Shown here piece after piece: positions 1-64,000 of a stretch of DNA of 64,000 nucleotides. The stretch is from Leisingera sp. M658 (GTDB lineage: Bacteria > Pseudomonadota > Alphaproteobacteria > Rhodobacterales > Rhodobacteraceae). The stretch spans positions 2,062,501-2,126,500 of the forward strand of contig NZ_CP083546.1 of NCBI RefSeq assembly GCF_025144145.1. Reading direction: 5' to 3'. The position numbers and the translations under genes were made by a program. The first letter of the stretch is position 1, and every line of letters starts with the position of its first letter. The notes below the pieces were generated by a model, which had not been told where the DNA came from, searched no databases, and was given only the letters and a program-made list of their open reading frames with translations.

Positions 1-727
1 TCAACACCACCTGCAGCAGCTGATCCGCATCCCCCCAGGCCATCGGCAGCGAGGGATCGTAGTTTTCCGTTATGGTCATGCGGGCACCAAACCCCAGAAG
101 CGCCGACCGCCGCGCCCGGTCCAGCACATCATGCAGGTTCACCGGCTTGAAGGCCGGCCCGGTCAGGTTTCCGAACTGCTCCACCTGATCCAGAAGCTTC
201 ACGATCCGGCGGCTTTCGCTGACGATCAGGTCAGTCAGCTCCAAGTCTTCGGAACTCAGGTTCATACTCAATAGCTGGGCTGCGCCAGTGATCCCCGCCA
301 GCGGGTTCTTGATCTCATGTGCCAGCATCTCCGCCATGCCGATGGCCGAGGCAGCGGCGGATTTGGCGGAATGGGTCTGTGTCATCCGCCCGGCAAGTTC
401 GCGCGGGGTGACCATCAGCAGCATCACCCCGTCCTGCCCTTGCAAGGGCGCGATCTGCACCCCGCATTGCAGCGGCGCCCGGCTGCCCGAACCGACATCG
501 ATGTCATTCACGAACAGCGGCGTGCCCTGAACACGGGCGCGGGCAAAGGCTTCTTCAATCGGCGCGTCAATGGCCAGCGTGTCCCAAACGGGCTGCCCTG
601 CCAGCGCCTTGCGTGAGGTATTCAGAAATCCCTCAGCCGCCGCATTCACATCGGCAATCCTGTCCCGGGAATCGATCAGGAACGCGGGCACTGGCAGCGA
701 GGCCCAGAGGGCGGCACTGTCCATCAT
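1..727 (-). CDS. ntrB: Nitrogen regulation histidine kinase NtrB (3' part beyond window)
   Basis: Sensor kinase/phosphatase that would phosphorylate NtrC in response to PII proteins. The minus frame from 727 reads an N-terminal PAS-like region, then a DHp H-box (AHEIKNPLAG) with the phospho-acceptor His, and runs off the window at a DQLLQVVL segment typical of the start of the ATPase domain. ATG can be at 727 or 724 (two Met codons in tandem); the first overlaps the dusB stop. Gene order dusB-ntrB matches the nifR3-ntrB-ntrC operon known in Rhodobacter, so ntrC is expected to the left. About 240 residues are visible. Confidence 0.9.
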   Translation of the reverse strand, partial: MMDSAALWASLPVPAFLIDSRDRIADVNAAAEGFLNTSRKALAGQPVWDTLAIDAPIEEAFARARVQGTPLFVNDIDVGSGSRAPLQCGVQIAPLQGQDGVMLLMVTPRELAGRMTQTHSAKSAAASAIGMAEMLAHEIKNPLAGITGAAQLLSMNLSSEDLELTDLIVSESRRIVKLLDQVEQFGNLTGPAFKPVNLHDVLDRARRSALLGFGARMTITENYDPSLPMAWGDADQLLQVVL

Positions 728-1710
728 GCGGCGGCCTCCGGCTGTTGCACGCTCAGCGCCTCAGGCAGCAAGGCCAATACGTCCTGCGGGTTTTTCCCGG
801 TCAGCACAGCGCGGCGCATGGCTGGTCCGGATCCAGCCTCATCCATGTACCAGCCCAGATGCTTGCGGGCGACACGCACCCCCAGATCCAGCCCGTAAAA
901 CTCCAGCATCGCCTTGTAATGCTCTGAAACCATATGGATCAACGCATCACCTTCCGGCACATCCGGTGCCGGCGCACCCCATAGCTCATGGGCCACCTGA
1001 GCAAGCAGCCAGGGCTTGCCTTCGGCGCCGCGCCCGATCATCACGCCGTCAGCACCGGACAATTCCAGCGCCCGGCGTGCGGTTGCAGTGTCCAAAATGT
1101 CGCCATTGGCCAGCAGCGGCACGCTGACTGCGTCCTTCACCGTCCGGATCGCCCTCCAATCCGCCGACCCCTTGTAGAACTGGCAGCGGGTGCGGCCATG
1201 AATCGTAATCATCTGCACGCCGGCTTCGCAGGCCCGCCGCCCCACATCCGGCGCGTTCAGGCAGTTGTCGTCCCAGCCCAGCCGGGTCTTCAGTGTGACC
1301 GGCACATCGACAGCCTCCACCACCGCCTCGATCAGTTTCAGCGCGTGATCCGGCGTTTTCAGCAGGGCTGAGCCTGAATAGCCATTGGTCACCTTCTTGG
1401 CCGGGCAGCCCATGTTGATGTCGATGATCCGCGCGCCCTGCCCGGCTACGTGTTTCGCGGCCTCGGAAATCCAGTATTCATCCCGTCCGGCCAGCTGCAC
1501 TGCAGTATTTTCCACATCTGCGCTCAGCTCCGCCCGTTCGCGCACGCCGGGCTTGGCCTGTACCATCTCCTGGCTTGCCACCATCTCACTCACCATCAGC
1601 CCCGCTCCGAAAGAGCGGACCAGATCCCGGAACGGACGGTCGGTGATTCCAGCCATCGGCGCCAATGCAATCGGCGGAGACATGGAGGTGGTTCCAAGCG
1701 TGAAGGACAA
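724..1710 (-). CDS. dusB: tRNA-dihydrouridine synthase DusB
   Basis: Flavoenzyme that reduces specific uridines to dihydrouridine in tRNA. 328 aa, the normal length. Near the N-terminus is [13 protein letters not shown] (FMN-binding barrel start), then MGCPAKKV with the catalytic Cys, and TIHGRTR with FMN-phosphate contacts later. ATG at 1710 gives MSFTLG; a second Met at residue 10 is possible. It is the first gene of the operon with ntrB (stop and start overlap) and is the nifR3 gene of the Rhodobacter nitrogen-regulation operon. Confidence 0.95.
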
Positions 1711-1891
1711 CTGCCTAATCCTTGTGCAACTGAGATGTTTTTATCCGAAGCCTTTGCTATGCAGCAATGAAACTGCGCTTTGCAAGGCACAGCAAATCAC
1801 CACTTGCCTATTTTTCAGGCACATTCCGTGGGGTGATTGCCTATCCCTGCGCCACCTCATAAACAAATGCCGAACTTATCATGAGGCCCGC
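1711..1891. promoter_or_regulatory. Divergent intergenic region dusB / ispDF
   Basis: 181 bp between divergent start codons must hold both promoters. I see no convincing operator, riboswitch or terminator in it. The open frame of ispDF continues upstream across this stretch into the dusB antisense, but that extension has no protein-like character. Confidence 0.5.
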
Positions 1892-3028
1892 ATGACCACC
1901 GCAGCCCTGATCGTCGCCGCCGGCCGCGGCACCCGTGCAGGCGGCGGCACGCCGAAACAATGGCGTCCGCTGAAAACCCGCCGGGTGATTGACTGGACCC
2001 TCGAAGCCTTTGAAAAAGCAGGCGTGGATCTCACGGTGCTTGTGCTGTCGCCCGATGACACCGCCGCTTGGGGCGAATTCTCCGGGCACCCCAGCTTGAT
2101 CCTGGCCGAGGGTGGTGCCGAACGCGCAACCTCTGTCCTGAACGGGTTGAAGGCCCTGGAGACGCATGGCGTGGAGAAAGTGCTGATCCACGACGCCGCC
2201 CGGCCCTGTGTCAGCAGTGATCTGATCCAAAGCATTCTCGATGCCTTGGACGAGATCCCTGCAGCAGCCCCGGCTCTTGCTGTGACCGACGCGCTGTGGA
2301 CTGGCGCCGAGAACACCGTCACGGGCACTCAGGACCGCAACGGCCTCTACGCCGCTCAAACCCCCCAGGGCTTCCGGTTTCAGAACATACTGGCCGCACA
2401 TCTGTCCCATCCCGGCGGCGCGGCGGATGACGTTGAGGTTGCGCGCGCCGCAGGTCTTGACGTTGCAATCATTCCGGGCGAGCCGGACAATATCAAAATC
2501 ACCCGCCCCGCGGATTTCACCAGGGCGGAACGCATTCTGGGAGCTGACATGGATATCAGGCTTGGCAATGGCTACGACGTGCACCGGTTCGGCCCCGGTG
2601 ACAGCGTGATCCTCTGCGGTGTGGAAATCCCGCATGAGAAAACCCTGCAAGGCCACTCCGACGCCGATGTCGGGATGCACGCCGTCACCGATGCGATCTA
2701 TGGCGCACTGGCGCGCGGCGACATCGGCCAGCATTTCCCGCCCTCCGATCCGCAGTGGAAGGGTGCTGCCAGCGAGATCTTCCTGCGCCATGCCGCCGAT
2801 CTGGCGCGCGAGATGGGTTTCACCCTGTCGAACGTCGATTGCACCCTGGTCTGCGAATACCCCAAAGTCGGCCCCCACGCGGCCCGCATGCGTGAAGTCA
2901 TGGCCCAAATCCTGGGTATCGAGGCTGACAGGGTTTCGATCAAAGCCACAACGTCCGAACGTCTCGGCTTTACCGGGCGCGGTGAGGGCATCGCCGCCAT
3001 CGCCACCGCTGCGCTGGTGAAGGCATGA
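1892..3028 (+). CDS. ispDF: Bifunctional IspD/IspF (MEP isoprenoid pathway)
   Basis: Fusion of 2-C-methyl-D-erythritol 4-phosphate cytidylyltransferase (IspD) and 2-C-methyl-D-erythritol 2,4-cyclodiphosphate synthase (IspF), two steps of isoprenoid precursor synthesis. 378 aa. Residues about 1-220 are IspD, with the CTP-binding [16 protein letters not shown] motif; about 221-378 are IspF, with the zinc-binding DVH of GNGYDVHRF and the GHSDADV motif. The fusion is common in alphaproteobacteria. ATG at 1892 places the IspD motif at the N-terminus. Its stop overlaps the pgpA start by 4 bp (ATGA), so the genes are translationally coupled. Confidence 0.96.
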
Positions 3029-3522
3029 CCCCAGCGCAAGCAATCGGCACCGTCTGCGGCGTTGGCTACATCCGCCCGGCCCCCGGCACCTGGGGATCGC
3101 TGGCCGCCCTGCCCTTGGCTTACGGCTTGCATCAGCTGGGCGGTTTCCCCCTGCTGGCCCTGGCGACCCTTGCCTGCATCCCGGCTGGCATCTGGGCGAC
3201 CAAGATCATGACCGCCGGCAGCGACAACCACGACCCCTCGGAAATTGTGGTGGATGAGGTCGCAGGCCAGTGGATCGCGCTTTGGGCCATCTCCTATCCG
3301 GCCTGGGCGCATGGCATTCCTATCACCGCACTTTGGCCCGGCTGGATCAGCGCGTTCCTGCTGTTCCGCCTGTTCGACATCTGGAAACCGGGCCCCGTCG
3401 GCTGGGCAGATCGCCAGGAGGGCCCGTTTGGTGTTATGATGGATGATGTCATCGCCGGCATCATGGCCGCCATCGGCGTTGCCCTGCTGGCCGGCTTCTC
3501 GCACGGGGTACTGGGATTATGA
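3025..3522 (+). CDS. pgpA: Phosphatidylglycerophosphatase A
   Basis: Membrane lipid phosphatase converting phosphatidylglycerophosphate to phosphatidylglycerol. 165 aa. It shows the family N-terminus [17 protein letters not shown], the acidic [11 protein letters not shown] motif (metal/active site) and several hydrophobic helices. It lies in an ATGA-overlap chain between ispDF and the CinA-domain gene, so the three are one operon. Confidence 0.93.
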
Positions 3523-3992
3523 GTGTGGATGTGGCAAAGCTGATCACCCAGGCAAAGGCGGCAGGTCTCACCATTGCCACCGCCGAAAGCTGCACCGGCG
3601 GCATGATTGCGGCGGCGCTTACGGATATTCCCGGCTCCTCCGCCGTGGTCGATCGCGGCTTTGTCACCTATTCCAACGACGCCAAGATGCAGATGCTGGG
3701 CGTAAAGACGGAAACTCTGGACGCCAAAGGGGCGGTCAGCGAGGACGTTGCGGCTGAGATGGCCGCAGGTGCGGTGACACAGGCAGGTGTTTCGCTCGCG
3801 GTCTCCGTCACTGGCATCGCCGGTCCCGGCGGATCAGAGTTCAAACCCGAGGGCCGCGTCTGTTTCGGCCTAGCCCGTGCCGGTCATCCTGCGGTCACTG
3901 AAACCGTGGACTTCGGCGCCATTGGCCGCGCCAATGTCCGAACCGCCGCCCGCGACCATGCACTGTCTTTGCTGATGCAGGCGGTTTCGTAA
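3519..3992 (+). CDS. pncC: CinA-family nicotinamide-nucleotide amidohydrolase (PncC type)
   Basis: 157 aa, only the C-terminal CinA domain, which deamidates NMN to nicotinate mononucleotide in pyridine nucleotide salvage. It contains the TAESCTGG motif near residue 20, YSNDAK, and the VTGIAGPGGS motif. No N-terminal MoaB-like/COG1058 domain is present, which is usual for stand-alone PncC. Its start overlaps the pgpA stop by 4 bp. Confidence 0.9.
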   Translation: MSVDVAKLITQAKAAGLTIATAESCTGGMIAAALTDIPGSSAVVDRGFVTYSNDAKMQMLGVKTETLDAKGAVSEDVAAEMAAGAVTQAGVSLAVSVTGIAGPGGSEFKPEGRVCFGLARAGHPAVTETVDFGAIGRANVRTAARDHALSLLMQAVS

Positions 3993-4156
3993 ACCGGGTG
4001 CATTCCGGGCAGCGCCTGCAAAAGCCTGCCCAAAAAACCGGCACTTGCAAAAAAGCCGCCGAATTGTGCGGCTTGCGAACCTCTGCCGCTTTTTTTCGCG
4101 CAGGTTTTCCGCTTTCTCCTGACCTCACCGGTTTTTCAAGGGGAAGGAACACTCGG

Positions 4157-5338
4157 ATGAACGGAGCGGATACCGCATGGATCATTGTGGCCACGGCCCT
4201 GGTCCTCTTCATGACATTGCCAGGGCTGGCCCTGTTTTATGGCGGCCTGGTACGTGCCCGCAATGTGCTCAGCGTCTTTATGCATTGCTACGCCATTGCC
4301 TGTTTGATGAGCGTTCTGTGGCTGGCATTCGGCTACACAATTGCCTTTGGCAGCAGCACCAGCGGCCTGTGGGGCGGGCTGGACAAAATTTTCCTGAACG
4401 GTGTCACCGCCGACAGCCTCTCCGGCACATTGCCCGAGGTTCTGTTTTTTGCCTTTCAGATGACATTTGCCATCATCACGCCCGCGCTGATCGTCGGCGC
4501 CTATGTGGAGCGGGTGGGCTTTGGCTTCGTCCTCGTATTCTCGGGACTTTGGATGCTTCTGTGCTATGCGCCGGTGGTGCATTGGATCTGGGGCGGCGGT
4601 TTCCTGGCCGATGGCGGTATCTTCGGCGTGACCGGCGTCAAGGACTTTGCCGGCGGCATCGTGGTGCATGAAACCGCAGGTATCGCAGCGCTGATCATCG
4701 CCTTCTACCTTGGCCCGCGTAAAAACCGCAGCATCCCGCCGCACAACCCCGGCTATGTAATGATTGGCGCTGCAATGCTGTGGGTCGGCTGGTTCGGCTT
4801 CAACGGCGGCTCGCAGCTGGCCGCTGACGGCGGGGCCGCAATGGCGCTGACCGTAACCCATCTTTCAGCCGCCACCGCCTCGCTCAGCTGGGCATTGTGG
4901 GAAAAGATCAAATACGGCAAGGCGTCGCTGGTAGGCCTGGTCACCGGTACCATTGCCGGGCTTGCCTCAATCACGCCGGCCTCCGGCTTTGTCGGCCCGG
5001 TGGAAGCGCTGATCATCGGGGCCGTTGCAGGTGTCCTGTGTCAGGAAATGGTCAATCTGGTACGCAACAAGATGCAGATCGACGACACGCTGGATGTGTT
5101 TGCCGTGCATGGCGTCGGCGGTATCTTTGGCACTATCATGATCGCCGTCTTCGGCGCCGGCACCTGGGCCGCACAGCTGGGCGGGCTGGCAATTGTCGGC
5201 GCCTTTACCGTGGTTGTGACCATCGTGCTGGTTAAAATCTCCGCTTTCATCACGTCTTTGCGCGTGGATCTTGAAAGCGAGACCAACGGCCTCGATCTTT
5301 CAGTTCATGGTGAGCGTGCGTACGACATGAACAGCTGA
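4157..5338 (+). CDS. amtB: Ammonium transporter
   Basis: Amt/Rh channel for ammonium uptake, inner membrane. 393 aa with about 11 hydrophobic helices. The pore histidines are recognisable in VVHWIWGGGFL and FAVHGVGGIFG, and the FFAFQMTFAIITPALI helix carries the Phe-gate region. ATG at 4157 is preceded by a strong purine-rich ribosome site (GGGGAAGGAA near 4140-4149). The longer open frame from 3998 begins in low-complexity non-coding sequence. No glnK is adjacent. Confidence 0.93.
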   Translation: MNGADTAWIIVATALVLFMTLPGLALFYGGLVRARNVLSVFMHCYAIACLMSVLWLAFGYTIAFGSSTSGLWGGLDKIFLNGVTADSLSGTLPEVLFFAFQMTFAIITPALIVGAYVERVGFGFVLVFSGLWMLLCYAPVVHWIWGGGFLADGGIFGVTGVKDFAGGIVVHETAGIAALIIAFYLGPRKNRSIPPHNPGYVMIGAAMLWVGWFGFNGGSQLAADGGAAMALTVTHLSAATASLSWALWEKIKYGKASLVGLVTGTIAGLASITPASGFVGPVEALIIGAVAGVLCQEMVNLVRNKMQIDDTLDVFAVHGVGGIFGTIMIAVFGAGTWAAQLGGLAIVGAFTVVVTIVLVKISAFITSLRVDLESETNGLDLSVHGERAYDMNS

Positions 5339-5390
5339 CCCCGGCTATGACGCATGCCGCCACTCACGGCAGACGGTGCAATTTCCGCAC

Positions 5391-5415
5391 CGGGCGGGTC
5401 CCTTCGGGGGCCCGT
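5391..5415. terminator. Terminator between convergent amtB and tpm
   Basis: GC-rich inverted repeat with a TTCG loop (GGGCGGGTCCC / GGGGGCCCGTC) between the two converging stop codons. It is positioned to serve both genes. No long T-run follows on the + strand. Confidence 0.6.
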
Positions 5416-5423
5416 CTTGCGTT

Positions 5424-6065
5424 CTAAACCAGCGGTTTCAGCAGCCAGGCCTGTTCCAGCGCGTTGCAGCGTTCACCGATGCGGCCGTCAGCGGCACGTT
5501 CCTCAATCAGGGTGATCGCATGCCTCTCCCGATACAATGCTTGCACGGTTTCACCCGGCACCGAAAACGGCGGGCCTTCCATCAAGGGCTGATCATAGTC
5601 AAATCCGACCAGAAACTGCTGCGCACAGCCAGTGATGCGGTTGAGTTGCACAGCATATGCCTTGCGGTCCTCAGGCTTAACCGCAACCAGCGCCGCCCGG
5701 TCGTAAACCGCATCCACTGTGCCCAGATACTCTGCCGTCAGCGCAAAGAAGTCTCCCGCAAAAAGGGTCAGACCGCCCGCCTGGAAACGTATAAGGTCCC
5801 CTTGCCGGATCACCTCAGGCTCCAGACCCTGGCGGGCAAAAACCTCCTCAACAGCGCCCTGATTGAACTCAATCCCGGATACCTGCAGCCCTTGGCCGCA
5901 CAGCCAGTCCAGGTCCAGTGCCTTACCGCAAAGCGGCACAAAAACCGACTGGCCCGCGTGCAAGCCCAGCTTTGGAAAATGCTGCTTCAGCAGGGTGTTG
6001 GGCGCGTCTTCGTGAAAGCCGATCCGGTTCTCGCGCCAGCGCGCCTGCCAAAAGTCCTGTTCCAT
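5424..6065 (-). CDS. tpm: Thiopurine S-methyltransferase family protein
   Basis: SAM-dependent methyltransferase of the bacterial TPMT family, associated with methylation of thiols, selenite or tellurite. 213 aa, family length. It starts MEQDFWQARWRENRIGFHE, which is the diagnostic N-terminus, followed by VFVPLCGKALDLDWL (SAM-binding loop). It stands alone and converges with amtB. Confidence 0.92.
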   Translation of the reverse strand: MEQDFWQARWRENRIGFHEDAPNTLLKQHFPKLGLHAGQSVFVPLCGKALDLDWLCGQGLQVSGIEFNQGAVEEVFARQGLEPEVIRQGDLIRFQAGGLTLFAGDFFALTAEYLGTVDAVYDRAALVAVKPEDRKAYAVQLNRITGCAQQFLVGFDYDQPLMEGPPFSVPGETVQALYRERHAITLIEERAADGRIGERCNALEQAWLLKPLV

Positions 6066-6160
6066 CCCGGCGCAACCCTTCCTGATTGATATTGAGACCA
6101 GCCCCGATACAACTTCAAGCCCGCCTCAAGTCAATTCAGAAATGCCGGTCAAAGTTCGTG

Positions 6161-6607
6161 TCAGTTGTACAGCTCCGCCGCCCGGCGTTCAAAAGCGCGC
6201 ACAATGCGCTGCATCGCTTCGTTGAAGACCACGCCGATGATGCCCTGCAGCACCGCGTTCTTGAATTCGAAATCAACAAAGAAAGACACATCGCAAGTGC
6301 CGTCCTCGCGCGGGGCAAAGGCCCAGTGGGACTTCATGTAGCGAAATGGGCCGTCCAGATATTCGGTATCGATCTTACGCTCACCCGGATACAGCGTCAC
6401 CCGGCTGCCAAAGCGTTCACGGAACACCTTGAAGGAGATCACCAGATCCGCCTCTAACACCTCGGCCTCGCCGATCGGTGCGCGGCTGCGGATGCGGGCG
6501 GCGGAGCACCAAGGCAGGAATTTCGGGTATTGCGCAACGTCGGCAACCAGATTGTACATCTGCTGCGCCGAATAGGGCATCTGGCGGGTTTCCGAGTGTG
6601 TGGGCAT
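6161..6607 (-). CDS. COQ10/RatA-type coenzyme-Q-binding START protein
   Basis: 148-aa polyketide-cyclase/START fold protein of the COQ10 family, which binds ubiquinone and supports respiratory function. It has the family start THSETRQMPYSAQQMYNLV, the YPKFLPWC segment after the first helix, and a C-terminal helix FNEAMQRIVRAFERRA. It is divergent from hpt and alone in its transcription unit. The specific role in this organism is inferred from family. Confidence 0.88.
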   Translation of the reverse strand: MPTHSETRQMPYSAQQMYNLVADVAQYPKFLPWCSAARIRSRAPIGEAEVLEADLVISFKVFRERFGSRVTLYPGERKIDTEYLDGPFRYMKSHWAFAPREDGTCDVSFFVDFEFKNAVLQGIIGVVFNEAMQRIVRAFERRAAELYN

Positions 6608-6681
6608 CGGCCTGCTGATTTTCTGCTACAATTGTGCCGCGTCATGTCCTATGAACGCGCGGGAAATTCAAGGGGGCAGCC

Positions 6682-7227
6682 ATGTCACAGCGTCCATATG
6701 TCATTGATGTGATGATCTCGGCCAAGGCCATTGCAGCACGGATCGAAGAGCTTTGTTCAGAAATTCATAGTGAATTCGCAGGCACCGACAAGCTGGTCGT
6801 GGTTGGCCTGTTGCGCGGCAGTTTCGTGTTCATCGCCGATCTGGTACGCGAGCTGGACCTGCCGATCGAGGTCGATTTCCTGGAGGCGTCCTCTTACGGC
6901 GACGCAATGGAAAGCAGCCGGGAAGTGCGCATTCTCAAAGACTTGCGCGGCGCCATTGAAGGGCGCGACGTGCTGGTCGTTGAAGACATCGTCGACACTG
7001 GCCACACGCTGAACCATGTCACCCACCTGCTGCAAAGCCGCAATCCGGCGCGGCTGAAATCCATTGCGCTATTGGACAAACCATCCCGCCGCGAGGTGGA
7101 TTTCCGCTCGGATTGGGTGGGGTTTGAGATCCCGGACGAATTTGTCGTGGGCTATGGGATCGACTACGCGCAACGCAACCGGAACCTGCCGCATATTGGC
7201 AAAGTGCGGTTCACGGACGAGGGCTGA
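6682..7227 (+). CDS. hpt: Hypoxanthine phosphoribosyltransferase
   Basis: Purine salvage enzyme forming IMP/GMP from PRPP. 181 aa. The PRPP-binding signature [14 protein letters not shown] is at residues about 95-108, with GLLRGSFVF upstream and [14 protein letters not shown] downstream as expected for the family. ATG at 6682 follows an AGGGGGC ribosome site. Confidence 0.95.
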
Positions 7228-7349
7228 TCCGCTTCCGGCCCGCCGCACCCCAAGAGTTTTGCATTCCTGCGGCCTGCAGGTTCATGGCGCCCGCATATGC
7301 AGCAAAGCCACAATCCGCAGAAAAACGCACCCGGCCAAGCTGCGCAAAG

Positions 7350-7373
7350 AAACCGGCGCCGGACCGCCGGTTT
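7350..7373 (+). terminator. Possible terminator after hpt
   Basis: Inverted repeat AAACCGGC / GCCGGTTT with an 8-nt loop. It lies 120 bp after the hpt stop and before the RcnB-like gene. No T-run follows, so this is tentative. The rest of 7228-7469 shows no coding signal. Confidence 0.35.
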
Positions 7374-7469
7374 CCGCCCGCTTTCGGCGCTTTCCGGCGC
7401 AGCGGATTTGCCTTTTCCGTCAGCCTTGATCATCTGTGAGCCCAAAGCAGTGATCACAGGAAACCCGCA

Positions 7470-7799
7470 ATGCAAAAGACCGCGATAGTGGCCGCAATTG
7501 CAGCAGCAAACCTCGCCCTTGCCCCCGCCGCGACCCTTGCCGGACCGAAAAAACAGGCGCCGGGCCACAACAACAGTGCCGCCTATCATGCGCCCGGCCA
7601 GGTGAAAAAACGCCAGGCAAGGCAAGGCCATATCCAGGGCGGCGACTGGATTTATGTAAAAGACTATGATCGCTGGGGCCTGAAACCGCCGCGCGACGGT
7701 CACCGGTACGTGCGTCAGAACGGCAAAATCTATGAGGTCGTGAAAGACACCCTTGCCATTATCGGCGCGGTTGCTGTTGTCGACGCGTTGCTGAAGTAA
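7470..7799 (+). CDS. RcnB-like small periplasmic protein
   Basis: 109 aa with an N-terminal signal peptide (MQKTAIVAAIAAANLALAPA, cleavage near ALAPAATLA-G). It then has a basic linker and the RcnB-type core WIYVKDYDRWGLKPPRDGHRY. RcnB proteins are periplasmic and linked to nickel/cobalt homeostasis in E. coli, but most homologues are uncharacterised. It ends with a hydrophobic C-terminal helix. The gene converges with the M20 hydrolase. Confidence 0.8.
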   Translation: MQKTAIVAAIAAANLALAPAATLAGPKKQAPGHNNSAAYHAPGQVKKRQARQGHIQGGDWIYVKDYDRWGLKPPRDGHRYVRQNGKIYEVVKDTLAIIGAVAVVDALLK

Positions 7800-7802
7800 C
7801 GC

Positions 7803-8945
7803 TCAGCCCAGCAGGTTTCTGACCGCCTGCAGGAGAATCCCGGCCCCGGCCGGGATCGCCGCATCCGTGAAATCGTAATCCGGATTGTGCAGCTGCGGCT
7901 GATCCGTGCCGGAGCCGAGCCAGAACATCGCCGCTTTCGCCTGTTTGCCGAACTGGCCGAAATCCTCGGACCAGCGCTGGGGCACGTCCTGCATCTGTGC
8001 CGGGCACCCCGCCGCTGCGGCAGCCGCACGCAGAACGGCAACCGCCTCGGGATGGTTGGTGCAAGCGTCAAAGACGTCATCAAATTCGATTGAAAATGTC
8101 AGCCCTTCCGCGGCGCAGGCCTGTTCCACATGCGCCGTTGCAGCAGCAATCAACTGCTCCATGCGGGCATCGGTGACGGTGCGCAGCGTGGCCCAAACCT
8201 CGCCATAGCCAGGCGCAATGCCAAAAGCGGCCTCGCCCAGCCGCGCGTGAGTCAGGGTGACCAGGGCAAACTCCGGCCCCAGTTCAGCGCCGCTGCCCAA
8301 ATCCGCCAAGCCCGGCAGCAGCTGCGCTATGGCACCGGCGGGTGACACCCCGTCCTGCGGCGCGGCAGCGTGGGAGGTCTTGCCGGCCAGCTTGATCCGC
8401 ATCCCGCGCGACGCGCAGTTGGCGGCACCGGAACACAAGGCAACCTGCCCCACCGGCAGGCCCGGCAGGTTGTGCAGCGAGAAAGCATAGTCCGGTGCAA
8501 TCTGAGCGAAAGCCGGGTCGGCAATCATCGCCGCGGCGCCCTTGCCGGTTTCCTCGGCGGGCTGGAACAGCAGCACAACCCGGCCCCGTGCAGGGCGCTG
8601 TTCTGCCAGGTCCTCTGCCAGGGCGGCAACCATCGTCATATGGCCGTCATGGCCGCAGAGATGGCCGCGGCCCTGATGGGTGGAACGGTAGGGCTGATCC
8701 GAGAGTTCTTCGATCGGCAGGCCGTCAAGCTCGCAGCGGATCAGAACGGTGGGGCCGTCGGAAATGCCGTCAAAAACCGCGGCAACCCCGTGGCCGCCCA
8801 GCCCGGTCAGCAGCTGATCCGGTTCAAAATGGCGCAGGTAATCCGCCACCATGGCGGCGGTCTTTTCCTCGGCGCCCGACACTTCGGGGATTTGATGCAG
8901 TGCATGGCGTAAGGCGCGGAGCTGCGCCAGACGCTCGGGCGTCAT
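7803..8945 (-). CDS. M20-family amidohydrolase (hippurate hydrolase-like)
   Basis: 380-aa metallopeptidase-type hydrolase. It has [16 protein letters not shown] at the N-terminus, the metal-binding [11 protein letters not shown], and [11 protein letters not shown] with the catalytic Glu. The M20D subfamily (N-acyl-amino-acid amidohydrolases, IAA-amino acid hydrolases) is the best fit; the substrate cannot be told from sequence. Its start overlaps the lipA stop by 4 bp, so it is co-transcribed with lipA. Confidence 0.9.
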
Positions 8946-9895
8946 GCAAGCCCCAGCTTTTTGTTGCGTGCTTCGCGCAGGCGGGCAAAATCATCACCGG
9001 CATGGTAGGATGAGCGCGTCAGCGGCGTTGCCGAGACCATCAGGAAGCCCTTGCCATAGGCGGCTTTCTCATAAGATTTGAATTCTTCCGGCGTCACGAA
9101 ACGGTCCACCGCGTGGTGCTTGGGCGTCGGTTGCAGATACTGGCCGATGGTCAGGAAGTCGATGTCTGCAGCGCGCATGTCGTCCATCACCTGTTTCACC
9201 GCCTGTGCATCCTCGCCCAGGCCAACCATGATGCCGGATTTGGTGAACATCGACGGGTCCAGTTCCTTGACCCGCTGCAACAGCCGCAGCGAGTGGAAAT
9301 AGCGGGCACCGGCGCGGACCTCCGGGTACAGGCCCGGCACGGTTTCCAGATTGTGGTTGAACACGTCCGGGCGGGCTTCCACGACTTTTTCCAGCACCGA
9401 GGGGTCGCATTTCAGGAAGTCAGGGGTGAGGATTTCGATGGTTGTATTCGGCGAGCGGTGGCGCACCGCCCGGATGGTCTGGGCAAAATGCTCGGCTCCG
9501 CCGTCCTCGATATCGTCGCGGTCCACCGAAGTGATGACAACGTGGTTCAGCCCCAGCTTTTGCACCGCATCCGCCACCCGGCCCGGTTCGAACACGTCCA
9601 GCGCCTCGGGCGGCTTGCCGGTCGCAATGTTGCAAAAAGAACAGGCCCGGGTGCAGACCTCGCCCATGATCATCATGGTGGCGTGGCCCTGGCTCCAGCA
9701 TTCGCCGACGTTGGGGCAGCCGGCTTCTTCGCACACCGTGGTCAGCTTGTTGTCGCGCATGATTTTATGCGTTTCCGCATAGCCCTTGCCGCCCGGCGCC
9801 TTGACCCGGATCCAGCTTGGCTTTTTGGGCTGAGCGTTGTCGGGACGATGCGCCTTTTCAGGGTGGCGCTGCTCCGGGATCTTTAGGTCTCTCAC
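8942..9895 (-). CDS. lipA: Lipoyl synthase
   Basis: Radical-SAM enzyme inserting two sulfurs into octanoyl groups to make lipoate. 317 aa when started at GTG 9895 ([14 protein letters not shown]), which has a good ribosome site (GGAAGGGAAA) and matches the usual N-terminus of Rhodobacteraceae LipA; the open frame extends 26 codons further without family-like sequence. The auxiliary cluster cysteines are in [12 protein letters not shown] and the radical-SAM cluster in CTRACSFC. Confidence 0.95.
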
Positions 9896-10104
9896 GTGGG
9901 TTTCCCTTCCGGCCTTTGGCGTTCTGCGCAGGTTTAACATAGCTGAATTGGCTTGGCACGGGCATATCGTCAACCCTGCCCTGCAGCCTTATCATGGCTC
10001 AAACTTCGCAAATGCGCCGTTTTCCTTTGCCAAAGTGACGCTGGGGAACACATAATTCACGCGAAGCAAGAAGATTTCGCCGCAAATCATTCAGGGAGGG
10101 ACGC

Positions 10105-11019
10105 ATGGCCAAGGAGCTGGAAAAGTTCAAAGCAGAGCATAAAAAGCTGGCTGCAGGCACCAAGACATACACCACTGCTGAGGGCGACAAGCTCAAGAAA
10201 CGGGTTGGGATTTCACTGGGCAATGCCTGGGAGGGCGAGGATTATTTCCGCGAAAGCCTGGCCAAAGCGCGCAAGGACGGGGTCGAGTCCAAGAAAATGG
10301 CGGACCTGCAGAAGAACAAGAATTTCAAGGACGGGCTGACCACCTGGAACAAGGCGGTGGATATCCATCAGGAAGAGCTGGATGCCATGCTGGGCTTTTG
10401 CGGCGACGCCAAGGCGCATCTGGCGAAGCTGGACAAGCTGCTGGCCGAGATCACCAAGGATCTGAAAAAGCGGTCCAAGACGTCAGCCTCGAAAAAAGAC
10501 ATCGAGGCGCTGCAGGGTGTGCTGACCAAGGAAGCTGCCGAAGTGAAGAAAGCGGTGCAGTATGAGGGCAAGCTGAACGCGGCCCAGAAATTCTATGCGG
10601 CGAATTTCCAGAAGAACGTGGCCAAGATTCTGAAGGAAAGCGACGACTCTCAGGACAAGAAGCTGGATGCAACCGAGCTGCCGCAGCTGCTGGTGGACCG
10701 GAACCTGAAGAAATACACCAACCGGGTCGGGGCGCTGGTAAAGGCAATCAATGCGCATTGCGTATCGGCCATCGAAAAGGCCGGGCAAGACCTGAAAGCA
10801 GCAGCGCCGGATCTGAAGGCCGCGGCGGCGAAATACAAAGACCTGAAGAAAATCAACGACCAGTACCAGACGGTGAAAAAGAAGTTTCCCGGCATAATCA
10901 ACGATTCCAAGGACAAGAAGAAACTGCTGGCCACATTGAAGAAATTCAATGACCTTACCACAGCGGCCGAGCGTAAGCTGCGCGGCACCACAGTGACAAT
11001 AAAGAAGGCAGCGGCCTGA
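10105..11019 (+). CDS. Lysine-rich predicted coiled-coil protein, unknown function
   Basis: 304 aa, very rich in Lys and Ala, hydrophilic and apparently all-helical, with no signal peptide or membrane segment. Recurrent K-x-x-A/L patterns (KELEKFKAEHKKL, LKAAAPDLKAAAAKYKDLKK) suggest long amphipathic helices. It is preceded by AGGGAGGGACGC, a strong ribosome site. The composition resembles histone-like or structural proteins, but I recognise no domain. It is monocistronic between lipA (divergent) and the peroxiredoxin gene. Confidence 0.75.
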   Translation: MAKELEKFKAEHKKLAAGTKTYTTAEGDKLKKRVGISLGNAWEGEDYFRESLAKARKDGVESKKMADLQKNKNFKDGLTTWNKAVDIHQEELDAMLGFCGDAKAHLAKLDKLLAEITKDLKKRSKTSASKKDIEALQGVLTKEAAEVKKAVQYEGKLNAAQKFYAANFQKNVAKILKESDDSQDKKLDATELPQLLVDRNLKKYTNRVGALVKAINAHCVSAIEKAGQDLKAAAPDLKAAAAKYKDLKKINDQYQTVKKKFPGIINDSKDKKKLLATLKKFNDLTTAAERKLRGTTVTIKKAAA

Positions 11020-11205
11020 CCGGCAGCACCTCTCCTGATGGCATCAAAACCCGCGCCCGGTGTGCCGCCTTTTGGCTCCCGGATGGCGCATCTGCGGCGT
11101 CTTGTCCGGAACCTTCACAACTTGCTCACGGACTTGTTGATACCGGCTTAGAATCGTTTTAAGCCTGCCCGCCGAACGAACACCCACCTTCAGGAGCATT
11201 CCGAA

Positions 11206-11754
11206 ATGAAAGCTGGCGTTAAGCTGCCCGACGTGACCTTCCACACCCGCGTCCGTGACGAAGCGGTCGAAGGCCCGAACCCCTTCCGCTGGGAAGACAA
11301 AACCACCGCTGATTATTTTGCAGGCAAGCGCGTTGTGCTGTTCTCGCTGCCCGGCGCCTTTACCCCCACCTGCTCGACCTACCAGCTGCCGGGCTTTGAA
11401 AACGGCTTTGCCGATTTCCAGGCCGAAGGCATCGACGCGATCTACTGCATGTCGGTGAACGACAGCTTTGTGATGAACAAATGGGCCGAAGCGCAGAACC
11501 TGGCAAACGTGGACGTGATCCCGGACGGCTCCGGCGAATTCACCCGCAAGATGGGCATGCTGGTCGCCAAGGACAACCTGGGCTTTGGCAACCGCTCCTG
11601 GCGCTATGCCGCTATCATCGACAACGGTGTTGTTGAAGCATGGTTCGAAGAGCCGGGCCTGTCCGACAACCACGGCGATGACCCCTATGGTGTCTCCTCG
11701 CCCGAGACCGTGCTGAAGCACCTGAAAGAAGCCAAGGCAGAAGTCGCCGCCTAA
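11206..11754 (+). CDS. Peroxiredoxin (Prx5-type)
   Basis: 182-aa thiol peroxidase of the AhpC/TSA superfamily, redoxin/Prx5 branch. The peroxidatic cysteine is in PGAFTPTCS. The family-typical segment YCMSVNDSFVMNKW follows, then VDVIPDGSGEFTRKMGM. It reduces hydrogen peroxide and organic peroxides, usually with glutathione/glutaredoxin or thioredoxin. A clear terminator follows. Confidence 0.93.
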   Translation: MKAGVKLPDVTFHTRVRDEAVEGPNPFRWEDKTTADYFAGKRVVLFSLPGAFTPTCSTYQLPGFENGFADFQAEGIDAIYCMSVNDSFVMNKWAEAQNLANVDVIPDGSGEFTRKMGMLVAKDNLGFGNRSWRYAAIIDNGVVEAWFEEPGLSDNHGDDPYGVSSPETVLKHLKEAKAEVAA

Positions 11755-11777
11755 GGCGTTGCCAATTCAGGCAGTTT

Positions 11778-11808
11778 AACGGGTCCGCCAAATGCGGGCC
11801 CGTTTTCG
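11778..11808 (+). terminator. Intrinsic terminator of the peroxiredoxin gene
   Basis: Stem AACGGGTCCGC / GCGGGCCCGTT with a short loop, followed by TTCGTTT, 20 bp after the stop codon. Confidence 0.8.
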
Positions 11809-11826
11809 TTTGCCGTGCTTGCGCGG

Positions 11827-12915
11827 TCAGCCGATCAGCTCAGCCTCCTGCGCGCTGGTCTCGCCGTAGTAATCTGCCAAATGCTGCAGGGCGATGCGCA
11901 GCACCACCTTGCCCGACCGGGCCGGCCAGCCCAGATTGCGTTCTGCTGTTTCCAGCCCTTCCAGATGGCAGCAACAGCGCAGAGCGATGTCGCTCAGCCC
12001 CATCCCCAGCGTCTGCAGCGCCTCTGTCATGCGCTTGCGCGCCGCAGCCCCGGCTTCCTGGCTGCTGCTGCGCAGCGCTTGGCTGCCGTTCGTAAAATAC
12101 AGCTTCTCCTGCATCAGATGGCCGCTGATCTGGGCCAGCTCGAAATCCTCCCGCAGACGCTTGCCGGCGCTGATCATGCCCGGGGTCAAAAAGGAATTGC
12201 CATCTTTGTCCGACAGCCGGGCCAGCATCTCCAGCGGCGTTTCGGATCCGCCGTAGCGTGGCTTGCGGCCATAACTGGATTTGCCGTTGTCTTCGGGTGC
12301 CAGAAACGGCGTTTGGGCTTCGGCAAAGCCGCCCTCCAGACGGGCCCGCGCCCGGTTCTCCTGGTCGGCAATAATCCGGTTCAAGGCGCTGCGCCCTGAT
12401 GGGGTGATGGCATACCGGCTGATCCGGCTCCGGCGGGCACAGGAAATCCAGCCAGTCAAAGCCAAAGCACCGGCCAGCGGGCGCGAAACGGCCACTTTCT
12501 GCCCGTCTGACTCGGCGCCTTCGCGCACGACCACCGCCATTTCCATGCCCTCAGCCGCAGCCAGAACCGCACCGCCGCGGCTCAGCAGGGTCAGGACACT
12601 GGCGGCCTCCTGCTCGAACCCGGCAGTCAATCCGCGCCCGGCCGGTTTGCCCGGGCTGGTGCCGGACTTGCTGGGTTTTCCGGACTGACCGGAAGATGTT
12701 TGGTAACGCCCGGCAAGGTAGGTCAGAACTTCGTCGATCAGCGGATCATCCCGCAGGGTCTCCACCCGCCTGACCTGCCGCAGGATGGTGGAAGGATGAC
12801 ACCCGGCCTTGCGGGCCAATTGCCGGATCGGGCGGCCTGCCTCTGTGTGCTGAAGGTAACGGCATGTCTCAAGCGGCACCCAGCCAGGCAGGGACGCGTG
12901 CGGTATGTTTTGCAT
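11827..12915 (-). CDS. DUF6456 helix-turn-helix protein
   Basis: 362 aa. The N-terminal portion (about 15-50) contains a helix-turn-helix (IRQLARKAGCHPSTILRQVR) and the C-terminal half is the conserved DUF6456 region (TPLEMLARLSDKDGNSFL through the CCHLEGLETAERNLGWPARSGK segment). The family is common in Rhodobacteraceae and its function is unknown; a DNA-binding regulator is likely. The 233 bp upstream (12916-13148) separate it from the divergent DUF6477 gene and must hold both promoters. Confidence 0.8.
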   Translation of the reverse strand: MQNIPHASLPGWVPLETCRYLQHTEAGRPIRQLARKAGCHPSTILRQVRRVETLRDDPLIDEVLTYLAGRYQTSSGQSGKPSKSGTSPGKPAGRGLTAGFEQEAASVLTLLSRGGAVLAAAEGMEMAVVVREGAESDGQKVAVSRPLAGALALTGWISCARRSRISRYAITPSGRSALNRIIADQENRARARLEGGFAEAQTPFLAPEDNGKSSYGRKPRYGGSETPLEMLARLSDKDGNSFLTPGMISAGKRLREDFELAQISGHLMQEKLYFTNGSQALRSSSQEAGAAARKRMTEALQTLGMGLSDIALRCCCHLEGLETAERNLGWPARSGKVVLRIALQHLADYYGETSAQEAELIG

Positions 12916-13148
12916 ATATCAAGCCCCGGTCGTCAGCCAGGCCAGCCTGTCAGCCGCAATCAATAGCGTCTGAGGCTTTTCCACGTACGCCTGACTGTAG
13001 TTGAACAAATGCGCGGATCAGGCCCCATTGTTTCCAGAGAAAACATAATCATCACAAAACGTACCGTTCGCCGGTAGCCCCCTCGCCGCAACACCACAAT
13101 AGGTTGTGATATAGCAGATCCGGTACAGAGAATTGAAAGGAGAGGACC

Positions 13149-13508
13149 ATGCAGGACGTATACACCCGGCTTACATTGCTCCGGCGCCCTCGGATTCTGG
13201 CAAGGGCTGCCCGGCTGGGGGCGCAGAACTATAGCCGGCAGCGGGATCTGCGCCGGATTCTAGGGTACGGGACCCTGCCCAAGCCGGCCGCGGCCGTAAT
13301 GCAGCTCCTGGAGCTGGAAAGCGCGCAGGACACCGCACGCAAGGCAGGTGAAGCGGGATATTCGCTGATCCGGCATGTGGATGTGCTGATCGCGCTGGCG
13401 GGCGAAGCCGCTTTCCTGCGCAATACTGCGACCCGGCCAAAAACAGAAACGGCGGCCCCGCGGGACCGCCGTTCTGCTGCGGCAGAGGCGGCTGCCCCCT
13501 GCCCCTAA
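13149..13508 (+). CDS. DUF6477 family small protein
   Basis: 119 aa. The first 85 residues match the small DUF6477 type (LRRPRILARAARLGAQNY, then RDLRRILGYG, RHVDVLIALAGEAAFLR), found mainly in Rhodobacteraceae, with unknown function. The last 30 residues are Ala/Pro/Arg-rich and read across the terminator hairpin of the converging methyltransferase gene, so the functional protein probably ends at the conserved core. A GGAGAGGACC ribosome site precedes the ATG. Confidence 0.7.
   Translation: MQDVYTRLTLLRRPRILARAARLGAQNYSRQRDLRRILGYGTLPKPAAAVMQLLELESAQDTARKAGEAGYSLIRHVDVLIALAGEAAFLRNTATRPKTETAAPRDRRSAAAEAAAPCP
13448..13473 (-). terminator. Terminator of the MttB-family gene, inside the DUF6477 3' end
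   Basis: Stem AACGGCGG / CCGCCGTT; on the minus strand it is followed by TTTCTGTTTTT. It ends the leftward methyltransferase transcript and lies within the last codons of the convergent DUF6477 frame. Confidence 0.7.
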
Positions 13509-13523
13509 GCTGTAGCTGCGCGA

Positions 13524-15068
13524 TTACATGAACGCGTCGGGCATCGAAGCTTTCTTTTCAGCCACATACTCGTCCAGAGCCATTTTGATGGCCGGGTCCA
13601 GTGCCGGCTGCTCGTAAGTGGCCAGCAGTTTCTCGACGCGGTTGGTCGCCAGCGCATAGGTGTCGCGCGCGCCTTCTTCTTCCCACTGTTCAAAGGGTTT
13701 GTAGTCGAGCAGTTCGGACTTCCAGAAGGCTGATTTGAAGTTCTCCTGGGTGTGGGCGCAGCCCAGATAGTGGCCGCCGGGTCCGACTTCGCGGATGGCG
13801 TCCATCGCCTGGGCGTTTTCGTCCACGGACACGCCTTTGGCCAGGCCGTGCAAAACGCCCAGCTGGTCGGCGTCCATCACGAACTTCTCAAAGTCGGCGA
13901 CCAGGCCGCCTTCGAGCCAGCCGCAGGAGTGCAACTGGAAGTTCACACCCGACAGAAGACCCATGTTGAGCGAGTTCGCTGTCTCATAGGCTGCCTGCGC
14001 GTCGGGCAATTTGGAGCCGCAGAAAGAGCCGGCCGAACGGTAGGGCAGGTTCATGCGGCGGGCCAGCTGACCGGCGCCATAGGTGATGTGCGACGCTTCC
14101 GGGGTGCCGAAGGTCGGCGCGCCCGAGTTCATGTCGATCGAGGTCACCATGGCGCCGAAGATCACCGGCGCGCCTGCGCGGCACAGCTGGCTGTAGGCGA
14201 CACCGGCCAGAACCTCGGCCAGAACCTGCGTGAGGGTGCCCGCAACCGACACCGGCGCCATGGCGCCGCCAACGATGAACGGCGAGATAATGCAGGCCTG
14301 ATTGTTCTTGGCGTAGACTTCCAGCGAGCCCATCATCACATCGTCGAAAGTCATCGGCGAGTTGATGTTGGTGAGCGAGGTCATCACAGTGTTGTTCTGC
14401 ACGAACTCCTTGCCGAACAGAATGCCGGCCATATCGACCGAGTCCTGCGCCCGGCTGGGTTCGGTAACCGAACCCATGAACGGTTTATCGCTGAGGGTCA
14501 TATGCGCCATCAGCATGTCCAGGTGGCGCTTGTTCACCGGGATATCGGTGGGCTCGCAGACGGTGCCGCCCGAGTGATGCAGCCATTTGGACATATAGGC
14601 GAGCTTCACGAATTTGTTGAAGTCGTCCATGGTCGCGTAGCGGCGTCCACCAGCAGCGTCGCGCACAAACGGCGGGCCGTAGACCGGTGCCAGCACCATG
14701 TTGCGGCCGCCAATAACCACGGATTTCTCCGGGTTGCGGGCGTGCTGGGTGAACTCGGACGGAGCTGTTTCGCACAGCTTGCGGGCCAGTCCGCGGGGGA
14801 TGCGCACGCGCTCACCGTTGACATCTGCACCGGCTTCGCGCCAGCGCTCCAGCGCCGCCGGGTTGTCAACGAAGTTGACGCCGACCTCTTCCAGGATGGT
14901 ATCCGCGTTGTATTCGATGATCTCCAGCGCTTCCTCGTTCAGGATCTCGAAGTTCGGAATGTTGCGCTCGATGTACTTCGCGGTCTCGATCTTGACGCTG
15001 GTGCGTTCGGCGCGGCGGGCGGCGCCGCCGCCACCCCGTGCGCGACGGCGCGGTGCTGCTTCTGTCAT
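13524..15068 (-). CDS. Trimethylamine methyltransferase (MttB) family protein, non-pyrrolysine
   Basis: 514-aa member of the MttB superfamily. It is full length without an internal amber codon, so it belongs to the non-pyrrolysine branch, which includes the glycine-betaine:corrinoid methyltransferase MtgB. The N-terminus is basic and Gly-rich (RRRARGGGGAARR), followed by the barrel with SGGTVCEPTDIPVNKRHLD and FGTPEASHITYGAGQLA. The substrate (glycine betaine, proline betaine, carnitine or other quaternary amine) cannot be assigned. No corrinoid protein is adjacent. 243 bp separate it from divergent guaA. Confidence 0.88.
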   Translation of the reverse strand: MTEAAPRRRARGGGGAARRAERTSVKIETAKYIERNIPNFEILNEEALEIIEYNADTILEEVGVNFVDNPAALERWREAGADVNGERVRIPRGLARKLCETAPSEFTQHARNPEKSVVIGGRNMVLAPVYGPPFVRDAAGGRRYATMDDFNKFVKLAYMSKWLHHSGGTVCEPTDIPVNKRHLDMLMAHMTLSDKPFMGSVTEPSRAQDSVDMAGILFGKEFVQNNTVMTSLTNINSPMTFDDVMMGSLEVYAKNNQACIISPFIVGGAMAPVSVAGTLTQVLAEVLAGVAYSQLCRAGAPVIFGAMVTSIDMNSGAPTFGTPEASHITYGAGQLARRMNLPYRSAGSFCGSKLPDAQAAYETANSLNMGLLSGVNFQLHSCGWLEGGLVADFEKFVMDADQLGVLHGLAKGVSVDENAQAMDAIREVGPGGHYLGCAHTQENFKSAFWKSELLDYKPFEQWEEEGARDTYALATNRVEKLLATYEQPALDPAIKMALDEYVAEKKASMPDAFM

Positions 15069-15311
15069 GGTTTATCCTCACCACAGGCATTTCATTGCGA
15101 TGGGTATTATAGCCACCTCACACCACGCCGCCGCAGGATTACGGCCATTCAAGTTGAAAAGCGACATTGGCGGGGCATTTTGCACCGTGGTTGTGAACTT
15201 TCGCATACCCTGGCCAGGTTCAGGACCGGTCTGCCGTGAAAATCGCGGCTGCGGGCTGGCGCAGGCTCAAACCCTCTTGCGGAAAAGGCTTTCCTGCCCT
15301 ATGGCGCGTGC

Positions 15312-16880
15312 ATGACAGAGACATCCCATGACCGCCTTCTCATCATCGACTTTGGCAGCCAGGTCACGCAGCTGATTGCACGCCGCCTGCGCGAGCTGAA
15401 CGTCTATTGCGAAATCCACCCCTATCAGAATGTCACCATGGAGTTTGTGCGCGAGCTGGCGCCCAAAGCTGTGATCTTCTCGGGCGGGCCGGACAGTGTG
15501 ACCCGCGAAGGGTCGCCGCGTGCGCCGCAGGAGATTTTCGACTATGGCGTGCCGATCCTGGGCATCTGCTATGGCCAGCAGGTGATGATGCACCAGCTGG
15601 GCGGCAAAGTGGAAAGCGGCCACGGCACCGCCGAATTCGGCCGCGCCTTTGTGACCCCCACCGTGGAGACACCGCCGCTGCTGGAAGGCTGGTTTGCCAA
15701 TGACAGCGACCGCGAGCAGGTCTGGATGTCGCACGGCGACCACGTGAGCAAGATCGCACCGGGGTTTGAAGTCTACGGCACCTCTCCCAACGCGCCTTAT
15801 GCCATCACCGCCGATGTCAGCCGCAATTTCTATGCGGTGCAGTTCCACCCCGAGGTGCATCACACCCCGAACGGCGCCAAGCTCTATGAAAATTTTGTGC
15901 GCCTGGCGGGCTTCAGCGGCGACTGGACCATGGGCGCCTACCGCGAACAGATGATCGAAAAGATCCGCGAACAGGTTGGCGACAAGCAGGTGATCTGCGG
16001 ATTGTCCGGCGGTGTGGATTCCTCAGTTGCGGCGATCCTGATCCACGAAGCGATCGGCGACCAGCTGACCTGTGTGTTTGTCGACCACGGGCTGCTGCGC
16101 AAGAACGAGGCGGAAGAAGTCGTCGCCATGTTCCGCGACAACTACAACATCCAGCTGATCCACGCGGATGAGCAGGAGCTGTTCCTGGGTGAGCTGGACG
16201 GCCAAAGCGACCCGGAAACCAAACGCAAGATCATCGGCAAGCTGTTCATCGACGTGTTCCAGAAACACGCCAACACCATCGAAGGCGCCGAGTTCCTGGC
16301 ACAGGGAACGCTGTACCCGGATGTGATTGAATCGGTGTCCTTCTCGGGCGGCCCGTCAGTCACCATCAAGTCGCACCACAACGTGGGCGGCCTGCCGGAG
16401 AAGATGGGGCTGAAACTGGTCGAACCCCTGCGCGAGCTGTTCAAGGACGAAGTCCGCGCATTGGGCCGCGAACTGGGCCTGCCCGCAAGCTTCATCGGCC
16501 GCCATCCGTTCCCCGGACCGGGCCTGGCGATCCGCTGCCCCGGTGAGATCACCCGTGAAAAGCTGGAGATCCTGCGCGAGGCCGATGCGGTCTATATCGA
16601 CCAGATCCGCAAGCACGGTCTATATGACGATATCTGGCAGGCTTTTGTGGCAATCCTGCCGGTCCGCACCGTGGGCGTGATGGGCGACGGTCGCACCTAT
16701 GATTTTGCCTGCGCCCTGCGCGCGGTGACCTCGGTCGATGGCATGACAGCCGATTACTACCCCTTCAGCCATGAATTCCTGGGCGAAACCGCCACAAGAA
16801 TCATCAATGAGGTCAAGGGCATCAACCGCTGCACCTATGACATCACCTCGAAGCCGCCCGGCACCATTGAGTGGGAATGA
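15312..16880 (+). CDS. guaA: GMP synthase (glutamine-hydrolysing)
   Basis: Converts XMP to GMP. 522 aa, full length. The glutamine amidotransferase domain (1-200) has the catalytic Cys in GICYGQQ and the HPEVHHT motif. The ATP-pyrophosphatase domain has GLSGGVDSS, and the C-terminal dimerisation domain ends KPPGTIEWE as in the family. The ATG overlaps no upstream gene; the stop overlaps the next ATG (ATGA). Confidence 0.97.
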
Positions 16881-17527
16881 TCCGGCGGATCACAAAATTG
16901 GCCCAGTGGTTTGCTGCCGCTGGGCTTTTTACATTTTTGGCGGTGCTTTGCTGGACCTTCCTGTGGCCGGACAATGATCCAGCGGAATTGCCCGCAGCGA
17001 ATGCAATCATCTGCCTGGGCGGCGGCATGTCCGCAGATGGCTCCCTGCACGCACCGACGCAAAAGCGGGTTGAGACCTGCGCCCGGCTTTACCACGCCGG
17101 GCGGGCACCGCTGGTGGTGTTCACCGGCGGGCGCGCGATTCCGGGCGGCCCGTCTGCGGGCGCGCAAATGGCGCATCTGGCGCAACAGTTCGGTGTGCCG
17201 CCAGACGCCATCCTGATCGAGCCTGAGTCGCAATCGACCCTGCAGAACGCGCTGTATTCCTTGCCGCTGCTGCCCCTATCGGAGAACCTGATCTTGGTGA
17301 GCGAGGCCTTTCACCTGCCCCGCTCCTGGGCGTCCTTCCGCTGGGCCGGAGCGCGCCGGCTGCAGCTTGCAGCATCTGAAAATGTGCGCCGGGATCCAGA
17401 AACCCGCTGGCCCAGCTTCAGTATTCTCTTGCGGGAAACCGCTGCGGTCTGGTTCAACCTGTTCAGGGCCGCCGCTTGGAGCGCTGCCTCCACCGTGGAT
17501 TTGCAAAACGATGATTGGCTGCACTGA
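16877..17527 (+). CDS. YdcF-like (DUF218) membrane-anchored protein
   Basis: 216 aa. One N-terminal membrane helix ([19 protein letters not shown]) is followed by the DUF218 core: [32 protein letters not shown] and the late SEAFHLPRS motif. The family includes E. coli YdcF, SanA and ElyC, linked to envelope functions. ATG at 16877 overlaps the guaA stop and is preferred to the upstream GTG at 16871. Confidence 0.85.
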
Positions 17528-18399
17528 TGACTGACAACGCCAAAGCCGCCCTTTGGATGATCGGCGCCATTGTCTCGTTTTCCGCCATGGCCATTGCGGG
17601 CCGCGAGGCCGGGCTGACCCTCGACACGTTCGAAGTCATGACCTACCGCAGCCTGGTCGGGGTGATCATCGTGTTGGCGCTGCTGACGGCGACGGGCAAA
17701 TGGCATCAGGTCAGCCGGGCGCGGCTGGGCGTTCACGCTGTGCGCAATCTGTTCCATTTCACCGGCCAGAACCTGTGGTTCCTGGCGGTGACGCTGATCC
17801 CGCTGGCCCAGGTCTTTGCCTTGGAGTTCACCTCGCCGCTGTGGGTGATCATCCTGTCGCCGCTACTGCTGGGGGAAGTGCTGACCCGGCGCCGGATGCT
17901 GGCGGCGGCGATCGGCTTTGCCGGCATCCTGATCGTGGCCCGCCCCAGCCCGGACACCCTGAGCCTGGGGATCGGGGCCGCAGCCAGCTGCGCGATCTTC
18001 TTTGCCCTCACCGCGATCCTGACCAAACGGCTGACCCGGCACGAAACAACTGCCTCAATTCTGTTCTGGCTCACCGCCATGCAGCTGGTGATGGGCCTGC
18101 TGGCGGCAGGCTGGGACGGCGACATGGCGTTGCCGGACGCCACCACCCTGCCCTGGCTGGTGCTGATCGGCATTGCCGGGTTGACCGCGCATTTCTGCCT
18201 GACAACCGCGCTGTCGCTGGCGCCTGCCAGCGTGGTGGTGCCGGTGGATTTTGCCCGCCTGCCCGCCATCGCCATTCTGGGCATGGTGATCTATGGCGAA
18301 GCGCTGGATGCCTGGGTGCTGAGCGGTGCCGCTATCATCTGCATTGCAAATTACCTTAATATAGTTGCGAAGCGGTCCCCTGAAACCCTTGGGAATTGA
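17527..18399 (+). CDS. EamA/DMT-family transporter
   Basis: 290-aa drug/metabolite transporter with about ten membrane helices in two EamA repeats. Substrate unknown. The start overlaps the previous stop (TGATG at 17525-17529), so guaA, the ydcF-like gene and this gene form one operon. Confidence 0.9.
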   Translation: MTDNAKAALWMIGAIVSFSAMAIAGREAGLTLDTFEVMTYRSLVGVIIVLALLTATGKWHQVSRARLGVHAVRNLFHFTGQNLWFLAVTLIPLAQVFALEFTSPLWVIILSPLLLGEVLTRRRMLAAAIGFAGILIVARPSPDTLSLGIGAAASCAIFFALTAILTKRLTRHETTASILFWLTAMQLVMGLLAAGWDGDMALPDATTLPWLVLIGIAGLTAHFCLTTALSLAPASVVVPVDFARLPAIAILGMVIYGEALDAWVLSGAAIICIANYLNIVAKRSPETLGN

Positions 18400-18502
18400 T
18401 CGAATCCGGCAAGTTGCCGTGCGGTTAATGTTGATTTGCGGAATTCGGCCCGATTACGTTCGCGTAAAGCGGCCCTTACAGGCCGCAATTCAGGGAGGAA
18501 AA

Positions 18503-19618
18503 ATGAAACGCTATCTTGCAACGTCGGCGGCATTGGCGCTGGCATCTGGTTCTGCCATGGCAAGCGGTCTTGACCGCACCGGCCAGCCGATCGGCATCAT
18601 CTTCGAAGAAGGCACCTACGCAGAGTTCTCATTCGCGACCACATCCGTGGATCTGTCGGGTAATGACCGCACATCGCTGAACCCGCTTGGCTCCGCTTCC
18701 GGAGATGTCGGCGACCGCTTCAACATGTTCGGCGCAGGCTACAAGCGGGACATCAACGACCAACTGTCCTTTGCCGTGATCTTCGACCAGCCTTGGGGTG
18801 TGGATGTGCTCTATCCGGCGGGCGGTTCTGCGCTTCTTGGCGGCACCAAGGCGCAGGCGGATGCAAATGCGGTGACCGCCCTTTTGCGCTACAAGTTCAA
18901 CGAGCGTTTCAGCGCCCATGGCGGTATCCGGTACCAGGAGATCGACGGCGAAATCAATCTGAACGGTCTTGCCTACAGCGTCATTCCCGGCGGCACCTAC
19001 AATGTCAAGGTAGACAAAGACGGCGCATTTGGCTGGGTAGCCGGCGTGGCCTATGAGATCCCAGAGATCGCCCTGCGCGCAGCGCTGACCTACAGCTCCG
19101 AGATCGAACACGATTTCGACCTGAACGAGAGCTTTGCCGGGAGCCCGGGCCTGAACACAACAACCTCAACCAAGACCAAGACCCCGCAATCGGTAAACCT
19201 GGACTTCCAGACCGGTATCGCCGCAGACACGCTGCTGTTTGGCGGCATCCGCTGGGCGGAACACAGCGTGACCGACCTGGTGCCCGGCCGTTTGGGCCGC
19301 GACCTGATCGATCTGGACGACTCCTTTACCTACACATTGGGGATTGGCCGCAAGTTCAACGAAAACTGGTCGGGGTCTTTGGCGCTGATCTATGCGGATG
19401 TGGACGGGGATGACCTGGTGTCGCCGCTGGCACCGACCCATGGCTATGAGGCGATCCGGCTTGGGGTGCAATACAAGCAAGACAAGATGACGATCTCGGC
19501 CGGCATCCGTTACACCCAGCTGGGTGACTCGGTCGCCTCCCCCGGCGGCAACCCTGTTACCAACTTTCAGGATAACGACGCGGTCAGTTTTGGCATGAAA
19601 ATCGGCTACAACTTTTAA
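18503..19618 (+). CDS. OmpP1/FadL-family outer-membrane protein
   Basis: 371 aa with a signal peptide (MKRYLATSAALALASGSAMA) and an outer-membrane beta-barrel ending in an aromatic residue (MKIGYNF). The fold resembles FadL/TodX transporters of long-chain fatty acids or hydrophobic compounds. ATG at 18503 follows the strong ribosome site CAGGGAGGAA. It is monocistronic with a clear terminator. Confidence 0.88.
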   Translation: MKRYLATSAALALASGSAMASGLDRTGQPIGIIFEEGTYAEFSFATTSVDLSGNDRTSLNPLGSASGDVGDRFNMFGAGYKRDINDQLSFAVIFDQPWGVDVLYPAGGSALLGGTKAQADANAVTALLRYKFNERFSAHGGIRYQEIDGEINLNGLAYSVIPGGTYNVKVDKDGAFGWVAGVAYEIPEIALRAALTYSSEIEHDFDLNESFAGSPGLNTTTSTKTKTPQSVNLDFQTGIAADTLLFGGIRWAEHSVTDLVPGRLGRDLIDLDDSFTYTLGIGRKFNENWSGSLALIYADVDGDDLVSPLAPTHGYEAIRLGVQYKQDKMTISAGIRYTQLGDSVASPGGNPVTNFQDNDAVSFGMKIGYNF

Positions 19619-19641
19619 AGCGCCGCAAGACGGAAAATCTG

Positions 19642-19675
19642 ACCCCGCCCGCATACTCCGGGCGGGGTTTTCGTT
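19642..19675 (+). terminator. Intrinsic terminator of the FadL-type gene
   Basis: Stem ACCCCGCCCG / CGGGCGGGGT with a 7-nt loop, followed by TTTTCGTTT, 24 bp after the stop. Confidence 0.88.
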
Positions 19676-19717
19676 TGCCGCAAGATCCGGGTCGCCTGGC
19701 CGCGCCCGGCGGACTAG

Positions 19718-20641
19718 ATGACCCGCATGAGCCCTCAAAAAACCATATCCCCCCGCGCCTGGGCCGAACTGATACTGCTCGGCGTGATCTGGGGCGGATC
19801 GTTTCTGTCGATCCGCATCGCCCTGGACGAAATCCCCGTTGTTACCCTTGTGCTGCATCGCTGCGGCTGGGCGGCGCTGTTCCTGTGGGGCGTGGTGCTG
19901 CTGATGCGGCTGCCAGTGCCAAAGGAGCCGCGTATCTGGGGCGCCTTTCTGGTGATGGGCCTTTTGAACAACATCATCCCCTTCGGCCTGATGACCTGGG
20001 GACAGCTGTATATTGAGACCGGCCTTACCTCGATCCTGAATGCGGCCACGGCCATTTTCGGCGTCATCGTCGCTGCGCTGGTGTTTGCCGACGAACGGCT
20101 GACAGCACGCAAGGCACTGGGAGTGGCGCTCGGGTTTCTCGGCGTGGCCACCGCCATCGGGCTGGAGCAATTTGCCAATTTCGACATCCGAAGCACCGCG
20201 CAATTGGCAGTTCTGGCCGGCACCGTGTCTTATGCCTTTGCCAGTGCCTGGGCGCGGCTGAAACTGTCCGGACTGCCGCCGCAGGTGGCGGCTGCCGGTA
20301 TGCTGACCGGCTCCACCCTCTGCCTGCTGCCGGCAGCCTTGCTGGTTGACGGCCCGGTTTCGCTGAGCCTGGAAACCGGCACCTGGCTATCCATTGCCTA
20401 TTTTTCGCTGATTGCCACTGCTGGCGCCTATCTGCTGTATTACCGGGTGCTAGCGTTGGCAGGCAGCGGCAACCTGATGCTGGTCACCCTGATCATTCCG
20501 CCGGTTGCCATCCTGCTGGGCGCCTGGTGGCTGGGAGAGGAGTTGAAACCGCAGGCCTACGCCGGTTTTGCCCTGCTGGCAGCCGGGCTTATGGTCCTGA
20601 ACGGCAAACCGGTCCTGCGGCGCAAACGCACACGGAATTGA
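19718..20641 (+). CDS. EamA/DMT-family transporter
   Basis: 307 aa with ten predicted membrane helices in two EamA units; ends in a basic tail (LRRKRTRN). Distinct in sequence from the EamA gene at 17527. Substrate unknown. Confidence 0.9.
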   Translation: MTRMSPQKTISPRAWAELILLGVIWGGSFLSIRIALDEIPVVTLVLHRCGWAALFLWGVVLLMRLPVPKEPRIWGAFLVMGLLNNIIPFGLMTWGQLYIETGLTSILNAATAIFGVIVAALVFADERLTARKALGVALGFLGVATAIGLEQFANFDIRSTAQLAVLAGTVSYAFASAWARLKLSGLPPQVAAAGMLTGSTLCLLPAALLVDGPVSLSLETGTWLSIAYFSLIATAGAYLLYYRVLALAGSGNLMLVTLIIPPVAILLGAWWLGEELKPQAYAGFALLAAGLMVLNGKPVLRRKRTRN

Positions 20642-20696
20642 CCAAGCCCCCGCAGGTGATTAGCAAGGCGTGAAACCTTCAGGGACTTGGGATCTC

Positions 20697-21560
20697 ATGC
20701 TTTACACTTCTGCGCAGGACTGGCGCGATGCGCCGAACAAACGGGTGCTGTTCTTTGGCATGTCCGGGCTTGGCAAAACCTATGTCAGCAACATCCTGCG
20801 CGGCGCCGGCAGCTGGTTCCACTACTCAGTCGATTACCGTATCGGCACCCGCTATATGGGCGAATATATCGCCGACAACGCCAAGGCCGAGGCGATGAAA
20901 GTGCCGTTCCTGCGGGACCTTCTGCTGTCGGATTCCATCTTCATCGGCTCCAACATCACGTTTGAGAACCTGACCCCGGTTGCCTCCTATCTGGGCAAAC
21001 CAGGTGATAAGGCCAAAGGCGGGCTGCCGATTGGCGAATACAAGCGCCGCCAGGAACAGTTCCGGGTCGCCGAAATCCGGGCGCTGCTGGATACGGAATA
21101 CTTCGCGGGCCGCGCCCAGCAACTTTATGGCTACCCCAATTTCATCTGCGATACTGGCGGGTCGATCTGCGAATGGGTCGATGCCAATGACCCGAACGAT
21201 CAGGTTCTGTCGGAACTCAGCAAACACACGCTGATGGTCTGGATCAAGGGCAGCGAGGCCCACACGGCAGAACTGGTGCGCCGGTTCGACCGCGCGCCCA
21301 AGCCGATGTCCTATCAGCCGGAGTTTCTGGACCGGGTCTGGCAAGAGTATCTTCAGGAAAATGGCGTAGCCGAAGGGGATGTGGACCCTGATACTTTCAT
21401 CCGCTGGACCTATGCCCAGGCGCTGGCGCACCGCCAGCCGCGCTATCAGGCGATGGCGGACAATTGGGGCGTTACCGTCACCGCCGATCAGATCTCAGCC
21501 GTCAAGGATGAGGCGGGTTTCGAGGATTTGATCGCCTCTGCTCTTGAGGCCCGCGGCTAA
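20697..21560 (+). CDS. P-loop ATPase-like protein, unknown function
   Basis: 287 aa. The Walker A motif [11 protein letters not shown] is at residues about 20-30, near the N-terminus as in small kinases and zeta-like NTPases. I recognise no specific family. Other visible segments are [13 protein letters not shown] (possible Walker B-like strand) and a C-terminal [17 protein letters not shown] at 20697 has the AGGGACTTGG purine run upstream; the frame could also start at GTG 20670. It lies just before metA without overlap. Confidence 0.78.
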
Positions 21561-21619
21561 GCCGCCTATCTGTCGAATTCCGCTATATCGCACAACCTTC
21601 CGCAAATCAGGACACTGAC

Positions 21620-22537
21620 ATGCCCATCAAGATGCCCGCAGACCTCCCCGCCTATGACGTTCTGACGAACGAAGGCGTGATGGTCATGTCGCCGGACCAG
21701 GCGGCGCGTCAGGACATCCGCCCCATCCGCATCGGCCTGCTGAACCTGATGCCCAAGAAGATCCAGACTGAAAACCAGTTTGCCCGGCTGATCGGAGCAA
21801 CCCCGCTGCAGATCGATCTGAGCCTGATCCGGATGACCGAGCATCAGACCAGGAACACCGCGGCTGAGCATATGGCCGAATTTTACCACTCCTTCCAGGA
21901 AGTGAAGCACGAGAAGTTCGACGGCCTGATCATCACCGGCGCCCCGATTGAGCATCTCGACTTCCCCGAGGTGACCTATTGGGAGGAGATGCGCGAGGTG
22001 TTCGAATGGACCCAGACCAACGTGCATTCCACCTTTGGCGTCTGCTGGGGCGGCATGGCGATGATCAACCATTTCCACGGCGTGAAGAAACATATGCTGG
22101 ATCACAAGGCGTTCGGCTGCTTCCGGCACCGGAACCTGGCGCCGGCTTCGCCCTATTTGCGCGGGTTTTCGGATGATTTTGTGATCCCGGTCAGCCGCTG
22201 GACCGAGATGAAGCAGACTGAAATCAGCGCGGCACCAGGGCTGAAGACGCTGCTGGGCAGTGACGAAGTCGGCCCCTGCCTGGTTGAGGACAAGGCGCAC
22301 AACGCGCTCTATATCTTTAACCATTTTGAGTATGACAATGATACGCTGAAGCAGGAATACGACCGCGACGTGGCCAATGGCACCACGATCAACGTGCCGG
22401 GCAACTACTATCCGGACGATGATCCCAGCCAGCCGCCGCAAAACCGCTGGCGCAGCCACGCGCATCTTCTTTATGGCAATTGGATCAATGAGATCTACCA
22501 GACCACGCCTTATGAAATGGATCAGATCGGCCGCTAA
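21620..22537 (+). CDS. metA: Homoserine O-acyltransferase (MetA type)
   Basis: 305 aa; activates homoserine for methionine synthesis. It has the family hallmarks [18 protein letters not shown], the nucleophile Cys in FGVCWGGMA, and the His-Glu region. Some MetA enzymes use acetyl-CoA rather than succinyl-CoA, and sequence alone does not settle this here. I looked for a SAM-II riboswitch in the 59 bp upstream and saw none. Confidence 0.94.
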
Positions 22538-23435
22538 GGTGCTGGTTTACGCAGGCCTTGCACTGGCGGCCGCCGCTGCGCTGACCAACTGGCAGGCGGG
22601 CCGCCGCGAGGCGGCGGCTGTCGCAAGCCACCCGCCATTGGGACAAACCCTGGTGGCGGGCAGCCACCGGGTGCATGTGGTAGAGATGGGCCGGCCCAAA
22701 GGCAGCGCGCCGGATCTGGTGCTGATCCACGGCTCCAGCGGCAGTACACGCGATATGACCTTCCGGCTGGCACCGGCTTTGGCAGAGGACTTCCGCATCC
22801 TGATATTCGACCGGCCCGGACTGGGGTATTCGGACCGCATCAATGGCACCGGGGCCACCATCCGCCAGCAGGCTGCCCTGCTGCGCCAGGCCGCGGCGCA
22901 AATGGGGGCGGACAGGCCGATTGTGCTGGGCCAAAGCTATGGCGGCGCGGTTGCGCTGGCCTGGGCGGTGGACCACCCGGACAGTATCTCGGCGCTAGTG
23001 ACTGTGTCCGGCGTCGCCTATCCTTGGACCACGCCGCTGGACCCGCTGTACCGGGTCACCTCCTCGCGTGCTGGCAGTATGGTGGCGGTGCCCTTGCTGA
23101 CCGCCTTTGTGCCGGACAATGCTGTGTCCCGATCGCTGCAGGAGGTCTTTGCGCCGCAAGCCGTGCCGGAAGGATATGCGGCCCATTTTGGCCCCGGCCT
23201 GTCGCTGCGGCGCACGTCCCTGCGCGCAAATGCCCGGCAACGGGCAAACCTGCTGCAGGAAGTGACCGAACTGTCGCCGCGCTATGGTGAAATCCCGGTT
23301 CCGGTGGAAGTTTTGCACGGCACTGCTGACGATCTGGTCAGCCCGGAGCTTCACGCCCAAGGCCTGGCCCGGAATGTGAAAGGCGCGCAGCTGACCCTGC
23401 TGGATGGTATCGGCCATATGCCGCAGCATTGTTAG
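22512..23435 (+). pseudogene. Alpha/beta hydrolase, 5' part interrupted by the prophage
   Basis: N-terminal 306 codons of an alpha/beta hydrolase plus one prophage-encoded Cys codon and a TAG stop (the prophage end TGTTAG read in frame). It has a membrane anchor (VLVYAGLALAAAAALTNW), the oxyanion HGSSGS, the nucleophile elbow GQSYGG, an acid in GTADDLVSPE and the catalytic His in GIGHMPQH. All catalytic elements are therefore present and only the last 20 residues are lost; the protein may still be made. ATG at 22512 lies inside the 3' end of metA, so the two are coupled. The 3' remnant is at 63223-63290. Confidence 0.9.
23425..23429. repeat. Target-site duplication, left copy (AGCAT)
   Basis: AGCAT immediately before the prophage TG end; the same five bases directly follow the CA end at 63223-63227. 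Five-bp duplications are the hallmark of Mu transposition. Confidence 0.95.
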
Positions 23436-23879
23436 GGGACACTTGATATTGCAGTAACCGGAAGAGGCCGGATGAAGCCGGAAGAACCCGGATGAGGCCA
23501 TATAAAAAAGGGCTTTCAGGAAGGTTTGAACCTGTAATGGGGCTCGGGGCGTTTGTCCTTCAATACCCGGCAAAATGGCCGATATGGCGCCTGAAGGCAA
23601 ATCTGGGACACTTCCCGTTGCAAACTCTCAAACACCCCTGAAAGGCCCGTAAAACAGGGTTTTAACGCAGGAGCGGCGGCGGGTAGGCTCCTGAAATCGA
23701 GTTCCCGAACTTGGAACTAGCCCTAAAAATTTCGGGACACTTCCAAGAACGGGATTATCGCTTCAAATACTTAGGGTTAAGCGCACAGCGGCGGGAAAAC
23801 ACCTTGCCCGAACTTGGAAACGAATTCTGCTGCTTCTCGCTCAACAGACCCTAAGACAATTTGGGTCACTTCGGAGGCA
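23436..23879 (+). repeat. Left-end transposase binding sites and degenerate repeat region
   Basis: About 430 bp without a gene. It holds copies of the 18-bp site GGGACACTTCCCGTTGCA: L1 at 23436-23453 (14/18), L2 at 23605-23622 (exact), L3 at 23734-23751 (12/18), and a weak L4 at 23863-23879 inside the end of the next gene. L3 and L4 each close a degenerate repeat unit of about 100 bp (about 23656-23751 and 23773-23879) that shares AGGGTT, GCGGCGGG, CCCGAACTTGGAA (23704-23716 and 23807-23819) and CCCTAA. Analogous to the L1-L3 attachment sites of Mu. Confidence 0.8.
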
Positions 23880-24168
23880 CAGAAAGTGAAGCTAGGGCCT
23901 GCTTCATCTCAGCGACGATGCCAGAATACTCGGCAATGAGACCATCCAAATTTGCGACGCGCTTGTCAGTCACATCTTCAAGGTTCGAAGGGTCTGAACC
24001 GACATAGCTTCTTTGACCGTCCTGGTAGATCTGCTTTTCGTGCCGGAAGGTTTCTATACTCCTGGAAAACGTTTCGATGACCGACCTAATTCCATCCACG
24101 TTCAACTTAGAGCCGGACATCTCCACCTCAATCCGGTTTTGGTTCACGCGTTTTACTTTTACTGTCAT
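23866..24168 (-). CDS. Hypothetical prophage protein (100 aa)
   Basis: 100 aa, hydrophilic, mostly helical (VIETFSRSIETFRHEKQIY; LDGLIAEYSGIVAEMKQALA); no recognised domain. It is the leftmost gene and is transcribed toward the left end, in the same direction as the repressor and luxRI. Its 3' end runs into the weak L4 repeat. A perfect palindrome lies 29 bp upstream of its start. Confidence 0.6.
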   Translation of the reverse strand: MTVKVKRVNQNRIEVEMSGSKLNVDGIRSVIETFSRSIETFRHEKQIYQDGQRSYVGSDPSNLEDVTDKRVANLDGLIAEYSGIVAEMKQALASLSVPPK

Positions 24169-24196
24169 TTGAGCCTCTATCTCAGTTGGTTTCTTG

Positions 24197-24212
24197 GCGT
24201 AGATTTCTACGC
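24197..24212. promoter_or_regulatory. 16-bp palindrome, candidate operator
   Basis: GCGTAGATTTCTACGC: two 7-bp inverted arms around TT, just upstream of the leftward 100-aa gene. Confidence 0.45.
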
Positions 24213-24311
24213 GCTCAACCTAGATAGGGATTTCCGCCGTCCATTCAATGCAAGCGGCACAACATGTTGATTTCCTGATGTAGATCACACAACATATGGG
24301 GCCGCTGGCCG

Positions 24312-24518
24312 CTAACCCTTGTCGACTGCGCGGCTTCTCCGCGTAACCAGGCGCCGCCGCAGTGCTGCCCGCTCTGCTATGGTATCTGAAAGAATGCGCC
24401 GTTTAAGGGCAATGCGAGCGTCCAAAACGCTAAGGCGCTGTTTTTCCTCATCATTTGCAAATTCACGCCATCCCTTGTCTACCTGTGACTGGTATACATC
24501 TGCTTTCGGCATTGGCAT
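24312..24518 (-). CDS. Hypothetical prophage protein (68 aa)
   Basis: 68 aa, charged, helical, C-terminally Arg-rich (ALRRRLVTRRSRAVDKG); no known family. The ATG at 24518 has a reasonable ribosome site (AAAGGGAAA). A perfect 27-bp palindrome lies 23 bp upstream, so the gene probably has its own regulated promoter. Confidence 0.5.
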   Translation of the reverse strand: MPMPKADVYQSQVDKGWREFANDEEKQRLSVLDARIALKRRILSDTIAERAALRRRLVTRRSRAVDKG

Positions 24519-24540
24519 TTTCCCTTTGTTTTCAAGGAAA

Positions 24541-24567
24541 CCCGTATACCAGTTACTGGTATACGGG
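24541..24567. promoter_or_regulatory. 27-bp perfect palindrome, candidate operator
   Basis: Arms CCCGTATACCAG / CTGGTATACGGG around TTA. A further CTGGTATAC half-site is at about 24489, inside the start of the downstream 68-aa gene. The arrangement looks like a repressor operator with an auxiliary half-site. Confidence 0.6.
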
Positions 24568-24688
24568 GAGAAATGAGGCCCGCGATTGCCTTATACCGGC
24601 CGCTCTGGTAGGCATTCTGCAGCCTTAGGTTCCTTTTGACCAGGGCGCCGATTCCCTCAGCATTCCGACGCCCTGCCCCGCCACCATT

Positions 24689-24710
24689 TTATGGTGCTTT
24701 CGCACCATAA
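24689..24710 (-). terminator. Hairpin downstream of luxI
   Basis: Perfect 9-bp stem TTATGGTGC / GCACCATAA. On the minus strand, the luxI mRNA, the loop is GAAA (a stable tetraloop) and AATGG follows. It lies 52 bp after the luxI stop. Confidence 0.55.
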
Positions 24711-24761
24711 GCCGCTTTATGTTCACTCTGGCACCGCCCTTCGACGGCGCCATAAGCGCGG

Positions 24762-25397
24762 CTATGTTAGCATCGCGGGTGCGGTAGATCGCGAAACTGA
24801 ACCAACATCATCTGTACCAGTTTCAAAATCCCACCGAAGAACACAAATTCGCCCATCCCGCTGGTCGGTAACCGGGCCAAACTGCCTAACGGCAAACCCC
24901 GCCCTGCGGAATGTCCGCAAGAAGATCGGGTTCATCAGTCCCAACATTGTTACGCCTCCTCGCGAGACGACATGACTGCGTGCCGCAGTAATCAATGCCA
25001 CCAACACGCTATTCCTCATCCGCATCTCCACTGAAGGAGAAACTGCAAGACGGGAAGCCTCCCACACGCTGCTGGAAGCCAGTTCTTCTTGCATAATGTT
25101 TGCAGGCAAGTTTGGAATGTTCCCGCGATGCGCATCCAGGATCATGTATGTTGTGCCGCTATGCTCGCTGTCAGTTCGAAGCAACCGCAGGCAGCCCACC
25201 AACTTCCCGGCAGCAACGGCAGCAAGATGGACTGAGGCTGGTATGTCGTATTGATCGAACTCGCAACCGAAACTCTCGTGCAAGTTCCACCCCATAGATG
25301 AAATGAAGACTTCTCGCCGCAAGCGTAGGCAATCGGTGTACAGGTCCAGCCGGGTTTCAGGGTTAGTCAGGTCGATTAGGTGTGTCACAATCATCAT
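24762..25397 (-). CDS. luxI: LuxI-family acyl-homoserine-lactone synthase
   Basis: 211 aa. It would make an N-acyl-homoserine lactone from SAM and acyl-ACP or acyl-CoA. The family residues are in order: Arg28 and Phe31 (LRREVF), Trp37, Asp48 and Asp51 (EFDQYD), Arg71 (GCLRLL), Glu113 and Arg116 (WEASRLAVS). The last 25 residues extend beyond the usual end. It lies 47 bp after luxR on the same strand; tandem ATG codons at 25397 and 25394 and a weak ribosome site. An operator-like dyad sits in the gap. AT-richer than the phage structural genes. FeeM-type N-acyltransferases are related, but the full residue set favours an AHL synthase. Confidence 0.85.
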   Translation of the reverse strand: MMIVTHLIDLTNPETRLDLYTDCLRLRREVFISSMGWNLHESFGCEFDQYDIPASVHLAAVAAGKLVGCLRLLRTDSEHSGTTYMILDAHRGNIPNLPANIMQEELASSSVWEASRLAVSPSVEMRMRNSVLVALITAARSHVVSRGGVTMLGLMNPIFLRTFRRAGFAVRQFGPVTDQRDGRICVLRWDFETGTDDVGSVSRSTAPAMLT

Positions 25398-25409
25398 TCA
25401 GAGCCGTTA

Positions 25410-25427
25410 TTCATAATTCGTTATGAT
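25410..25427. promoter_or_regulatory. ATCATA-N6-TATGAT-type dyad upstream of luxI
   Basis: TTCATAATTCGTTATGAT, 12 bp before the luxI ATG (minus strand). It fits the 18-bp dyad seen upstream of the repressor and the early operon with one mismatch. Confidence 0.6.
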
Positions 25428-25444
25428 GATACCCAAGCTACTCA

Positions 25445-26044
25445 CTAAATCATAGGAATGATCCCACTCCACTTCCTTATGGAGTATAGGGACAACGCTG
25501 CTCTGAAATTTGAAACGCCGAGCTTACTGCATATCACTTTCTTCCTCTGCGCGATTGCGGAGATCGACACTCTCAACTCGCTAGCAATTTGCTTATCCAA
25601 CAAGCCCTCCTCGCACATTTCCATAAAGTCGACCTGACCGTCGGACAGGTTATCCACCCCCTCAAGCAGGACAGTCTTGTGCGCTGCCTGGCAAGCATGG
25701 TGCAAGGCCGGTGCAGCTCGCCCATCAAGGTCATGATTTACACCACCAAAGATCATTCTGTTGCCTCCAAAGGCTGATACGGAAATGAAGTTACTGTCAG
25801 CACCGAATTGCCGAGCCTCTTCAAACAGGGGCGAAGACATTTCCTCTTGAGAAAGAAGCTTCGACGCCGATCTGCCCCCGCACTGCTTTGTGAAGTGAAA
25901 GACCGGGTCAACCGCGTGAAACTTGTGATCAAAATATCTCTGATGCCATTCCGCACTGAAACTTGTTTCCGCTGATGTTGGCACCTCGCCGGGGGACAGG
26001 ATCACAAATCCAAACCCCGAAAAACTTTCTTGCATAAAGTGCAT
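25445..26044 (-). CDS. luxR: LuxR-family quorum-sensing transcription factor
   Basis: 199 aa. The N-terminal autoinducer-binding domain shows the W-x3-Y ... D-P pattern (EWHQRYFDHKFHAVDPV: Trp33, Tyr37, Asp46, Pro47). The C-terminal LuxR-type helix-turn-helix is at about 132-191 (LSDGQVDFMEMCEEGLLDKQIASEL ends with a KLGVSNFRAAL helix). The N-domain is somewhat shorter than in TraR/LasR. ATG at 26044 chosen over GTG 26047. It lies directly upstream of luxI in the same orientation, the classical cognate-pair arrangement, and is transcribed leftward with the repressor. Confidence 0.85.
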   Translation of the reverse strand: MHFMQESFSGFGFVILSPGEVPTSAETSFSAEWHQRYFDHKFHAVDPVFHFTKQCGGRSASKLLSQEEMSSPLFEEARQFGADSNFISVSAFGGNRMIFGGVNHDLDGRAAPALHHACQAAHKTVLLEGVDNLSDGQVDFMEMCEEGLLDKQIASELRVSISAIAQRKKVICSKLGVSNFRAALSLYSIRKWSGIIPMI

Positions 26045-26078
26045 CACTGTGAAAATAATCCCTCTAGAGACGTCATTT

Positions 26079-26105
26079 TCATAATCAAACGTGAAAAATC
26101 ATAAT
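26079..26105. promoter_or_regulatory. Half-sites upstream of luxR
   Basis: Two half-sites, TCATAATC at 26079 and ATCATAAT at 26098, in the luxR upstream region. They do not form the full 18-bp dyad. On the minus strand the second reads TTATGAT and could also be a -10 box. Confidence 0.35.
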
Positions 26106-26131
26106 ATGTCAACAAAAATTCGGATTTCACG

Positions 26132-26311
26132 ATGAGGTCGCCACGCGATGACTTAGTCGCAAAAATTGAGCGCCTCCCGAAGGAAGCGCTCTCGATGGTC
26201 ATCATTGCTGTCTTGGATCTTGCTAGTCTTGATGAGACTCAAGGTGCTCCGCAAAACGAACCTCAAGCTCGCGAACTAGAGCCGGCAACACCTCATCTGG
26301 CAGATCGTTAA
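26132..26311 (+). CDS. Small ORF (59 aa) between luxR and the repressor
   Basis: 59 aa, rightward, with a natural-looking helical segment (DDLVAKIERLPKEALSMVI). It overlaps the 3' end of the convergent repressor gene by 89 bp. The LP-x-E-x-L pattern resembles the repressor C-terminus (INDLPDEVLPALVRELE). The ribosome site is weak (GGA). It could be a small regulator, a gene remnant or chance. Confidence 0.35.
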   Translation: MRSPRDDLVAKIERLPKEALSMVIIAVLDLASLDETQGAPQNEPQARELEPATPHLADR

Positions 26312-26567
26312 TAAGCTGCCGCAGAACTGCTTTTGGATTACTCAGCGGATTATCGGTGTCCAGATCCGAGACTGAAGAAAGACCAAGCGCCTCTACCACC
26401 TTAACAATCGAGCGTTGGCTAAGCTCAGCGGTAGACCCGCTCGTGAACTTTGAAAGTGTATTTGGCGAGAGCTTAACAGAGTTCGCAACCCTCGTAGGGT
26501 TTGTTCCCTGGGCAGCCATCAAGATGCGAATGTTTCGCCGCCGCCGCTCCCAATCCACTTCAGTCAT
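26223..26567 (-). CDS. HTH (XRE/Cro-type) repressor, likely prophage immunity repressor
   Basis: 114 aa from ATG 26567 (MTEVDWERRRRNIRIL), which has a good GGAG ribosome site; the frame opens 18 codons earlier without one. The helix-turn-helix is at about 18-45 (TRVANSVKLSPNTLSKFTSG), followed by a helical tail, possibly for oligomerisation. It is transcribed leftward, divergent from the early operon, the classical position of a phage repressor such as Mu c. Palindromes flank its promoter. Too short to include a LexA-type autoprotease domain, so induction must work another way. Confidence 0.75.
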   Translation of the reverse strand: MTEVDWERRRRNIRILMAAQGTNPTRVANSVKLSPNTLSKFTSGSTAELSQRSIVKVVEALGLSSVSDLDTDNPLSNPKAVLRQLINDLPDEVLPALVRELEVRFAEHLESHQD

Positions 26568-26595
26568 CACCAGTCTCCGTAGTCTGATCATGGTT

Positions 26596-26613
26596 ATCAT
26601 ACTGCAGTATGAT
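26596..26613. promoter_or_regulatory. Operator dyad upstream of the repressor gene
   Basis: ATCATACTGCAGTATGAT, a perfect 18-bp palindrome 28 bp before the repressor ATG. It shares ATCATA-N6-TATGAT with the early-operon dyad. Confidence 0.7.
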
Positions 26614-26668
26614 TTCCTCAACCTGTATTTTTTTGCAGGTGGTTCCCTAGTGTGATTTTTGGCATAAT

Positions 26669-26702
26669 TTGATGTTGTAAATCATAATCAATTATGATTT
26701 AC
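26669..26702 (+). promoter_or_regulatory. Early promoter overlapping a 26-bp operator palindrome
   Basis: A perfect inverted repeat (12-bp arms around CA) at 26677-26702 contains ATCATAATCAATTATGAT. A plausible promoter is TTGATG (26669-26674), an 18-bp spacer and TATGAT (26693-26698), whose -10 is the right operator half. Repressor bound here would block the rightward early operon. Confidence 0.7.
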
Positions 26703-26729
26703 TGTCTCACAACATAACGTGAGGCAAAG

Positions 26730-27026
26730 ATGATCAACGCACCCGAACAGCATATTGTTCCAGTCATCCCCTCCCCAGAGCAGTTTGCAGAGTGGGTGAG
26801 TGGGTCATTGGAACGTCTCAAAAAGCGGCCTAGCCACTACCTCTTGGAGGAAGGGGTGCCAGGTTCCAAAAACCGGGTCTCTAACTTCATCAAAAACCCT
26901 GAGTTTTTGCGGCTTCACTTAGCCTGTGAATTGCAGCGCCAAATCCTGACTGATGCAGTCCGATACGGCGTGAACCTAGACCCCATTAAAATACAACAAC
27001 TTAGCTCAATCATCCGTTCTAATTGA
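26730..27026 (+). CDS. First early gene, unknown (98 aa)
   Basis: 98 aa, RBS GTGAGGCAAAG. A Pro-rich start (VIPSPEQFAEWV) is followed by a possible DNA-binding helical segment (NRVSNFIKNPEFLRLHLACE). By position it corresponds to ner/cro-like genes of Mu-type phages, but no such homology is evident. It is the first gene under the putative early promoter. Confidence 0.65.
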   Translation: MINAPEQHIVPVIPSPEQFAEWVSGSLERLKKRPSHYLLEEGVPGSKNRVSNFIKNPEFLRLHLACELQRQILTDAVRYGVNLDPIKIQQLSSIIRSN

Positions 27027-27043
27027 CCCGGAGCTATATTTTG

Positions 27044-27349
27044 ATGCGCATTTTAATTTTGGCGGGCATTTCAAACCGCCTCTCCAACCTTTTCAGCCAG
27101 TCCCGCACGCCTGCTAGCAGCGGCCTGGCTCAACTTCCCGGCAGCCATGGGGATGCGCTGCCGGGGCCTTTTTATTCCCGCTTACCACTCGCCGGAACGG
27201 GTCCCAGCCTTGCCTCATTTCTGGCTGGCTGGGGCCAAAGAGCGCGCGAGTTGTGGCCCCGCCCGGCCGATCTGGCCGGTGATGCAATCGGCGCAGCCTG
27301 CGTGTTCGCCCTGCCCTTCCTGTTCTTGTTTGGAGCCTTTTTGAAATGA
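27044..27349 (+). CDS. Small predicted membrane protein
   Basis: 101 aa from ATG 27044 (ribosome site GGAG at 27030-27033); a TTG at 27023 overlapping the previous stop is the alternative. A hydrophobic C-terminal helix (AIGAACVFALPFLFLFGAFL) suggests a tail anchor. The middle is Gly/Pro/Ser-rich. Function unknown. Stop overlaps the next start (ATGA). Confidence 0.5.
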   Translation: MRILILAGISNRLSNLFSQSRTPASSGLAQLPGSHGDALPGPFYSRLPLAGTGPSLASFLAGWGQRARELWPRPADLAGDAIGAACVFALPFLFLFGAFLK

Positions 27350-28170
27350 GCATTGAAACCTTGAAATTCCCCCACCCGCCGCATGAACGTGCAAAGGCCC
27401 TGATCGAAGCCGCAAAAAATTATGCGGCAGCGCGCGAGGAATATGAGGCCGCAGATCAAAATCTATGGAATGCGGATGGCTTAGCGCCATCAGAAGTAGA
27501 CCGGATTGGAGATCGCTTCGACGAGGCTTTCGAACGCATGGCCGAACACCAAGAACGGGTGGCGGATCTGGTTGCTGACCTGACCAAAGACGGCTCATTG
27601 GCATCGGTCAGTGCGCTGCTGGGGCGGCGGCGGTCCGCCCAGCAGATCGGCTTCTATGACATTGATTCTGCGAGAGAGCTTGCGAAACACCGTAAAGCGC
27701 TGCGTGACAGGTGCCGGGAGGAGCGCTTACGGGCCCCTAAACAGACCTGGCGGAACATCGAACGGATCCTAATCCCCGGCTATCTGTTCAATCGGGTAAT
27801 TCGAGCAGTAACACCTCCTCGGGTGTTGGCTGGTCCAAAAATAGTAAAGCTTCTCGAGCAACGACAGGAACGGCTTGCCGGAACGGAGTTTTCGCAGGGC
27901 TATCGAGCTTGGTGGAAAGAGACGCAGCTATGTCTAATGCGGTGGCTGCTTGAAGCGCCAGAAACCGCGCCTGAACCCACAGCAGAAATCCCTTTCCCAA
28001 GTCCAGCTTTGCAAGGGATCGCTCGCGATCTGTCGGACCTTCGGAAAGGAATGTTAGCGCAGGCTGATCGTTCTTCAGGAGATCCAAGTGGATCACCGGC
28101 CACTGCTGCTCAATCTTCGGCAGCATCTGCTGCCGCGTCTGCAGATCAAATAGATCCAGAAGCTCATTAG
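27346..28170 (+). CDS. Coiled-coil early protein, unknown; 3' third doubtful
   Basis: 274 aa. Residues 1-145 are charged and helical (AKALIEAAKNYAAAREEYEAADQ) with codon third positions typical of this phage. From about 27790 the third positions become AT-rich and the protein turns Ser/Ala-rich (SSGDPSGSPATAAQSSAASA), while the opposite strand shows coding-like composition. The original gene may have ended near 27800. Confidence 0.55.
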   Translation: MSIETLKFPHPPHERAKALIEAAKNYAAAREEYEAADQNLWNADGLAPSEVDRIGDRFDEAFERMAEHQERVADLVADLTKDGSLASVSALLGRRRSAQQIGFYDIDSARELAKHRKALRDRCREERLRAPKQTWRNIERILIPGYLFNRVIRAVTPPRVLAGPKIVKLLEQRQERLAGTEFSQGYRAWWKETQLCLMRWLLEAPETAPEPTAEIPFPSPALQGIARDLSDLRKGMLAQADRSSGDPSGSPATAAQSSAASAAASADQIDPEAH

Positions 28171-28231
28171 CATGGTCGCATGCTTCCCAGAAATAGCGGT
28201 CGAGACTGCTGTTGCCCAATGGTTTCTCCAT
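27788..28231 (-). CDS. Possible antisense gene inside the early operon (147 aa)
   Basis: Minus-strand frame from ATG 28231, 147 aa, ordinary amino-acid mix (LDRYFWEACDHANELLDLF; KIEQQWPVIHLDLLKND) and GC-rich codon third positions, unlike the overlapping plus frame. It would run against the early operon. No family recognised. It could be an inserted accessory gene, with the region 28232-28354 as its promoter and the parB leader. A chance shadow frame is not excluded. Confidence 0.4.
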   Translation of the reverse strand: MEKPLGNSSLDRYFWEACDHANELLDLFDLQTRQQMLPKIEQQWPVIHLDLLKNDQPALTFLSEGPTDRERSLAKLDLGKGFLLWVQARFLALQAATALDIAASLSTKLDSPAKTPFRQAVPVVAREALLFLDQPTPEEVLLLELPD

Positions 28232-28354
28232 CCTGAGGACCTGCAGGGCGACTGTACTGCCGCAAATCTGGGGCGCAACCCCGCCGGCCATGCTGCACAG
28301 AACGGCAGGCCATCCCTTGAAACCCCTGAATTCAATCAAAGTGGAGCATCCCCA

Positions 28355-29248
28355 ATGACCCCTCCAAATTGGCAGAAAATTCAAACCCTTCCGGTTGCTG
28401 ATATCCAAGTGGAAGAACGCCTGCGCACGGCCTCCCCCACGGCGGTTGCCAGCATTGTTTCGTCCATCCATGAGGTCGGCAGCATCCTGCAGCCGCTGCT
28501 GGTGCGCAGGGTCAAAGACGGCTACCGGCTGATGGATGGCCTGCACCGCCTGACCGCCGCCAAGGAAGCCGGGCTGGAAGAAGTGCCGGTCAAGGTCAGC
28601 GAATGCACCAACGACCAGGCCATCCGGATTGAGGTTGACGCCAATGTGGCCGGCGCCCCGCTGACACCGTTGGATATGGCCGTGTTTCTGGCCGCGCACA
28701 AAGAGCTGTATGAGCGGGAAAACCCCGAAGCCAGACGCGGCAGCGCGGGCGGGCGTACAAAGAACGATGTGCTAACTGACAAAATGTCAGTTAGCAGTTT
28801 TGCCGCCAACGCCGCCGAGGTGTTCGACAAGGGCGAACGCCAGATTTTCCGCCTGATCAGTGTCGGCGAAAAGCTGTCCAAGGATGAAATCACCCAACTG
28901 CGGGACGCACCGAACAAGGTGCGTTTCAAAGACTTGGAACACATCGCCAAATGCGGCGAACAGACAGACCGCAGCGCCATATGCGCGGCCCTGGGCAGCG
29001 GTGAGGCCAAATCCGCCAAAGAGGTGATGGCCCGCAAAAAGGCCCCCGGGGCGGCGGTGCAATCCACCACGGACCAGCAGGCCGCCAAGATCACCGACGC
29101 CTGGCTGCGCGGGTCCAAAGCTGCACGGACGCAATTTGCGGAGAAATTCCGCGATGAGCTGCTGGAGCTTCTGCAGGAGGCCGAAGACAGTGACACGCCC
29201 GCCTCTGAAGTTGTGATGTTTCAAGCCCGCGACCGGGAGGACGACTGA
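28355..29248 (+). CDS. ParB-like N-domain protein
   Basis: 297 aa from ATG 28355 (GTGGAGC ribosome site); the frame is open from 28172 but without domain character. It has a ParB/Srx fold at about 10-95, with LQPLLVRRVKDGYRLMDGLH giving the G-Y-x-L-x-D-G-x-H-R motif, then helical DNA-binding-like regions and a helical tail. Such genes precede transposase genes in several Mu-like phages. The role may be DNA binding or nuclease/CTPase. Its stop overlaps the transposase start (TGATG). Confidence 0.82.
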   Translation: MTPPNWQKIQTLPVADIQVEERLRTASPTAVASIVSSIHEVGSILQPLLVRRVKDGYRLMDGLHRLTAAKEAGLEEVPVKVSECTNDQAIRIEVDANVAGAPLTPLDMAVFLAAHKELYERENPEARRGSAGGRTKNDVLTDKMSVSSFAANAAEVFDKGERQIFRLISVGEKLSKDEITQLRDAPNKVRFKDLEHIAKCGEQTDRSAICAALGSGEAKSAKEVMARKKAPGAAVQSTTDQQAAKITDAWLRGSKAARTQFAEKFRDELLELLQEAEDSDTPASEVVMFQARDREDD

Positions 29249-31380
29249 TGGTCAGCGGCATCACACCCGAAAAGGAATGGTGGACGGCAGCGGAAATTGC
29301 CGAGGCAAAGCTGCCGGGATTGCCGGGCAGCGTGCGCGGAGTGAACGCTTTTGCAGAGCGCTGGGGCTGGAAAAACAACCCGGCAGCGTTGCAACGCAGG
29401 CCGGGGCGCGGTGGCGGGCTGCTGTTTCATTGGTCGGTGCTGCCGTCTGCCGCTCGTGAAAAACTGGCGATGCAGGAAGCCGCCGCGCCAGTAGAGCGCC
29501 CTGACCGGACTACCGCCTGGGTGACCTATGAAAAGCTGTCCCAGAAGGCCAAAGACGAGGCTGCGGCACGGCTGGATGCAATCCAGAAAGTTGAGCTGCT
29601 GCACGGCAGCGGCACGGCCCATGTTCAAGCCGTGGCAACCATTGCGGCTGAATTCAACGCCAGCCCGCGCACGATCTATAACTGGCTGGCGCTGATTGAG
29701 GGCATCCCGGCGGTGGATCAGCTTGCCTACCTGGCACCTCAGCCGCCTAAGAAACGCACCCGGAAAGAAGACCGTGCCAAATTCAAGCCGTTCATGGACT
29801 GGCTGAAGAGCGTTTTCCTGCAGTTTGAGGGGCCGACCTTTTCCCAATGCTACAGGAAGGCGAAGCTTAAAGCCGAAAAAGAAGGCTGGCCCTTCCCCAT
29901 CCAGAAAACCGCCAAGCGGTGGGTAGATGCTGAGGTGCAGCGCACCACCCAGATTTATACTCGTGAAGGCCCGCGCGGGCTGATGCGCTGTTATCCGGCG
30001 CAGATCCGCGACCGCTCGTCTCTGACAGCAATGGAAGCTGTGAATGCCGACTGCCACAAGATCGACGTCTTTGTGGAATGGCCCGATGGCACCGTAAACC
30101 GCCCCCAAATCATCGCTTTTCAGGACCTTTACTCCAACAAAATCCTGTCCTGGCGGGTGGACCATGACCCTAACAAAGTCATGGTGATGGCGGCTTTTGG
30201 CGAGATGATCGACAACTGGCGCATTCCCAAGCGGTGCCTGTTCGACAACGGCCATGAATTCGCAAACAAGTGGATGACAGCGGGGGCGCCGACCCGGTTC
30301 CGGTTCAAGATCCGGGAGACCGATCCGGTGGGCGTGCTGCCGCTGCTGGGCATCCAAATGCACTGGGCTACCCCGGCGCACGGACAAGCTAAGCCGATTG
30401 AACGGGCCTTCCGGGATATTGCCAGCGACATTGCAAAAGACCCCCGCTTTGCAGGTGCCTATGTCGGCAACCGCCCCACTGCCAAGCCTGAAAACTACGG
30501 CAGCCGCGCTGTGAAACTGGCTGAATTTCTTGAAGTTCTGGCCGAAGGCATTGAAGAACACAATGCCCGCCCCGGCCGCCGGTCTGCCAACGCCAACGGA
30601 AGGTCCTTTGACGAGACCTTTGCAGACAGCTACGCCACGACCACGCTTCTGAAGGCGACCGAAGAACAGCGCAACCTTTGGCTTATGGGCCAGGACACCG
30701 GCAAGCTGCACAAGCACAACGGCAGTCTGAATTTCCACGGCAACGTCTATCACTGCGACTGGATGAGCCAGGAGGCCAACCGCAACATTGTTGTGCGCTT
30801 CGATCCTGAAGACCTGCACAGCGGCGTTCATATCTACAGTGCCGAAGGCGCGCACCTGGGCTTTGCCGAATGTCAGCAGAAAATCGGCTTCTTTGATCTT
30901 GAGGGTGCGCGCTCGACCGCGAAGCGGAACCGTCAGATCAAAAAGGCTGAAAAGAAACTCGCAGAGCTGCACCGCCCGCATACGCCGGAACAACTCGGGG
31001 CTGACCTGAACGGGATCCGCAAAGAAACAACCGCACTGATGGAAGCCAAGGTGGTGAAGCCCGTGTTTCCCAAGACCCCCAGGGTCTCAACCTTCAGGCA
31101 GCATTCGGACCCCAGCGCCGAGGCGGCCCAGGACGCCCTCATTCTGCAGATCGGCGCCAAACGGAAGAAACCCGAACCCTCCCCCAAACAGGAGACATTC
31201 AAGGTGGCCGCAACACGAGACGAACGGTTTGCCCAGGCGCAGGAAATCGAGCGCAGGCAGCAAAACGGCGCCCCGGTCGGGGAGCGCGAGGCCAGCTGGC
31301 TGAAAGGCTACCAGCAGCATTCGGAATACGAGGCGCTGGCAGCGCTGAAACAGGCATTCGGCGGCAATAACGCCGGGTAG
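29248..31380 (+). CDS. MuA-type DDE transposase
   Basis: 710 aa. Catalyses strand transfer for integration and replicative transposition and binds the end sites. The N-terminal Mu-type winged HTH is EWWTAAEIAEAKLPGLPGS (about 10-60), followed by a second HTH region (FNASPRTIYNWL, about 136-147). In the integrase core the likely triad is Asp268 (NADCHK), Asp333 (LFDNGHEF) and Glu385 (AKPIERAF), close to D269/D336/E392 of Mu. The C-terminal region is Mu-type and ends in a basic/helical tail for the MuB/ClpX contact. Confidence 0.95.
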   Translation: MVSGITPEKEWWTAAEIAEAKLPGLPGSVRGVNAFAERWGWKNNPAALQRRPGRGGGLLFHWSVLPSAAREKLAMQEAAAPVERPDRTTAWVTYEKLSQKAKDEAAARLDAIQKVELLHGSGTAHVQAVATIAAEFNASPRTIYNWLALIEGIPAVDQLAYLAPQPPKKRTRKEDRAKFKPFMDWLKSVFLQFEGPTFSQCYRKAKLKAEKEGWPFPIQKTAKRWVDAEVQRTTQIYTREGPRGLMRCYPAQIRDRSSLTAMEAVNADCHKIDVFVEWPDGTVNRPQIIAFQDLYSNKILSWRVDHDPNKVMVMAAFGEMIDNWRIPKRCLFDNGHEFANKWMTAGAPTRFRFKIRETDPVGVLPLLGIQMHWATPAHGQAKPIERAFRDIASDIAKDPRFAGAYVGNRPTAKPENYGSRAVKLAEFLEVLAEGIEEHNARPGRRSANANGRSFDETFADSYATTTLLKATEEQRNLWLMGQDTGKLHKHNGSLNFHGNVYHCDWMSQEANRNIVVRFDPEDLHSGVHIYSAEGAHLGFAECQQKIGFFDLEGARSTAKRNRQIKKAEKKLAELHRPHTPEQLGADLNGIRKETTALMEAKVVKPVFPKTPRVSTFRQHSDPSAEAAQDALILQIGAKRKKPEPSPKQETFKVAATRDERFAQAQEIERRQQNGAPVGEREASWLKGYQQHSEYEALAALKQAFGGNNAG

Positions 31381-31444
31381 ATCACAAAAAAACCGCCGCC
31401 TGGATGGACCCCATGGCGACGGCATTGATTGACTAGGAGCGAGC

Positions 31445-32188
31445 ATGACACAGACCTTGGAAATCGGCAATAGCGTACAGCCGTTGACCAACGTGGCGAC
31501 AATGGCTGAGCTGGTAAAAGAGCTGCAGAACCGGACCTTTGGAATGCCGGGTTTGGGGGTGTTTTACGGCTACCCCGGATATGGCAAAACCTTTGGTGCC
31601 ATCTTCTGCGCCTCTGCCTTTGACGTCATCCATATTTCCATGCAGGGCGATTGGACCAAAAAGACCTTTTTGGAGCGGCTGCTGAACGAGCTGGGCGTGG
31701 CGCCCAAGCGGGTGGTGCCCGATATGGTACTGCAGGCCTGCGAAGAACTGGCGCTGGATGGCCGCACGCTGATTGTCGATGAGGCCGACTATGCCTTCCG
31801 GCGCGGCGTGATTGAGCTGATCCGGGATTTGCACGATGGGTCGGAAACTCCGGTTGTCATGATCGGCATGGAAGAGTTCCCGCAGAAGCTCCGGAAATAC
31901 GAACTCATTGACAGTCGGGTTATGTCCTGGGTCGCCGCGCAGCCGGCAACCTTGAAAGACGCGAGCCTTCTGGCAAGCGTTTATGCCGAGGGCGTGGACG
32001 TTGCCGAGGATCTTCTGGACGCCATTATGGAACGCAACACAGGCAACGTGCGGCGCATGGTGACCGATCTTGCCCAGGTCAAAGGCGAGGCAAACAAGCT
32101 TGGCCAGACCAGCATGACGCTGCAGGACTGGGGCGGCATCGAATTCCGGCGCAAAGACGCGCCCAGCCCGCGCCGGGGGTTGAAATGA
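31445..32188 (+). CDS. MuB-type AAA+ ATPase, target-DNA activator
   Basis: 247 aa. Walker A GYPGYGKT at 42-49 and Walker B TLIVDEAD at 108-115. ATP-dependent DNA-binding protein that delivers target DNA to the transposase and gives target immunity. It lacks the N-terminal HTH of Mu B (312 aa), as in B3/D3112-type relatives. ATG at 31445 after TAGGAGCGAGC. Stop overlaps the next start. Confidence 0.92.
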   Translation: MTQTLEIGNSVQPLTNVATMAELVKELQNRTFGMPGLGVFYGYPGYGKTFGAIFCASAFDVIHISMQGDWTKKTFLERLLNELGVAPKRVVPDMVLQACEELALDGRTLIVDEADYAFRRGVIELIRDLHDGSETPVVMIGMEEFPQKLRKYELIDSRVMSWVAAQPATLKDASLLASVYAEGVDVAEDLLDAIMERNTGNVRRMVTDLAQVKGEANKLGQTSMTLQDWGGIEFRRKDAPSPRRGLK

Positions 32189-33093
32189 CCCAAGTCACCG
32201 CCCGCGATGCCGCTGAAACCGAGATCCTCGAATTCATCCAAACCCGGTTGCGGTTTACCCGGAAAGAACTGAACGAACACTGCAGCGCCAGCAATTGGAA
32301 GCAAGAGAACTTCCTGCGTGAGTTGACCCGCAGGGGCGTTGTCAGCAAATGCGAGAGCGTAGGGAAAAAGCGTTATTACACTGCTTTTGGGGCCGATCAG
32401 ACTGCGGAGACAGTTGCTGAAGCCACCATGCAATCCCCAGTAAGCACGCTCGGCACCTCCCATCACGAACACAGCTCTGGAGAGGCTGACCGTCAACTAG
32501 AACGGTTGTTGAAAAAGATGCAAGACACCCCAAAAACCGAGATGGAATTCCTGCCTGTCAAACCGGAAACTCCGGAAGAGCAGCACATCTGGGACTACAT
32601 TTCCGGACGCCCCTATTTCAGCAGATCCGATGTTGAAATGGCCTGTGCGTCAGAGATTATCCGCCGCCGGTTTCTGCGCCGCCTTCAAGACGCAGGCATT
32701 ATGAGGGCGTGGGGAAGCAGCCAAGGGCGGACCCTATTTACGGTCAAAACTGCGGAGGAAGCACGCGAAATAGCCAAAGACAAAAGGGGTTCCTTGGAGG
32801 GCATCATCTGGACCGCCATCCGTCATCAAAAGCGCTTTAAGCCCCTGGACCTCTTTGCTGCACTGGCGCCTGCGAGACCGGAAATCACTCTGCAGCTTAT
32901 CGTCGGTTACTGCCGGATGCTGCGCCTGTCGGGATACATTCGCGTGTCTGCTAGAACACGGAATTTGAATGCCGATACGCCTCTGTTTCTAATAAAAAAC
33001 ACTGGCCCGCTGCCGCCCCAAAAAAAGCGGATGACTGTGATTGTCGATGCCAACGATGACAGGATTATCTATGCACCAGGGGGGCGCCTGTGA
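32185..33093 (+). CDS. Winged-helix protein, unknown
   Basis: 302 aa with what look like two or three winged-helix units: about 10-65 (FTRKELNEHCSASNWKQENF ... VSKCESVGKKRYYTA), about 130-185 (FSRSDVEMACASEIIRRRFL ... GRTLFTV), and a third-like region at 200-260. No named family recognised. Lies between MuB and the HTH/Cys protein, with ATGA overlaps on both sides, in the early operon. Visibly more AT-rich than the neighbours. Confidence 0.7.
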   Translation: MTQVTARDAAETEILEFIQTRLRFTRKELNEHCSASNWKQENFLRELTRRGVVSKCESVGKKRYYTAFGADQTAETVAEATMQSPVSTLGTSHHEHSSGEADRQLERLLKKMQDTPKTEMEFLPVKPETPEEQHIWDYISGRPYFSRSDVEMACASEIIRRRFLRRLQDAGIMRAWGSSQGRTLFTVKTAEEAREIAKDKRGSLEGIIWTAIRHQKRFKPLDLFAALAPARPEITLQLIVGYCRMLRLSGYIRVSARTRNLNADTPLFLIKNTGPLPPQKKRMTVIVDANDDRIIYAPGGRL

Positions 33094-33467
33094 TGAGTGA
33101 CCGCCTGATACTTGCCCAGGACGGCTGGGGCGAAGTTCTGCCCGATTGGGTGGAAGTCCTGGTGCGTGAATGCGACCAGTCTTCGCAGAACTCTGTTGCC
33201 GGTAAGCTTGGCCTCAGTGCCACAGTTGTCAGCCAGGCCATTCGCAACCGCTATGGCGGCTCGCTTGTCCGCATTGAAGCCGCCGTGCGCGACGTCTTCA
33301 TGAGTGCCCCGGTCCTTTGCCCTGCCCTGAAAACCGAGATCCCCAGCGCTGCCTGCCTTGCACACCGCCGCCGCGCGGAAAAGTGGACACATTCCAGCCC
33401 GTTCCGGGTCCGGATGATACGCGCCTGCCGCGCCTGCTCGAAATTCAACAAGGAATCCGAAGAATGA
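33090..33467 (+). CDS. HTH protein with C-terminal cysteine cluster
   Basis: 125 aa. An N-terminal HTH (SVAGKLGLSATVVSQAIRNRYGG) is followed by cysteines in VLCPAL, AACLAHRR and RACRACSK, possibly a zinc site. Resembles small transcriptional regulators in the early region of transposable phages of alphaproteobacteria. Function unproven. Confidence 0.7.
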   Translation: MMSDRLILAQDGWGEVLPDWVEVLVRECDQSSQNSVAGKLGLSATVVSQAIRNRYGGSLVRIEAAVRDVFMSAPVLCPALKTEIPSAACLAHRRRAEKWTHSSPFRVRMIRACRACSKFNKESEE

Positions 33468-33547
33468 ACATCCGGCATCCGCTCAAGATCCGGATCGGGA
33501 TTTTCCTGCGCCGCATTGCCGACCGCCTGGACCCGACAGGCGCCTAA
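33464..33547 (+). CDS. Very small ORF (27 aa)
   Basis: MNIRHPLKIRIGIFLRRIAD and seven more residues. Starts on the ATGA overlapping the previous stop and forms an amphipathic basic helix. Coupling to the upstream gene supports translation; function unknown. Confidence 0.4.
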   Translation: MNIRHPLKIRIGIFLRRIADRLDPTGA

Positions 33548-33592
33548 ACCCCGCGCAAACCCGCGCACCACCCAGCCAGAGGAGACAAGACC

Positions 33593-33880
33593 ATGGCGAC
33601 TAAACTGACCAAGAAAGACCTGATCCGCATCATTGCGGAAAACCAAGACCGCACCCAGGAAGATGTAAGCGCCACGCTTGAAGCCATTTTGGAACAGATC
33701 ACCCAAGCGGCCAAGAACGGACAGGAAGTATCGCTGCACGGGTTTGGCAGCTTCACCCGCAAGGACCGCGCCGCCCGGCAGGGCCGCAATCCCAAGACCG
33801 GCGAAAGCCTGCAAATCGCGGCCTCCTCTGCCCTGAGCTTCAAAGCCCACAAAGCGGTGAAAGACCTTCTGAACGCCTGA
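33593..33880 (+). CDS. HU-family DNA-binding protein
   Basis: 95 aa, typical HU/IHF: KKDLIRIIAENQD start, the GFGSFTRKDRAARQGRNPKT beta-arm signature, then a C-terminal helix. Likely a DNA-bending cofactor for transposition, as host HU and IHF act on Mu transpososome assembly. RBS AGAGGAGACAAG. Confidence 0.93.
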   Translation: MATKLTKKDLIRIIAENQDRTQEDVSATLEAILEQITQAAKNGQEVSLHGFGSFTRKDRAARQGRNPKTGESLQIAASSALSFKAHKAVKDLLNA

Positions 33881-33894
33881 CCCGATGCGAAACC

Positions 33895-33913
33895 CGCCCG
33901 GTGCATCCGGGCG
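33895..33913. other. GC-rich hairpin after the HU gene
   Basis: CGCCCGG / CCGGGCG around a 5-nt loop in the 91-bp gap before the DUF3164 gene. No T-run; possibly an mRNA processing or attenuation element. Confidence 0.35.
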
Positions 33914-33971
33914 CGGTCACCAGGGCGTGGCGGTCCTGGTCTGATGAGCAGCTAAACTGAGAGAAATTTTC

Positions 33972-34664
33972 ATGTCAGAACAGACCACCCAAACGCTCGC
34001 CGGAACAGTCTTTGAACCGGCACCAATGCCCGACCCGGTCATTACTGCAAACGGCAACGACTACATGATGGACGCGCGTGGCGACCTCAAACCCGTTGAA
34101 ACCATCAAGGCCCAGTACAAGCTCGAAGACGAGCTGGTACGGGGGGAATTCGGCTTTGCCTTGGCCCTCTCCCAGCAGGTCGCCCGCTTCAAAGGCCACG
34201 GCTATGAAAACCTGGGCAACTTCGACGCTCTGCTGGATCAGAAGTACGGGGTGACAAAAGGCGGAACGAAAGGGAACAAAACCTACGCCACCTATGACGG
34301 GCTGTTCCAGATCAAGGTTCGTGTTCAGGATCGGCTTGATTTCGGGCCGGAAATGGCGTCCGCCAAGGCACTGTTTGATGAATGCTTGAACGAATGGTCT
34401 GAAGCCACGCGACCGGAGATGCGGGCCATTGTGACCAACGCTTTTGATACGGACAGGGAAGGCCAGATCAACCGGGCCAATGTGTTCATTCTTCTGAACA
34501 CGGAAAGCGAGGACCCGCGCTGGCTTCGCGGGCAAGAGGCCATCCGGGACGCAATCCGGGTGATCGGCTCGGCCAGCTACCTGCAGTACCGTTTCCGCAA
34601 AAGCCACTCCGCCGGCTGGCAGACCGTTACTATCGACCTTGCAAAGGCAGAGGCGCCCGTATGA
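33972..34664 (+). CDS. DUF3164 protein
   Basis: 230 aa, DUF3164 family typical of the early region of Mu-like phages. Core segments: YMMDARGDLKPVETIK, YDGLFQIKVRVQDRLDFGPE, NVFILLNTESEDPRW. Function unknown. Stop overlaps the next ATG (ATGA). Confidence 0.85.
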   Translation: MSEQTTQTLAGTVFEPAPMPDPVITANGNDYMMDARGDLKPVETIKAQYKLEDELVRGEFGFALALSQQVARFKGHGYENLGNFDALLDQKYGVTKGGTKGNKTYATYDGLFQIKVRVQDRLDFGPEMASAKALFDECLNEWSEATRPEMRAIVTNAFDTDREGQINRANVFILLNTESEDPRWLRGQEAIRDAIRVIGSASYLQYRFRKSHSAGWQTVTIDLAKAEAPV

Positions 34665-34921
34665 GCGCTTTACCCTTCTTTGACCCCCGCACCGCAATTG
34701 AGGTTTCCGGCGACGACAGCCCGGTTTCCGGCGGCGTGCGGGCGGTCCTGGAACGCGGCTATGCCATGCGGCTGAATTCCGGCCGCCTGGACGGCAAACT
34801 GCTGGCTGCCACGCCGCAGGAGCTGGAAGAGATTTCAGAGGCCCTGAGCCTGCCCCTGAGCGTCCTCCAAAACCGCAGCGCAGTGCTGGAGGCCACTTTG
34901 GCCCGCCAGTTCGCCGAGTAA
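34661..34921 (+). CDS. Hypothetical early protein (86 aa)
   Basis: 86 aa, acidic, helical C-terminal half (ATPQELEEISEALSLPLSVL). No family recognised. Coupled to DUF3164 by an ATGA overlap. Confidence 0.65.
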   Translation: MSALPFFDPRTAIEVSGDDSPVSGGVRAVLERGYAMRLNSGRLDGKLLAATPQELEEISEALSLPLSVLQNRSAVLEATLARQFAE

Positions 34922-34942
34922 TCCAATTTGAGGAAAAACTGT

Positions 34943-35350
34943 ATGCCAATTTCTGACGTACACGCACCCCACGAACCCGCGAAATTCGCCGACCTCAGCA
35001 CCGCACCTGAAGGCAGCACAGTGCATTTGAAAGGCAGCGAATTCCTGTGGAGCGTTGAAATGCCCGTTAATCAGGCCCTTGCCATGGAAGCCGACGGCTT
35101 TGATGTGCATTGGCTTATGCCTTCTTCACAGCCTCCCAGCCGTGATCCGCGCACGGAGCGTAAAGCACTTTCAGTTGCATTGAATTACGGGGCTTACATC
35201 GCGCTGCCGTTTGCGTGGTGGTGGCCTGCTGAAGCCTTTGGCGCGTTCATGGCGGCGAGCCTGATAGGCCGCCATTTGGAAGCCAGCATCCTGCGCAAAG
35301 AGCGCGACGAAGCCCGTGCAGCAATCCGAAACCGGCAGCAGGAACCCTAA
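34943..35350 (+). CDS. Hypothetical early protein with membrane segment
   Basis: 135 aa from ATG 34943 (ribosome site GAGGAAAAACTGT). A soluble N-terminal half (FADLSTAPEGSTVHLKGSEF) is followed by a hydrophobic stretch (YIALPFAWWWPAEAFGAFMA) and a basic C-terminus. No family recognised. Confidence 0.6.
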   Translation: MPISDVHAPHEPAKFADLSTAPEGSTVHLKGSEFLWSVEMPVNQALAMEADGFDVHWLMPSSQPPSRDPRTERKALSVALNYGAYIALPFAWWWPAEAFGAFMAASLIGRHLEASILRKERDEARAAIRNRQQEP

Positions 35351-35351
35351 C

Positions 35352-35606
35352 ATGGCAATGACCGAAGACGAAATTCGCGATGCAGCCCGCCGCAGCTTTC
35401 GCGTCTACACGCAGAAACAACGCTGGGCTGGCCGTGTGCTGGGAAACGCGGTGGCGCTGCTGAAACAAGGGGCGGAAGTTTCCCGCATTTCCCCCGAACG
35501 CTTTGACGCCATCGTGCGGGAAGAAATGGCCGAAGCGCGGCAACGCATGGAAGCCGATGAAGCTGCAAGCCACCCGGTTGCGACCGTGTTGAGCGAGGCC
35601 TCCTGA
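35352..35606 (+). CDS. Hypothetical early protein (84 aa)
   Basis: 84 aa, charged, helical (DEIRDAARRSFRVYTQKQRW). RBS AGGAA 7 bp before the ATG. No known family. Start and stop abut neighbouring genes in the operon. Confidence 0.62.
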   Translation: MAMTEDEIRDAARRSFRVYTQKQRWAGRVLGNAVALLKQGAEVSRISPERFDAIVREEMAEARQRMEADEAASHPVATVLSEAS

Positions 35607-36058
35607 TGACCCGAGCGCTTCAGCAAAAGATCCACGTCGGCTGCCGTGAGCTGGGCCTCGACAGTGACGGCCGCCGCGATCTGCAGCTTGCCGTCACCGG
35701 CAAAGCCTCCATGAAAGACATGACCGAGGCCGATTTAAACAGTGTTTTAAAGCGCCTTAAATCGGATGGTTTCAAAGCCAGCAGCGGCGGTAAAAAGCAC
35801 AAGCTGTCGTCCCGTGCCGACCTGCGCCTGGTGCACGTTCTGTGGCGTGAATTGGGCGCTGCCGGCGCACTGCGCGACCCCAGCCGCAAGGGTCTGAATA
35901 AGTTCATCCGCTCCCGGTTTGAAAAGACCTGGCAATCGGTTCCTGCCGACGTGGATATGCTGCGCCAGCATGAGCAGATCGACCAGGTTATTCAGGCCCT
36001 GAAAAGCTGGGGACAGCGGGCGGATATCGACTTTGCCTGGGAGGATCATCAGCGATGA
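35606..36058 (+). CDS. gemA: GemA-family regulatory protein (Mu gp16-like)
   Basis: 150 aa. GemA/DUF1018 family, known in Mu as a modulator of host gene expression and DNA supercoiling. Typical start KIHVGCRELGLDSDGRRDL and the later KLSSRADLRLVHVLWRELG segment. TGATG overlap with the previous gene. Confidence 0.85.
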   Translation: MTRALQQKIHVGCRELGLDSDGRRDLQLAVTGKASMKDMTEADLNSVLKRLKSDGFKASSGGKKHKLSSRADLRLVHVLWRELGAAGALRDPSRKGLNKFIRSRFEKTWQSVPADVDMLRQHEQIDQVIQALKSWGQRADIDFAWEDHQR

Positions 36059-36321
36059 AGAAGTTCCGCCACTCTGTGTCCGACAATGCCGTCCTGCGCC
36101 ATCTGGAACGTGTGGAAGGCGTGAACATAAGTGCAGTGCGCCGCAAGATTGCCCGCATCGCAGATCTTCAGGCCGATCACCCTTTTGCAACAGGCGTTCT
36201 TTCCGGCGGGTTTTCGTACAAGATCCAGGACGGCGTTGTAACAACAGTCCTGCCTGCCCCTGGCCGCCGCAATAAGAGCAAGCGCAAAGCGCCAAAGGCC
36301 CGGATCAATGGCAAAGGATGA
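36055..36321 (+). CDS. Hypothetical protein (88 aa)
   Basis: 88 aa, basic C-terminus (RRNKSKRKAPKARINGKG), no recognised domain. Between gemA and the Mor-like gene; overlaps both. Confidence 0.6.
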   Translation: MKKFRHSVSDNAVLRHLERVEGVNISAVRRKIARIADLQADHPFATGVLSGGFSYKIQDGVVTTVLPAPGRRNKSKRKAPKARINGKG

Positions 36322-36700
36322 GCTGAGTTTTCCTAAGCCGCCTGCCCAGGTGGAACCTTATATGGAAGCCCTGGGGCTTGAGGACACCTTGCGTTTCCTT
36401 GAAGCCTTCGGCGGCGTTGAAACCTACATCGCCACCCATCCGACCGCCCGGTCCAAGGTTGTTGAGCTGATTGGCTACCCTAAGGCCCGGATGCTGGCAG
36501 CCATTGAAAACCGCTTGCAGCGCCGTGTTCCCCTGGTCAAGGAATGGCGCGCGGCAGTCTACCACTCTCAGGGCTTGCCAACCGTGCAAATTGCTCTCAA
36601 GCTTGGCGTGACCGACGTCAGCGTCCGCCGCTGGCTGCAGAAACCGGGTGTGCGGCGCAAGTCCGACCCGAACCAGCCTTCCCTGTTTCCCGGCGTATAG
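36308..36700 (+). CDS. Mor-like transcription activator (HTH)
   Basis: 130 aa, close to Mu Mor (129 aa). An N-terminal dimerisation-like part (LEDTLRFLEAFGGVETYI) and a C-terminal HTH (LPTVQIALKLGVTDVSVRRW). As last gene of the early operon it sits where Mor is expected to switch on middle/late transcription. The assignment rests on size, position and layout; identity to Mor is low by eye. Confidence 0.6.
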   Translation: MAKDELSFPKPPAQVEPYMEALGLEDTLRFLEAFGGVETYIATHPTARSKVVELIGYPKARMLAAIENRLQRRVPLVKEWRAAVYHSQGLPTVQIALKLGVTDVSVRRWLQKPGVRRKSDPNQPSLFPGV

Positions 36701-36707
36701 CGCCAAC

Positions 36708-36729
36708 TGACCCGCACATAGGTGCGGGT
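36708..36729. repeat. 22-nt dyad repeat, copy 1
   Basis: Contains ACCCGCACATAGGTGCGGGT preceded by TG; identical to 45170-45191. It lies just after the Mor-like gene and before the lysis module. It could be a hairpin terminator or an activator site. Confidence 0.6.
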
Positions 36730-36758
36730 GTATTGCCCCTCCCAGACCCGTCAATTTG

Positions 36759-36780
36759 AACCCCATTGAAATGGGGTTTT
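36759..36780 (+). terminator. Intrinsic terminator of the early operon
   Basis: AACCCCATT / AATGGGGTT around GAA with TTTT at the end, followed by AAGGGG, the ribosome site of the amidase gene. Confidence 0.7.
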
Positions 36781-36792
36781 AAGGGGCCGGAA

Positions 36793-37680
36793 ATGGGCAT
36801 CCAATACGGCAAAGTCACTGGGGTAGATTTCAAGGAAGCGCGCTGGATTGGCCGCGAGATTGTACCCAGCCTGGTCCTTCTTCACGACACCGCCAGCCGG
36901 ATCGAAAAGGGCAACGCCGCCCGCTACCTGCAGAGTAACGACGCCAAGGTGTCGGTCCAGTTTGTGATCGAGCGTGACGGGCACATCGAGCAGCAGGTCC
37001 CGGTCAACCGGAAAGCCAGCCACGCCGGAAAATCAGAGTATCATGGCCGCGAATGGTGCAATGGGTTCTCCATCGGCATCGAGCTGGTGAACCCCGGCCG
37101 CATGACGCGGGCATCGGAGCAATCCGCCCGCACCTGGTTCGGCCAGAAATTCAGCATTCTGGAATACGGCATTGAAGAAGCCGAAACGCCTCAGCACGGG
37201 CACGGCCTGTGGATGCCCTACACCGAGGCTCAAATCACAGCGCTGGTGGGCCTGCTGCAGACGCTGTTTTCGTCCATTCCGTCACTCGAAGACATTACCA
37301 CGCATTGGTACGTCTCCCCCGGCCGCAAGGTGGACACCAACCCGCTTTTCCCGCTGGAGCATATCCGGTCGCTTATCCTTGGCCGTGCCGATCCGGCCGA
37401 GGCGGAACTGGGCGATGCGGAAACTCCCGCCGCCGCAGATGACTTTGTGATCATCAGCACACCCGGCGACACGCTCAATATGCGCCGCTGGCCCAGCTTC
37501 AATCCCAACGTGATCGCGCAGATCCCCGATGAAACCCGCGTGCCGGTTATCGCCTCTGTGACCGTCGCCGGGCGCGACTGGCTGAAGGTCTTCTATGGCG
37601 GTGCCGAGGGGTGGATTGTCGAAAGCTACGCCGATCCCGTCACCATTTCCAAACCCGGCTTCAAGGGGGCTGAGACATGA
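36793..37680 (+). CDS. N-acetylmuramoyl-L-alanine amidase endolysin with SH3 domain
   Basis: 295 aa. Amidase_2 domain at 15-180, with zinc ligands by AmpD analogy His31 (LLHDTAS), His151 and Asp161 (HWYVSPGRKVD). A bacterial SH3-type domain follows at about 210-285 (DTLNMRRWPSFNP ... GAEGWIVESY). ATG 36793 has the ribosome site AAGGGGCCGGAA. Starts the lysis module; no signal peptide, so it depends on the holin. Confidence 0.9.
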   Translation: MGIQYGKVTGVDFKEARWIGREIVPSLVLLHDTASRIEKGNAARYLQSNDAKVSVQFVIERDGHIEQQVPVNRKASHAGKSEYHGREWCNGFSIGIELVNPGRMTRASEQSARTWFGQKFSILEYGIEEAETPQHGHGLWMPYTEAQITALVGLLQTLFSSIPSLEDITTHWYVSPGRKVDTNPLFPLEHIRSLILGRADPAEAELGDAETPAAADDFVIISTPGDTLNMRRWPSFNPNVIAQIPDETRVPVIASVTVAGRDWLKVFYGGAEGWIVESYADPVTISKPGFKGAET

Positions 37681-38207
37681 AGAACAAGGACAAGATCATC
37701 CGGTTTCTGGGCACTGTTGCGCCGACCGTCGCGGCGGCCCTTGGCGGGCCGATGGCCGGTGTGGCTGTTGATGCCCTGGCCACGCAATTCATGGGCCGCC
37801 AGGGCGCCTCCTCTGACGAGGTGGAACAGGCCATCTTAGGCGCGTCTGCCGCCGACCTGGCCAAACTGAAACAGGTGGACGCCGAATTTGCTGCCCAGCT
37901 TCAGGCCGCCGGCATCGAGCTGGAACGCATCGCCGCCGATGACCGCGCCAGCGCCCGCGCCCGCCAGGTCCAGACCAAGGACCGCACACCCGGCATTCTG
38001 GCTGCGGTGGTGATTGTCGGGTTCTTTGCCGTTCTGGCTTATGTGACCCTGAACGGTTTGCCCGTGGACAGCGGCCCAGTCCTGGCGCTGCTGATCGGCT
38101 CTCTGGCCACCGGGCTTAGCCAGGTGCTGAACTTCTATTTCGGCTCGTCGGTCGGGTCCAAGAACAAGGACGCGGTGATTGCCGGTATGAAAGGCGGTGC
38201 CGCGTGA
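37677..38207 (+). CDS. Holin (3-TM, gene-transfer-agent type)
   Basis: 176 aa. An N-terminal amphipathic/hydrophobic region (FLGTVAPTVAAALGGPMAGV), a charged helical middle, then two clear membrane helices (ILAAVVIVGFFAVLAYVTL; VLALLIGSLATGLSQVLNFY). It matches the 3TM holin family found in alphaproteobacterial phages and GTAs. ATGA overlap with the endolysin. Confidence 0.85.
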   Translation: MKNKDKIIRFLGTVAPTVAAALGGPMAGVAVDALATQFMGRQGASSDEVEQAILGASAADLAKLKQVDAEFAAQLQAAGIELERIAADDRASARARQVQTKDRTPGILAAVVIVGFFAVLAYVTLNGLPVDSGPVLALLIGSLATGLSQVLNFYFGSSVGSKNKDAVIAGMKGGAA

Positions 38208-38515
38208 TCCGGGTTCTCGCCCTCACCGCCGCCACCGCCCTGGTACTGGCTGTCCGGCCTGATGCAGCCGCCGCGCAGTGTTTCAACCGCTACGACGAAC
38301 TGGCTGCCATTCTGTTCGAGCATCACGGCGAAGCCCCGGCGGCTGAAATGCTCGCCAAGAACGGCAACGCCATCCATCTGTTCGTTTCTCCGGAAACCGG
38401 CACCTGGACGATATCGGCCACCGCGCCCGGCGGCGCGGCCTGCGTCCTTGGGCACGGCAGTGCGTTTCAGGCGATTGGCGCGGCTGCACCGGAACCGGCG
38501 GGGGAGCTGCACTGA
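38204..38515 (+). CDS. Small secreted protein in the lysis module
   Basis: 103 aa with a signal peptide (MIRVLALTAATALVLAVRP, cleavage near AAAAQ). The mature part has two cysteines (CFNRYDEL; AACVLGHG) that could form a disulfide. Possible lysis accessory; no spanin motif or lipobox seen. Confidence 0.65.
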   Translation: MIRVLALTAATALVLAVRPDAAAAQCFNRYDELAAILFEHHGEAPAAEMLAKNGNAIHLFVSPETGTWTISATAPGGAACVLGHGSAFQAIGAAAPEPAGELH

Positions 38516-38868
38516 TGGAGTTCGACCCCACATTCACGTTCTCCAACCTCCTTACAACCGGCTCCTATGCCGTTGCGCTGGGGTGCGTGATCTATACTTG
38601 GTTTGCCACCCGCCGTTCAAACGTGGATGCCCGGTTTAAAATCGGCTCCGACCGCATGAATGACTTGGATAAGCGTATCCAAGCCGCAGAGCAAAAGCTC
38701 AGCACCATGCCCGAAAAAGACGACATTCATTCGCTTCAGCTCCTGCTGACCGAAATGGGCGGCGAACTGAAGGCAGTGCGGACGTCCATTCGGGCCATTG
38801 CGGAAAGCCAGACCCGGCTCGAACACATCTCATCGCGTCACGAAGATTACCTGCGGGAAAAAACATGA
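38515..38868 (+). CDS. DUF2730 protein
   Basis: 117 aa: N-terminal membrane helix (GSYAVALGCVIYTWFATRR) and a coiled-coil tail (MNDLDKRIQAAEQKLSTMP). DUF2730 occurs at this place in Mu-like phages between lysis and terminase genes. Confidence 0.8.
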   Translation: MEFDPTFTFSNLLTTGSYAVALGCVIYTWFATRRSNVDARFKIGSDRMNDLDKRIQAAEQKLSTMPEKDDIHSLQLLLTEMGGELKAVRTSIRAIAESQTRLEHISSRHEDYLREKT

Positions 38869-39161
38869 GCTACAACGACTTCAACCGCAAGCACCGCCGC
38901 CTGGCCATTCTGCGCCACCTGGAGGCCTGCACGGATTACACTTCCAACGCCTCAATCCTGACCGACGTTCTGGACCATGTGGGCGTGACCTCGACCCGGT
39001 CCCAAGTCATTACCGAACTGCAGTGGCTGAAGGAAAACGGCTTCATCACCACACAGGAGAACGGTGATTTTGTCGTCGCTACTGCCACCCTATCAGGGGC
39101 AGAGATCGCAACCGGTCGCTCCACCCACCCGGAAGTTCAGCGCCCCAGCCCGAAGGCTTAA
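38865..39161 (+). CDS. Mu gp26-like winged-helix protein (VpaChn25_0724 type)
   Basis: 98 aa, ArsR-like winged helix: KHRRLAILRHLEACTDYTSN, then STRSQVITELQWLKENGFIT. Common between DUF2730 and DUF3486 genes in Mu-like phages; DNA binding likely. Confidence 0.78.
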   Translation: MSYNDFNRKHRRLAILRHLEACTDYTSNASILTDVLDHVGVTSTRSQVITELQWLKENGFITTQENGDFVVATATLSGAEIATGRSTHPEVQRPSPKA

Positions 39162-39164
39162 GCG

Positions 39165-39737
39165 ATGCCCCGCCCCCGTAAAATCAACATGGCCCCGGCT
39201 GAAGTGCGCGACTGGCTTAAGGAGGCGCTGAGGGACAGCGGCTGGAGCGGCTATGAGCGGATCACCGAAGATTTGAATGCCAAGCTGCAGGAAGAAGGCA
39301 TAGAGCTGCAAATTGGCAAGTCAGCAGTTCATGAGTACGGCCAGGAATACCGCGAATTCGTCAAGTACCAGGAACAGGCCAGCCAATGGGCTGAAAGCTG
39401 GATGACGGATAACGGCCTGGAAGAAGAAGCCCAGCGGCACAACGTACTGTTTCAGATGCTGACCACGCTGGCGTTCAAGTTCATGCAGCAGGAAATGGGC
39501 AAGGAAAACGGCGAGATCGACCCGCGCGAGCTGCATTTCATCGGCAAGATGATGAAAGACGTAATGGCCAGCTCCGGCATCCGGGAAAAGCTGATGGATG
39601 ATGAGCGCGGCCGCATTGCCCTGAAGGCCAAAGAAGAGGCCGCCGGCGATATGGCGAAAGCCGCAACCCAGCTCGGTATGACGGCTGAAACCGTCGAGGC
39701 GATCCGGGAGCAGATCCTGTTCGGGGGCAAGCGATGA
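39165..39737 (+). CDS. DUF3486 protein, putative small terminase subunit (Mu gp27-like)
   Basis: 190 aa. Basic N-terminus (MPRPRKINMAPAEVRDWL) with a DNA-binding helical domain, then a helical oligomerisation part. DUF3486 precedes the large terminase in Mu-like phages and is taken as the small subunit. Confidence 0.85.
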   Translation: MPRPRKINMAPAEVRDWLKEALRDSGWSGYERITEDLNAKLQEEGIELQIGKSAVHEYGQEYREFVKYQEQASQWAESWMTDNGLEEEAQRHNVLFQMLTTLAFKFMQQEMGKENGEIDPRELHFIGKMMKDVMASSGIREKLMDDERGRIALKAKEEAAGDMAKAATQLGMTAETVEAIREQILFGGKR

Positions 39738-39759
39738 TTGCGCTTGGCGGTGCCTGCCC

Positions 39760-41472
39760 GTGAGCACCGAAACCGGACAAATCACCGATGAAGAATGGGA
39801 AAAGCTGCGCGCTGACAGTGCGCAGTCCTTTCCTGATATCATCGACACCAGCCAGGGCCTTCCGGCTGTGCTGCTGCCGTACCAGACCAAGCTCCTGCAG
39901 ACGACGGCCATTTATCAGTTCACGGTCTGCGAGAAATCCCGCCGTATCGGGATGACCTGGGGCGTGGGCGCGGACGCCGTCTTAACCTCCGGCGCGTCTA
40001 AGCCAGCGGGCGGTATGGACACGCTCTACATCGGCTTCAATCTGGATATGGCGCGCGAGTTTATCGACACCTGCGCCATGTGGGCCAAGGCCTTCATGCC
40101 CGCCGCCACGGCAGTGCAGGATTTCCTGTTCAAGGATCAGAAAGAGGGCGAAGAAGACCGGCACATCAGCGCCTTCCGCATCCGCTTTGCCAGCGGCTTT
40201 GAAATCGTCGCGCTGACCAGCAAGCCGCGTTCGCTGCGCGGACGCCAGGGCTATGTGATCTTTGACGAGGCGGCTTTCCACGACGAGCTGGACGAAATGC
40301 TGAAGGCGGCAAACGCCCTCCTGATGTGGGGCGGCAAGGTCCTGGTCATTTCCACCCACGACGGGGACAGCAACCCGTTCAATGTTTTGGTGCGTCAGGT
40401 CAATTCCGGCGAGCGCGGCGACATTGCCAAGGTGGTGCGCGTCACCTTCAACGAGGCGGTGGACGCCGGGCTATATGAACGGATTGCCCTGGTCACGGGC
40501 AAGCCTGACACGCCGGAAGAAAAGCAGAAGTGGATAGACAGCATCCACGCCGTTTATGGCGATGACGCCGACGAAGAGCTGCACTGCATCCCGAAATCCG
40601 GTTCCGGCGCCTGGCTGGCCGCACCGCTGATTGAAGCCCGCATGACGGCTGACGCGCCGGTGCTGCGCCTGGAACTGCCGGACAACTACCTGCACCTGAC
40701 GCCGCAGCACCAGTCCGAATACATGCGGCCGTTCATGCGCGAGTTGGACCGGGTTCTGAGCGGGCTTGACATGACGCCGCACTATGCGGCCGGGTTTGAC
40801 TTTGCCAGGGTGGCGGATCTTTCGGTCCTGCCGCTTTTGATGCTCGAGCAGAACCTGCGCCGCCGTGAAGCTATGTCGCTGGAAATGCGCAATGTGCCAG
40901 GCAATGAGCAAAAGGCGATTGTCGGGGACGTTCTGGACGCTGTCTTATCCCGCCTCCTGGGGGCTGCCTTCGACGCCACCGGCATGGGTTGGACTGTGGC
41001 AGAAGACATGGGCCGCCGGTTCGGCCTCCGGGAAAGCGAAGAGACGCCCGGTCTGATCTGGGCAATCAAGTTCAGCCTGGAATGGTACCGGGTGAATATG
41101 CCGCCCCTTAAAACCGCCTTTGAAGACGACATGATTTCAATCGGTGCGGATGCGGATCATCTGACCGACCTGCGCGCCGTGAAGGAGATCCGTGGCATCC
41201 CCAAGGTGCCCGATGTCCGCGACAAGGAGCTGGCCAAAGGGAAGAAGGGCGTCAAGCGGCGCCACGGCGACTATGCCATCGGCCTGGCACTGGCGCATTT
41301 CGCGTCCCGGATGCGGTTCGTTGAGTTCGGCTACCGGTCCGCGGCGGCCCCGCAGAACACCACCGCACCATCCAGAACAGGCGCCGAGCGCCTGGCACGG
41401 AACAGAGCGGCAGATAATCCGAAAAACACGTGGAGCGGCCCGCTGGGCGCCCGGATCAAAGGGGGGTTTTGA
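39760..41472 (+). CDS. Terminase large subunit (Mu gp28-like)
   Basis: 570 aa packaging motor. The ATPase has a Walker A-like CEKSRRIGMTW (about 57-67) and Walker B YVIFDE (165-170). The RNase-H-type nuclease begins at YAAGFDFARVADLS, with later acidic residues (GAAFDATGMGW). GTG start at 39760, 22 bp after the previous stop, with a weak ribosome site. Stop overlaps the next ATG (TGATG). Confidence 0.93.
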   Translation: MSTETGQITDEEWEKLRADSAQSFPDIIDTSQGLPAVLLPYQTKLLQTTAIYQFTVCEKSRRIGMTWGVGADAVLTSGASKPAGGMDTLYIGFNLDMAREFIDTCAMWAKAFMPAATAVQDFLFKDQKEGEEDRHISAFRIRFASGFEIVALTSKPRSLRGRQGYVIFDEAAFHDELDEMLKAANALLMWGGKVLVISTHDGDSNPFNVLVRQVNSGERGDIAKVVRVTFNEAVDAGLYERIALVTGKPDTPEEKQKWIDSIHAVYGDDADEELHCIPKSGSGAWLAAPLIEARMTADAPVLRLELPDNYLHLTPQHQSEYMRPFMRELDRVLSGLDMTPHYAAGFDFARVADLSVLPLLMLEQNLRRREAMSLEMRNVPGNEQKAIVGDVLDAVLSRLLGAAFDATGMGWTVAEDMGRRFGLRESEETPGLIWAIKFSLEWYRVNMPPLKTAFEDDMISIGADADHLTDLRAVKEIRGIPKVPDVRDKELAKGKKGVKRRHGDYAIGLALAHFASRMRFVEFGYRSAAAPQNTTAPSRTGAERLARNRAADNPKNTWSGPLGARIKGGF

Positions 41473-41660
41473 TGGCCCGGACAAAGAAAGAGCGCAAGCG
41501 GCTTAAAGCGCATCGTGCGCAGCAGCAGATAAAGGAGTTGCGGAAGGAACGGGTGAAAATGGCCGTGGTGCAGGCCGCAGCCTTCGCCGGTCAGGATCTT
41601 TCGACCCCGCGGCCGGGTTTCTTCAATTGGCTGTGGAGCAAACTCCGGGGGCGCGGCTGA
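41472..41660 (+). CDS. Small basic protein between terminase and portal
   Basis: 62 aa, Lys/Arg-rich (MARTKKERKRLKAHRAQQQ) with an aromatic end (GFFNWLWSKLRGRG). Coupled on both sides by TGATG overlaps, which supports expression. Unknown. Confidence 0.65.
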   Translation: MARTKKERKRLKAHRAQQQIKELRKERVKMAVVQAAAFAGQDLSTPRPGFFNWLWSKLRGRG

Positions 41661-43303
41661 TGGCAAAATCTCCTGTGCTTGATCCCTATGGCCGTCCGGT
41701 TGACCGCAAGGCTCTGACCGAAGAAATCGCCGCCGCTTCTTTCGGCAGCGTGCGGTCCCCTGTGTCCGGATATCCCGGCGACGGGCTGGACCCGGTGCGG
41801 CTTGCCAATATCCTACGGGCTGCCGACCAGGGCGACCCGGTTCGCTACCTGGAACTGGCCGAAACCATTGAAGAGCGGGATCTGCATTATTTGGGTGTGG
41901 TCGGCACCCGCAAGCGGGCCGTCAGCCAGTTGCCTGCCACCGTGACAACGCGCGGGACAACAGCAGCAGAGAAGAAACACGCTGATGCCTTCCGTGACTG
42001 GCTGACCCGTGACGAGCTGCAGGGCGAGCTGTTTGATATTCTGGATGCTGTCGGCAAGGGTTATTCCTTTACCGAAATCATCTGGGAACATGCGGACGGA
42101 ATGACTGTGCCGCAACGGCTGGAATGGCGGGACCCGCGCTGGTTCCGGTTCCAGCGCAAGGACCTGCGTACCCCGGTGATGCTGAATGAAGGCGGCCAGG
42201 AAGAACCCCTGCCCGCCTATAAGTTCATCTTTGCCCCGATCAAGGCCAAGTCCGGCCTCCCGGTGCGCGGCGGCCTGGCCCGGCCCGCTGCCTGGGCCTG
42301 GATGTTCAAGGCCTTCACCCAGCGGGACTGGGCGATTTTCACGCAAACCTATGGCCAGCCTATCCGGGTCGGGAAATACGGCCCCGGCACCTCTGAAGAG
42401 GAAAAGGACACGCTTTATCACGCGGTGGTCAATATCGCCGGGGATTGCGCCGCCATCATGCCGGACAGCATGATGATGGAATTTATTGAGGCGCAGAACA
42501 TCAGCGGCTCTGTGGACCTTTACGAGCGGCGCGCCGACTGGCTGGACAAACAGACCTCAAAGGCGGTCCTGGGGCAGACCTCTACCACCGACGCGGTTAC
42601 TGGCGGGCTTGGCTCCGGCAAAGAGCACCGGCAGGTTCAGGAAGATATTGAAACCGCCGACGCCGGTCTGCTGGCCGGTGTTCTCAACCAGATGCTGGTA
42701 CGCCCGTTTGTTGATCTGAATTTCGGGCCGCAAAAGCGTTATCCCCAGTTGAAACTTGCCCGTCCTGAAGCCGAAGACCTGAAGGCCTGGACAGATGCAG
42801 CAACGCCCTGGGTCGAGGTGGGCCTTCAGGTTTCCGAAAAAGAAGTCCTGGCCAAGCTCGGGCTTTCCGCCCCCAAGAGCGGAGAGCGCATTCTGGGCAA
42901 ACCGCCGGAAACTCCGCCTCAGCCGGGATTGCAACCGGGCGCAGGCAGCGGGAATACCCCTGAGAGCATTTTTAAAGGGGGGTTTAATACCCGGAACGGG
43001 AATTCAGGGGGCGATACCGCCCTGCAGGCCGAACAGCCCTCTACGGGCGATTTTTCGGGGGTGTCGCCAATTCCGGATCTGACCGCCCGCCTGGAGCTGG
43101 AGGCAGGCCCGGCGGTGGACGGGATGCTGGATCAGATTGAAGCCATGTTCGGGGCCGCGTCCAGCTTTGAGGAGTTCCGGGAAATCCTGCTGAACGCCTA
43201 TTCCGATCTGGACGCGTCCGGGCTGACCGTTTCCCTGACCGATGCCATCACGGCGGCGGCGGCTGGCGGGCGGGCTGCTGCAGAGGATGAAGCCGGTGAC
43301 TGA
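41660..43303 (+). CDS. Portal protein (DUF935, Mu gp29-like)
   Basis: 547 aa. Forms the portal ring for DNA entry. DUF935 core: DLHYLGVVGTRKRAVSQLP, WEHADGMTVPQRLEWRDPRW, FTQTYGQPIRVGKYGPG, and KAVLGQTSTTD. The C-terminal part is low-complexity then helical. ATG at 41660 overlaps the previous stop. Confidence 0.93.
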   Translation: MAKSPVLDPYGRPVDRKALTEEIAAASFGSVRSPVSGYPGDGLDPVRLANILRAADQGDPVRYLELAETIEERDLHYLGVVGTRKRAVSQLPATVTTRGTTAAEKKHADAFRDWLTRDELQGELFDILDAVGKGYSFTEIIWEHADGMTVPQRLEWRDPRWFRFQRKDLRTPVMLNEGGQEEPLPAYKFIFAPIKAKSGLPVRGGLARPAAWAWMFKAFTQRDWAIFTQTYGQPIRVGKYGPGTSEEEKDTLYHAVVNIAGDCAAIMPDSMMMEFIEAQNISGSVDLYERRADWLDKQTSKAVLGQTSTTDAVTGGLGSGKEHRQVQEDIETADAGLLAGVLNQMLVRPFVDLNFGPQKRYPQLKLARPEAEDLKAWTDAATPWVEVGLQVSEKEVLAKLGLSAPKSGERILGKPPETPPQPGLQPGAGSGNTPESIFKGGFNTRNGNSGGDTALQAEQPSTGDFSGVSPIPDLTARLELEAGPAVDGMLDQIEAMFGAASSFEEFREILLNAYSDLDASGLTVSLTDAITAAAAGGRAAAEDEAGD

Positions 43304-44546
43304 TGCGCTGGCCGCCACTTTCCGCCGGCCATTCAAAGAGCAGGCCGCGGCCTTCCGGCTGCGGCTGGGGGATTTGGTTCCCACGGCGGCCTGGGATGAC
43401 CTTGCAGGGGCGGCCCACGACCGATCCTTTGCCGTAGCCGGAGCCGCAAAGGCCGACTTGCTGGCAGATCTGGCCGCCGCTGTGGACAGGGCGATTGTGG
43501 AAGGCACCGGCTTTGAGGCGTTCAAAGACGATTTCAGGGCCATTGTACTCCGCCGCGGCTGGACCGGCTGGACCGGTGAAAGCAGCGAAAAAGGCCGGAA
43601 CTGGCGGATGCGGACCATCTACCGCACCAATATGCGCACCAGCTATATGGCCGGACGCTGGGCGCAGCTCCGCGACGGCAATTTCCCCTTTCTTGTCTAC
43701 CGGCACGGCGGATCTGCAGAACCGCGCCTGCAGCACCTGTCCTGGGACGGGCTTATCCTTCCCTCAAGCCACGGCTTCTGGCTGATTGCCTTCCCGCAGA
43801 ACGGCTTTGGCTGCAGTTGCAATGTCTTTGGCGCCCGCTCAATTGCCGGGGCGGTCCGGCGCGGCGGCAAGCCCGGTGTAAAGCTCCGGGACGGCTGGGA
43901 TGCCCCCATGGCCGAAACCGGGGCGCCCGCTGGTATAGATGAAGGCTGGGGCCAGGCGCCCGGCGCGTCTGTTGCCGACCTGGTGCAGGCCATGGCCAAG
44001 AAGACGGTAAACTGGCCCTACTCTATTGCCCGTGCGTATCTGGATGATTTCCCGGCAGTCCAGCAGGATGCACTGTCCAGCGCCTACCGCAATCTGCCGT
44101 CGCTGATGACCGACCTGCGCCGCTATGCCAAAGCTGTGCAGGAGGGCCGCGCGGTTCAACCGGTCCGGACCATGGGCCGCCTTACCCAGGCGCACCGGCA
44201 GCGGGTGAATGACCTGCTGGGCAGCGATCTGGAGAACTATCATTTCACGCTGGACGCACCTGCAGTGCGCCACATCCTTTCGGGACACGGCGCCGCCTCT
44301 GAAGCCCTGCGCGGCCAGATCCCGATCAGTGCGGAAACTTACGCGCTTCTGCCCCGCATTCTGAACCAGCCTGACGTCATCGAGGCGGCGGGCGAGACAC
44401 GGGCCGGATTGCCAGTGGTCCGGTTTTCCCGCCGGATTGGCGGCGTCACATACACAGTGGCCATGGAGATCCGCGGCAAGAAGCGCCGGATGCTGGCAGT
44501 TCAATCCATGTGGGGAAGAAGAGCTTCCGATGGGTCCCCGGCCTGA
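43287..44546 (+). CDS. Head morphogenesis protein (Mu F/gp30-like) with C-terminal BECR-like nuclease domain
   Basis: 419 aa from ATG 43287, overlapping the portal end by 17 bp. The minor-head F domain runs to about 190 (IYRTNMRTSYMAGRW; HLSWDGLILPSSHGFW; FGCSCNVFGARS). The last 100 residues (DAPAVRHILSGHGAASEALR ... RRIGGVTYTVAMEIRG ... MLAVQSMWGRR) look like a barnase/EndoU/colicin/RelE-type (BECR) toxin domain, known as a fusion on Mu-type F proteins. The toxin reading is inference; the F reading is secure. Confidence 0.85.
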   Translation: MKPVTDALAATFRRPFKEQAAAFRLRLGDLVPTAAWDDLAGAAHDRSFAVAGAAKADLLADLAAAVDRAIVEGTGFEAFKDDFRAIVLRRGWTGWTGESSEKGRNWRMRTIYRTNMRTSYMAGRWAQLRDGNFPFLVYRHGGSAEPRLQHLSWDGLILPSSHGFWLIAFPQNGFGCSCNVFGARSIAGAVRRGGKPGVKLRDGWDAPMAETGAPAGIDEGWGQAPGASVADLVQAMAKKTVNWPYSIARAYLDDFPAVQQDALSSAYRNLPSLMTDLRRYAKAVQEGRAVQPVRTMGRLTQAHRQRVNDLLGSDLENYHFTLDAPAVRHILSGHGAASEALRGQIPISAETYALLPRILNQPDVIEAAGETRAGLPVVRFSRRIGGVTYTVAMEIRGKKRRMLAVQSMWGRRASDGSPA

Positions 44547-44618
44547 ACGCCCGAACACGGTTCCAGGTTATGAGCCTGGCGGCCTGATGCCCCCAACGAA
44601 AGCAGGTAGAATATAGCC

Positions 44619-45110
44619 ATGACCGGACTTGTTTACAACACGGACACCCTGGACCCGATGCTGGAAGCGCTTCGGGATGCGCTGGATGACCCATCCGAGG
44701 CAATGGCGGACCTGGGCGAATACCTGATCAACTCCACCCAGGACCGGATGCTGAAGGGCGAAAACCCCGACGGCAGCCCTTTTGCCCCCCGCTCCCAAAC
44801 GACAATCGACCGATACGCCAAACTGGGCCTCTCTTATGGCGCGCCGTTGAATCAATCAGGCGACATGCGGAACAGCCTCTTTTATGAGGCCAGCAAGGAC
44901 GGGCTGGAATACGGCTCCAATGCCATCCAGGCCGCTGTCATGCAGTTTGGGGCTGCCAAAGGCGCCTTTGGCACCGCTTCAAACGGGTCTTCAATCCCTT
45001 GGGGCGGCATCCCTGCCCGCGAGTTCATCGGCCTTTCCGATGAGGACCAGGACAACATGGTGCTTGAGCTGGAAGAGTGGCTGGAAACGGCGGCAAACAG
45101 CCGGGGTTGA
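44619..45110 (+). CDS. Virion morphogenesis protein (Mu G/gp31-like)
   Basis: 163 aa. Family features: ADLGEYLINSTQDRM, NPDGSPFAPRSQTTIDRYA, GDMRNSLFYEA, PAREFIGLSDED. Role in head or head-tail joining. Begins 72 bp after the F gene; no promoter recognised in the gap. Confidence 0.87.
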   Translation: MTGLVYNTDTLDPMLEALRDALDDPSEAMADLGEYLINSTQDRMLKGENPDGSPFAPRSQTTIDRYAKLGLSYGAPLNQSGDMRNSLFYEASKDGLEYGSNAIQAAVMQFGAAKGAFGTASNGSSIPWGGIPAREFIGLSDEDQDNMVLELEEWLETAANSRG

Positions 45111-45169
45111 CCTGGCACACCTGCCCCGCCAACCTGTCCCGAACCGCCCCCCGAACACATCCGTCCCAT

Positions 45170-45191
45170 TGACCCGCACATAGGTGCGGGT
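45170..45191. repeat. 22-nt dyad repeat, copy 2
   Basis: Same sequence as 36708-36729 (core ACCCGCACATAGGTGCGGGT), here 36 bp before the protease/scaffold start, followed by ATTT. Marks the start of the capsid transcription unit or terminates upstream mRNA. Confidence 0.6.
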
Positions 45192-45226
45192 ATTTCGGCG
45201 CGCGCCCGCCTGCGACATTCGCTGGC

Positions 45227-46309
45227 ATGGGAAACACGCATCAGACCACCATTTTAGCGCTTCAATCTGAACTCCCCAGCACAGCGGCTGCCGGGGCGCC
45301 AGATTGGGTGCATTTACTGCCCACCACGTCCGGCCTGGTGCAAACCAATGACCGCCGGGGGCCGTACAATGTAACCGACGCAGAGAAGATCATCGCCGCC
45401 AGCTTTGCCGGGACGGACAAGCTGGTGATTGACGAAAACCATGCCACTGACCTGGCCGCGCCGAAGGGGCTGCCTGCCCCGGCCCGCGGCTGGATCACCG
45501 AAATGCAAGCCCGCGAAGACGGTATCTGGGGCCGGGTTGAATGGACCGGCACTGGCCGCGCGCTTCTTGAGGACCGGGCCTTTTCTGGCCTGTCCCCGGT
45601 TGTGGGCCTGCCTGCGCCCGGCAGCCGCGAAATCGTGGCGATCCGCCGCGCGTCCCTGGTCAACCAGCCGAACCTGCTTGGGCTGACCGCTCTTAATCAA
45701 CAGGAGAATGAAACCATGACGTTTCAGGAAACCCTCGCCAAGCTGCTGGGCCTTGCGTCCGATGCCAGCGAGGATGACATCACCAAAGCACTGAAGGCGC
45801 TGAAACCCGGCGAAAGCACCGCGCTTCAGTCCCAGATGGGCGAAATCGGCGTTGCTCTGGGCTGTGTTCAGGGGGCTGCCGCCGCCGACATTCTGGCCGC
45901 CGCCAAGGGCGCGGGCGCGGATGAAGGCAAGGATGCGCAGATCGTTGCTCTGCAATCCAGCATTTCAGCGTTGGAAGGGACAGTGGCCGTCTTGTCCGAA
46001 ACGGTCACAACTGCCCAGGCCGCGACCCAAAAAACAGCGTCGGAACTGGTCATTGACCAGGCCATCCGCGAAATGCGTGTCGGGGTGCAGCCGAGCCGCG
46101 ATGAATACATCGCCATGCATCAGGAAAACCCGGAGCGCACCGAGAAACTGATTGCCGGTCTCCCGAAACTGGATGCCACCGCAACCACCATCCTGCCGCC
46201 GGACACCAAAGACGGCGTGGTTTCCTTGCAGGCCGAAGAGGCAAACGTGGCCACTCTGCTGGGTTTGTCCCCGGAAGAGTTTCAAGGTGAAGGGGAGGCA
46301 AGCAAATGA
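45227..46309 (+). CDS. Head maturation protease with C-terminal scaffold (Mu I/Z-like)
   Basis: 360 aa. Mu I-type protease at 1-160 (LVIDENHATDLAAPKGLPAP; FSGLSPVVGLP; RRASLVNQPNL), then a helical Ala-rich scaffold region. A Gly/Ala- and Gln-rich linker is followed by a coiled coil. The scaffold also has its own in-frame start (next entry). RBS weak; ATG 45227 has family-like N-terminus. Confidence 0.88.
   Translation: MGNTHQTTILALQSELPSTAAAGAPDWVHLLPTTSGLVQTNDRRGPYNVTDAEKIIAASFAGTDKLVIDENHATDLAAPKGLPAPARGWITEMQAREDGIWGRVEWTGTGRALLEDRAFSGLSPVVGLPAPGSREIVAIRRASLVNQPNLLGLTALNQQENETMTFQETLAKLLGLASDASEDDITKALKALKPGESTALQSQMGEIGVALGCVQGAAAADILAAAKGAGADEGKDAQIVALQSSISALEGTVAVLSETVTTAQAATQKTASELVIDQAIREMRVGVQPSRDEYIAMHQENPERTEKLIAGLPKLDATATTILPPDTKDGVVSLQAEEANVATLLGLSPEEFQGEGEASK
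45716..46309 (+). CDS. Internal in-frame scaffold protein (Z-like)
   Basis: In-frame ATG at 45716 (MTFQETLAKLLGLASDA) inside the protease gene, 197 aa, with ribosome site AGGAG at 45702-45706. Mu gene Z is known to start inside I in the same way. Gives a protease-free scaffold. Confidence 0.7.
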   Translation: MTFQETLAKLLGLASDASEDDITKALKALKPGESTALQSQMGEIGVALGCVQGAAAADILAAAKGAGADEGKDAQIVALQSSISALEGTVAVLSETVTTAQAATQKTASELVIDQAIREMRVGVQPSRDEYIAMHQENPERTEKLIAGLPKLDATATTILPPDTKDGVVSLQAEEANVATLLGLSPEEFQGEGEASK

Positions 46310-46737
46310 CCGCCTTGACCGATAACCGCAACACTCCGCAATCCCTGGGCGGCAACCGGGTCGGCAAGGCCGTTGGCGGCGTGCTGATCTTTGCCGGGGC
46401 GATTGTCATGCGCAATGCCGCCGGTCTGCTGACCAAAGGCCAAACGGCCAACGGGCTGGTCGCTGTCGGCCGGGCGGATGACCAGGTGGACAACCGTCTG
46501 GGCGCTGATGGCGATCTGGATGTGCCGTTCAATGCGGGCCTGTTCCGCTACGCCAATTCAGCCGGTGCTGATGAAATCACCGCCGCCGATATCGGCAGCC
46601 TCGCCTTTGTGGCGGATGACCAGACCGTCGCGAAAACAGACGGCGGCGGCACCCGGTCCCGTGCGGGCTTTATCGACAACGTGGACGCCCAGGGCGTCTG
46701 GGTCCGCTTCGACGAAGCGCTGACCAACGCAGGTTAA
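46306..46737 (+). CDS. Head decoration / capsid cement-like protein
   Basis: 143 aa, beta-rich, Gly/Ala-rich (GKAVGGVLIFAGAIVMRNAAG), with AADIGSLAFVADDQTVAKTD as in Mu-type gp33-like proteins preceding the capsid gene. ATGA overlap with the scaffold gene. Confidence 0.75.
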   Translation: MTALTDNRNTPQSLGGNRVGKAVGGVLIFAGAIVMRNAAGLLTKGQTANGLVAVGRADDQVDNRLGADGDLDVPFNAGLFRYANSAGADEITAADIGSLAFVADDQTVAKTDGGGTRSRAGFIDNVDAQGVWVRFDEALTNAG

Positions 46738-46747
46738 GGAACCCATC

Positions 46748-47638
46748 ATGCTTATTACCACCGCAACGCTGAACGCGCTTCGCAAAGGCTTTAAAGCTCA
46801 TTTTCAGGGCGGCGTCGGCCAGGAGAAAACGCTTTATCAGCGTATCGCAACCACCGTTCTGTCCACCGCTGGCGAAGAAACCTATGGCTGGCTCGGCGAA
46901 ATGCCCGAGGTGCGCGAATGGATTGGCGACCGCCACGTCCATGGCCTGAAAGAACACGACTACGCCATCAAGAACAAAGACTTCGAACTGACGATCGGCG
47001 TCCAGCGGAACAAGATCAAAGACGACACCATCGGCGTGTACAAACCTGTCTTTGAAGGCTTTGGCCGCAAGGTCGCTGCGCATCCTGACAAGCTGGTGTT
47101 TGGCCTGCTGAAAGATGGCGCCAATCAGAAATGCTACGACGGGCAAAGCTTCTTCGACACCGATCACCCGGTTCTGGACGCTGAAGGCAACACCTATACG
47201 GTTTCCAACGACGGCGGCGGCGCTGGCACCCCCTGGTATCTGCTTTGCACCAGCGAAGTCATCAAGCCGATCATCTACCAGGAACGCGAAGCCTTTGACT
47301 TCGTGGCGCTGGACAACCCCACCGACGCGAATGTCTTCAAGAACAAGGAATTCCTGTACGGGACGGACGGGCGCTGCAATGTGGGCTTTGGCTTCTGGCA
47401 GACCGCCTTTGTCTCCCGGCAACCCCTGACGGCTGCCAACTATGAGGCCGCACGGGTCGCGGTGCAGTCCATGAAGGCGGACTACGGCGAGCCGCTGAAC
47501 CTTTCTCCGGACGTGCTGATGGTTCCGCCCGCGCTGGAAGGCGCCGCCAACCGCCTGATGAAAAATGACCAGATCGACGGCTCGGACAACGAGTGGAAAG
47601 GCACCGCTGAGGTGCTGATGGTCTCCCGGCTGGCCTAA
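46748..47638 (+). CDS. Major capsid protein (Mu T/gp34-like)
   Basis: 296 aa Mu-like major head subunit: N-terminal LNALRKGFKAHFQGGVG, GWLGEMPEVREWIGDR, ELTIGVQRNKIKDDTIG, and the late LVVPP-like VLMVPPALEGAANRL. RBS AAGGAACCC. Confidence 0.94.
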   Translation: MLITTATLNALRKGFKAHFQGGVGQEKTLYQRIATTVLSTAGEETYGWLGEMPEVREWIGDRHVHGLKEHDYAIKNKDFELTIGVQRNKIKDDTIGVYKPVFEGFGRKVAAHPDKLVFGLLKDGANQKCYDGQSFFDTDHPVLDAEGNTYTVSNDGGGAGTPWYLLCTSEVIKPIIYQEREAFDFVALDNPTDANVFKNKEFLYGTDGRCNVGFGFWQTAFVSRQPLTAANYEAARVAVQSMKADYGEPLNLSPDVLMVPPALEGAANRLMKNDQIDGSDNEWKGTAEVLMVSRLA

Positions 47639-47650
47639 GGAGCAAATCCC

Positions 47651-48115
47651 ATGAATGAACGTGAACAACTGTTTGCCCGTGCGAAAGAACTGGGCCTCTC
47701 CCCCGCGCCGAACACCGGCGATGACAAGCTGAAGGCCAAGATTGCCGAAGCTGAAGCCGAGGCGCAGGCAAAAGCCAAGGCTGAAGCAGAGGTCAAGGCA
47801 AGGGCCGAAGCGGAGGCGAAAGCCAAGGCGAAAGCCAAGGCGAAGGCAGAAGCGGAGGCCAATGCCGCCCCGGCCAGTGAAACCAGTAGTGCTTTGGCCG
47901 CCAGTCTTCAGACCCTTTCCGCAAAGGCGGTCCCCCCAGTGATCCAGGATGCGCAGAAGGAAAGCCTGGTTGTCGTCAAAGGCCCGGAACAAGGCCGCTG
48001 GCGCATCGGCAAGAAATTCACCCGCGAAGCGGTTGAAATCCCCCTCGCTGACCTGAGCGAGGAAGAACTGGCAGCGCTGGAAGCAGATCCGGAACTGATC
48101 GTTTCCTTTCGCTAA
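47651..48115 (+). CDS. HI1506-like (Mu gp35) protein with Ala/Lys/Glu repeat
   Basis: 154 aa. Residues about 33-75 are a charged Ala/Lys/Glu repeat encoded by near-identical GCCAAGGCG-type codons, a likely single long helix. The C-terminal 55 residues (SLVVVKGPEQGRWRIGKKF; LAALEADPELIVSF) resemble HI1506/Mu gp35, a head-tail region protein. RBS AAGGAG. Confidence 0.75.
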   Translation: MNEREQLFARAKELGLSPAPNTGDDKLKAKIAEAEAEAQAKAKAEAEVKARAEAEAKAKAKAKAKAEAEANAAPASETSSALAASLQTLSAKAVPPVIQDAQKESLVVVKGPEQGRWRIGKKFTREAVEIPLADLSEEELAALEADPELIVSFR

Positions 48116-48122
48116 GCCACCC

Positions 48123-48145
48123 GGCAGCGCCTTACCGGCGCTGCC
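48123..48145 (+). terminator. Hairpin between capsid and head-tail genes
   Basis: GGCAGCGCC / GGCGCTGCC around a short TTACC loop, 8 bp after the stop; ATCCCTTCC follows. Probably partial termination or mRNA stabilisation after the abundant capsid genes. Confidence 0.5.
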
Positions 48146-48180
48146 ATCCCTTCCCCTTCTCCTGATCATTTGAGGGCACC

Positions 48181-48609
48181 ATGGCCTACACCACTCTGGG
48201 CAAGCTGGCGAAACGGTACGGCGACAGCCTGCTGATTGAGCTGACAGACCGCGCAGACGAACCGACCGGCCAGATTGACGACACCGTGGTTGTCGGCGCC
48301 ATCGAAGGCGCTGATGCGCTGATCGACGGCCATCTGCAGGGCCGCTACGTTCTGCCGCTGGCCGTGACCCCGCCGCTCATCGAGGAGCTGGCGGAAGCCA
48401 TCGTTATCTACAAGCTGCACACCTACTCGCCCGAAGGCAAAATCAAGGACGAGTACAAGGACGCCAAAGAAACCCTGGACAAGATTTCCAGCGGCAGGAT
48501 CCGCCTGCCCGTTGCCGGTGTTGAACCCGCCACCCAGCCCGGCAACGGCGTGCGCGTCACCGACCGGGAACGCCCGCTGACCGCCAAGAACCTGAAAGGG
48601 TTCATCTGA
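48181..48609 (+). CDS. DUF1320 protein (Mu gp36-like)
   Basis: 142 aa head-tail connector type: YTTLGKLAKRYGDSLLIELT, ALIDGHLQGRYVLPLA, VIYKLHTYSPEGKIKDEY. Usual place after the capsid genes in Mu-like phages. Confidence 0.87.
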   Translation: MAYTTLGKLAKRYGDSLLIELTDRADEPTGQIDDTVVVGAIEGADALIDGHLQGRYVLPLAVTPPLIEELAEAIVIYKLHTYSPEGKIKDEYKDAKETLDKISSGRIRLPVAGVEPATQPGNGVRVTDRERPLTAKNLKGFI

Positions 48610-49037
48610 TGCTGGATGCGATTGTCAGCCGCTTGAACGCCCAGGTGCCGGAGCTGTCCAACCGGGCAAAGCCAGTGGCTGACCTGGTCGAAATGATCCG
48701 GAGCAACCGCCTGCCGCAGAATGCCACCGCGACGGTCTCCCCCGCGGGCCTGAAAGGCGGCAAAGCCGAGGCGGGCACCGGGGTTTTCACCCAGCCGCTG
48801 GGCCGGGGCTATTCCGTGCTTCTGATCGTTCCCAGTCAATCCAAAACGGCCACCAAGGCTGTGGACGAAGTAGACCCGCTGATCATGAGCGTGGCCTCTG
48901 CCCTGGCGGGCTGGGCGCCTGAGGCTGGCCCCGGCGTGTTTCAGGTGGACCGCGGCCGCCTGCTGTCCATCACCGGGGGCCGCCTTCTCTATGAGCTGGT
49001 CTTTTCCATCAACACCGAACTGAGGGTCACATCATGA
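48609..49037 (+). CDS. Gp37-like tail completion protein
   Basis: 142 aa. LDAIVSRLNAQVPELSN start; middle GVFTQPLGRGYSVLLIV. Mu gp37-like, probable tail terminator. Start overlaps the DUF1320 stop by one base (TGATG). Confidence 0.78.
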   Translation: MLDAIVSRLNAQVPELSNRAKPVADLVEMIRSNRLPQNATATVSPAGLKGGKAEAGTGVFTQPLGRGYSVLLIVPSQSKTATKAVDEVDPLIMSVASALAGWAPEAGPGVFQVDRGRLLSITGGRLLYELVFSINTELRVTS

Positions 49038-49174
49038 GCAAGCCCCCCCTGCCCCAATCCGGCGGCAGCTTTACCCGCCAGCCTGACGGCAAGCTGAAGC
49101 AGGTTGAAAAGCCCGCTGCAGATCCAAAGCCGAAGGCTCCGGCCAAACCCGCCCGCAAGGAAAAGGAGGCATAA
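49034..49174 (+). CDS. Small basic protein (46 aa, Mu gp38 position)
   Basis: 46 aa, Pro/Lys-rich (MSKPPLPQSGGSFTRQPDGK ... KPARKEKEA). ATGA overlap with the previous stop, and its stop abuts the tube gene start. Found at the place of Mu gp38 small proteins. Confidence 0.65.
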   Translation: MSKPPLPQSGGSFTRQPDGKLKQVEKPAADPKPKAPAKPARKEKEA

Positions 49175-50110
49175 ATGGCCGCCCCGATCTACTGGCGCGA
49201 CAAGCGCATCCTGTTCAAGCTGGAAAGCACCTACGGCGACGACGCCACCCCGACCGGCGGGGCCAATGCCATCCGAGGCTCTGATGTGACCTTCAAGCCG
49301 ATGGAGGGCCAGGACCAGGACCGCGACCTGGAACAGCCCGGCATGAGTGCCAACGGCACCATCCCGACGGATATTCACGCCAAGCTGGCCTTGACTGTGG
49401 ACCTCAGCGCGTCCGGCGTGGCGGGCACGCCCCCGGCCTGGGGGCCGCTGCTGCGTGCCTGCGCCGTTGCCGAAACCATCACCCCCGGCACCTCCGTTGA
49501 ATACACCCCTATCGTGGACGGCCAGGAATCAGGAACCGTGCATATCAGCATCGGCGGCACCCGCTATGCCATGCTCGGCACCCGCGGCACTGCGGAGTTC
49601 ATGCTTGATGCCCAAGCTACACCGAAAATCAAGTTCGACCTCACCGGGCTGTTCACGCAGCCCGCCGACACCGCCCCGCCCGCCGTGGATCTGGCGTCCT
49701 GGACCGAGCCGCTGCTGGTCAGCCACAACAACACCCCGGTGTTCACCATCGGCGGCACCAGCCTGGTCATGAAGACAGCCAAGCTGGCCCTGGGCAACAA
49801 GGTTGAACCGCGTTTCCTGGTCGGCTCCGAGCGGGTGCTGATCACCGATAAATCCGAGCTGTTTGAAACCACCGTGGAAGCCCAGCCGCTGGCCGGTTTC
49901 AATCCGTTCCAGATGGCCATGAACATGGTCCAGCCCGCCGTGGTTCTGACCCACGGCACCGAAGCCGGGAAGATCGCCACCCTCAACCTGCCCACCGCTC
50001 AGATGCAGCGGCCGGGGCTTTCGCAGTCGCAGGGCATCAAGGAATGGCCCCTGCGCCTGGTGCCCCGCGCCGCCGCCCTGAATAGCCAGTGGTCGCTGAC
50101 CCTCACCTGA
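49175..50110 (+). CDS. Major tail tube protein (siphovirus type)
   Basis: 311 aa, beta-rich: AAPIYWRDKRILFKLESTYG, then GVAGTPPAWGPLLRACAVAE and ISIGGTRYAMLGTRGTAEF. It resembles tail tube proteins of non-contractile phages. No tail sheath gene follows, so the virion should have a flexible tail. RBS AAGGAGG within the previous gene. Confidence 0.82.
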   Translation: MAAPIYWRDKRILFKLESTYGDDATPTGGANAIRGSDVTFKPMEGQDQDRDLEQPGMSANGTIPTDIHAKLALTVDLSASGVAGTPPAWGPLLRACAVAETITPGTSVEYTPIVDGQESGTVHISIGGTRYAMLGTRGTAEFMLDAQATPKIKFDLTGLFTQPADTAPPAVDLASWTEPLLVSHNNTPVFTIGGTSLVMKTAKLALGNKVEPRFLVGSERVLITDKSELFETTVEAQPLAGFNPFQMAMNMVQPAVVLTHGTEAGKIATLNLPTAQMQRPGLSQSQGIKEWPLRLVPRAAALNSQWSLTLT

Positions 50111-50130
50111 TCCCAAAGGAGCAAACCCCA

Positions 50131-50460
50131 GTGTTCAATATCATCGAGCGCCCCACCTTTACCCGCACCGTGAAAGTCCGTGTTCCCAAAGATAACGGCG
50201 TCGACGAGCAGGACTTCAAAGCCACTTTCAACGCTATGGACGACGACGCATTCAACGGTCTCGGCATGATGGATATTGAAGGCACCAAAGAGTTCCTGCG
50301 CCAGGCTGTCGTGTCGCTGGATGACCTGACCGGGGCCGATGGCAAGCCCATTCCTTACAGCGAAGAAATCCGCGAGGCCGTTTTCAAGCTGGCTTATGCG
50401 CGGGTCGCGCTGATGGGGGCATTTCACAACGGAATGATGGGCGCTCTGCCGGGAAACTGA
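50131..50460 (+). CDS. Tail assembly chaperone, short form (lambda G-like)
   Basis: 109 aa from GTG 50131 (RBS AAAGGAGC); the frame is open back to 50089 without a ribosome site. Small acidic-helical protein (DEQDFKATFNAMDDDAF; LDDLTGADGKPIPYSEEI). It ends in a -1 slippery heptamer directly before its stop, so it also gives the longer fusion listed next. Confidence 0.82.
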   Translation: MFNIIERPTFTRTVKVRVPKDNGVDEQDFKATFNAMDDDAFNGLGMMDIEGTKEFLRQAVVSLDDLTGADGKPIPYSEEIREAVFKLAYARVALMGAFHNGMMGALPGN

Positions 50461-50822
50461 TCTGGGCCGGGCGGGCGTGGGTGCAGGGCAAATTGTTCAG
50501 CAGCTCGCCCGCCCGGTGCGAGGAAGACGAAGACGCCGAAACCCTGGGCATTCCGAAAGAGCTGATGGCCGCAGGGCGGCCGGGCCGGACAGATCCGGAG
50601 GGCGTCTGGCGGCAAAACACGGTGGCGGTGGAAGCCTTTCTGGACGCCGCAACCCAGTTGAACCGGATCGCCCTGGCAGACGGCCGCAGCCGCATCACCG
50701 GATTGAACTACCCCGGCGCCCAGGCCGCCTGGGCATTCAGCGGCACCGAAATGACCCCGGACCTCTTTGCCAAGGTCCAGATGATTGAAAGCGGCGTTCT
50801 GGCCGAAAGCAGCGGAAACTGA
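50131..50822 (+). CDS. Tail assembly chaperone, -1 frameshift fusion (lambda GT-like)
   Basis: Ribosomes slipping -1 at GGGAAAC (50451-50457; codons GGA AAC then TGA) continue as GGG AAA CTG into the downstream frame. This joins LIWAGRAWVQGKLFSSSPAR and the rest of the T-like part, ending at 50822. The T frame has no good start of its own, and the open frame reaches back across the slip site. Same arrangement as lambda G/GT. Frame join shown by sequence, slippage itself inferred. Confidence 0.8.
50451..50457 (+). promoter_or_regulatory. Slippery heptamer GGGAAAC (-1 frameshift site)
   Basis: X-XXY-YYZ phased to the chaperone frame (G GGA AAC), with the TGA stop at 50458-50460 immediately after it. 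Confidence 0.8.
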
Positions 50823-50824
50823 TC

Positions 50825-53233
50825 ATGCCCTTCGTCCTCTCCGGAAAAGTCTTGATGGATGCCTCCCAGGGCATCCAGGAGCTGCAGGAGCTGAAGGGGG
50901 CAAAAGACGCTGCCGGGAAATCCGCCAAAGTCCTCAGCTTTGAGGAAGCCAAGGCCGCGCGGGAAATCAAACAGCTCGGCACCGCATCCGGCGCGGCCGC
51001 AATCCGAACACAAGCCCTCAGCGCAGCGGAAACTTCTGTTGCCAGAGACGCTGTCACTGTCGGCGCCAGCCACCAGCTTGCAGCGGGTCAGGTCGGCAAC
51101 CTCACCGCCCAGTTCAACGATATTGGCGTCATGCTGGCTGCGGGCCAGAACCCGCTTCAGCTCGCCATTCAGCAAGGCACCCAAATCACCCAGGTGTTCG
51201 GCAACTCCGGGGCGGCGAATGCGGCAAACATGATGCGCCAGGCATTGGTGCGCATGATCAGCCCACTGAACCTGATCACCATCGGCGGCATTGCTGCGGG
51301 CGCAGCGATGATCCAGTGGATGACCGGTTCTGCCGAGGCCGCCGAAACTCTGGAAGACCGGATCGAAGCGGCCGGGGACGCCATCGAGGCGTTCAGTGAC
51401 AAGTCGCAGAAGACCCGTCTCAGCGTTGCTGAAATGGTCGAGGAATTCGGCTCGGCCTCCCCCGAACTGCGCCTGGTGCTGGCAGATATGGCGGCCCTGG
51501 CTAAGCTCGACGCGCAAAAGGCAATTGACGCCACCGCCGAGAGTGTCCGCAACCTGGTTCTTGAAACCTCGTTTTTTGATGAACGCAATTCCCGTGGACT
51601 GGCCCGTGATTTCCTTGGCCTGAGTTCGATGCTGTCCACGCACCGGGAATTGAGCGACGTCTTTGCCCGCAATCTGGAACTGCTGGACAGCAGCGAAGAC
51701 CCTGCCAAGCGGCTGGCCGCCGCGCTGGATGTGCGGGAAATGCTGCTGGAGGCTGCTGGCGGTCTGGACGGGCTGAACGCCAGCCAGCGGGAATTCTATG
51801 AAGGCCTGGCGGCTGTCATCCGCGATCTGGAAGTCTTCGCCGGTCGCGTCCAGGCGCCCTGGCAGGAGCTTCAGGCCACCGGCAGCGAGCTATGGCAGAA
51901 CCTGCAGAATTCGGCCAAGGGTTATCTGGACGAGCGTCTGAAGATCGAGACCGCCGCCCGCAACACAATTGCCCAGCTTCAGACCGAAGAGGCTTTGCAG
52001 GAGGCCATCGCAACGCATGGCGACGGCAGCTTGCAGGCCGCGGAACTGCGCCTTCAGGCAGAGCGGCGCGCCTATCAGCAGCAGGTTGACGCGCAGGAGA
52101 TTTCCGAGGAGCTGAAGGACGAGCTGATGGCGGCCTGGGATGCTGCCAACGGGGTGGCCGATGCCGATATGGCGGGCAATATCACCCTGGCCGCGGATGA
52201 AGCCCACCGCCTGAAAACCAATCTGCTGGAAGCCCAGGGCAACGAGATCATGGGCCGCATCCGCGCGAACCCGGATTTCAACGACCCGCGCGGCGAAGGC
52301 GCAGGCGCCGGAAACCCGGATTACATCTACCGCGACCAGGGCCTGCCGGACGTGGATCTGCCTTCGAACCCGCGGAAAAAGCGGGGCGGCGGTGCCGGTC
52401 AGCATGACTCTGAGCGAAAGGCCATTGAACGGCTGATCGCGCGGGAGCGGGAGCGGCTGGATATCCTGAAAGAAACCGACCCGGTTATGCAGGAAATGAT
52501 CCGGCACCGGGACGTTTTGAAGGACGCCACCGACGCGGAACGCAAGGCGGTTGAAGCCATCATCCGCAAACGGCTGGAAGAAGAAAAGGCACTGGAGCAA
52601 ACCAAAGAGGCCGGTGAATGGCTGAAGGCAACTGGCCAGGATCTGGGCGATGCGCTGACGTCCAGCGGCGACGCGGCCGCAGACGCCTGGGACCGCGTGA
52701 AAGAAGCAATCATCCGCGCGGCCGCTGAGGCCGTGTTCTTTGGCAACGGGCCTCTTGCCGAGCTTTTCAACATCGGCAGCGGCCTGTTTGGCGGCGGTGA
52801 AAGCACCGGCAGCGACGGCGGGAATATCATCCTGAATGCCTTGGGTTTCGCAGACGGCACTGTTGGCATGGTTTACGGCGATGGCGGCAACCGGGATGAC
52901 AAAGTGCGGGCACGGCTGTCTGCTGGTGAAAGCGTCATCACCGCCAAGGCCACCCGCCGCTACCGCCCGATCCTGCAGGCGATGAATGACGGCGTGGAAA
53001 TCCCCGGTTTTGCAAGCGGAATTGTTCCCGGCGCCGCCGCCAGTGCGCCCCCGTCGGCGGCGGCCGGGCAAACCCGCCCGACCATGACGGTCCGCCTTCT
53101 GCCCTCACCGATGTTCGAGGCGGTGGTGGAAGAACGCGCCTCGGAAATCAGCGTGGAAGTGGTCCGGGACTATGACCAAGGCCCCGCCCGCTCGACCGTG
53201 AAAGACACTCTTGAAGATCCATACAAGGTTTGA
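50825..53233 (+). CDS. Tail length tape measure protein
   Basis: 802 aa. N-terminal beta/helix, then Ala-rich coiled coil, the conserved GNLTAQFNDIGVMLAAGQNP and LAIQQGTQITQVFG segment, a hydrophobic patch (LITIGGIAAGAAMIQWM), a long charged helical region and a C-terminal GNGPLAELFNIGSGLFGGG. Typical of siphovirus tape measures of this size. Stop overlaps the next ATG. Confidence 0.92.
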   Translation: MPFVLSGKVLMDASQGIQELQELKGAKDAAGKSAKVLSFEEAKAAREIKQLGTASGAAAIRTQALSAAETSVARDAVTVGASHQLAAGQVGNLTAQFNDIGVMLAAGQNPLQLAIQQGTQITQVFGNSGAANAANMMRQALVRMISPLNLITIGGIAAGAAMIQWMTGSAEAAETLEDRIEAAGDAIEAFSDKSQKTRLSVAEMVEEFGSASPELRLVLADMAALAKLDAQKAIDATAESVRNLVLETSFFDERNSRGLARDFLGLSSMLSTHRELSDVFARNLELLDSSEDPAKRLAAALDVREMLLEAAGGLDGLNASQREFYEGLAAVIRDLEVFAGRVQAPWQELQATGSELWQNLQNSAKGYLDERLKIETAARNTIAQLQTEEALQEAIATHGDGSLQAAELRLQAERRAYQQQVDAQEISEELKDELMAAWDAANGVADADMAGNITLAADEAHRLKTNLLEAQGNEIMGRIRANPDFNDPRGEGAGAGNPDYIYRDQGLPDVDLPSNPRKKRGGGAGQHDSERKAIERLIARERERLDILKETDPVMQEMIRHRDVLKDATDAERKAVEAIIRKRLEEEKALEQTKEAGEWLKATGQDLGDALTSSGDAAADAWDRVKEAIIRAAAEAVFFGNGPLAELFNIGSGLFGGGESTGSDGGNIILNALGFADGTVGMVYGDGGNRDDKVRARLSAGESVITAKATRRYRPILQAMNDGVEIPGFASGIVPGAAASAPPSAAAGQTRPTMTVRLLPSPMFEAVVEERASEISVEVVRDYDQGPARSTVKDTLEDPYKV

Positions 53234-53886
53234 TGATGGCACTGGCCTGGCCCCTCCCCCTCAGCGAGTTTTTTGACACATTGCCCATCGCCCGGATCAC
53301 CTCCCGGCCGGGTGCCGCCAATACCACGTCGGAAACCCATGGCGGCGACGTGATCAAGCACCGGCTCGGCAGCCGCCTGTGGGGCGGGCGCATTGTCCTG
53401 GACAAGGACCACCACAGCGCCATTGCCGCCATCGAGGCGCGCCTGTCGCTGCTGGACGAACCCGGCGCATCCTTTCTGCTGTGGGACACCCGCCAGCCGC
53501 ACCCGGCGGCCGACCCGGAAAAATTCATCCTTGGCGGCTCCGCACCCGTCATCGAGGCGCTGAACCCGAACAACCGCGAGCTGGATATTTCCGGCCTGCC
53601 TGCGGGCTACATCCTCAGCCGCGGCGACCTTCTGGGCTTCACCTACGGCGCCAATCCAACCCGCTACGCCTACCACCGCATTGCGACCGGCGCGGTGGCC
53701 TCTGGTGCCGGTGTTGCCGCAGACATTGAAGTCACCCCGTTCATCCGGCCGGGCGCTGCCCTTGGCGCCGCCGTCACGCTGGGCAACCCGGTTCTGAAGG
53801 CCACCCTCACCACCGCCCAGTACGGCGAGGGCCGTTCGGCTGTGACCGAAGGCGGCTCGTTCAACTGGCTGCAGACGCTGAGGTAA
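53233..53886 (+). CDS. Distal tail protein, unassigned
   Basis: 217 aa, beta-rich (LGSRLWGGRIVLDKDHHSAI; ELDISGLPAGYILSRGD). Between the tape measure and DUF2163 genes, the place of Dit-like proteins in GTA-type tails. No family name assigned with confidence. Confidence 0.7.
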   Translation: MMALAWPLPLSEFFDTLPIARITSRPGAANTTSETHGGDVIKHRLGSRLWGGRIVLDKDHHSAIAAIEARLSLLDEPGASFLLWDTRQPHPAADPEKFILGGSAPVIEALNPNNRELDISGLPAGYILSRGDLLGFTYGANPTRYAYHRIATGAVASGAGVAADIEVTPFIRPGAALGAAVTLGNPVLKATLTTAQYGEGRSAVTEGGSFNWLQTLR

Positions 53887-53888
53887 CC

Positions 53889-54482
53889 ATGAGCTATTCC
53901 GCACAGGCACAGCAGCAGCTCGCAGAACGCCGCGGCACCGACGCCCGCGTCCTTCTGTGGTTTCAGGCCAGGAACCGCACCACCGGCGCCCCGGAAACCC
54001 TGGGGTTCTGGACCGGCGATGATCATCAGGAATTCCTGATCGACGGCGAGATCCGCACCTACTACGGCGCGGGTGCCGTGATCGATGTGCCCCCGATCAT
54101 TGCCGCGCCGGGGTTCCAGGTGCGGCAGTACCGGGTCAAGCTGCCGCCGATGCTGGACGAGGTGAAGCAGCTCCTGCAGCAGTATGACCCCCGCCACGCT
54201 GAAGTGCAGATCCATTCCGCTGTCTTCGACCTGGACACCGGCAACCTGATGCCCCCCGTTAAACGCATGTTTAAGGGCGTTTTAAACGAGGCGCCGGAGG
54301 AGCTGGGCGGCAAGGGCAGACCCAGTTTTACCCAGCTTGTCCTGGTGTCGCCCGCCCGCAAGCTGACCCAGGGCCTGCCCCTGAAACGCTCAAACTCTGA
54401 ACTGCAGCGCCGCAACGCAGATGACCGGGGCCGCGAATACAGCGATGTGGCCGGTGAATGGCCCGTGCCATGGGGAACCTGA
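53889..54482 (+). CDS. DUF2163-like tail protein
   Basis: 197 aa: DARVLLWFQARNRTTGAPET, FLIDGEIRTYYGAGAVI, MPPVKRMFKGVLNEAPEE. Matches the DUF2163 hub-type proteins seen in Rhodobacter GTA (gp13) and related siphophages. Stop overlaps the next ATG. Confidence 0.7.
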   Translation: MSYSAQAQQQLAERRGTDARVLLWFQARNRTTGAPETLGFWTGDDHQEFLIDGEIRTYYGAGAVIDVPPIIAAPGFQVRQYRVKLPPMLDEVKQLLQQYDPRHAEVQIHSAVFDLDTGNLMPPVKRMFKGVLNEAPEELGGKGRPSFTQLVLVSPARKLTQGLPLKRSNSELQRRNADDRGREYSDVAGEWPVPWGT

Positions 54483-54886
54483 TGCAGAACCGGGCGGAAC
54501 TCCTGCTGGATTACCTAAGCGGCATCCGGGCTGCCAAGCGCGTGCTGAAGCCGTCGCAATTCGACTGCGCATTCTTTGCGGCAGGCTGGGTGAAGGCCTG
54601 CACGGGCGTTGATCCGGCCAGCGCCTGGCGCGGGAAATACCGCAGCCTTGATGAAGGCCGCGCCAAGCTGAAGGGCGCCGGCTACCGGGATCTGGACGAC
54701 TTGGCCGCGGCCCATTTGGCGGAAATCGACGGCTGGGGCAGTTCCCGGCCGGGCGACATTGCCGCAATCAGCGAGGGCGGCCACACGGCGCTGGGGATCA
54801 TCGGCGGTCCGCAAATCCATGTTCTGGGCCTCAAAGGGCTGGACTACCTGCACCTTGACCGGGCGGAACGGGTGTTCCGGCCATGA
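54482..54886 (+). CDS. DUF6950 / NlpC-P60-like protein
   Basis: 134 aa from ATG 54482. Short core with a Cys after the first helix (SQFDCAFFAAGWVKACTG) and a His in EGGHTALGIIG, as in NlpC/P60-type tail peptidases (Cys-His). Likely helps DNA entry through the cell wall. Start TGATG with DUF2163; ATGA overlap with the hub gene. Confidence 0.75.
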   Translation: MQNRAELLLDYLSGIRAAKRVLKPSQFDCAFFAAGWVKACTGVDPASAWRGKYRSLDEGRAKLKGAGYRDLDDLAAAHLAEIDGWGSSRPGDIAAISEGGHTALGIIGGPQIHVLGLKGLDYLHLDRAERVFRP

Positions 54887-57800
54887 AGCTGCTGTCTTAT
54901 GCCCTGCTGTTCCTGCTGGCGCTGAGCCAGCCCGCCGAGGCCGCCTCGGTCGGGGCTGTCCTGGTGGCACTTGGCACCGCCTTCAAGGCCTATGTTGCCG
55001 CCAATGCAATCGCTGCCTTTGCGCTGCGGACGCTGGTTTCCACCGGCATTTCGCTGCTGCTGAAGAAGTTCCAGCAGCGCAAGCAGCGCCGCCCCGGCAT
55101 TCAGACCTCGGCGACCACGACCGGCGGGACAGATCCGCAAGGTTCTGTTGTTGGCCGCTTCGCCACGGCAGGCCATCTGGTCTATCAGAACAGCCATGGC
55201 GACAACCGCGTTTATCTGACCCATGTGATTGAGCTGGGCGACCTCCCCGGCGCCAGCCTGCGCCGCCTGATCATCGACGGCGAATACTCGGAGATCGGCA
55301 CCGACTGGGACCCGAACGTCGGCTACCAGATCCTGAACAAAGTTGCGGATGACGGCTGGGGATACGGCTGGATCCGGTTTTATGACGGCAGCCAACTGGC
55401 GGCAGATCCGCGCCTGGTCGAACTCTATGGCGAAGACCCCGACCGGCCCTGGACCGAAGACCACATCCTGACCGGCCTTAACTATACGGTTCTGACCTTT
55501 TACCGCAGCGACAAGCAATATCCGAACGGCAGGCCGCAGGTCCGCTTTGAGCTGAACGGGCCGGGCTTTTATGATGTGCGCCAGGACAGCACCGCCGGGG
55601 GCAGCGGGCCTCAGCGCTGGGATGATCAATCGACCTGGCAGCCCACCGAAAACCTGATGGTCATGGCCTATACCGTCATGCGCGGCATTACCCTGCCCTG
55701 CGGTTCTGTCTGGGGCGGCGGCTTTCCGGCCGGGGACATGCCTTACACCGAATGGGCGGCCGCATTGGACGCCTGCGACCTGGGCGTGGGCAGCAACAAC
55801 CGGCCGCAGTTCCGCGGCGGCATGGAGATCCGCTTTGAAGAACCGCCGGCCGATTTCCTTGAGGAGATCTTTGCCGCCGCAAATGCCGAGATTGTCGAGC
55901 TGGGCGGCTATTGGTATCCGCTGGTGGGATCGGTCGATACCTACGCGGCCGACCTGACCGAAGACGATCTGCTGGTCTCTGAAGGCTGGAAGCACGATCC
56001 CTTCCCCGGCCTGGAAAAAGCCTTCAACGCCGTCACAATCACCCATCCGTCCCCCAATGCGCTTTGGAACCCGTCCGCGCCGGTCACGCTGACCCGGCCG
56101 GAATGGGAAGCGGAAGACGGCGGCGAGCGTGTCTTCGATCTGAAGCTGCCGATGGTGTTCAACACCCCGCAAGCGCGCCAGATCGGCAATGCGCTGCTGA
56201 AGGAAAACCGCCGCTTCCGTACCCACCGGCTGCCGCTGCCGCCGGAGTATTCCAACCTGCGGCCTCTGCTGAAGACCCGTTTCACTTCTGGCTGGTACGG
56301 CTACAGCGGCAAGACCTTCACCATCACCGAGATGGCCTTTGACCTGCTGAAGCTGAATGTCTCTGTCAGCCTGCGGGAATGGGACCACAGTGATTTTGAT
56401 CCGGACCTGGCCCTGGAAACCCCGGACCTGCCGCAGGTCACCGCGCCCATCGTCACCCAGGACGCCGGGGTGCCGGGCTTTGGCGTCTCCGGCATTGAGA
56501 TCAAGGACGCAAACGGCGTTGTCCGCGGCGTGGGCATCCGGGCCGTCTGGACCCCTTCCCTTGCCTTCACAGCCGATGGCGTTTCTTTCCAGGTCCGGGT
56601 CAAGGACGGCGACGACGAGCGCTTCAGCGCCAGCACCTCCGATCTGGAGCTGGGCACCTTCCGCCTGGAGCCGATGCAGGGCGGCACCGAATACGAGACC
56701 CGCGGCAAGGCCATCTCAAAGACCAGGGACACCAAGTGGACCGCCTGGCTGCCGGTCACCACGCCCGCGTTCAAGCTGCAGCCGGACATGCTGGCCGAGG
56801 AGACCTGGCAGGCAATCACCGATGATGCCACTGCCGCCGCCGCCGCGCTGGATGACCAGCTTGTCCTGGACAAGATCGCGCCGCTGGAAGGCGCGGTGCA
56901 GCGGGATCTGGTAATCCGCGACGTGCAGAGCTTCCATGCCGCTGAAGCGCTGGGGGTGATTGGCGGCAAGGTGCTGTGGGCGCTGACCAAGCTGTCTGAA
57001 ATCGACGGGCGGATGGCGGACGCCGGGATCTATCAGGACCCGGACACCGGCACGGTGCGGATCTATGGCGTGGTAGCGGAAGCGGAACGGATCAGCGAGG
57101 CGGAAATCCGGCTGTCCGCTGCTGAAGCCTCTATCACACTGTCGGCCACGCAAGCCTGGGTCAATCAGCAGATATCCAATGCGGTACTGGACCCGAGCCA
57201 GATCCCCGTCGTGGGCGACCTGCAGGTGCGGGTCAATCAGGTTGAGGCGGATCTGGACGCGGCGGAGGCGGCAATCGCCCTCAAGGCCACGCAAACCGAA
57301 GTGGACGGGATGGACGCCCGCCTGAGCTCGGCGGAAGTGGATATCGACGCTGCGCAAGAGGCCATCACCCTGAAGGTGGATCAGGCGGATTTTGACGCCG
57401 CCGAAAGCCGCCTGTCCTCGGCAGAGGTGCAGATCAGCACCCTGGACGGCCCGGCGATCACCCAGTCGGTGAGCGACGTGCGGACCCTGCATGATCAGAT
57501 GGTGCTGCAGGATGTTGCCACCCTGGAGCAATTGCTGCTGGCTTATGAACAGCGCGAAGCCCTGAAAACCCAGATTGCCTATGCCACACAGGATATCCGG
57601 GCGCGGGTGGATGATGACCGCAGCGCAACAGCGGCCATCACTGCAAGCCTTGGTGTGGCGATTGAAAACAGCGTGGCGCTGATTGAATCGGAAAAACTGG
57701 TACGCGCCAACGGCGATGCGGCACTGGCCAGCAGCATTGATGCTTTGGAGGTCCGTCTGGATGGCGACATCGCTGCCCAGGCCTCCGCTTCCAGCGCGCT

Positions 57801-58983
57801 GACAACCCGTGTCAGCACCGCAGAAGGTGCGATCACCAGCCACAGTCAAAGCCTGATCAGCCTTGAAGCCCGCCTGGACGTCGCGGAAGGGGGTATTTCC
57901 GGCCAGGCCACGGCGCAATCGCAACTGGATGCGCGGGTCACAAGTGCAGAGGGCGTGATCACCAGCCACGGCCAGAGCCTCATCAGCCTGGACAGCCGTC
58001 TGGATGATGCCGAGGGCAATGCTGCCGGACAGGCCACAGCCCTCAGCCAGTTGGACACCCGTGTGACTGGTGCCGAAGGGAATGTGTCCAGCCAGGCCAC
58101 GGCGATCACGCAATTGCAATCCGATGTTGGCGACAACAGCACCAGCATACAGCAGACCATGCAGACTGTGGACGGGGTGATGGGGGAGTACACCCTGCGC
58201 ATCGACAATAACGGCCATGTGGCGGGCATGGTGGTGCGGTCTGAACTCGACGAGGACGACGCGCCGATTGCGCGGATTGCGTTTCAGGCTGACATGTTCG
58301 CAATTGTCTCGCCGGACGGGTCAAACGAAACTGTGCCGTTCACGCTCTACACTCAGGAACGCACGATCAATGGCCGTGTGTATCCGGCGGGTGCCTACAT
58401 GGAAAATGCCTTCCTTGGGGCGGCATCCATCGGGCGCGCTGAAATCGCGGATGTGATCAAGAGCGACGATTACGCACAGGATGCCAACGGCATTCCGACC
58501 GCCGGAATAAAGATCAACTTTGACACCGGGCGGATCAAGGCGGCGGGGGTGGTTCTGTCCCGGCCCATGGTCCTGGCGCAGGGATCGTTCACGGTATCGG
58601 GGGCGGTTGGCAATGGCGCCCGCTGGGCCTTTGTGAATACCGGCATCCGGGTCGGCAAACTGGACGTCTGGCAGGCGCAGCGGTTTGCCCTGGCCGCTGC
58701 CGCATCGGTCACCACCACCGGCACCGCACCGGGCGGCATGGACCCCAACAACACATTCTGGACGCTCAATACATCGATCCAGCCCGGCGCGCGCTGGAAT
58801 GGTTTCGGCGGCGCCAACCCCGATCCGGCAGCGTCTTGGAGCAAGGACCCTTCCGCCCTGGTGAACCCGCATTGGGCCAGCGGCAGCGATCAGCGGGTGT
58901 TCCTGGCAATCGATCTGGAGGCCCAGGGCGGCGTCTATTTCAACAACCCGAAAATCGAATGGACAGTGTTCCAGGTAACATAA
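54883..58983 (+). CDS. Tail tip / host-specificity protein (J-like)
   Basis: 1366 aa. A signal-like hydrophobic N-terminus (MKLLSYALLFLLALSQPAEA), then a hub-like domain (GHLVYQNSHGDNRVYLTHVI; YGEDPDRPWTEDHILTGLNY), a fibronectin-like part near 560-640, and a long coiled-coil stalk with imperfect 42-residue repeats near 985-1075 (ITSHSQSLISLEARLDVAE pattern). The end is beta-rich (DUF1983-like) with receptor-contact character. Central fibre of the tail and main host-range determinant. Confidence 0.9.
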   Translation: MKLLSYALLFLLALSQPAEAASVGAVLVALGTAFKAYVAANAIAAFALRTLVSTGISLLLKKFQQRKQRRPGIQTSATTTGGTDPQGSVVGRFATAGHLVYQNSHGDNRVYLTHVIELGDLPGASLRRLIIDGEYSEIGTDWDPNVGYQILNKVADDGWGYGWIRFYDGSQLAADPRLVELYGEDPDRPWTEDHILTGLNYTVLTFYRSDKQYPNGRPQVRFELNGPGFYDVRQDSTAGGSGPQRWDDQSTWQPTENLMVMAYTVMRGITLPCGSVWGGGFPAGDMPYTEWAAALDACDLGVGSNNRPQFRGGMEIRFEEPPADFLEEIFAAANAEIVELGGYWYPLVGSVDTYAADLTEDDLLVSEGWKHDPFPGLEKAFNAVTITHPSPNALWNPSAPVTLTRPEWEAEDGGERVFDLKLPMVFNTPQARQIGNALLKENRRFRTHRLPLPPEYSNLRPLLKTRFTSGWYGYSGKTFTITEMAFDLLKLNVSVSLREWDHSDFDPDLALETPDLPQVTAPIVTQDAGVPGFGVSGIEIKDANGVVRGVGIRAVWTPSLAFTADGVSFQVRVKDGDDERFSASTSDLELGTFRLEPMQGGTEYETRGKAISKTRDTKWTAWLPVTTPAFKLQPDMLAEETWQAITDDATAAAAALDDQLVLDKIAPLEGAVQRDLVIRDVQSFHAAEALGVIGGKVLWALTKLSEIDGRMADAGIYQDPDTGTVRIYGVVAEAERISEAEIRLSAAEASITLSATQAWVNQQISNAVLDPSQIPVVGDLQVRVNQVEADLDAAEAAIALKATQTEVDGMDARLSSAEVDIDAAQEAITLKVDQADFDAAESRLSSAEVQISTLDGPAITQSVSDVRTLHDQMVLQDVATLEQLLLAYEQREALKTQIAYATQDIRARVDDDRSATAAITASLGVAIENSVALIESEKLVRANGDAALASSIDALEVRLDGDIAAQASASSALTTRVSTAEGAITSHSQSLISLEARLDVAEGGISGQATAQSQLDARVTSAEGVITSHGQSLISLDSRLDDAEGNAAGQATALSQLDTRVTGAEGNVSSQATAITQLQSDVGDNSTSIQQTMQTVDGVMGEYTLRIDNNGHVAGMVVRSELDEDDAPIARIAFQADMFAIVSPDGSNETVPFTLYTQERTINGRVYPAGAYMENAFLGAASIGRAEIADVIKSDDYAQDANGIPTAGIKINFDTGRIKAAGVVLSRPMVLAQGSFTVSGAVGNGARWAFVNTGIRVGKLDVWQAQRFALAAAASVTTTGTAPGGMDPNNTFWTLNTSIQPGARWNGFGGANPDPAASWSKDPSALVNPHWASGSDQRVFLAIDLEAQGGVYFNNPKIEWTVFQVT
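57835..58110 (+). repeat. Imperfect tandem repeats coding the fibre stalk
   Basis: About 126-bp units (42 codons) repeated a little more than twice with substitutions, encoding ITSH(S/G)QSLISL and (Q/G)QATAxSQLD patterns. In-frame copy-number changes here could alter fibre length. Confidence 0.6.
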
Positions 58984-58996
58984 GGAGAGCAGCCCT

Positions 58997-60049
58997 ATGG
59001 CATGGCCAAAGGCAGGAACAGTCAGCGTTGTGAACGGCAGCGCAATCGTCACCGGCACCGGCACCAGCTTCTTTGGCAGCGCGCAGGCGGGATGGGGCTT
59101 TGTCGGCCCGGACGGGCGGGTTTATGAGGTGCTGGCGGTCAGCAGCGGCACGCTCCTGACAATCACCCCTGTGTACCAGGGCGCAACGGCGGCCGGGCAG
59201 ATCTATGCGCTGTTCCCCACTATGTCGCTGGCGCATGATGTGGTGGCCAGCGTGCAGGCGCTGACCGGCACGTTTCAAGCCGTTGCGGACGGCCCCGGAC
59301 AGGGCAAGTTCAGCACCGATGTGGTCAAGCTGGGTGATGAAGACACCGGCCTGGGCTGGCCATCCAGCAATGAGGTGGCGCTGAAAGCCGGGGGCGATTG
59401 GCAGCTCCGCCTCAAGGAAGGTGCTGCCAGCGGTGCGGCGGTGCAGTCCAGCGCGACGGATGCCACAGCAGACAAGCTGCTACTGACAAACGCCTTCGGT
59501 TGGGGCGATAAGGGCGCTCCGGTTCCGAATGACAACATTGATGACATCGCTACATCCGGATCCTACTTTCTGACCTCCGCGGTGTTGGGAAATTCCACCC
59601 TGCCAGCAGGCGAGGCGTTTTCTTCCGGCTCCTGCCTCCTTCAGTTCCAGTACAACGCCGACAACGCGGCGCAAATCCTGATCGCGCATTCCAGCGGCAA
59701 GATGTTCACGCGGATCAAGGACGGCGGAACTTGGCTCGATTGGATCAGCCTAATCCCCAAGCGTGGCAGCGGCCCCACTGGCGAGTGGGTGCGCTTCGCT
59801 GATGGGACGCAAATCTGCACTAAAGCCATCACTGCGGACAGTGGCGCTGACTCTGTTTGGGACTTCCCGGCAGCTTTCTCTACGACGACAAATCTTACCG
59901 TTCATGTCACTGCCCGGTCCTCTGCAAATGCCATCATTGGTGGCGCACGGGCGCCGTCTGCCTTGGCCGTTTCCTGGAACGCGCACGACACTGCGGGCGG
60001 GCGAACTGCAACGCCTTGCAGCCTCAGGGCCGAAGGCCGCTGGTATTAA
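58997..60049 (+). CDS. Tail fibre / receptor-binding protein
   Basis: 350 aa. N-terminal beta segment (GTVSVVNGSAIVTGTGTSFF) seen in tail appendage proteins, a middle region, and a C-terminal tail-fibre tip-like segment (EWVRFADGTQICTKAITADS) resembling tip proteins of gp37/gpH families. RBS AAGGAGAG. Follows the J-like gene. Confidence 0.82.
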   Translation: MAWPKAGTVSVVNGSAIVTGTGTSFFGSAQAGWGFVGPDGRVYEVLAVSSGTLLTITPVYQGATAAGQIYALFPTMSLAHDVVASVQALTGTFQAVADGPGQGKFSTDVVKLGDEDTGLGWPSSNEVALKAGGDWQLRLKEGAASGAAVQSSATDATADKLLLTNAFGWGDKGAPVPNDNIDDIATSGSYFLTSAVLGNSTLPAGEAFSSGSCLLQFQYNADNAAQILIAHSSGKMFTRIKDGGTWLDWISLIPKRGSGPTGEWVRFADGTQICTKAITADSGADSVWDFPAAFSTTTNLTVHVTARSSANAIIGGARAPSALAVSWNAHDTAGGRTATPCSLRAEGRWY

Positions 60050-60060
60050 AGGAGATCATC

Positions 60061-60393
60061 ATGAAAGTAACCTGCATCTGTGTGGCCGGTCCTCCCGGCC
60101 AATCTGAAACCAGCGCCAGCGTGAGCGGCGATGTGATCACTGTGGACGGCGTGCCCTATGACCTTTCCGCCGTGCCTGACGGCGGCTTTGCCGAACCGGA
60201 AGGCGAAAACCATCCGTTCATAGGGCGCATCGAGCGGATCAATGGCGAGCTGCATGTTCAGCTGCGGTGGTTCTTTTTCGAGGCAACTGCAGAGCCGGAC
60301 CAGCCTGTTGTCCCGCCGACGCTCACCGTCGCCAGCGGCCCGGTGCCTGACCCAATTGTTCGCAAACCCATGACCGGCGAGGCCAAAGCATGA
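60061..60393 (+). CDS. Hypothetical tail-region protein (110 aa)
   Basis: 110 aa from ATG 60061, RBS AAAGGAGATC. Beta-rich (GDVITVDGVPYDLSAVPDGG) with a Pro-rich end. Possibly a fibre assembly or attachment accessory; no recognised family. Confidence 0.7.
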   Translation: MKVTCICVAGPPGQSETSASVSGDVITVDGVPYDLSAVPDGGFAEPEGENHPFIGRIERINGELHVQLRWFFFEATAEPDQPVVPPTLTVASGPVPDPIVRKPMTGEAKA

Positions 60394-60812
60394 CGTTCTC
60401 CCTGAAAATCACCACGGCTGAGCAGGTCGCAGCAGTCGCCCGCGCGGCGCTCCTGTCCGATCTGGCCGGAACCCGGTGGCAAATCCAAAACGGCGGCATC
60501 ACGCTGCCCAGCGGGTTCCACGCCCGCACCGACCGCACAACCCGCGAAGACCTCACTGAGGCGCTGTTTGCTCTGCAACTGGGCATCAAAAGCGAGCCGT
60601 TCTCCTGGAAGGCCCCAGATGGCTGGATCAAGCTGACACGTGCGGACCTGGAACAGATCACCGCTGCCGTCGCGGCCCATGTGCAGAGCTGCTTTGATGC
60701 GGAGGAAGCTGTGGAGACGCAGATCGCCGCACTCAGCGATGCAGATCTGGCCGGGTTTGCTGTGCGGGCTGCGTTTGATGCCGCCATGGCCGCCCCTGCG
60801 GCTGAAACCTGA
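60390..60812 (+). CDS. DUF4376-like tail accessory protein
   Basis: 140 aa. The C-terminal helical part (ADLEQITAAVAAHVQSCFDA) matches DUF4376, common next to tail fibre genes. ATGA overlap with the previous gene; last structural gene. Confidence 0.75.
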   Translation: MTFSLKITTAEQVAAVARAALLSDLAGTRWQIQNGGITLPSGFHARTDRTTREDLTEALFALQLGIKSEPFSWKAPDGWIKLTRADLEQITAAVAAHVQSCFDAEEAVETQIAALSDADLAGFAVRAAFDAAMAAPAAET

Positions 60813-60819
60813 AACAACC

Positions 60820-60864
60820 CGCCTCCCGGTAGCGGGAGGCCGGGGGGTGTACCATCACCCCCCA
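60820..60864 (+). terminator. Two hairpins at the end of the structural operon
   Basis: GCCTCCCG / CGGGAGGC around GTAG (60821-60840), then GGGGGGTG / CACCCCCC (about 60842-60863). They separate the tail genes from the com-like cassette. No long T-run. Confidence 0.6.
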
Positions 60865-60963
60865 AACTCGGGGCCGAAGCTCTCACACCTTACCCCGCCG
60901 ACCACACAACACTCTTGGCCGCTCCCTGTCCTCGAGGACCCGGCCTCTTTGGAGTGATTCCAC

Positions 60964-61227
60964 TTGAAGCTGCAAGACCAGCGTTGCGGTGAATGCCGCA
61001 GATTGTTATTCAAAATTGAGCCTGGCGCCCTTAGCGGCACGCTCGCCATCAAGTGCCCAAGATGCAAGGCACATAATTCCCTGAGGCCGCAGAGCCCTTC
61101 ACCAAAGCGCCCGGATCAATCCAATGAGCGCGATGGAAAGGAAGGGCAGAATGCCCACGTCATCCGAGATCAATCTACCCCCGCTGCCGCCCGGAACCCA
61201 CGGGAAACCGAAAGGGAACCGCTATAA
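60964..61227 (+). CDS. com: Com-like zinc-finger translational regulator
   Basis: 87 aa from a TTG at 60964 (RBS GGAG at 60952-60955). Zinc ligands Cys8, Cys11 (RCGECRRLLFKIE) and Cys31, Cys34 (IKCPRCKAH) match the pattern of Mu Com, an RNA-binding protein that releases translation of mom. Extra Pro/charged tail of about 45 residues. A 12-bp palindrome GTCCTCGAGGAC at 60928-60939 precedes its ribosome site. First gene of the right-end cassette, where com lies in Mu. Confidence 0.85.
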   Translation: MKLQDQRCGECRRLLFKIEPGALSGTLAIKCPRCKAHNSLRPQSPSPKRPDQSNERDGKEGQNAHVIRDQSTPAAARNPRETEREPL

Positions 61228-61333
61228 GCGCCAGTTCGGCGTTATTGTCCTGGTGCCGGACGAACCGGCCCAGAAAGCGCTTTTTGAGGAGCTGAAGGCC
61301 CAGGGGCGCAAATGCAAGGTGGTGAACACATGA
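61151..61333 (+). CDS. Small protein of the Com cassette (60 aa)
   Basis: 60 aa from ATG 61151 (RBS GGAAGGG), overlapping com by 77 bp in another frame. Pro-rich start, then QFGVIVLVPDEPAQKALFEE and KCKVVNT, a strand-helix-strand pattern. Its overlap with com and ATGA with the next gene suggests translational coupling. Unknown. Confidence 0.65.
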   Translation: MPTSSEINLPPLPPGTHGKPKGNRYKRQFGVIVLVPDEPAQKALFEELKAQGRKCKVVNT

Positions 61334-62409
61334 GGCTCAGCATCCACCACAAATCCCCCATCCCAGAAACCTACCGCGCAGCCCGCGTGTCCAGCATGTT
61401 CAATGTGGAAGATGATGCAGACTTCCGCTTGGAACTGGACGCCGACCTGGGCGCCCGCCCCTGGCAGGTTGGCTTGATCATCGGGCCGTCCGGCTCCGGC
61501 AAGTCGTCCTTGGGCCGCAAGCTGTTCGGCCGGAACGCAGACGCCGCCCCTAAATGGCCCGGTAATGCGGCCGTCATTGATGCAATCTCCCCGGATAGCG
61601 AAATGGACCAGGTCACCGCCGCGCTCGCCGCTGTGGGCTTGGGCAGCGTGCCGAGCTGGCTGCGCCCATGGCGGCACCTTTCCAACGGGGAGCAGTTCCG
61701 TGCCAATCTGGCCCGCTTGCTGTGCGAGCGCCCCGCCCTGGCCGTCGTGGACGAGTTCACGTCGACCATCGACCGGCAGGTTGCCAGAATCGGGGCGGCT
61801 GCCTTCTCCAAAGCCTGGCGGCGGGGCGCCGGCCAATTCGTCGGCATTACCTGCCACGACGATGTGGCCAAGTGGCTGCAGCCGGATTGGGTGATTGATA
61901 CCCGCAGTGCCGAGCTTAAATGGAGGCGTCTTCGACGGCCGCCAAGCATCGCAATGGACATTCACAAGACCGACGGTTCCTACTGGCCCCTGTTTGAGCC
62001 GCATCACTACTTGAAGATGCCCCGAATGGTCGCGGCGGACTATTACACCGGCTTTGTCGGCGGCGAACCCGTTGCGCATGTAGCTTTCAGCCCCCGGCCT
62101 GGTTTGGTCGAGGCCCGCGCCTGCCGCCTGGTCATTATGCCGGAATGGCAAGGCGCCGGGCTGGGGCTGCGGTTCCTGAATGAGGTCTGCGCCCTGTGGC
62201 GCCGAGGCGTGAACCGTTACGACCGCCCGATGCCCTCACTCTTTCACACGTCACACCCCGGGCTGGCCGCCGCTCTGCGCGCTCAGCCGCTTTGGGCACA
62301 GGTTTCCTCTGCCCTCGGCTGCGCCGCCTCAAAGAGCACCGGCAGTCTCAAAGGCCGCCTGGGCGGCCATTTCCGGGCAGTACAAGGATTTCGATATGTC
62401 GAAGAATGA
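61330..62409 (+). CDS. ABC-type ATPase fused to a GNAT domain (Mom-like position)
   Basis: 359 aa. Residues 1-200 are an ABC-type ATPase: Walker A GPSGSGKSS (52-60), signature-like LSNGEQFRANLARLL (117-131), Walker B ALAVVDEF (136-143) and a His in ITCHDD. From about 210 a GNAT-type acyltransferase domain: EPHHYLKMP, GEPVAHVAF, then RLVIMPEWQGAGLGLRF (266-282) as the acyl-CoA pyrophosphate loop. Mu Mom is also GNAT-like and follows com. A DNA-modifying acyl transfer, perhaps with ATPase-driven DNA handling, is inferred. Confidence 0.82.
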   Translation: MRLSIHHKSPIPETYRAARVSSMFNVEDDADFRLELDADLGARPWQVGLIIGPSGSGKSSLGRKLFGRNADAAPKWPGNAAVIDAISPDSEMDQVTAALAAVGLGSVPSWLRPWRHLSNGEQFRANLARLLCERPALAVVDEFTSTIDRQVARIGAAAFSKAWRRGAGQFVGITCHDDVAKWLQPDWVIDTRSAELKWRRLRRPPSIAMDIHKTDGSYWPLFEPHHYLKMPRMVAADYYTGFVGGEPVAHVAFSPRPGLVEARACRLVIMPEWQGAGLGLRFLNEVCALWRRGVNRYDRPMPSLFHTSHPGLAAALRAQPLWAQVSSALGCAASKSTGSLKGRLGGHFRAVQGFRYVEE

Positions 62410-62974
62410 ACCGTTCCGCGTGGCCGTCATCGGATGTTCCTGGCTGGCGGCCGAGGTGCTGCGCCGTCTTGCAGGTGAAGGCTATGCGCTCGCATTGATT
62501 ACCGAGCCGGAAGACACTCTGGCAAAGGCGGCGGCCGAGGACCTTGGCATCCCCTGCAAGGTAAAGGCCCGGCGCCTCCCTCTGCTGTCGGCCGACCTGC
62601 CCTGGCGGCCCGACTTGGTGGTGTCTGCGCATTCTTTCCGAATTGTACCTGCCTGGTTCATCGAATGGTCGCGGCTCGGCGCCATCGGCTACCACCCATC
62701 ATTGCTGCCGGAGTACAAAGGGCGCCATGCGATCCGGGATAGCTTGGCCGATGGGCAACGCATAACCGGCGGGTCGGTCTACTGGCTCACACCTCAGACC
62801 GACAGCGGACCGGTAGTCACAGCGCATGGACAGCGGCTGCAGGAGGCCGTGCAGGTTCTTCCCGGTGAAACCGCTCTGCAGCTTTGGAAGCGGGCGCTGG
62901 CGCCTCTGGGGGCAAAATTGCTTCTGTCCGCTGTCGGGGCCGAATCCTTTGCAGGCCCTTTAACACCCCTTTAA
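62396..62974 (+). CDS. Formyltransferase-fold protein
   Basis: 192 aa. Formyl-THF-dependent transferase fold (Fmt/GART N-terminal type): a Rossmann-like start VAVIGCSWLAAEVLRRL, GYHPSLLPEYKGRHAIRD at 98-115 and QTDSGPVV (Asp136). The usual N-x-H triad is G-Y-H here: His100 and Asp136 are kept, Asn is Gly98. Lacks the C-terminal tRNA-binding domain of Fmt, so it is not a housekeeping Fmt. Overlaps the ABC-GNAT gene by 14 bp. Probably formylates or otherwise acts on the modification precursor or base. Confidence 0.8.
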   Translation: MSKNEPFRVAVIGCSWLAAEVLRRLAGEGYALALITEPEDTLAKAAAEDLGIPCKVKARRLPLLSADLPWRPDLVVSAHSFRIVPAWFIEWSRLGAIGYHPSLLPEYKGRHAIRDSLADGQRITGGSVYWLTPQTDSGPVVTAHGQRLQEAVQVLPGETALQLWKRALAPLGAKLLLSAVGAESFAGPLTPL

Positions 62975-63222
62975 ACACCCCTTAAAACCCTCCGCCGCCC
63001 TGCGTTTTTTTACGTTTTGGGCGGCGGGTTGCCGGGTATTGCAACGGGAAGTGTCCCGTACTGCAACGGGAAGTGTCCCAAAATTCCGGCGTCAAATCGC
63101 GGAACAGGAGCAGAACCGGACTGGCTAAGCGCTGGTTTTGCGCCTAAAAATTAGGGAAATCGCAAAAATGAGTTGCTGCAACGGGAAGTGTCCCGCACTG
63201 CAACGCGAAGTGTCCCGCTACA
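62975..63222. repeat. Right-end region with four transposase sites
   Basis: 248 bp without a gene. Near 62955-62985, TTAACACCCCT-like direct repeats; then a long inverted repeat CCGCCGCCC / GGGCGGCGG (about 62991-63028) with T-rich loop, likely the cassette terminator. Inverted copies of the 18-bp site are at 63040-63057, 63062-63079 and 63177-63194 (all exact) and 63199-63216 (17/18). They form two pairs, each with 22-bp pitch. The element ends CTACA at 63222. Confidence 0.88.
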
Positions 63223-63227
63223 AGCAT
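63223..63227. repeat. Target-site duplication, right copy (AGCAT)
   Basis: Identical to 23425-23429 and directly adjacent to the prophage CA end. Confidence 0.95.
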
Positions 63228-63290
63228 GTGGCCACAGCAGAAGTGGCCGTAGCCGTGCGCCGGGCCGCCTCGCGCGCACAATTGCGTTAA
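63228..63290 (+). pseudogene. 3' remnant of the interrupted alpha/beta hydrolase
   Basis: Twenty codons plus TAA in the same frame as CAT of the duplication: VATAEVAVAVRRAASRAQLR. Joined to the 306 codons before 23429, it restores a 326-aa protein ending in a typical C-terminal helix. This confirms the insertion site. Confidence 0.9.
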
Positions 63291-63351
63291 AACGATTCAC
63301 ATTCCTTGCCTCTTGCCCATATAAAGGGTTGAGGACAGAAGGGTTTTTCAC

Positions 63352-64000
63352 ATGCCGCTGCCATTTGACGGGGCCATAAGCCACTATTACCAGACCGGCG
63401 CGCCGGAGGAGATCCGCAAGGCCATCAAAGGCGCGGATAAAGACGGGATCCTCAGCCCCAGCTACCCCTACCGGGAGCGGATGAAGCGCAAGGCCTACGA
63501 GGCGGAGCTGGAGGCGCTGCAGATCGAACTGGTCAAGCTGCAGTCCTGGGTCAAATCCAGCGGCGCCCGCATTGCCATTGTGTTCGAAGGCCGGGACGCG
63601 GCTGGCAAGGGCGGCACCATCAAGCGCTTTCGCGAGAACCTGAACCCGCGCGGTGCGCGGATCGTGGCGCTGTCCAAACCCTCCGAGGCCGAACAAAGCC
63701 AGTGGTATTTTCAGCGCTATGTCCAGCACCTGCCGTCGGGCGGCGAAATCGTGTTCTTTGACCGCAGCTGGTACAACCGCGGCGTAGTGGAAAAGGTGTT
63801 TGGTTTCTGCACGGACGCGCAGCGCGAGCGCTTCTTCCGCCAGGTTCCGGGGTTTGAACGCGCTCTGGCCGAGGATGGCGTGCATCTGTTCAAGTTCTGG
63901 CTGAACGTTGGCCGGGCAGAACAGCTGCGCCGGATTCTGTCGCGCGAGTCCGACCCGTTGAAACAGTGGAAACTCAGCCCGATTGACGTGAAGGGGCTGG
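63352..64000 (+). CDS. ppk2: Polyphosphate kinase 2 (3' part beyond window)
   Basis: 216 residues visible. PPK2 transfers phosphate between polyphosphate and nucleotides. Walker [32 protein letters not shown], and the Walker B/lid [18 protein letters not shown] are typical. ATG 63352 after GAGGACAGAAG. Not disturbed by the prophage, which ends 130 bp upstream. Confidence 0.95.

Follow-up and report, generated by a model that had tools for sequence, protein, structure and literature searches.

The closest described systems are the four-gene lysis-lysogeny modules of Phaeobacter inhibens prophages dissected by Bunsick et al. (bioRxiv, July 2026; PMC13345283). Two prophages of strain T5 carry such a module, Phage A of the Mu family and Phage B. 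According to that account their LuxI enzymes make C12-type AHLs, of which that of Phage B and one of those from Phage A are active at about 1 nM. P-lysogeny of the T5 phages requires luxI and luxR, and the phage AHLs drive lysogeny; XRE is needed in Phage A and hinders in Phage B. A Phage A autoinducer also activates the receptor of the P. inhibens host. Modules are exchanged among Roseobacter phages and with modules based on cI or BRCT, their retention in degraded prophages has been reported, and the phage LuxI proteins were sorted into types A-J with membership at ≥80% identity (PMC13345283).

Two other phages carry related genes. In the Aeromonas phage ARM81ld an XRE-LuxR pair reads the C4-HSL of the host and drives a counter-oriented lysis gene (PMC9894119), and a coral-associated phage has the synthase and receptor genes raiI and bjaR1 (PMC11309003). 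A literature search covering titles and the starts of abstracts recognised no other paper on luxI of Mu-like or Leisingera phages.

Here we analyse a stretch of 64,000 nucleotides from Leisingera sp. M658 (G000:C1:2062501-2126500, referred to as the window), which carries a luxR-luxI pair in a Mu-like prophage. A phage-borne pair of this sort is not the first, since luxI systems occur in 53 of 93 Roseobacter prophages, and the kind is already known because the module has been shown in P. inhibens prophages (PMC13345283).

The cassette genes, their products and candidate control sites

Both genes were found where a complete luxR-luxI pair had been predicted, at 24762-26044, and both products scored above the Pfam cut-offs (Table 1). 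The luxI product reached 53.5 bits against Autoind_synth (cut-off 24). The luxR product, 200 aa counted from GTG or 199 aa if the ATG at 26044 is taken, matched Autoind_bind (E 1.5e-8) and GerE (E 1.8e-5), the latter bearing out the predicted HTH pattern. Residues were compared in alignments of six sequences, the window and five relatives. R27, F31, W37, D48, D51, R71, E113 and R116 of LuxI, which we take to be the conserved catalytic set of the family, were invariant in all six and aligned with their counterparts in TofI and LasI, as the original prediction had it. Among the LuxR residues that, judged after TraR and LasR, we assume to contact the ligand, W34, Y38, D47 and P48 were likewise invariant (6/6) and aligned with TraR. 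The predicted Trp/Tyr/Asp-Pro pattern is thus kept. The residue four before the conserved Trp, however, is Phe here and Tyr in TraR, which speaks against a full match.

The AlphaFold2 models of the two proteins had pLDDT values of 80.7 and 74.3. The ten best of 409 structure matches of the LuxI model were AHL synthases, and FeeM and further GNAT proteins came next. All 30 PDB matches of the LuxR model at E≤0.001 were LuxR-type AHL receptors (SdiA, RhlR, LasR, QscR, TraR and CviR), with TM 0.30-0.46. By sequence, the alignment of the LuxR ligand domain with solved structures was confined to profile positions 10-63; most of this domain resembles known receptors by predicted fold alone, at low TM. 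In eight gene comparisons (window against G003 and Phaeobacter sp. 11ANDIMAR09) pS was 0.66-0.80 and pN 0.12-0.26, and the cassette genes are therefore under constraint. A chance origin of the luxI and luxR ORFs is excluded.

The unit to which the pair belongs is larger than had been predicted. A bare luxR-luxI pair was rejected because the conserved unit has four genes and spans 24762-27026, with xre, luxR and luxI running leftward and hth rightward. The xre product matched HTH_3 slightly below the cut-off of 23 (22.4 bits, E 1.3e-4). Its ATG start was picked by comparison with relatives, the longest frame beginning with TTG at 26621. The product of hth gave no family match and no HTH match in the scans run, Pfam, PHROG and PADLOC among them; its identity rests on its position and on homologues in like cassettes, found at the equivalent place in eight of nine related cassettes. 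A PADLOC scan of 10 proteins gave xre a weak match to PDC-M64B (E 7.5e-5) and the product of 61312-62409 a match to mad3 (E 2.3e-10). Luckless in the same scan were luxI, luxR and hth, and a role in anti-phage defence was set aside on these results.

Table 1. Features of the prophage and its cassette, in window coordinates.
Feature	Position	Strand	Basis
Target-site duplication AGCAT, left copy, within alpha/beta hydrolase gene	23425-23429	.	empty-site alignment
Mu-like prophage, 39,793 bp, TG...CA ends	23430-63222	.	empty-site comparison; PHROG and Pfam matches
Left-end repeats GGGACACTT, starts 23436, 23605, 23734	23436-23742	+	likely transposase sites
luxI, AHL synthase homologue, 211 aa	24762-25397	-	PF00765 E 2.8e-14; predicted fold
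luxR, AHL receptor/activator homologue	25445-26047	-	PF03472 and PF00196 above cut-off; predicted fold
TTGACA with a pair of TTATGA half-sites spaced by 20 bp, ahead of luxR	26079-26112	-	possible second promoter/operator
Terminator-like hairpin directly after xre	26168-26191	-	sequence scan
xre, Cro/CI-type HTH regulator, 114 aa (ATG 26567)	26223-26567	-	HTH_3 match, alignment
Dyad ATCATACTGCAGTATGAT with possible -10 TATGAT of xre promoter	26596-26613	.	role inferred
lux-box-like dyad ACCTGCAAAAAAATACAGGT, ACCTG-N10-CAGGT	26621-26640	-	pattern search
Sigma-70-like promoter candidate TTGGCA-18-CATAAT before hth (P-lysis candidate)	26659-26688	+	consensus scan, 10/12
22-bp perfect palindrome AAATCATAATCAATTATGATTT over -10 of hth promoter candidate	26679-26700	.	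pattern search
hth, divergent gene placed as hth of the published module, 98 aa	26730-27026	+	position and homologues
ParB-like protein, transposition block	28172-29248	+	Pfam, PHROG
Mu-type transposase A	29248-31380	+	PF02914 E 2e-47, phrog_310 E 1.1e-146
Mu B-like transposition ATPase	31445-32188	+	phrog_296 E 2.6e-50
Right-end repeats AAGTGTCCC, starts 63049, 63071, 63186, 63208	63049-63216	-	likely transposase sites
Target-site duplication AGCAT, right copy	63223-63227	.	empty-site alignment

The hth-xre gap holds the candidate control sites. The exact form ACCTG-N10-CAGGT, which we take to be that of the V. fischeri lux box, occurs once in the window, in this gap upstream of xre; allowing one mismatch, the window has 6 matches against 1.5 expected from shuffles. 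The possible -10 TATGAT at 26596-26601 would imply a start about 42 bp downstream of the centre of this lux-box-like dyad. Over ten cassettes (the window and nine others) the form is exact in three, present with at most one mismatch in five, at most two in six and at most three in nine, and L133 has no such form up to three mismatches. The sites in L043, L044 and L047 are weak, with three mismatches, which taken singly is near chance; those of L043 and L044 stand in an aligned column. The parts AATCAT and TGATT of the palindrome over the hth promoter candidate are invariant in all seven aligned cassettes. Promoter-like sites numbered 7 against 3.4 in shuffles, and terminator-like sites in the region were not above shuffles (6 and 5.5). 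Since the patterns were chosen after the sequence had been viewed, shuffle counts overstate the palindrome and the lux box, and conservation in relatives is the better support for the sites.

Between xre and luxR, 156-181 bp apart in seven aligned cassettes with the luxR starts chosen, lie further elements. A compact hairpin follows xre in the window, L036, L040 and L043 and is poorer in L041, L042 and L044. TTGACA or TTGACC with TTATGA half-sites 19-20 bp apart is found in the window, L036, L040 and L041, which suggests a possible second promoter or operator for luxR-luxI. Hairpin and block together fit a simple three-gene operon badly.

The Mu-like prophage and related cassettes

The unit lies between the left end and the transposition block of the prophage, in agreement with the predicted place in the lysogeny arm. 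The empty site in three congeners (L068, L069 and L070) aligned up to 23429 and again from 63223, with 5 bp common to both parts; the insertion interrupts an alpha/beta hydrolase gene. We call the prophage Mu-like for its Mu A and B, TG...CA ends and 5-bp target duplication, and GGGACACTT repeats lie near either end. PHROG scans of 41 prophage ORFs and one flank ORF (the longest-ORF list of the prophage has 49) matched transposase A and B, ParB, HU, late activator, amidase, terminase, portal, head protease, connector, tape measure and fibres. The prophage is apparently intact. Matches to transcription regulation were luxR, xre (weak), 32185-33093 and the late activator at 36308-36700, and among the 41 scanned ORFs the only match of the lysogeny-repressor type was the weak one of xre. 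Near the right end, at 60964-62974, a Com zinc-ribbon gene precedes one for an ABC/AAA-ATPase protein, which also matches GNAT below the threshold, and a formyltransferase-like gene. We take this to be the place where Mu has com-mom, and the set is possibly another DNA-modification operon.

The original prediction had proposed a survey of related Mu-like prophages for the pair. All seven relatives whose full-length LuxI is 54-80% identical by tblastn have xre, luxR, luxI and hth arranged alike next to a Mu-like transposase (G003, with hth at L036:6500-6796 on the minus strand, G116, G102, G106, Phaeobacter sp. 11ANDIMAR09, a Rhodobacter MAG and G408). Two remoter cassettes, with LuxI 42-43% identical, sit in other phage types, and luxI is kept with the cassette in nine of nine. 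One is on the 40.6-kb Phaeobacter piscinae plasmid pP18_f (L047), which has all four genes together with terminase, portal and tail genes. In the other, G405, xre, luxR and luxI lie near terminase, portal and head protease genes; no match to hth was obtained and none to transposase A within the 18 kb read. Plasmid pP18_f resembles a phage-plasmid with the same sort of switch, and two 41-kb P. inhibens plasmids (NZ_CP010733.1 and NZ_CP010703.1) have a luxI of like identity, 42%.

Wider scans gave few close matches. LuxI matches at E≤1e-5 occurred in 110 of 293 relatives, and six of these were at least 54% identical (the own genome, G003, G116, G102, G106 and a partial one in G073). The LuxI profile matched 6 of 394 genomes drawn from the family at E≤1e-40; in the genus of Phaeobacter sp. 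11ANDIMAR09 the LuxR profile matched 3 of 12 genomes. A single-sequence scan of IMG/VR gave no match and a profile scan one contig, L046, identical to L040 over 12,733 bp. L041, L043, L044 and L046 duplicate the elements in L037, L038, L039 and L040, each of which entered the counts a single time; L045, with LuxI 24% identical and no match to the other module genes, was left out. In INPHARED, tblastn returned four records for LuxI, at most 28.5% identical, and two for LuxR, in the HTH part only.

More distant pairs were also seen. L061 (G302:C8) and L059 (G293:C2), from the genus of Phaeobacter sp. 11ANDIMAR09, have luxR-luxI pairs whose LuxR is 34% identical to the second type described below. 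A small ORF occupies the xre position in L061, and a scan of two nearby ORFs gave one match, to a PHROG whose function is unknown. L060 (G304:C18) carries xre, luxR and luxI with a small divergent ORF, near terminase and portal genes; its LuxI is 30% identical to that of the window, and the set is a further phage-borne cassette, again of a different type.

Two cassettes on one chromosome and probable traces of replacement

A second Mu-like prophage of 40.3 kb with recognisable left and right ends lies at about C1:2425644-2465929. Blocks adding up to 25,638 bp of the window prophage (39,793 bp) align to it at 91.4%, besides the first 200 bp at 87%, and its transposase A is 97% identical. No clean 5-bp duplication was found at its ends (CCCGC left, GTCCC right; the 7-bp GTCCCGC is common to both). 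This sister prophage carries a different xre-luxR-luxI set and a divergent gene; its LuxI, LuxR and XRE are above the Pfam cut-offs, and the divergent gene has no Pfam match. LuxI is 24% and LuxR 26% identical to those of the window over about 155 residues. The hth-xre gap has a different operator-like dyad, TAAAAGTCC-N7-GGACTTTTA, the arms of which are constant, with varying spacer, in all three second-type cassettes (G000, G002 and G005). Between G000 and G005 dN/dS was 0.05-0.17 in each of the four genes. The second-type LuxI protein is 96% identical in G002 and 90% in G005, in step with host DNA (95% and 88-89%).

In G000, G002, G005 and G003 the right-hand host sequence of the sister lies 32.4, 32.4, 33.7 and 33.9 kb from transposase A; given the similar distance and same orientation, the copies appear to be at one site. 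Around this place the left end of the sister borders immediately on another Mu-like element, at the right end of the latter (L063 5474-5660, L078 19880-20000), end-tip-like repeats CCGCTACA come after its right end, and right-end pieces match at the site also in G009 and G016. The place looks like a spot of repeated insertion.

The genome of 4.89 Mb has five PF00765 matches in all, three of them luxI homologues outside both prophages. The host-core status of these extra genes was judged only for two, for one by the ORFs near it and for another by the way a near-identical plasmid is annotated. On contig C7 a 3.5-kb stretch shares 98.3% identity with a plasmid from Leisingera sp. M527.

A search of 21 genomes of the genus gave six copies of transposase A (E≤1e-40), distributed over five of them. 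The window type of cassette is in the window and G003 and the second type in the sister prophage, G002 and G005; the G020 copy, cut at the contig start, was left out of the typing. In G003 the final 81 codons of a luxI of the second type (67% identical) come after the window-type cassette, inside the left end. G073 has a Mu-like prophage with transposase A 41% identical in which the window-type luxI is reduced to its last part, residues 123-193 (54% identical). This remnant stands directly after a two-gene set of an HTH protein with repressor matches and a protein with weak anti-repressor matches, and a BRO-type anti-repressor is nearby. Both scars are best read as replacements broken inside luxI that left its 3' end. 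A stretch of 53 bp, 83% identical, is present at the 3' end of both luxI cassettes (window 24717-24769, L063 9454-9506) and could be a means of cassette exchange. The cassette thus described looks like an exchangeable immunity module, and the co-residence of sister phages in one cell may depend on its type.

The proposed switch and its published counterparts

On the directly observed gene content, place, conserved operator-like sites, constraint, two cassettes on one chromosome and scars, we propose that xre-luxR-luxI and the divergent hth are probably the lysis-lysogeny switch and immunity region of the Mu-like phage. By analogy, LuxI of a lysogen would make an AHL, and AHL-bound LuxR would bind the lux box upstream of xre. 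LuxR, with or against XRE, could keep xre, luxR and luxI on in a positive loop, and XRE, LuxR or both would hold the hth promoter off, and with it the transposition block. The AHL level would report the density of lysogens, so that abundant lysogens would reinforce lysogeny, the expected outcome, and scarce ones would favour lysis. The sign of XRE here is not predictable because Phage A and Phage B differ in whether it helps or hinders (PMC13345283). That the phage makes and reads its own AHL, as originally predicted, remains the best reading, the same architecture working so in two P. inhibens prophages (PMC13345283); the bare pair did not stand, as xre and hth belong to it, and there is a second system on the chromosome.

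The four genes beside a Mu-like transposase in 7/7 close relatives, the regulators at the same place in isolated phages and the apparent repressor/anti-repressor module in the cassette's place in G073 all argue for the switch. They also bear on whether luxR-luxI is cargo that alters host quorum behaviour, with lysogeny controlled by another gene. The three luxI homologues elsewhere in the genome and the activation of a host receptor by the Phage A autoinducer (PMC13345283) would suit such cargo. We nevertheless consider it unlikely, since the genes lie where isolated relatives have a CI-type or unnamed regulator and G073 its repressor/anti-repressor set, xre and hth accompany the pair in every relative with LuxI at least 54% identical, and the 41 scanned ORFs gave no other repressor-type match.

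Against the switch stand the Phe in place of the TraR Tyr in LuxR, the low TM of the LuxR fold matches, the hairpin and TTGACA/TTATGA block between xre and luxR, the lack of a clean 5-bp duplication at the sister prophage, the weak or missing lux box in L043, L044, L047 and L133, and, by analogy, ARM81ld, whose XRE-LuxR pair works the opposite way, from AHL to lysis (PMC9894119). As in that phage, LuxR might use a host AHL and promote lysis at high cell density, luxI being secondary; we regard this as very unlikely, because luxI is conserved with the cassette throughout the nine related ones and the lux-box form is on the xre side of the gap. Highly improbable, finally, is a decaying or domesticated module without part in the phage cycle. 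Retention of quorum-sensing modules in degraded prophages (PMC13345283) and the sister copies at apparently one site in several species are compatible with it, but the window prophage has both ends, a 5-bp duplication and its principal genes for transposition, head and tail, and all four genes of the switch are open and evolve under purifying selection.

If the lysis-lysogeny switch operates as proposed, the sister phage at C1:2425644-2465929 could share the cell since specificity would reside in one exchangeable cassette; we infer the heteroimmunity from the cassette difference. We put forward tentatively, as a possibility somewhat short of probable, that the quorum cassette is the immunity determinant of these Mu-like phages, in which AHL and operator identity set heteroimmunity. 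Differing cassettes would then permit co-residence of sisters, backbones would be homogenised by recombination with the cassettes kept apart, and a cassette replacement within a resident prophage, broken inside luxI, would change its chemical immunity type or end chemical signalling. The one genome with two sister prophages is a single case and no proof that differing cassettes are needed for co-residence. If true, phage immunity could be a matter of chemical signal type. The chromosome offers a natural test, with two close phages differing above all in the signalling cassette, and the newly reported use of phage-made diffusible signals is extended to another genus.

Three isolated Mu-like phages, vB_PeaS-P1, vB_RhkS_P1 and vB_ThpS-P1, have transposases 50, 48 and 43% identical to that of the window prophage and ParB, transposase A and B in the same order. 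In contrast, the cassette place is taken by an annotated CI-type repressor in vB_RhkS_P1 and vB_ThpS-P1 and by an annotated unnamed transcriptional regulator in vB_PeaS-P1.

The arbitrium system uses a peptide signal and proteins unrelated to the AHL cassette. In the SPbeta phages it is alike in that a self-made signal counts lysogens and favours lysogeny (via PMC13345283). The coral-associated phage has synthase and receptor together on one phage, but its host is predicted to be gammaproteobacterial and the role is a predicted one (PMC11309003). ARM81ld shares the joint use of XRE and LuxR in lysis-lysogeny control and differs in that host C4-HSL is read and AHL promotes lysis; the accessible text mentions no phage synthase (PMC9894119).

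The P. inhibens modules are closest, with the same four genes, order and divergence, Roseobacter hosts and, for Phage A, likewise the Mu family; there, too, cassettes are swapped between related phages and with repressor-based modules (PMC13345283). The main text of that paper does not include Leisingera, and the terms 'lux box', 'operator' and 'palindrom' are absent from the text available. Two sister Mu-like prophages with different cassettes on one chromosome, and luxI scars, are found here and not described in that text. By analogy, the Leisingera module is a further case of the kind of switch already reported in P. inhibens (PMC13345283).
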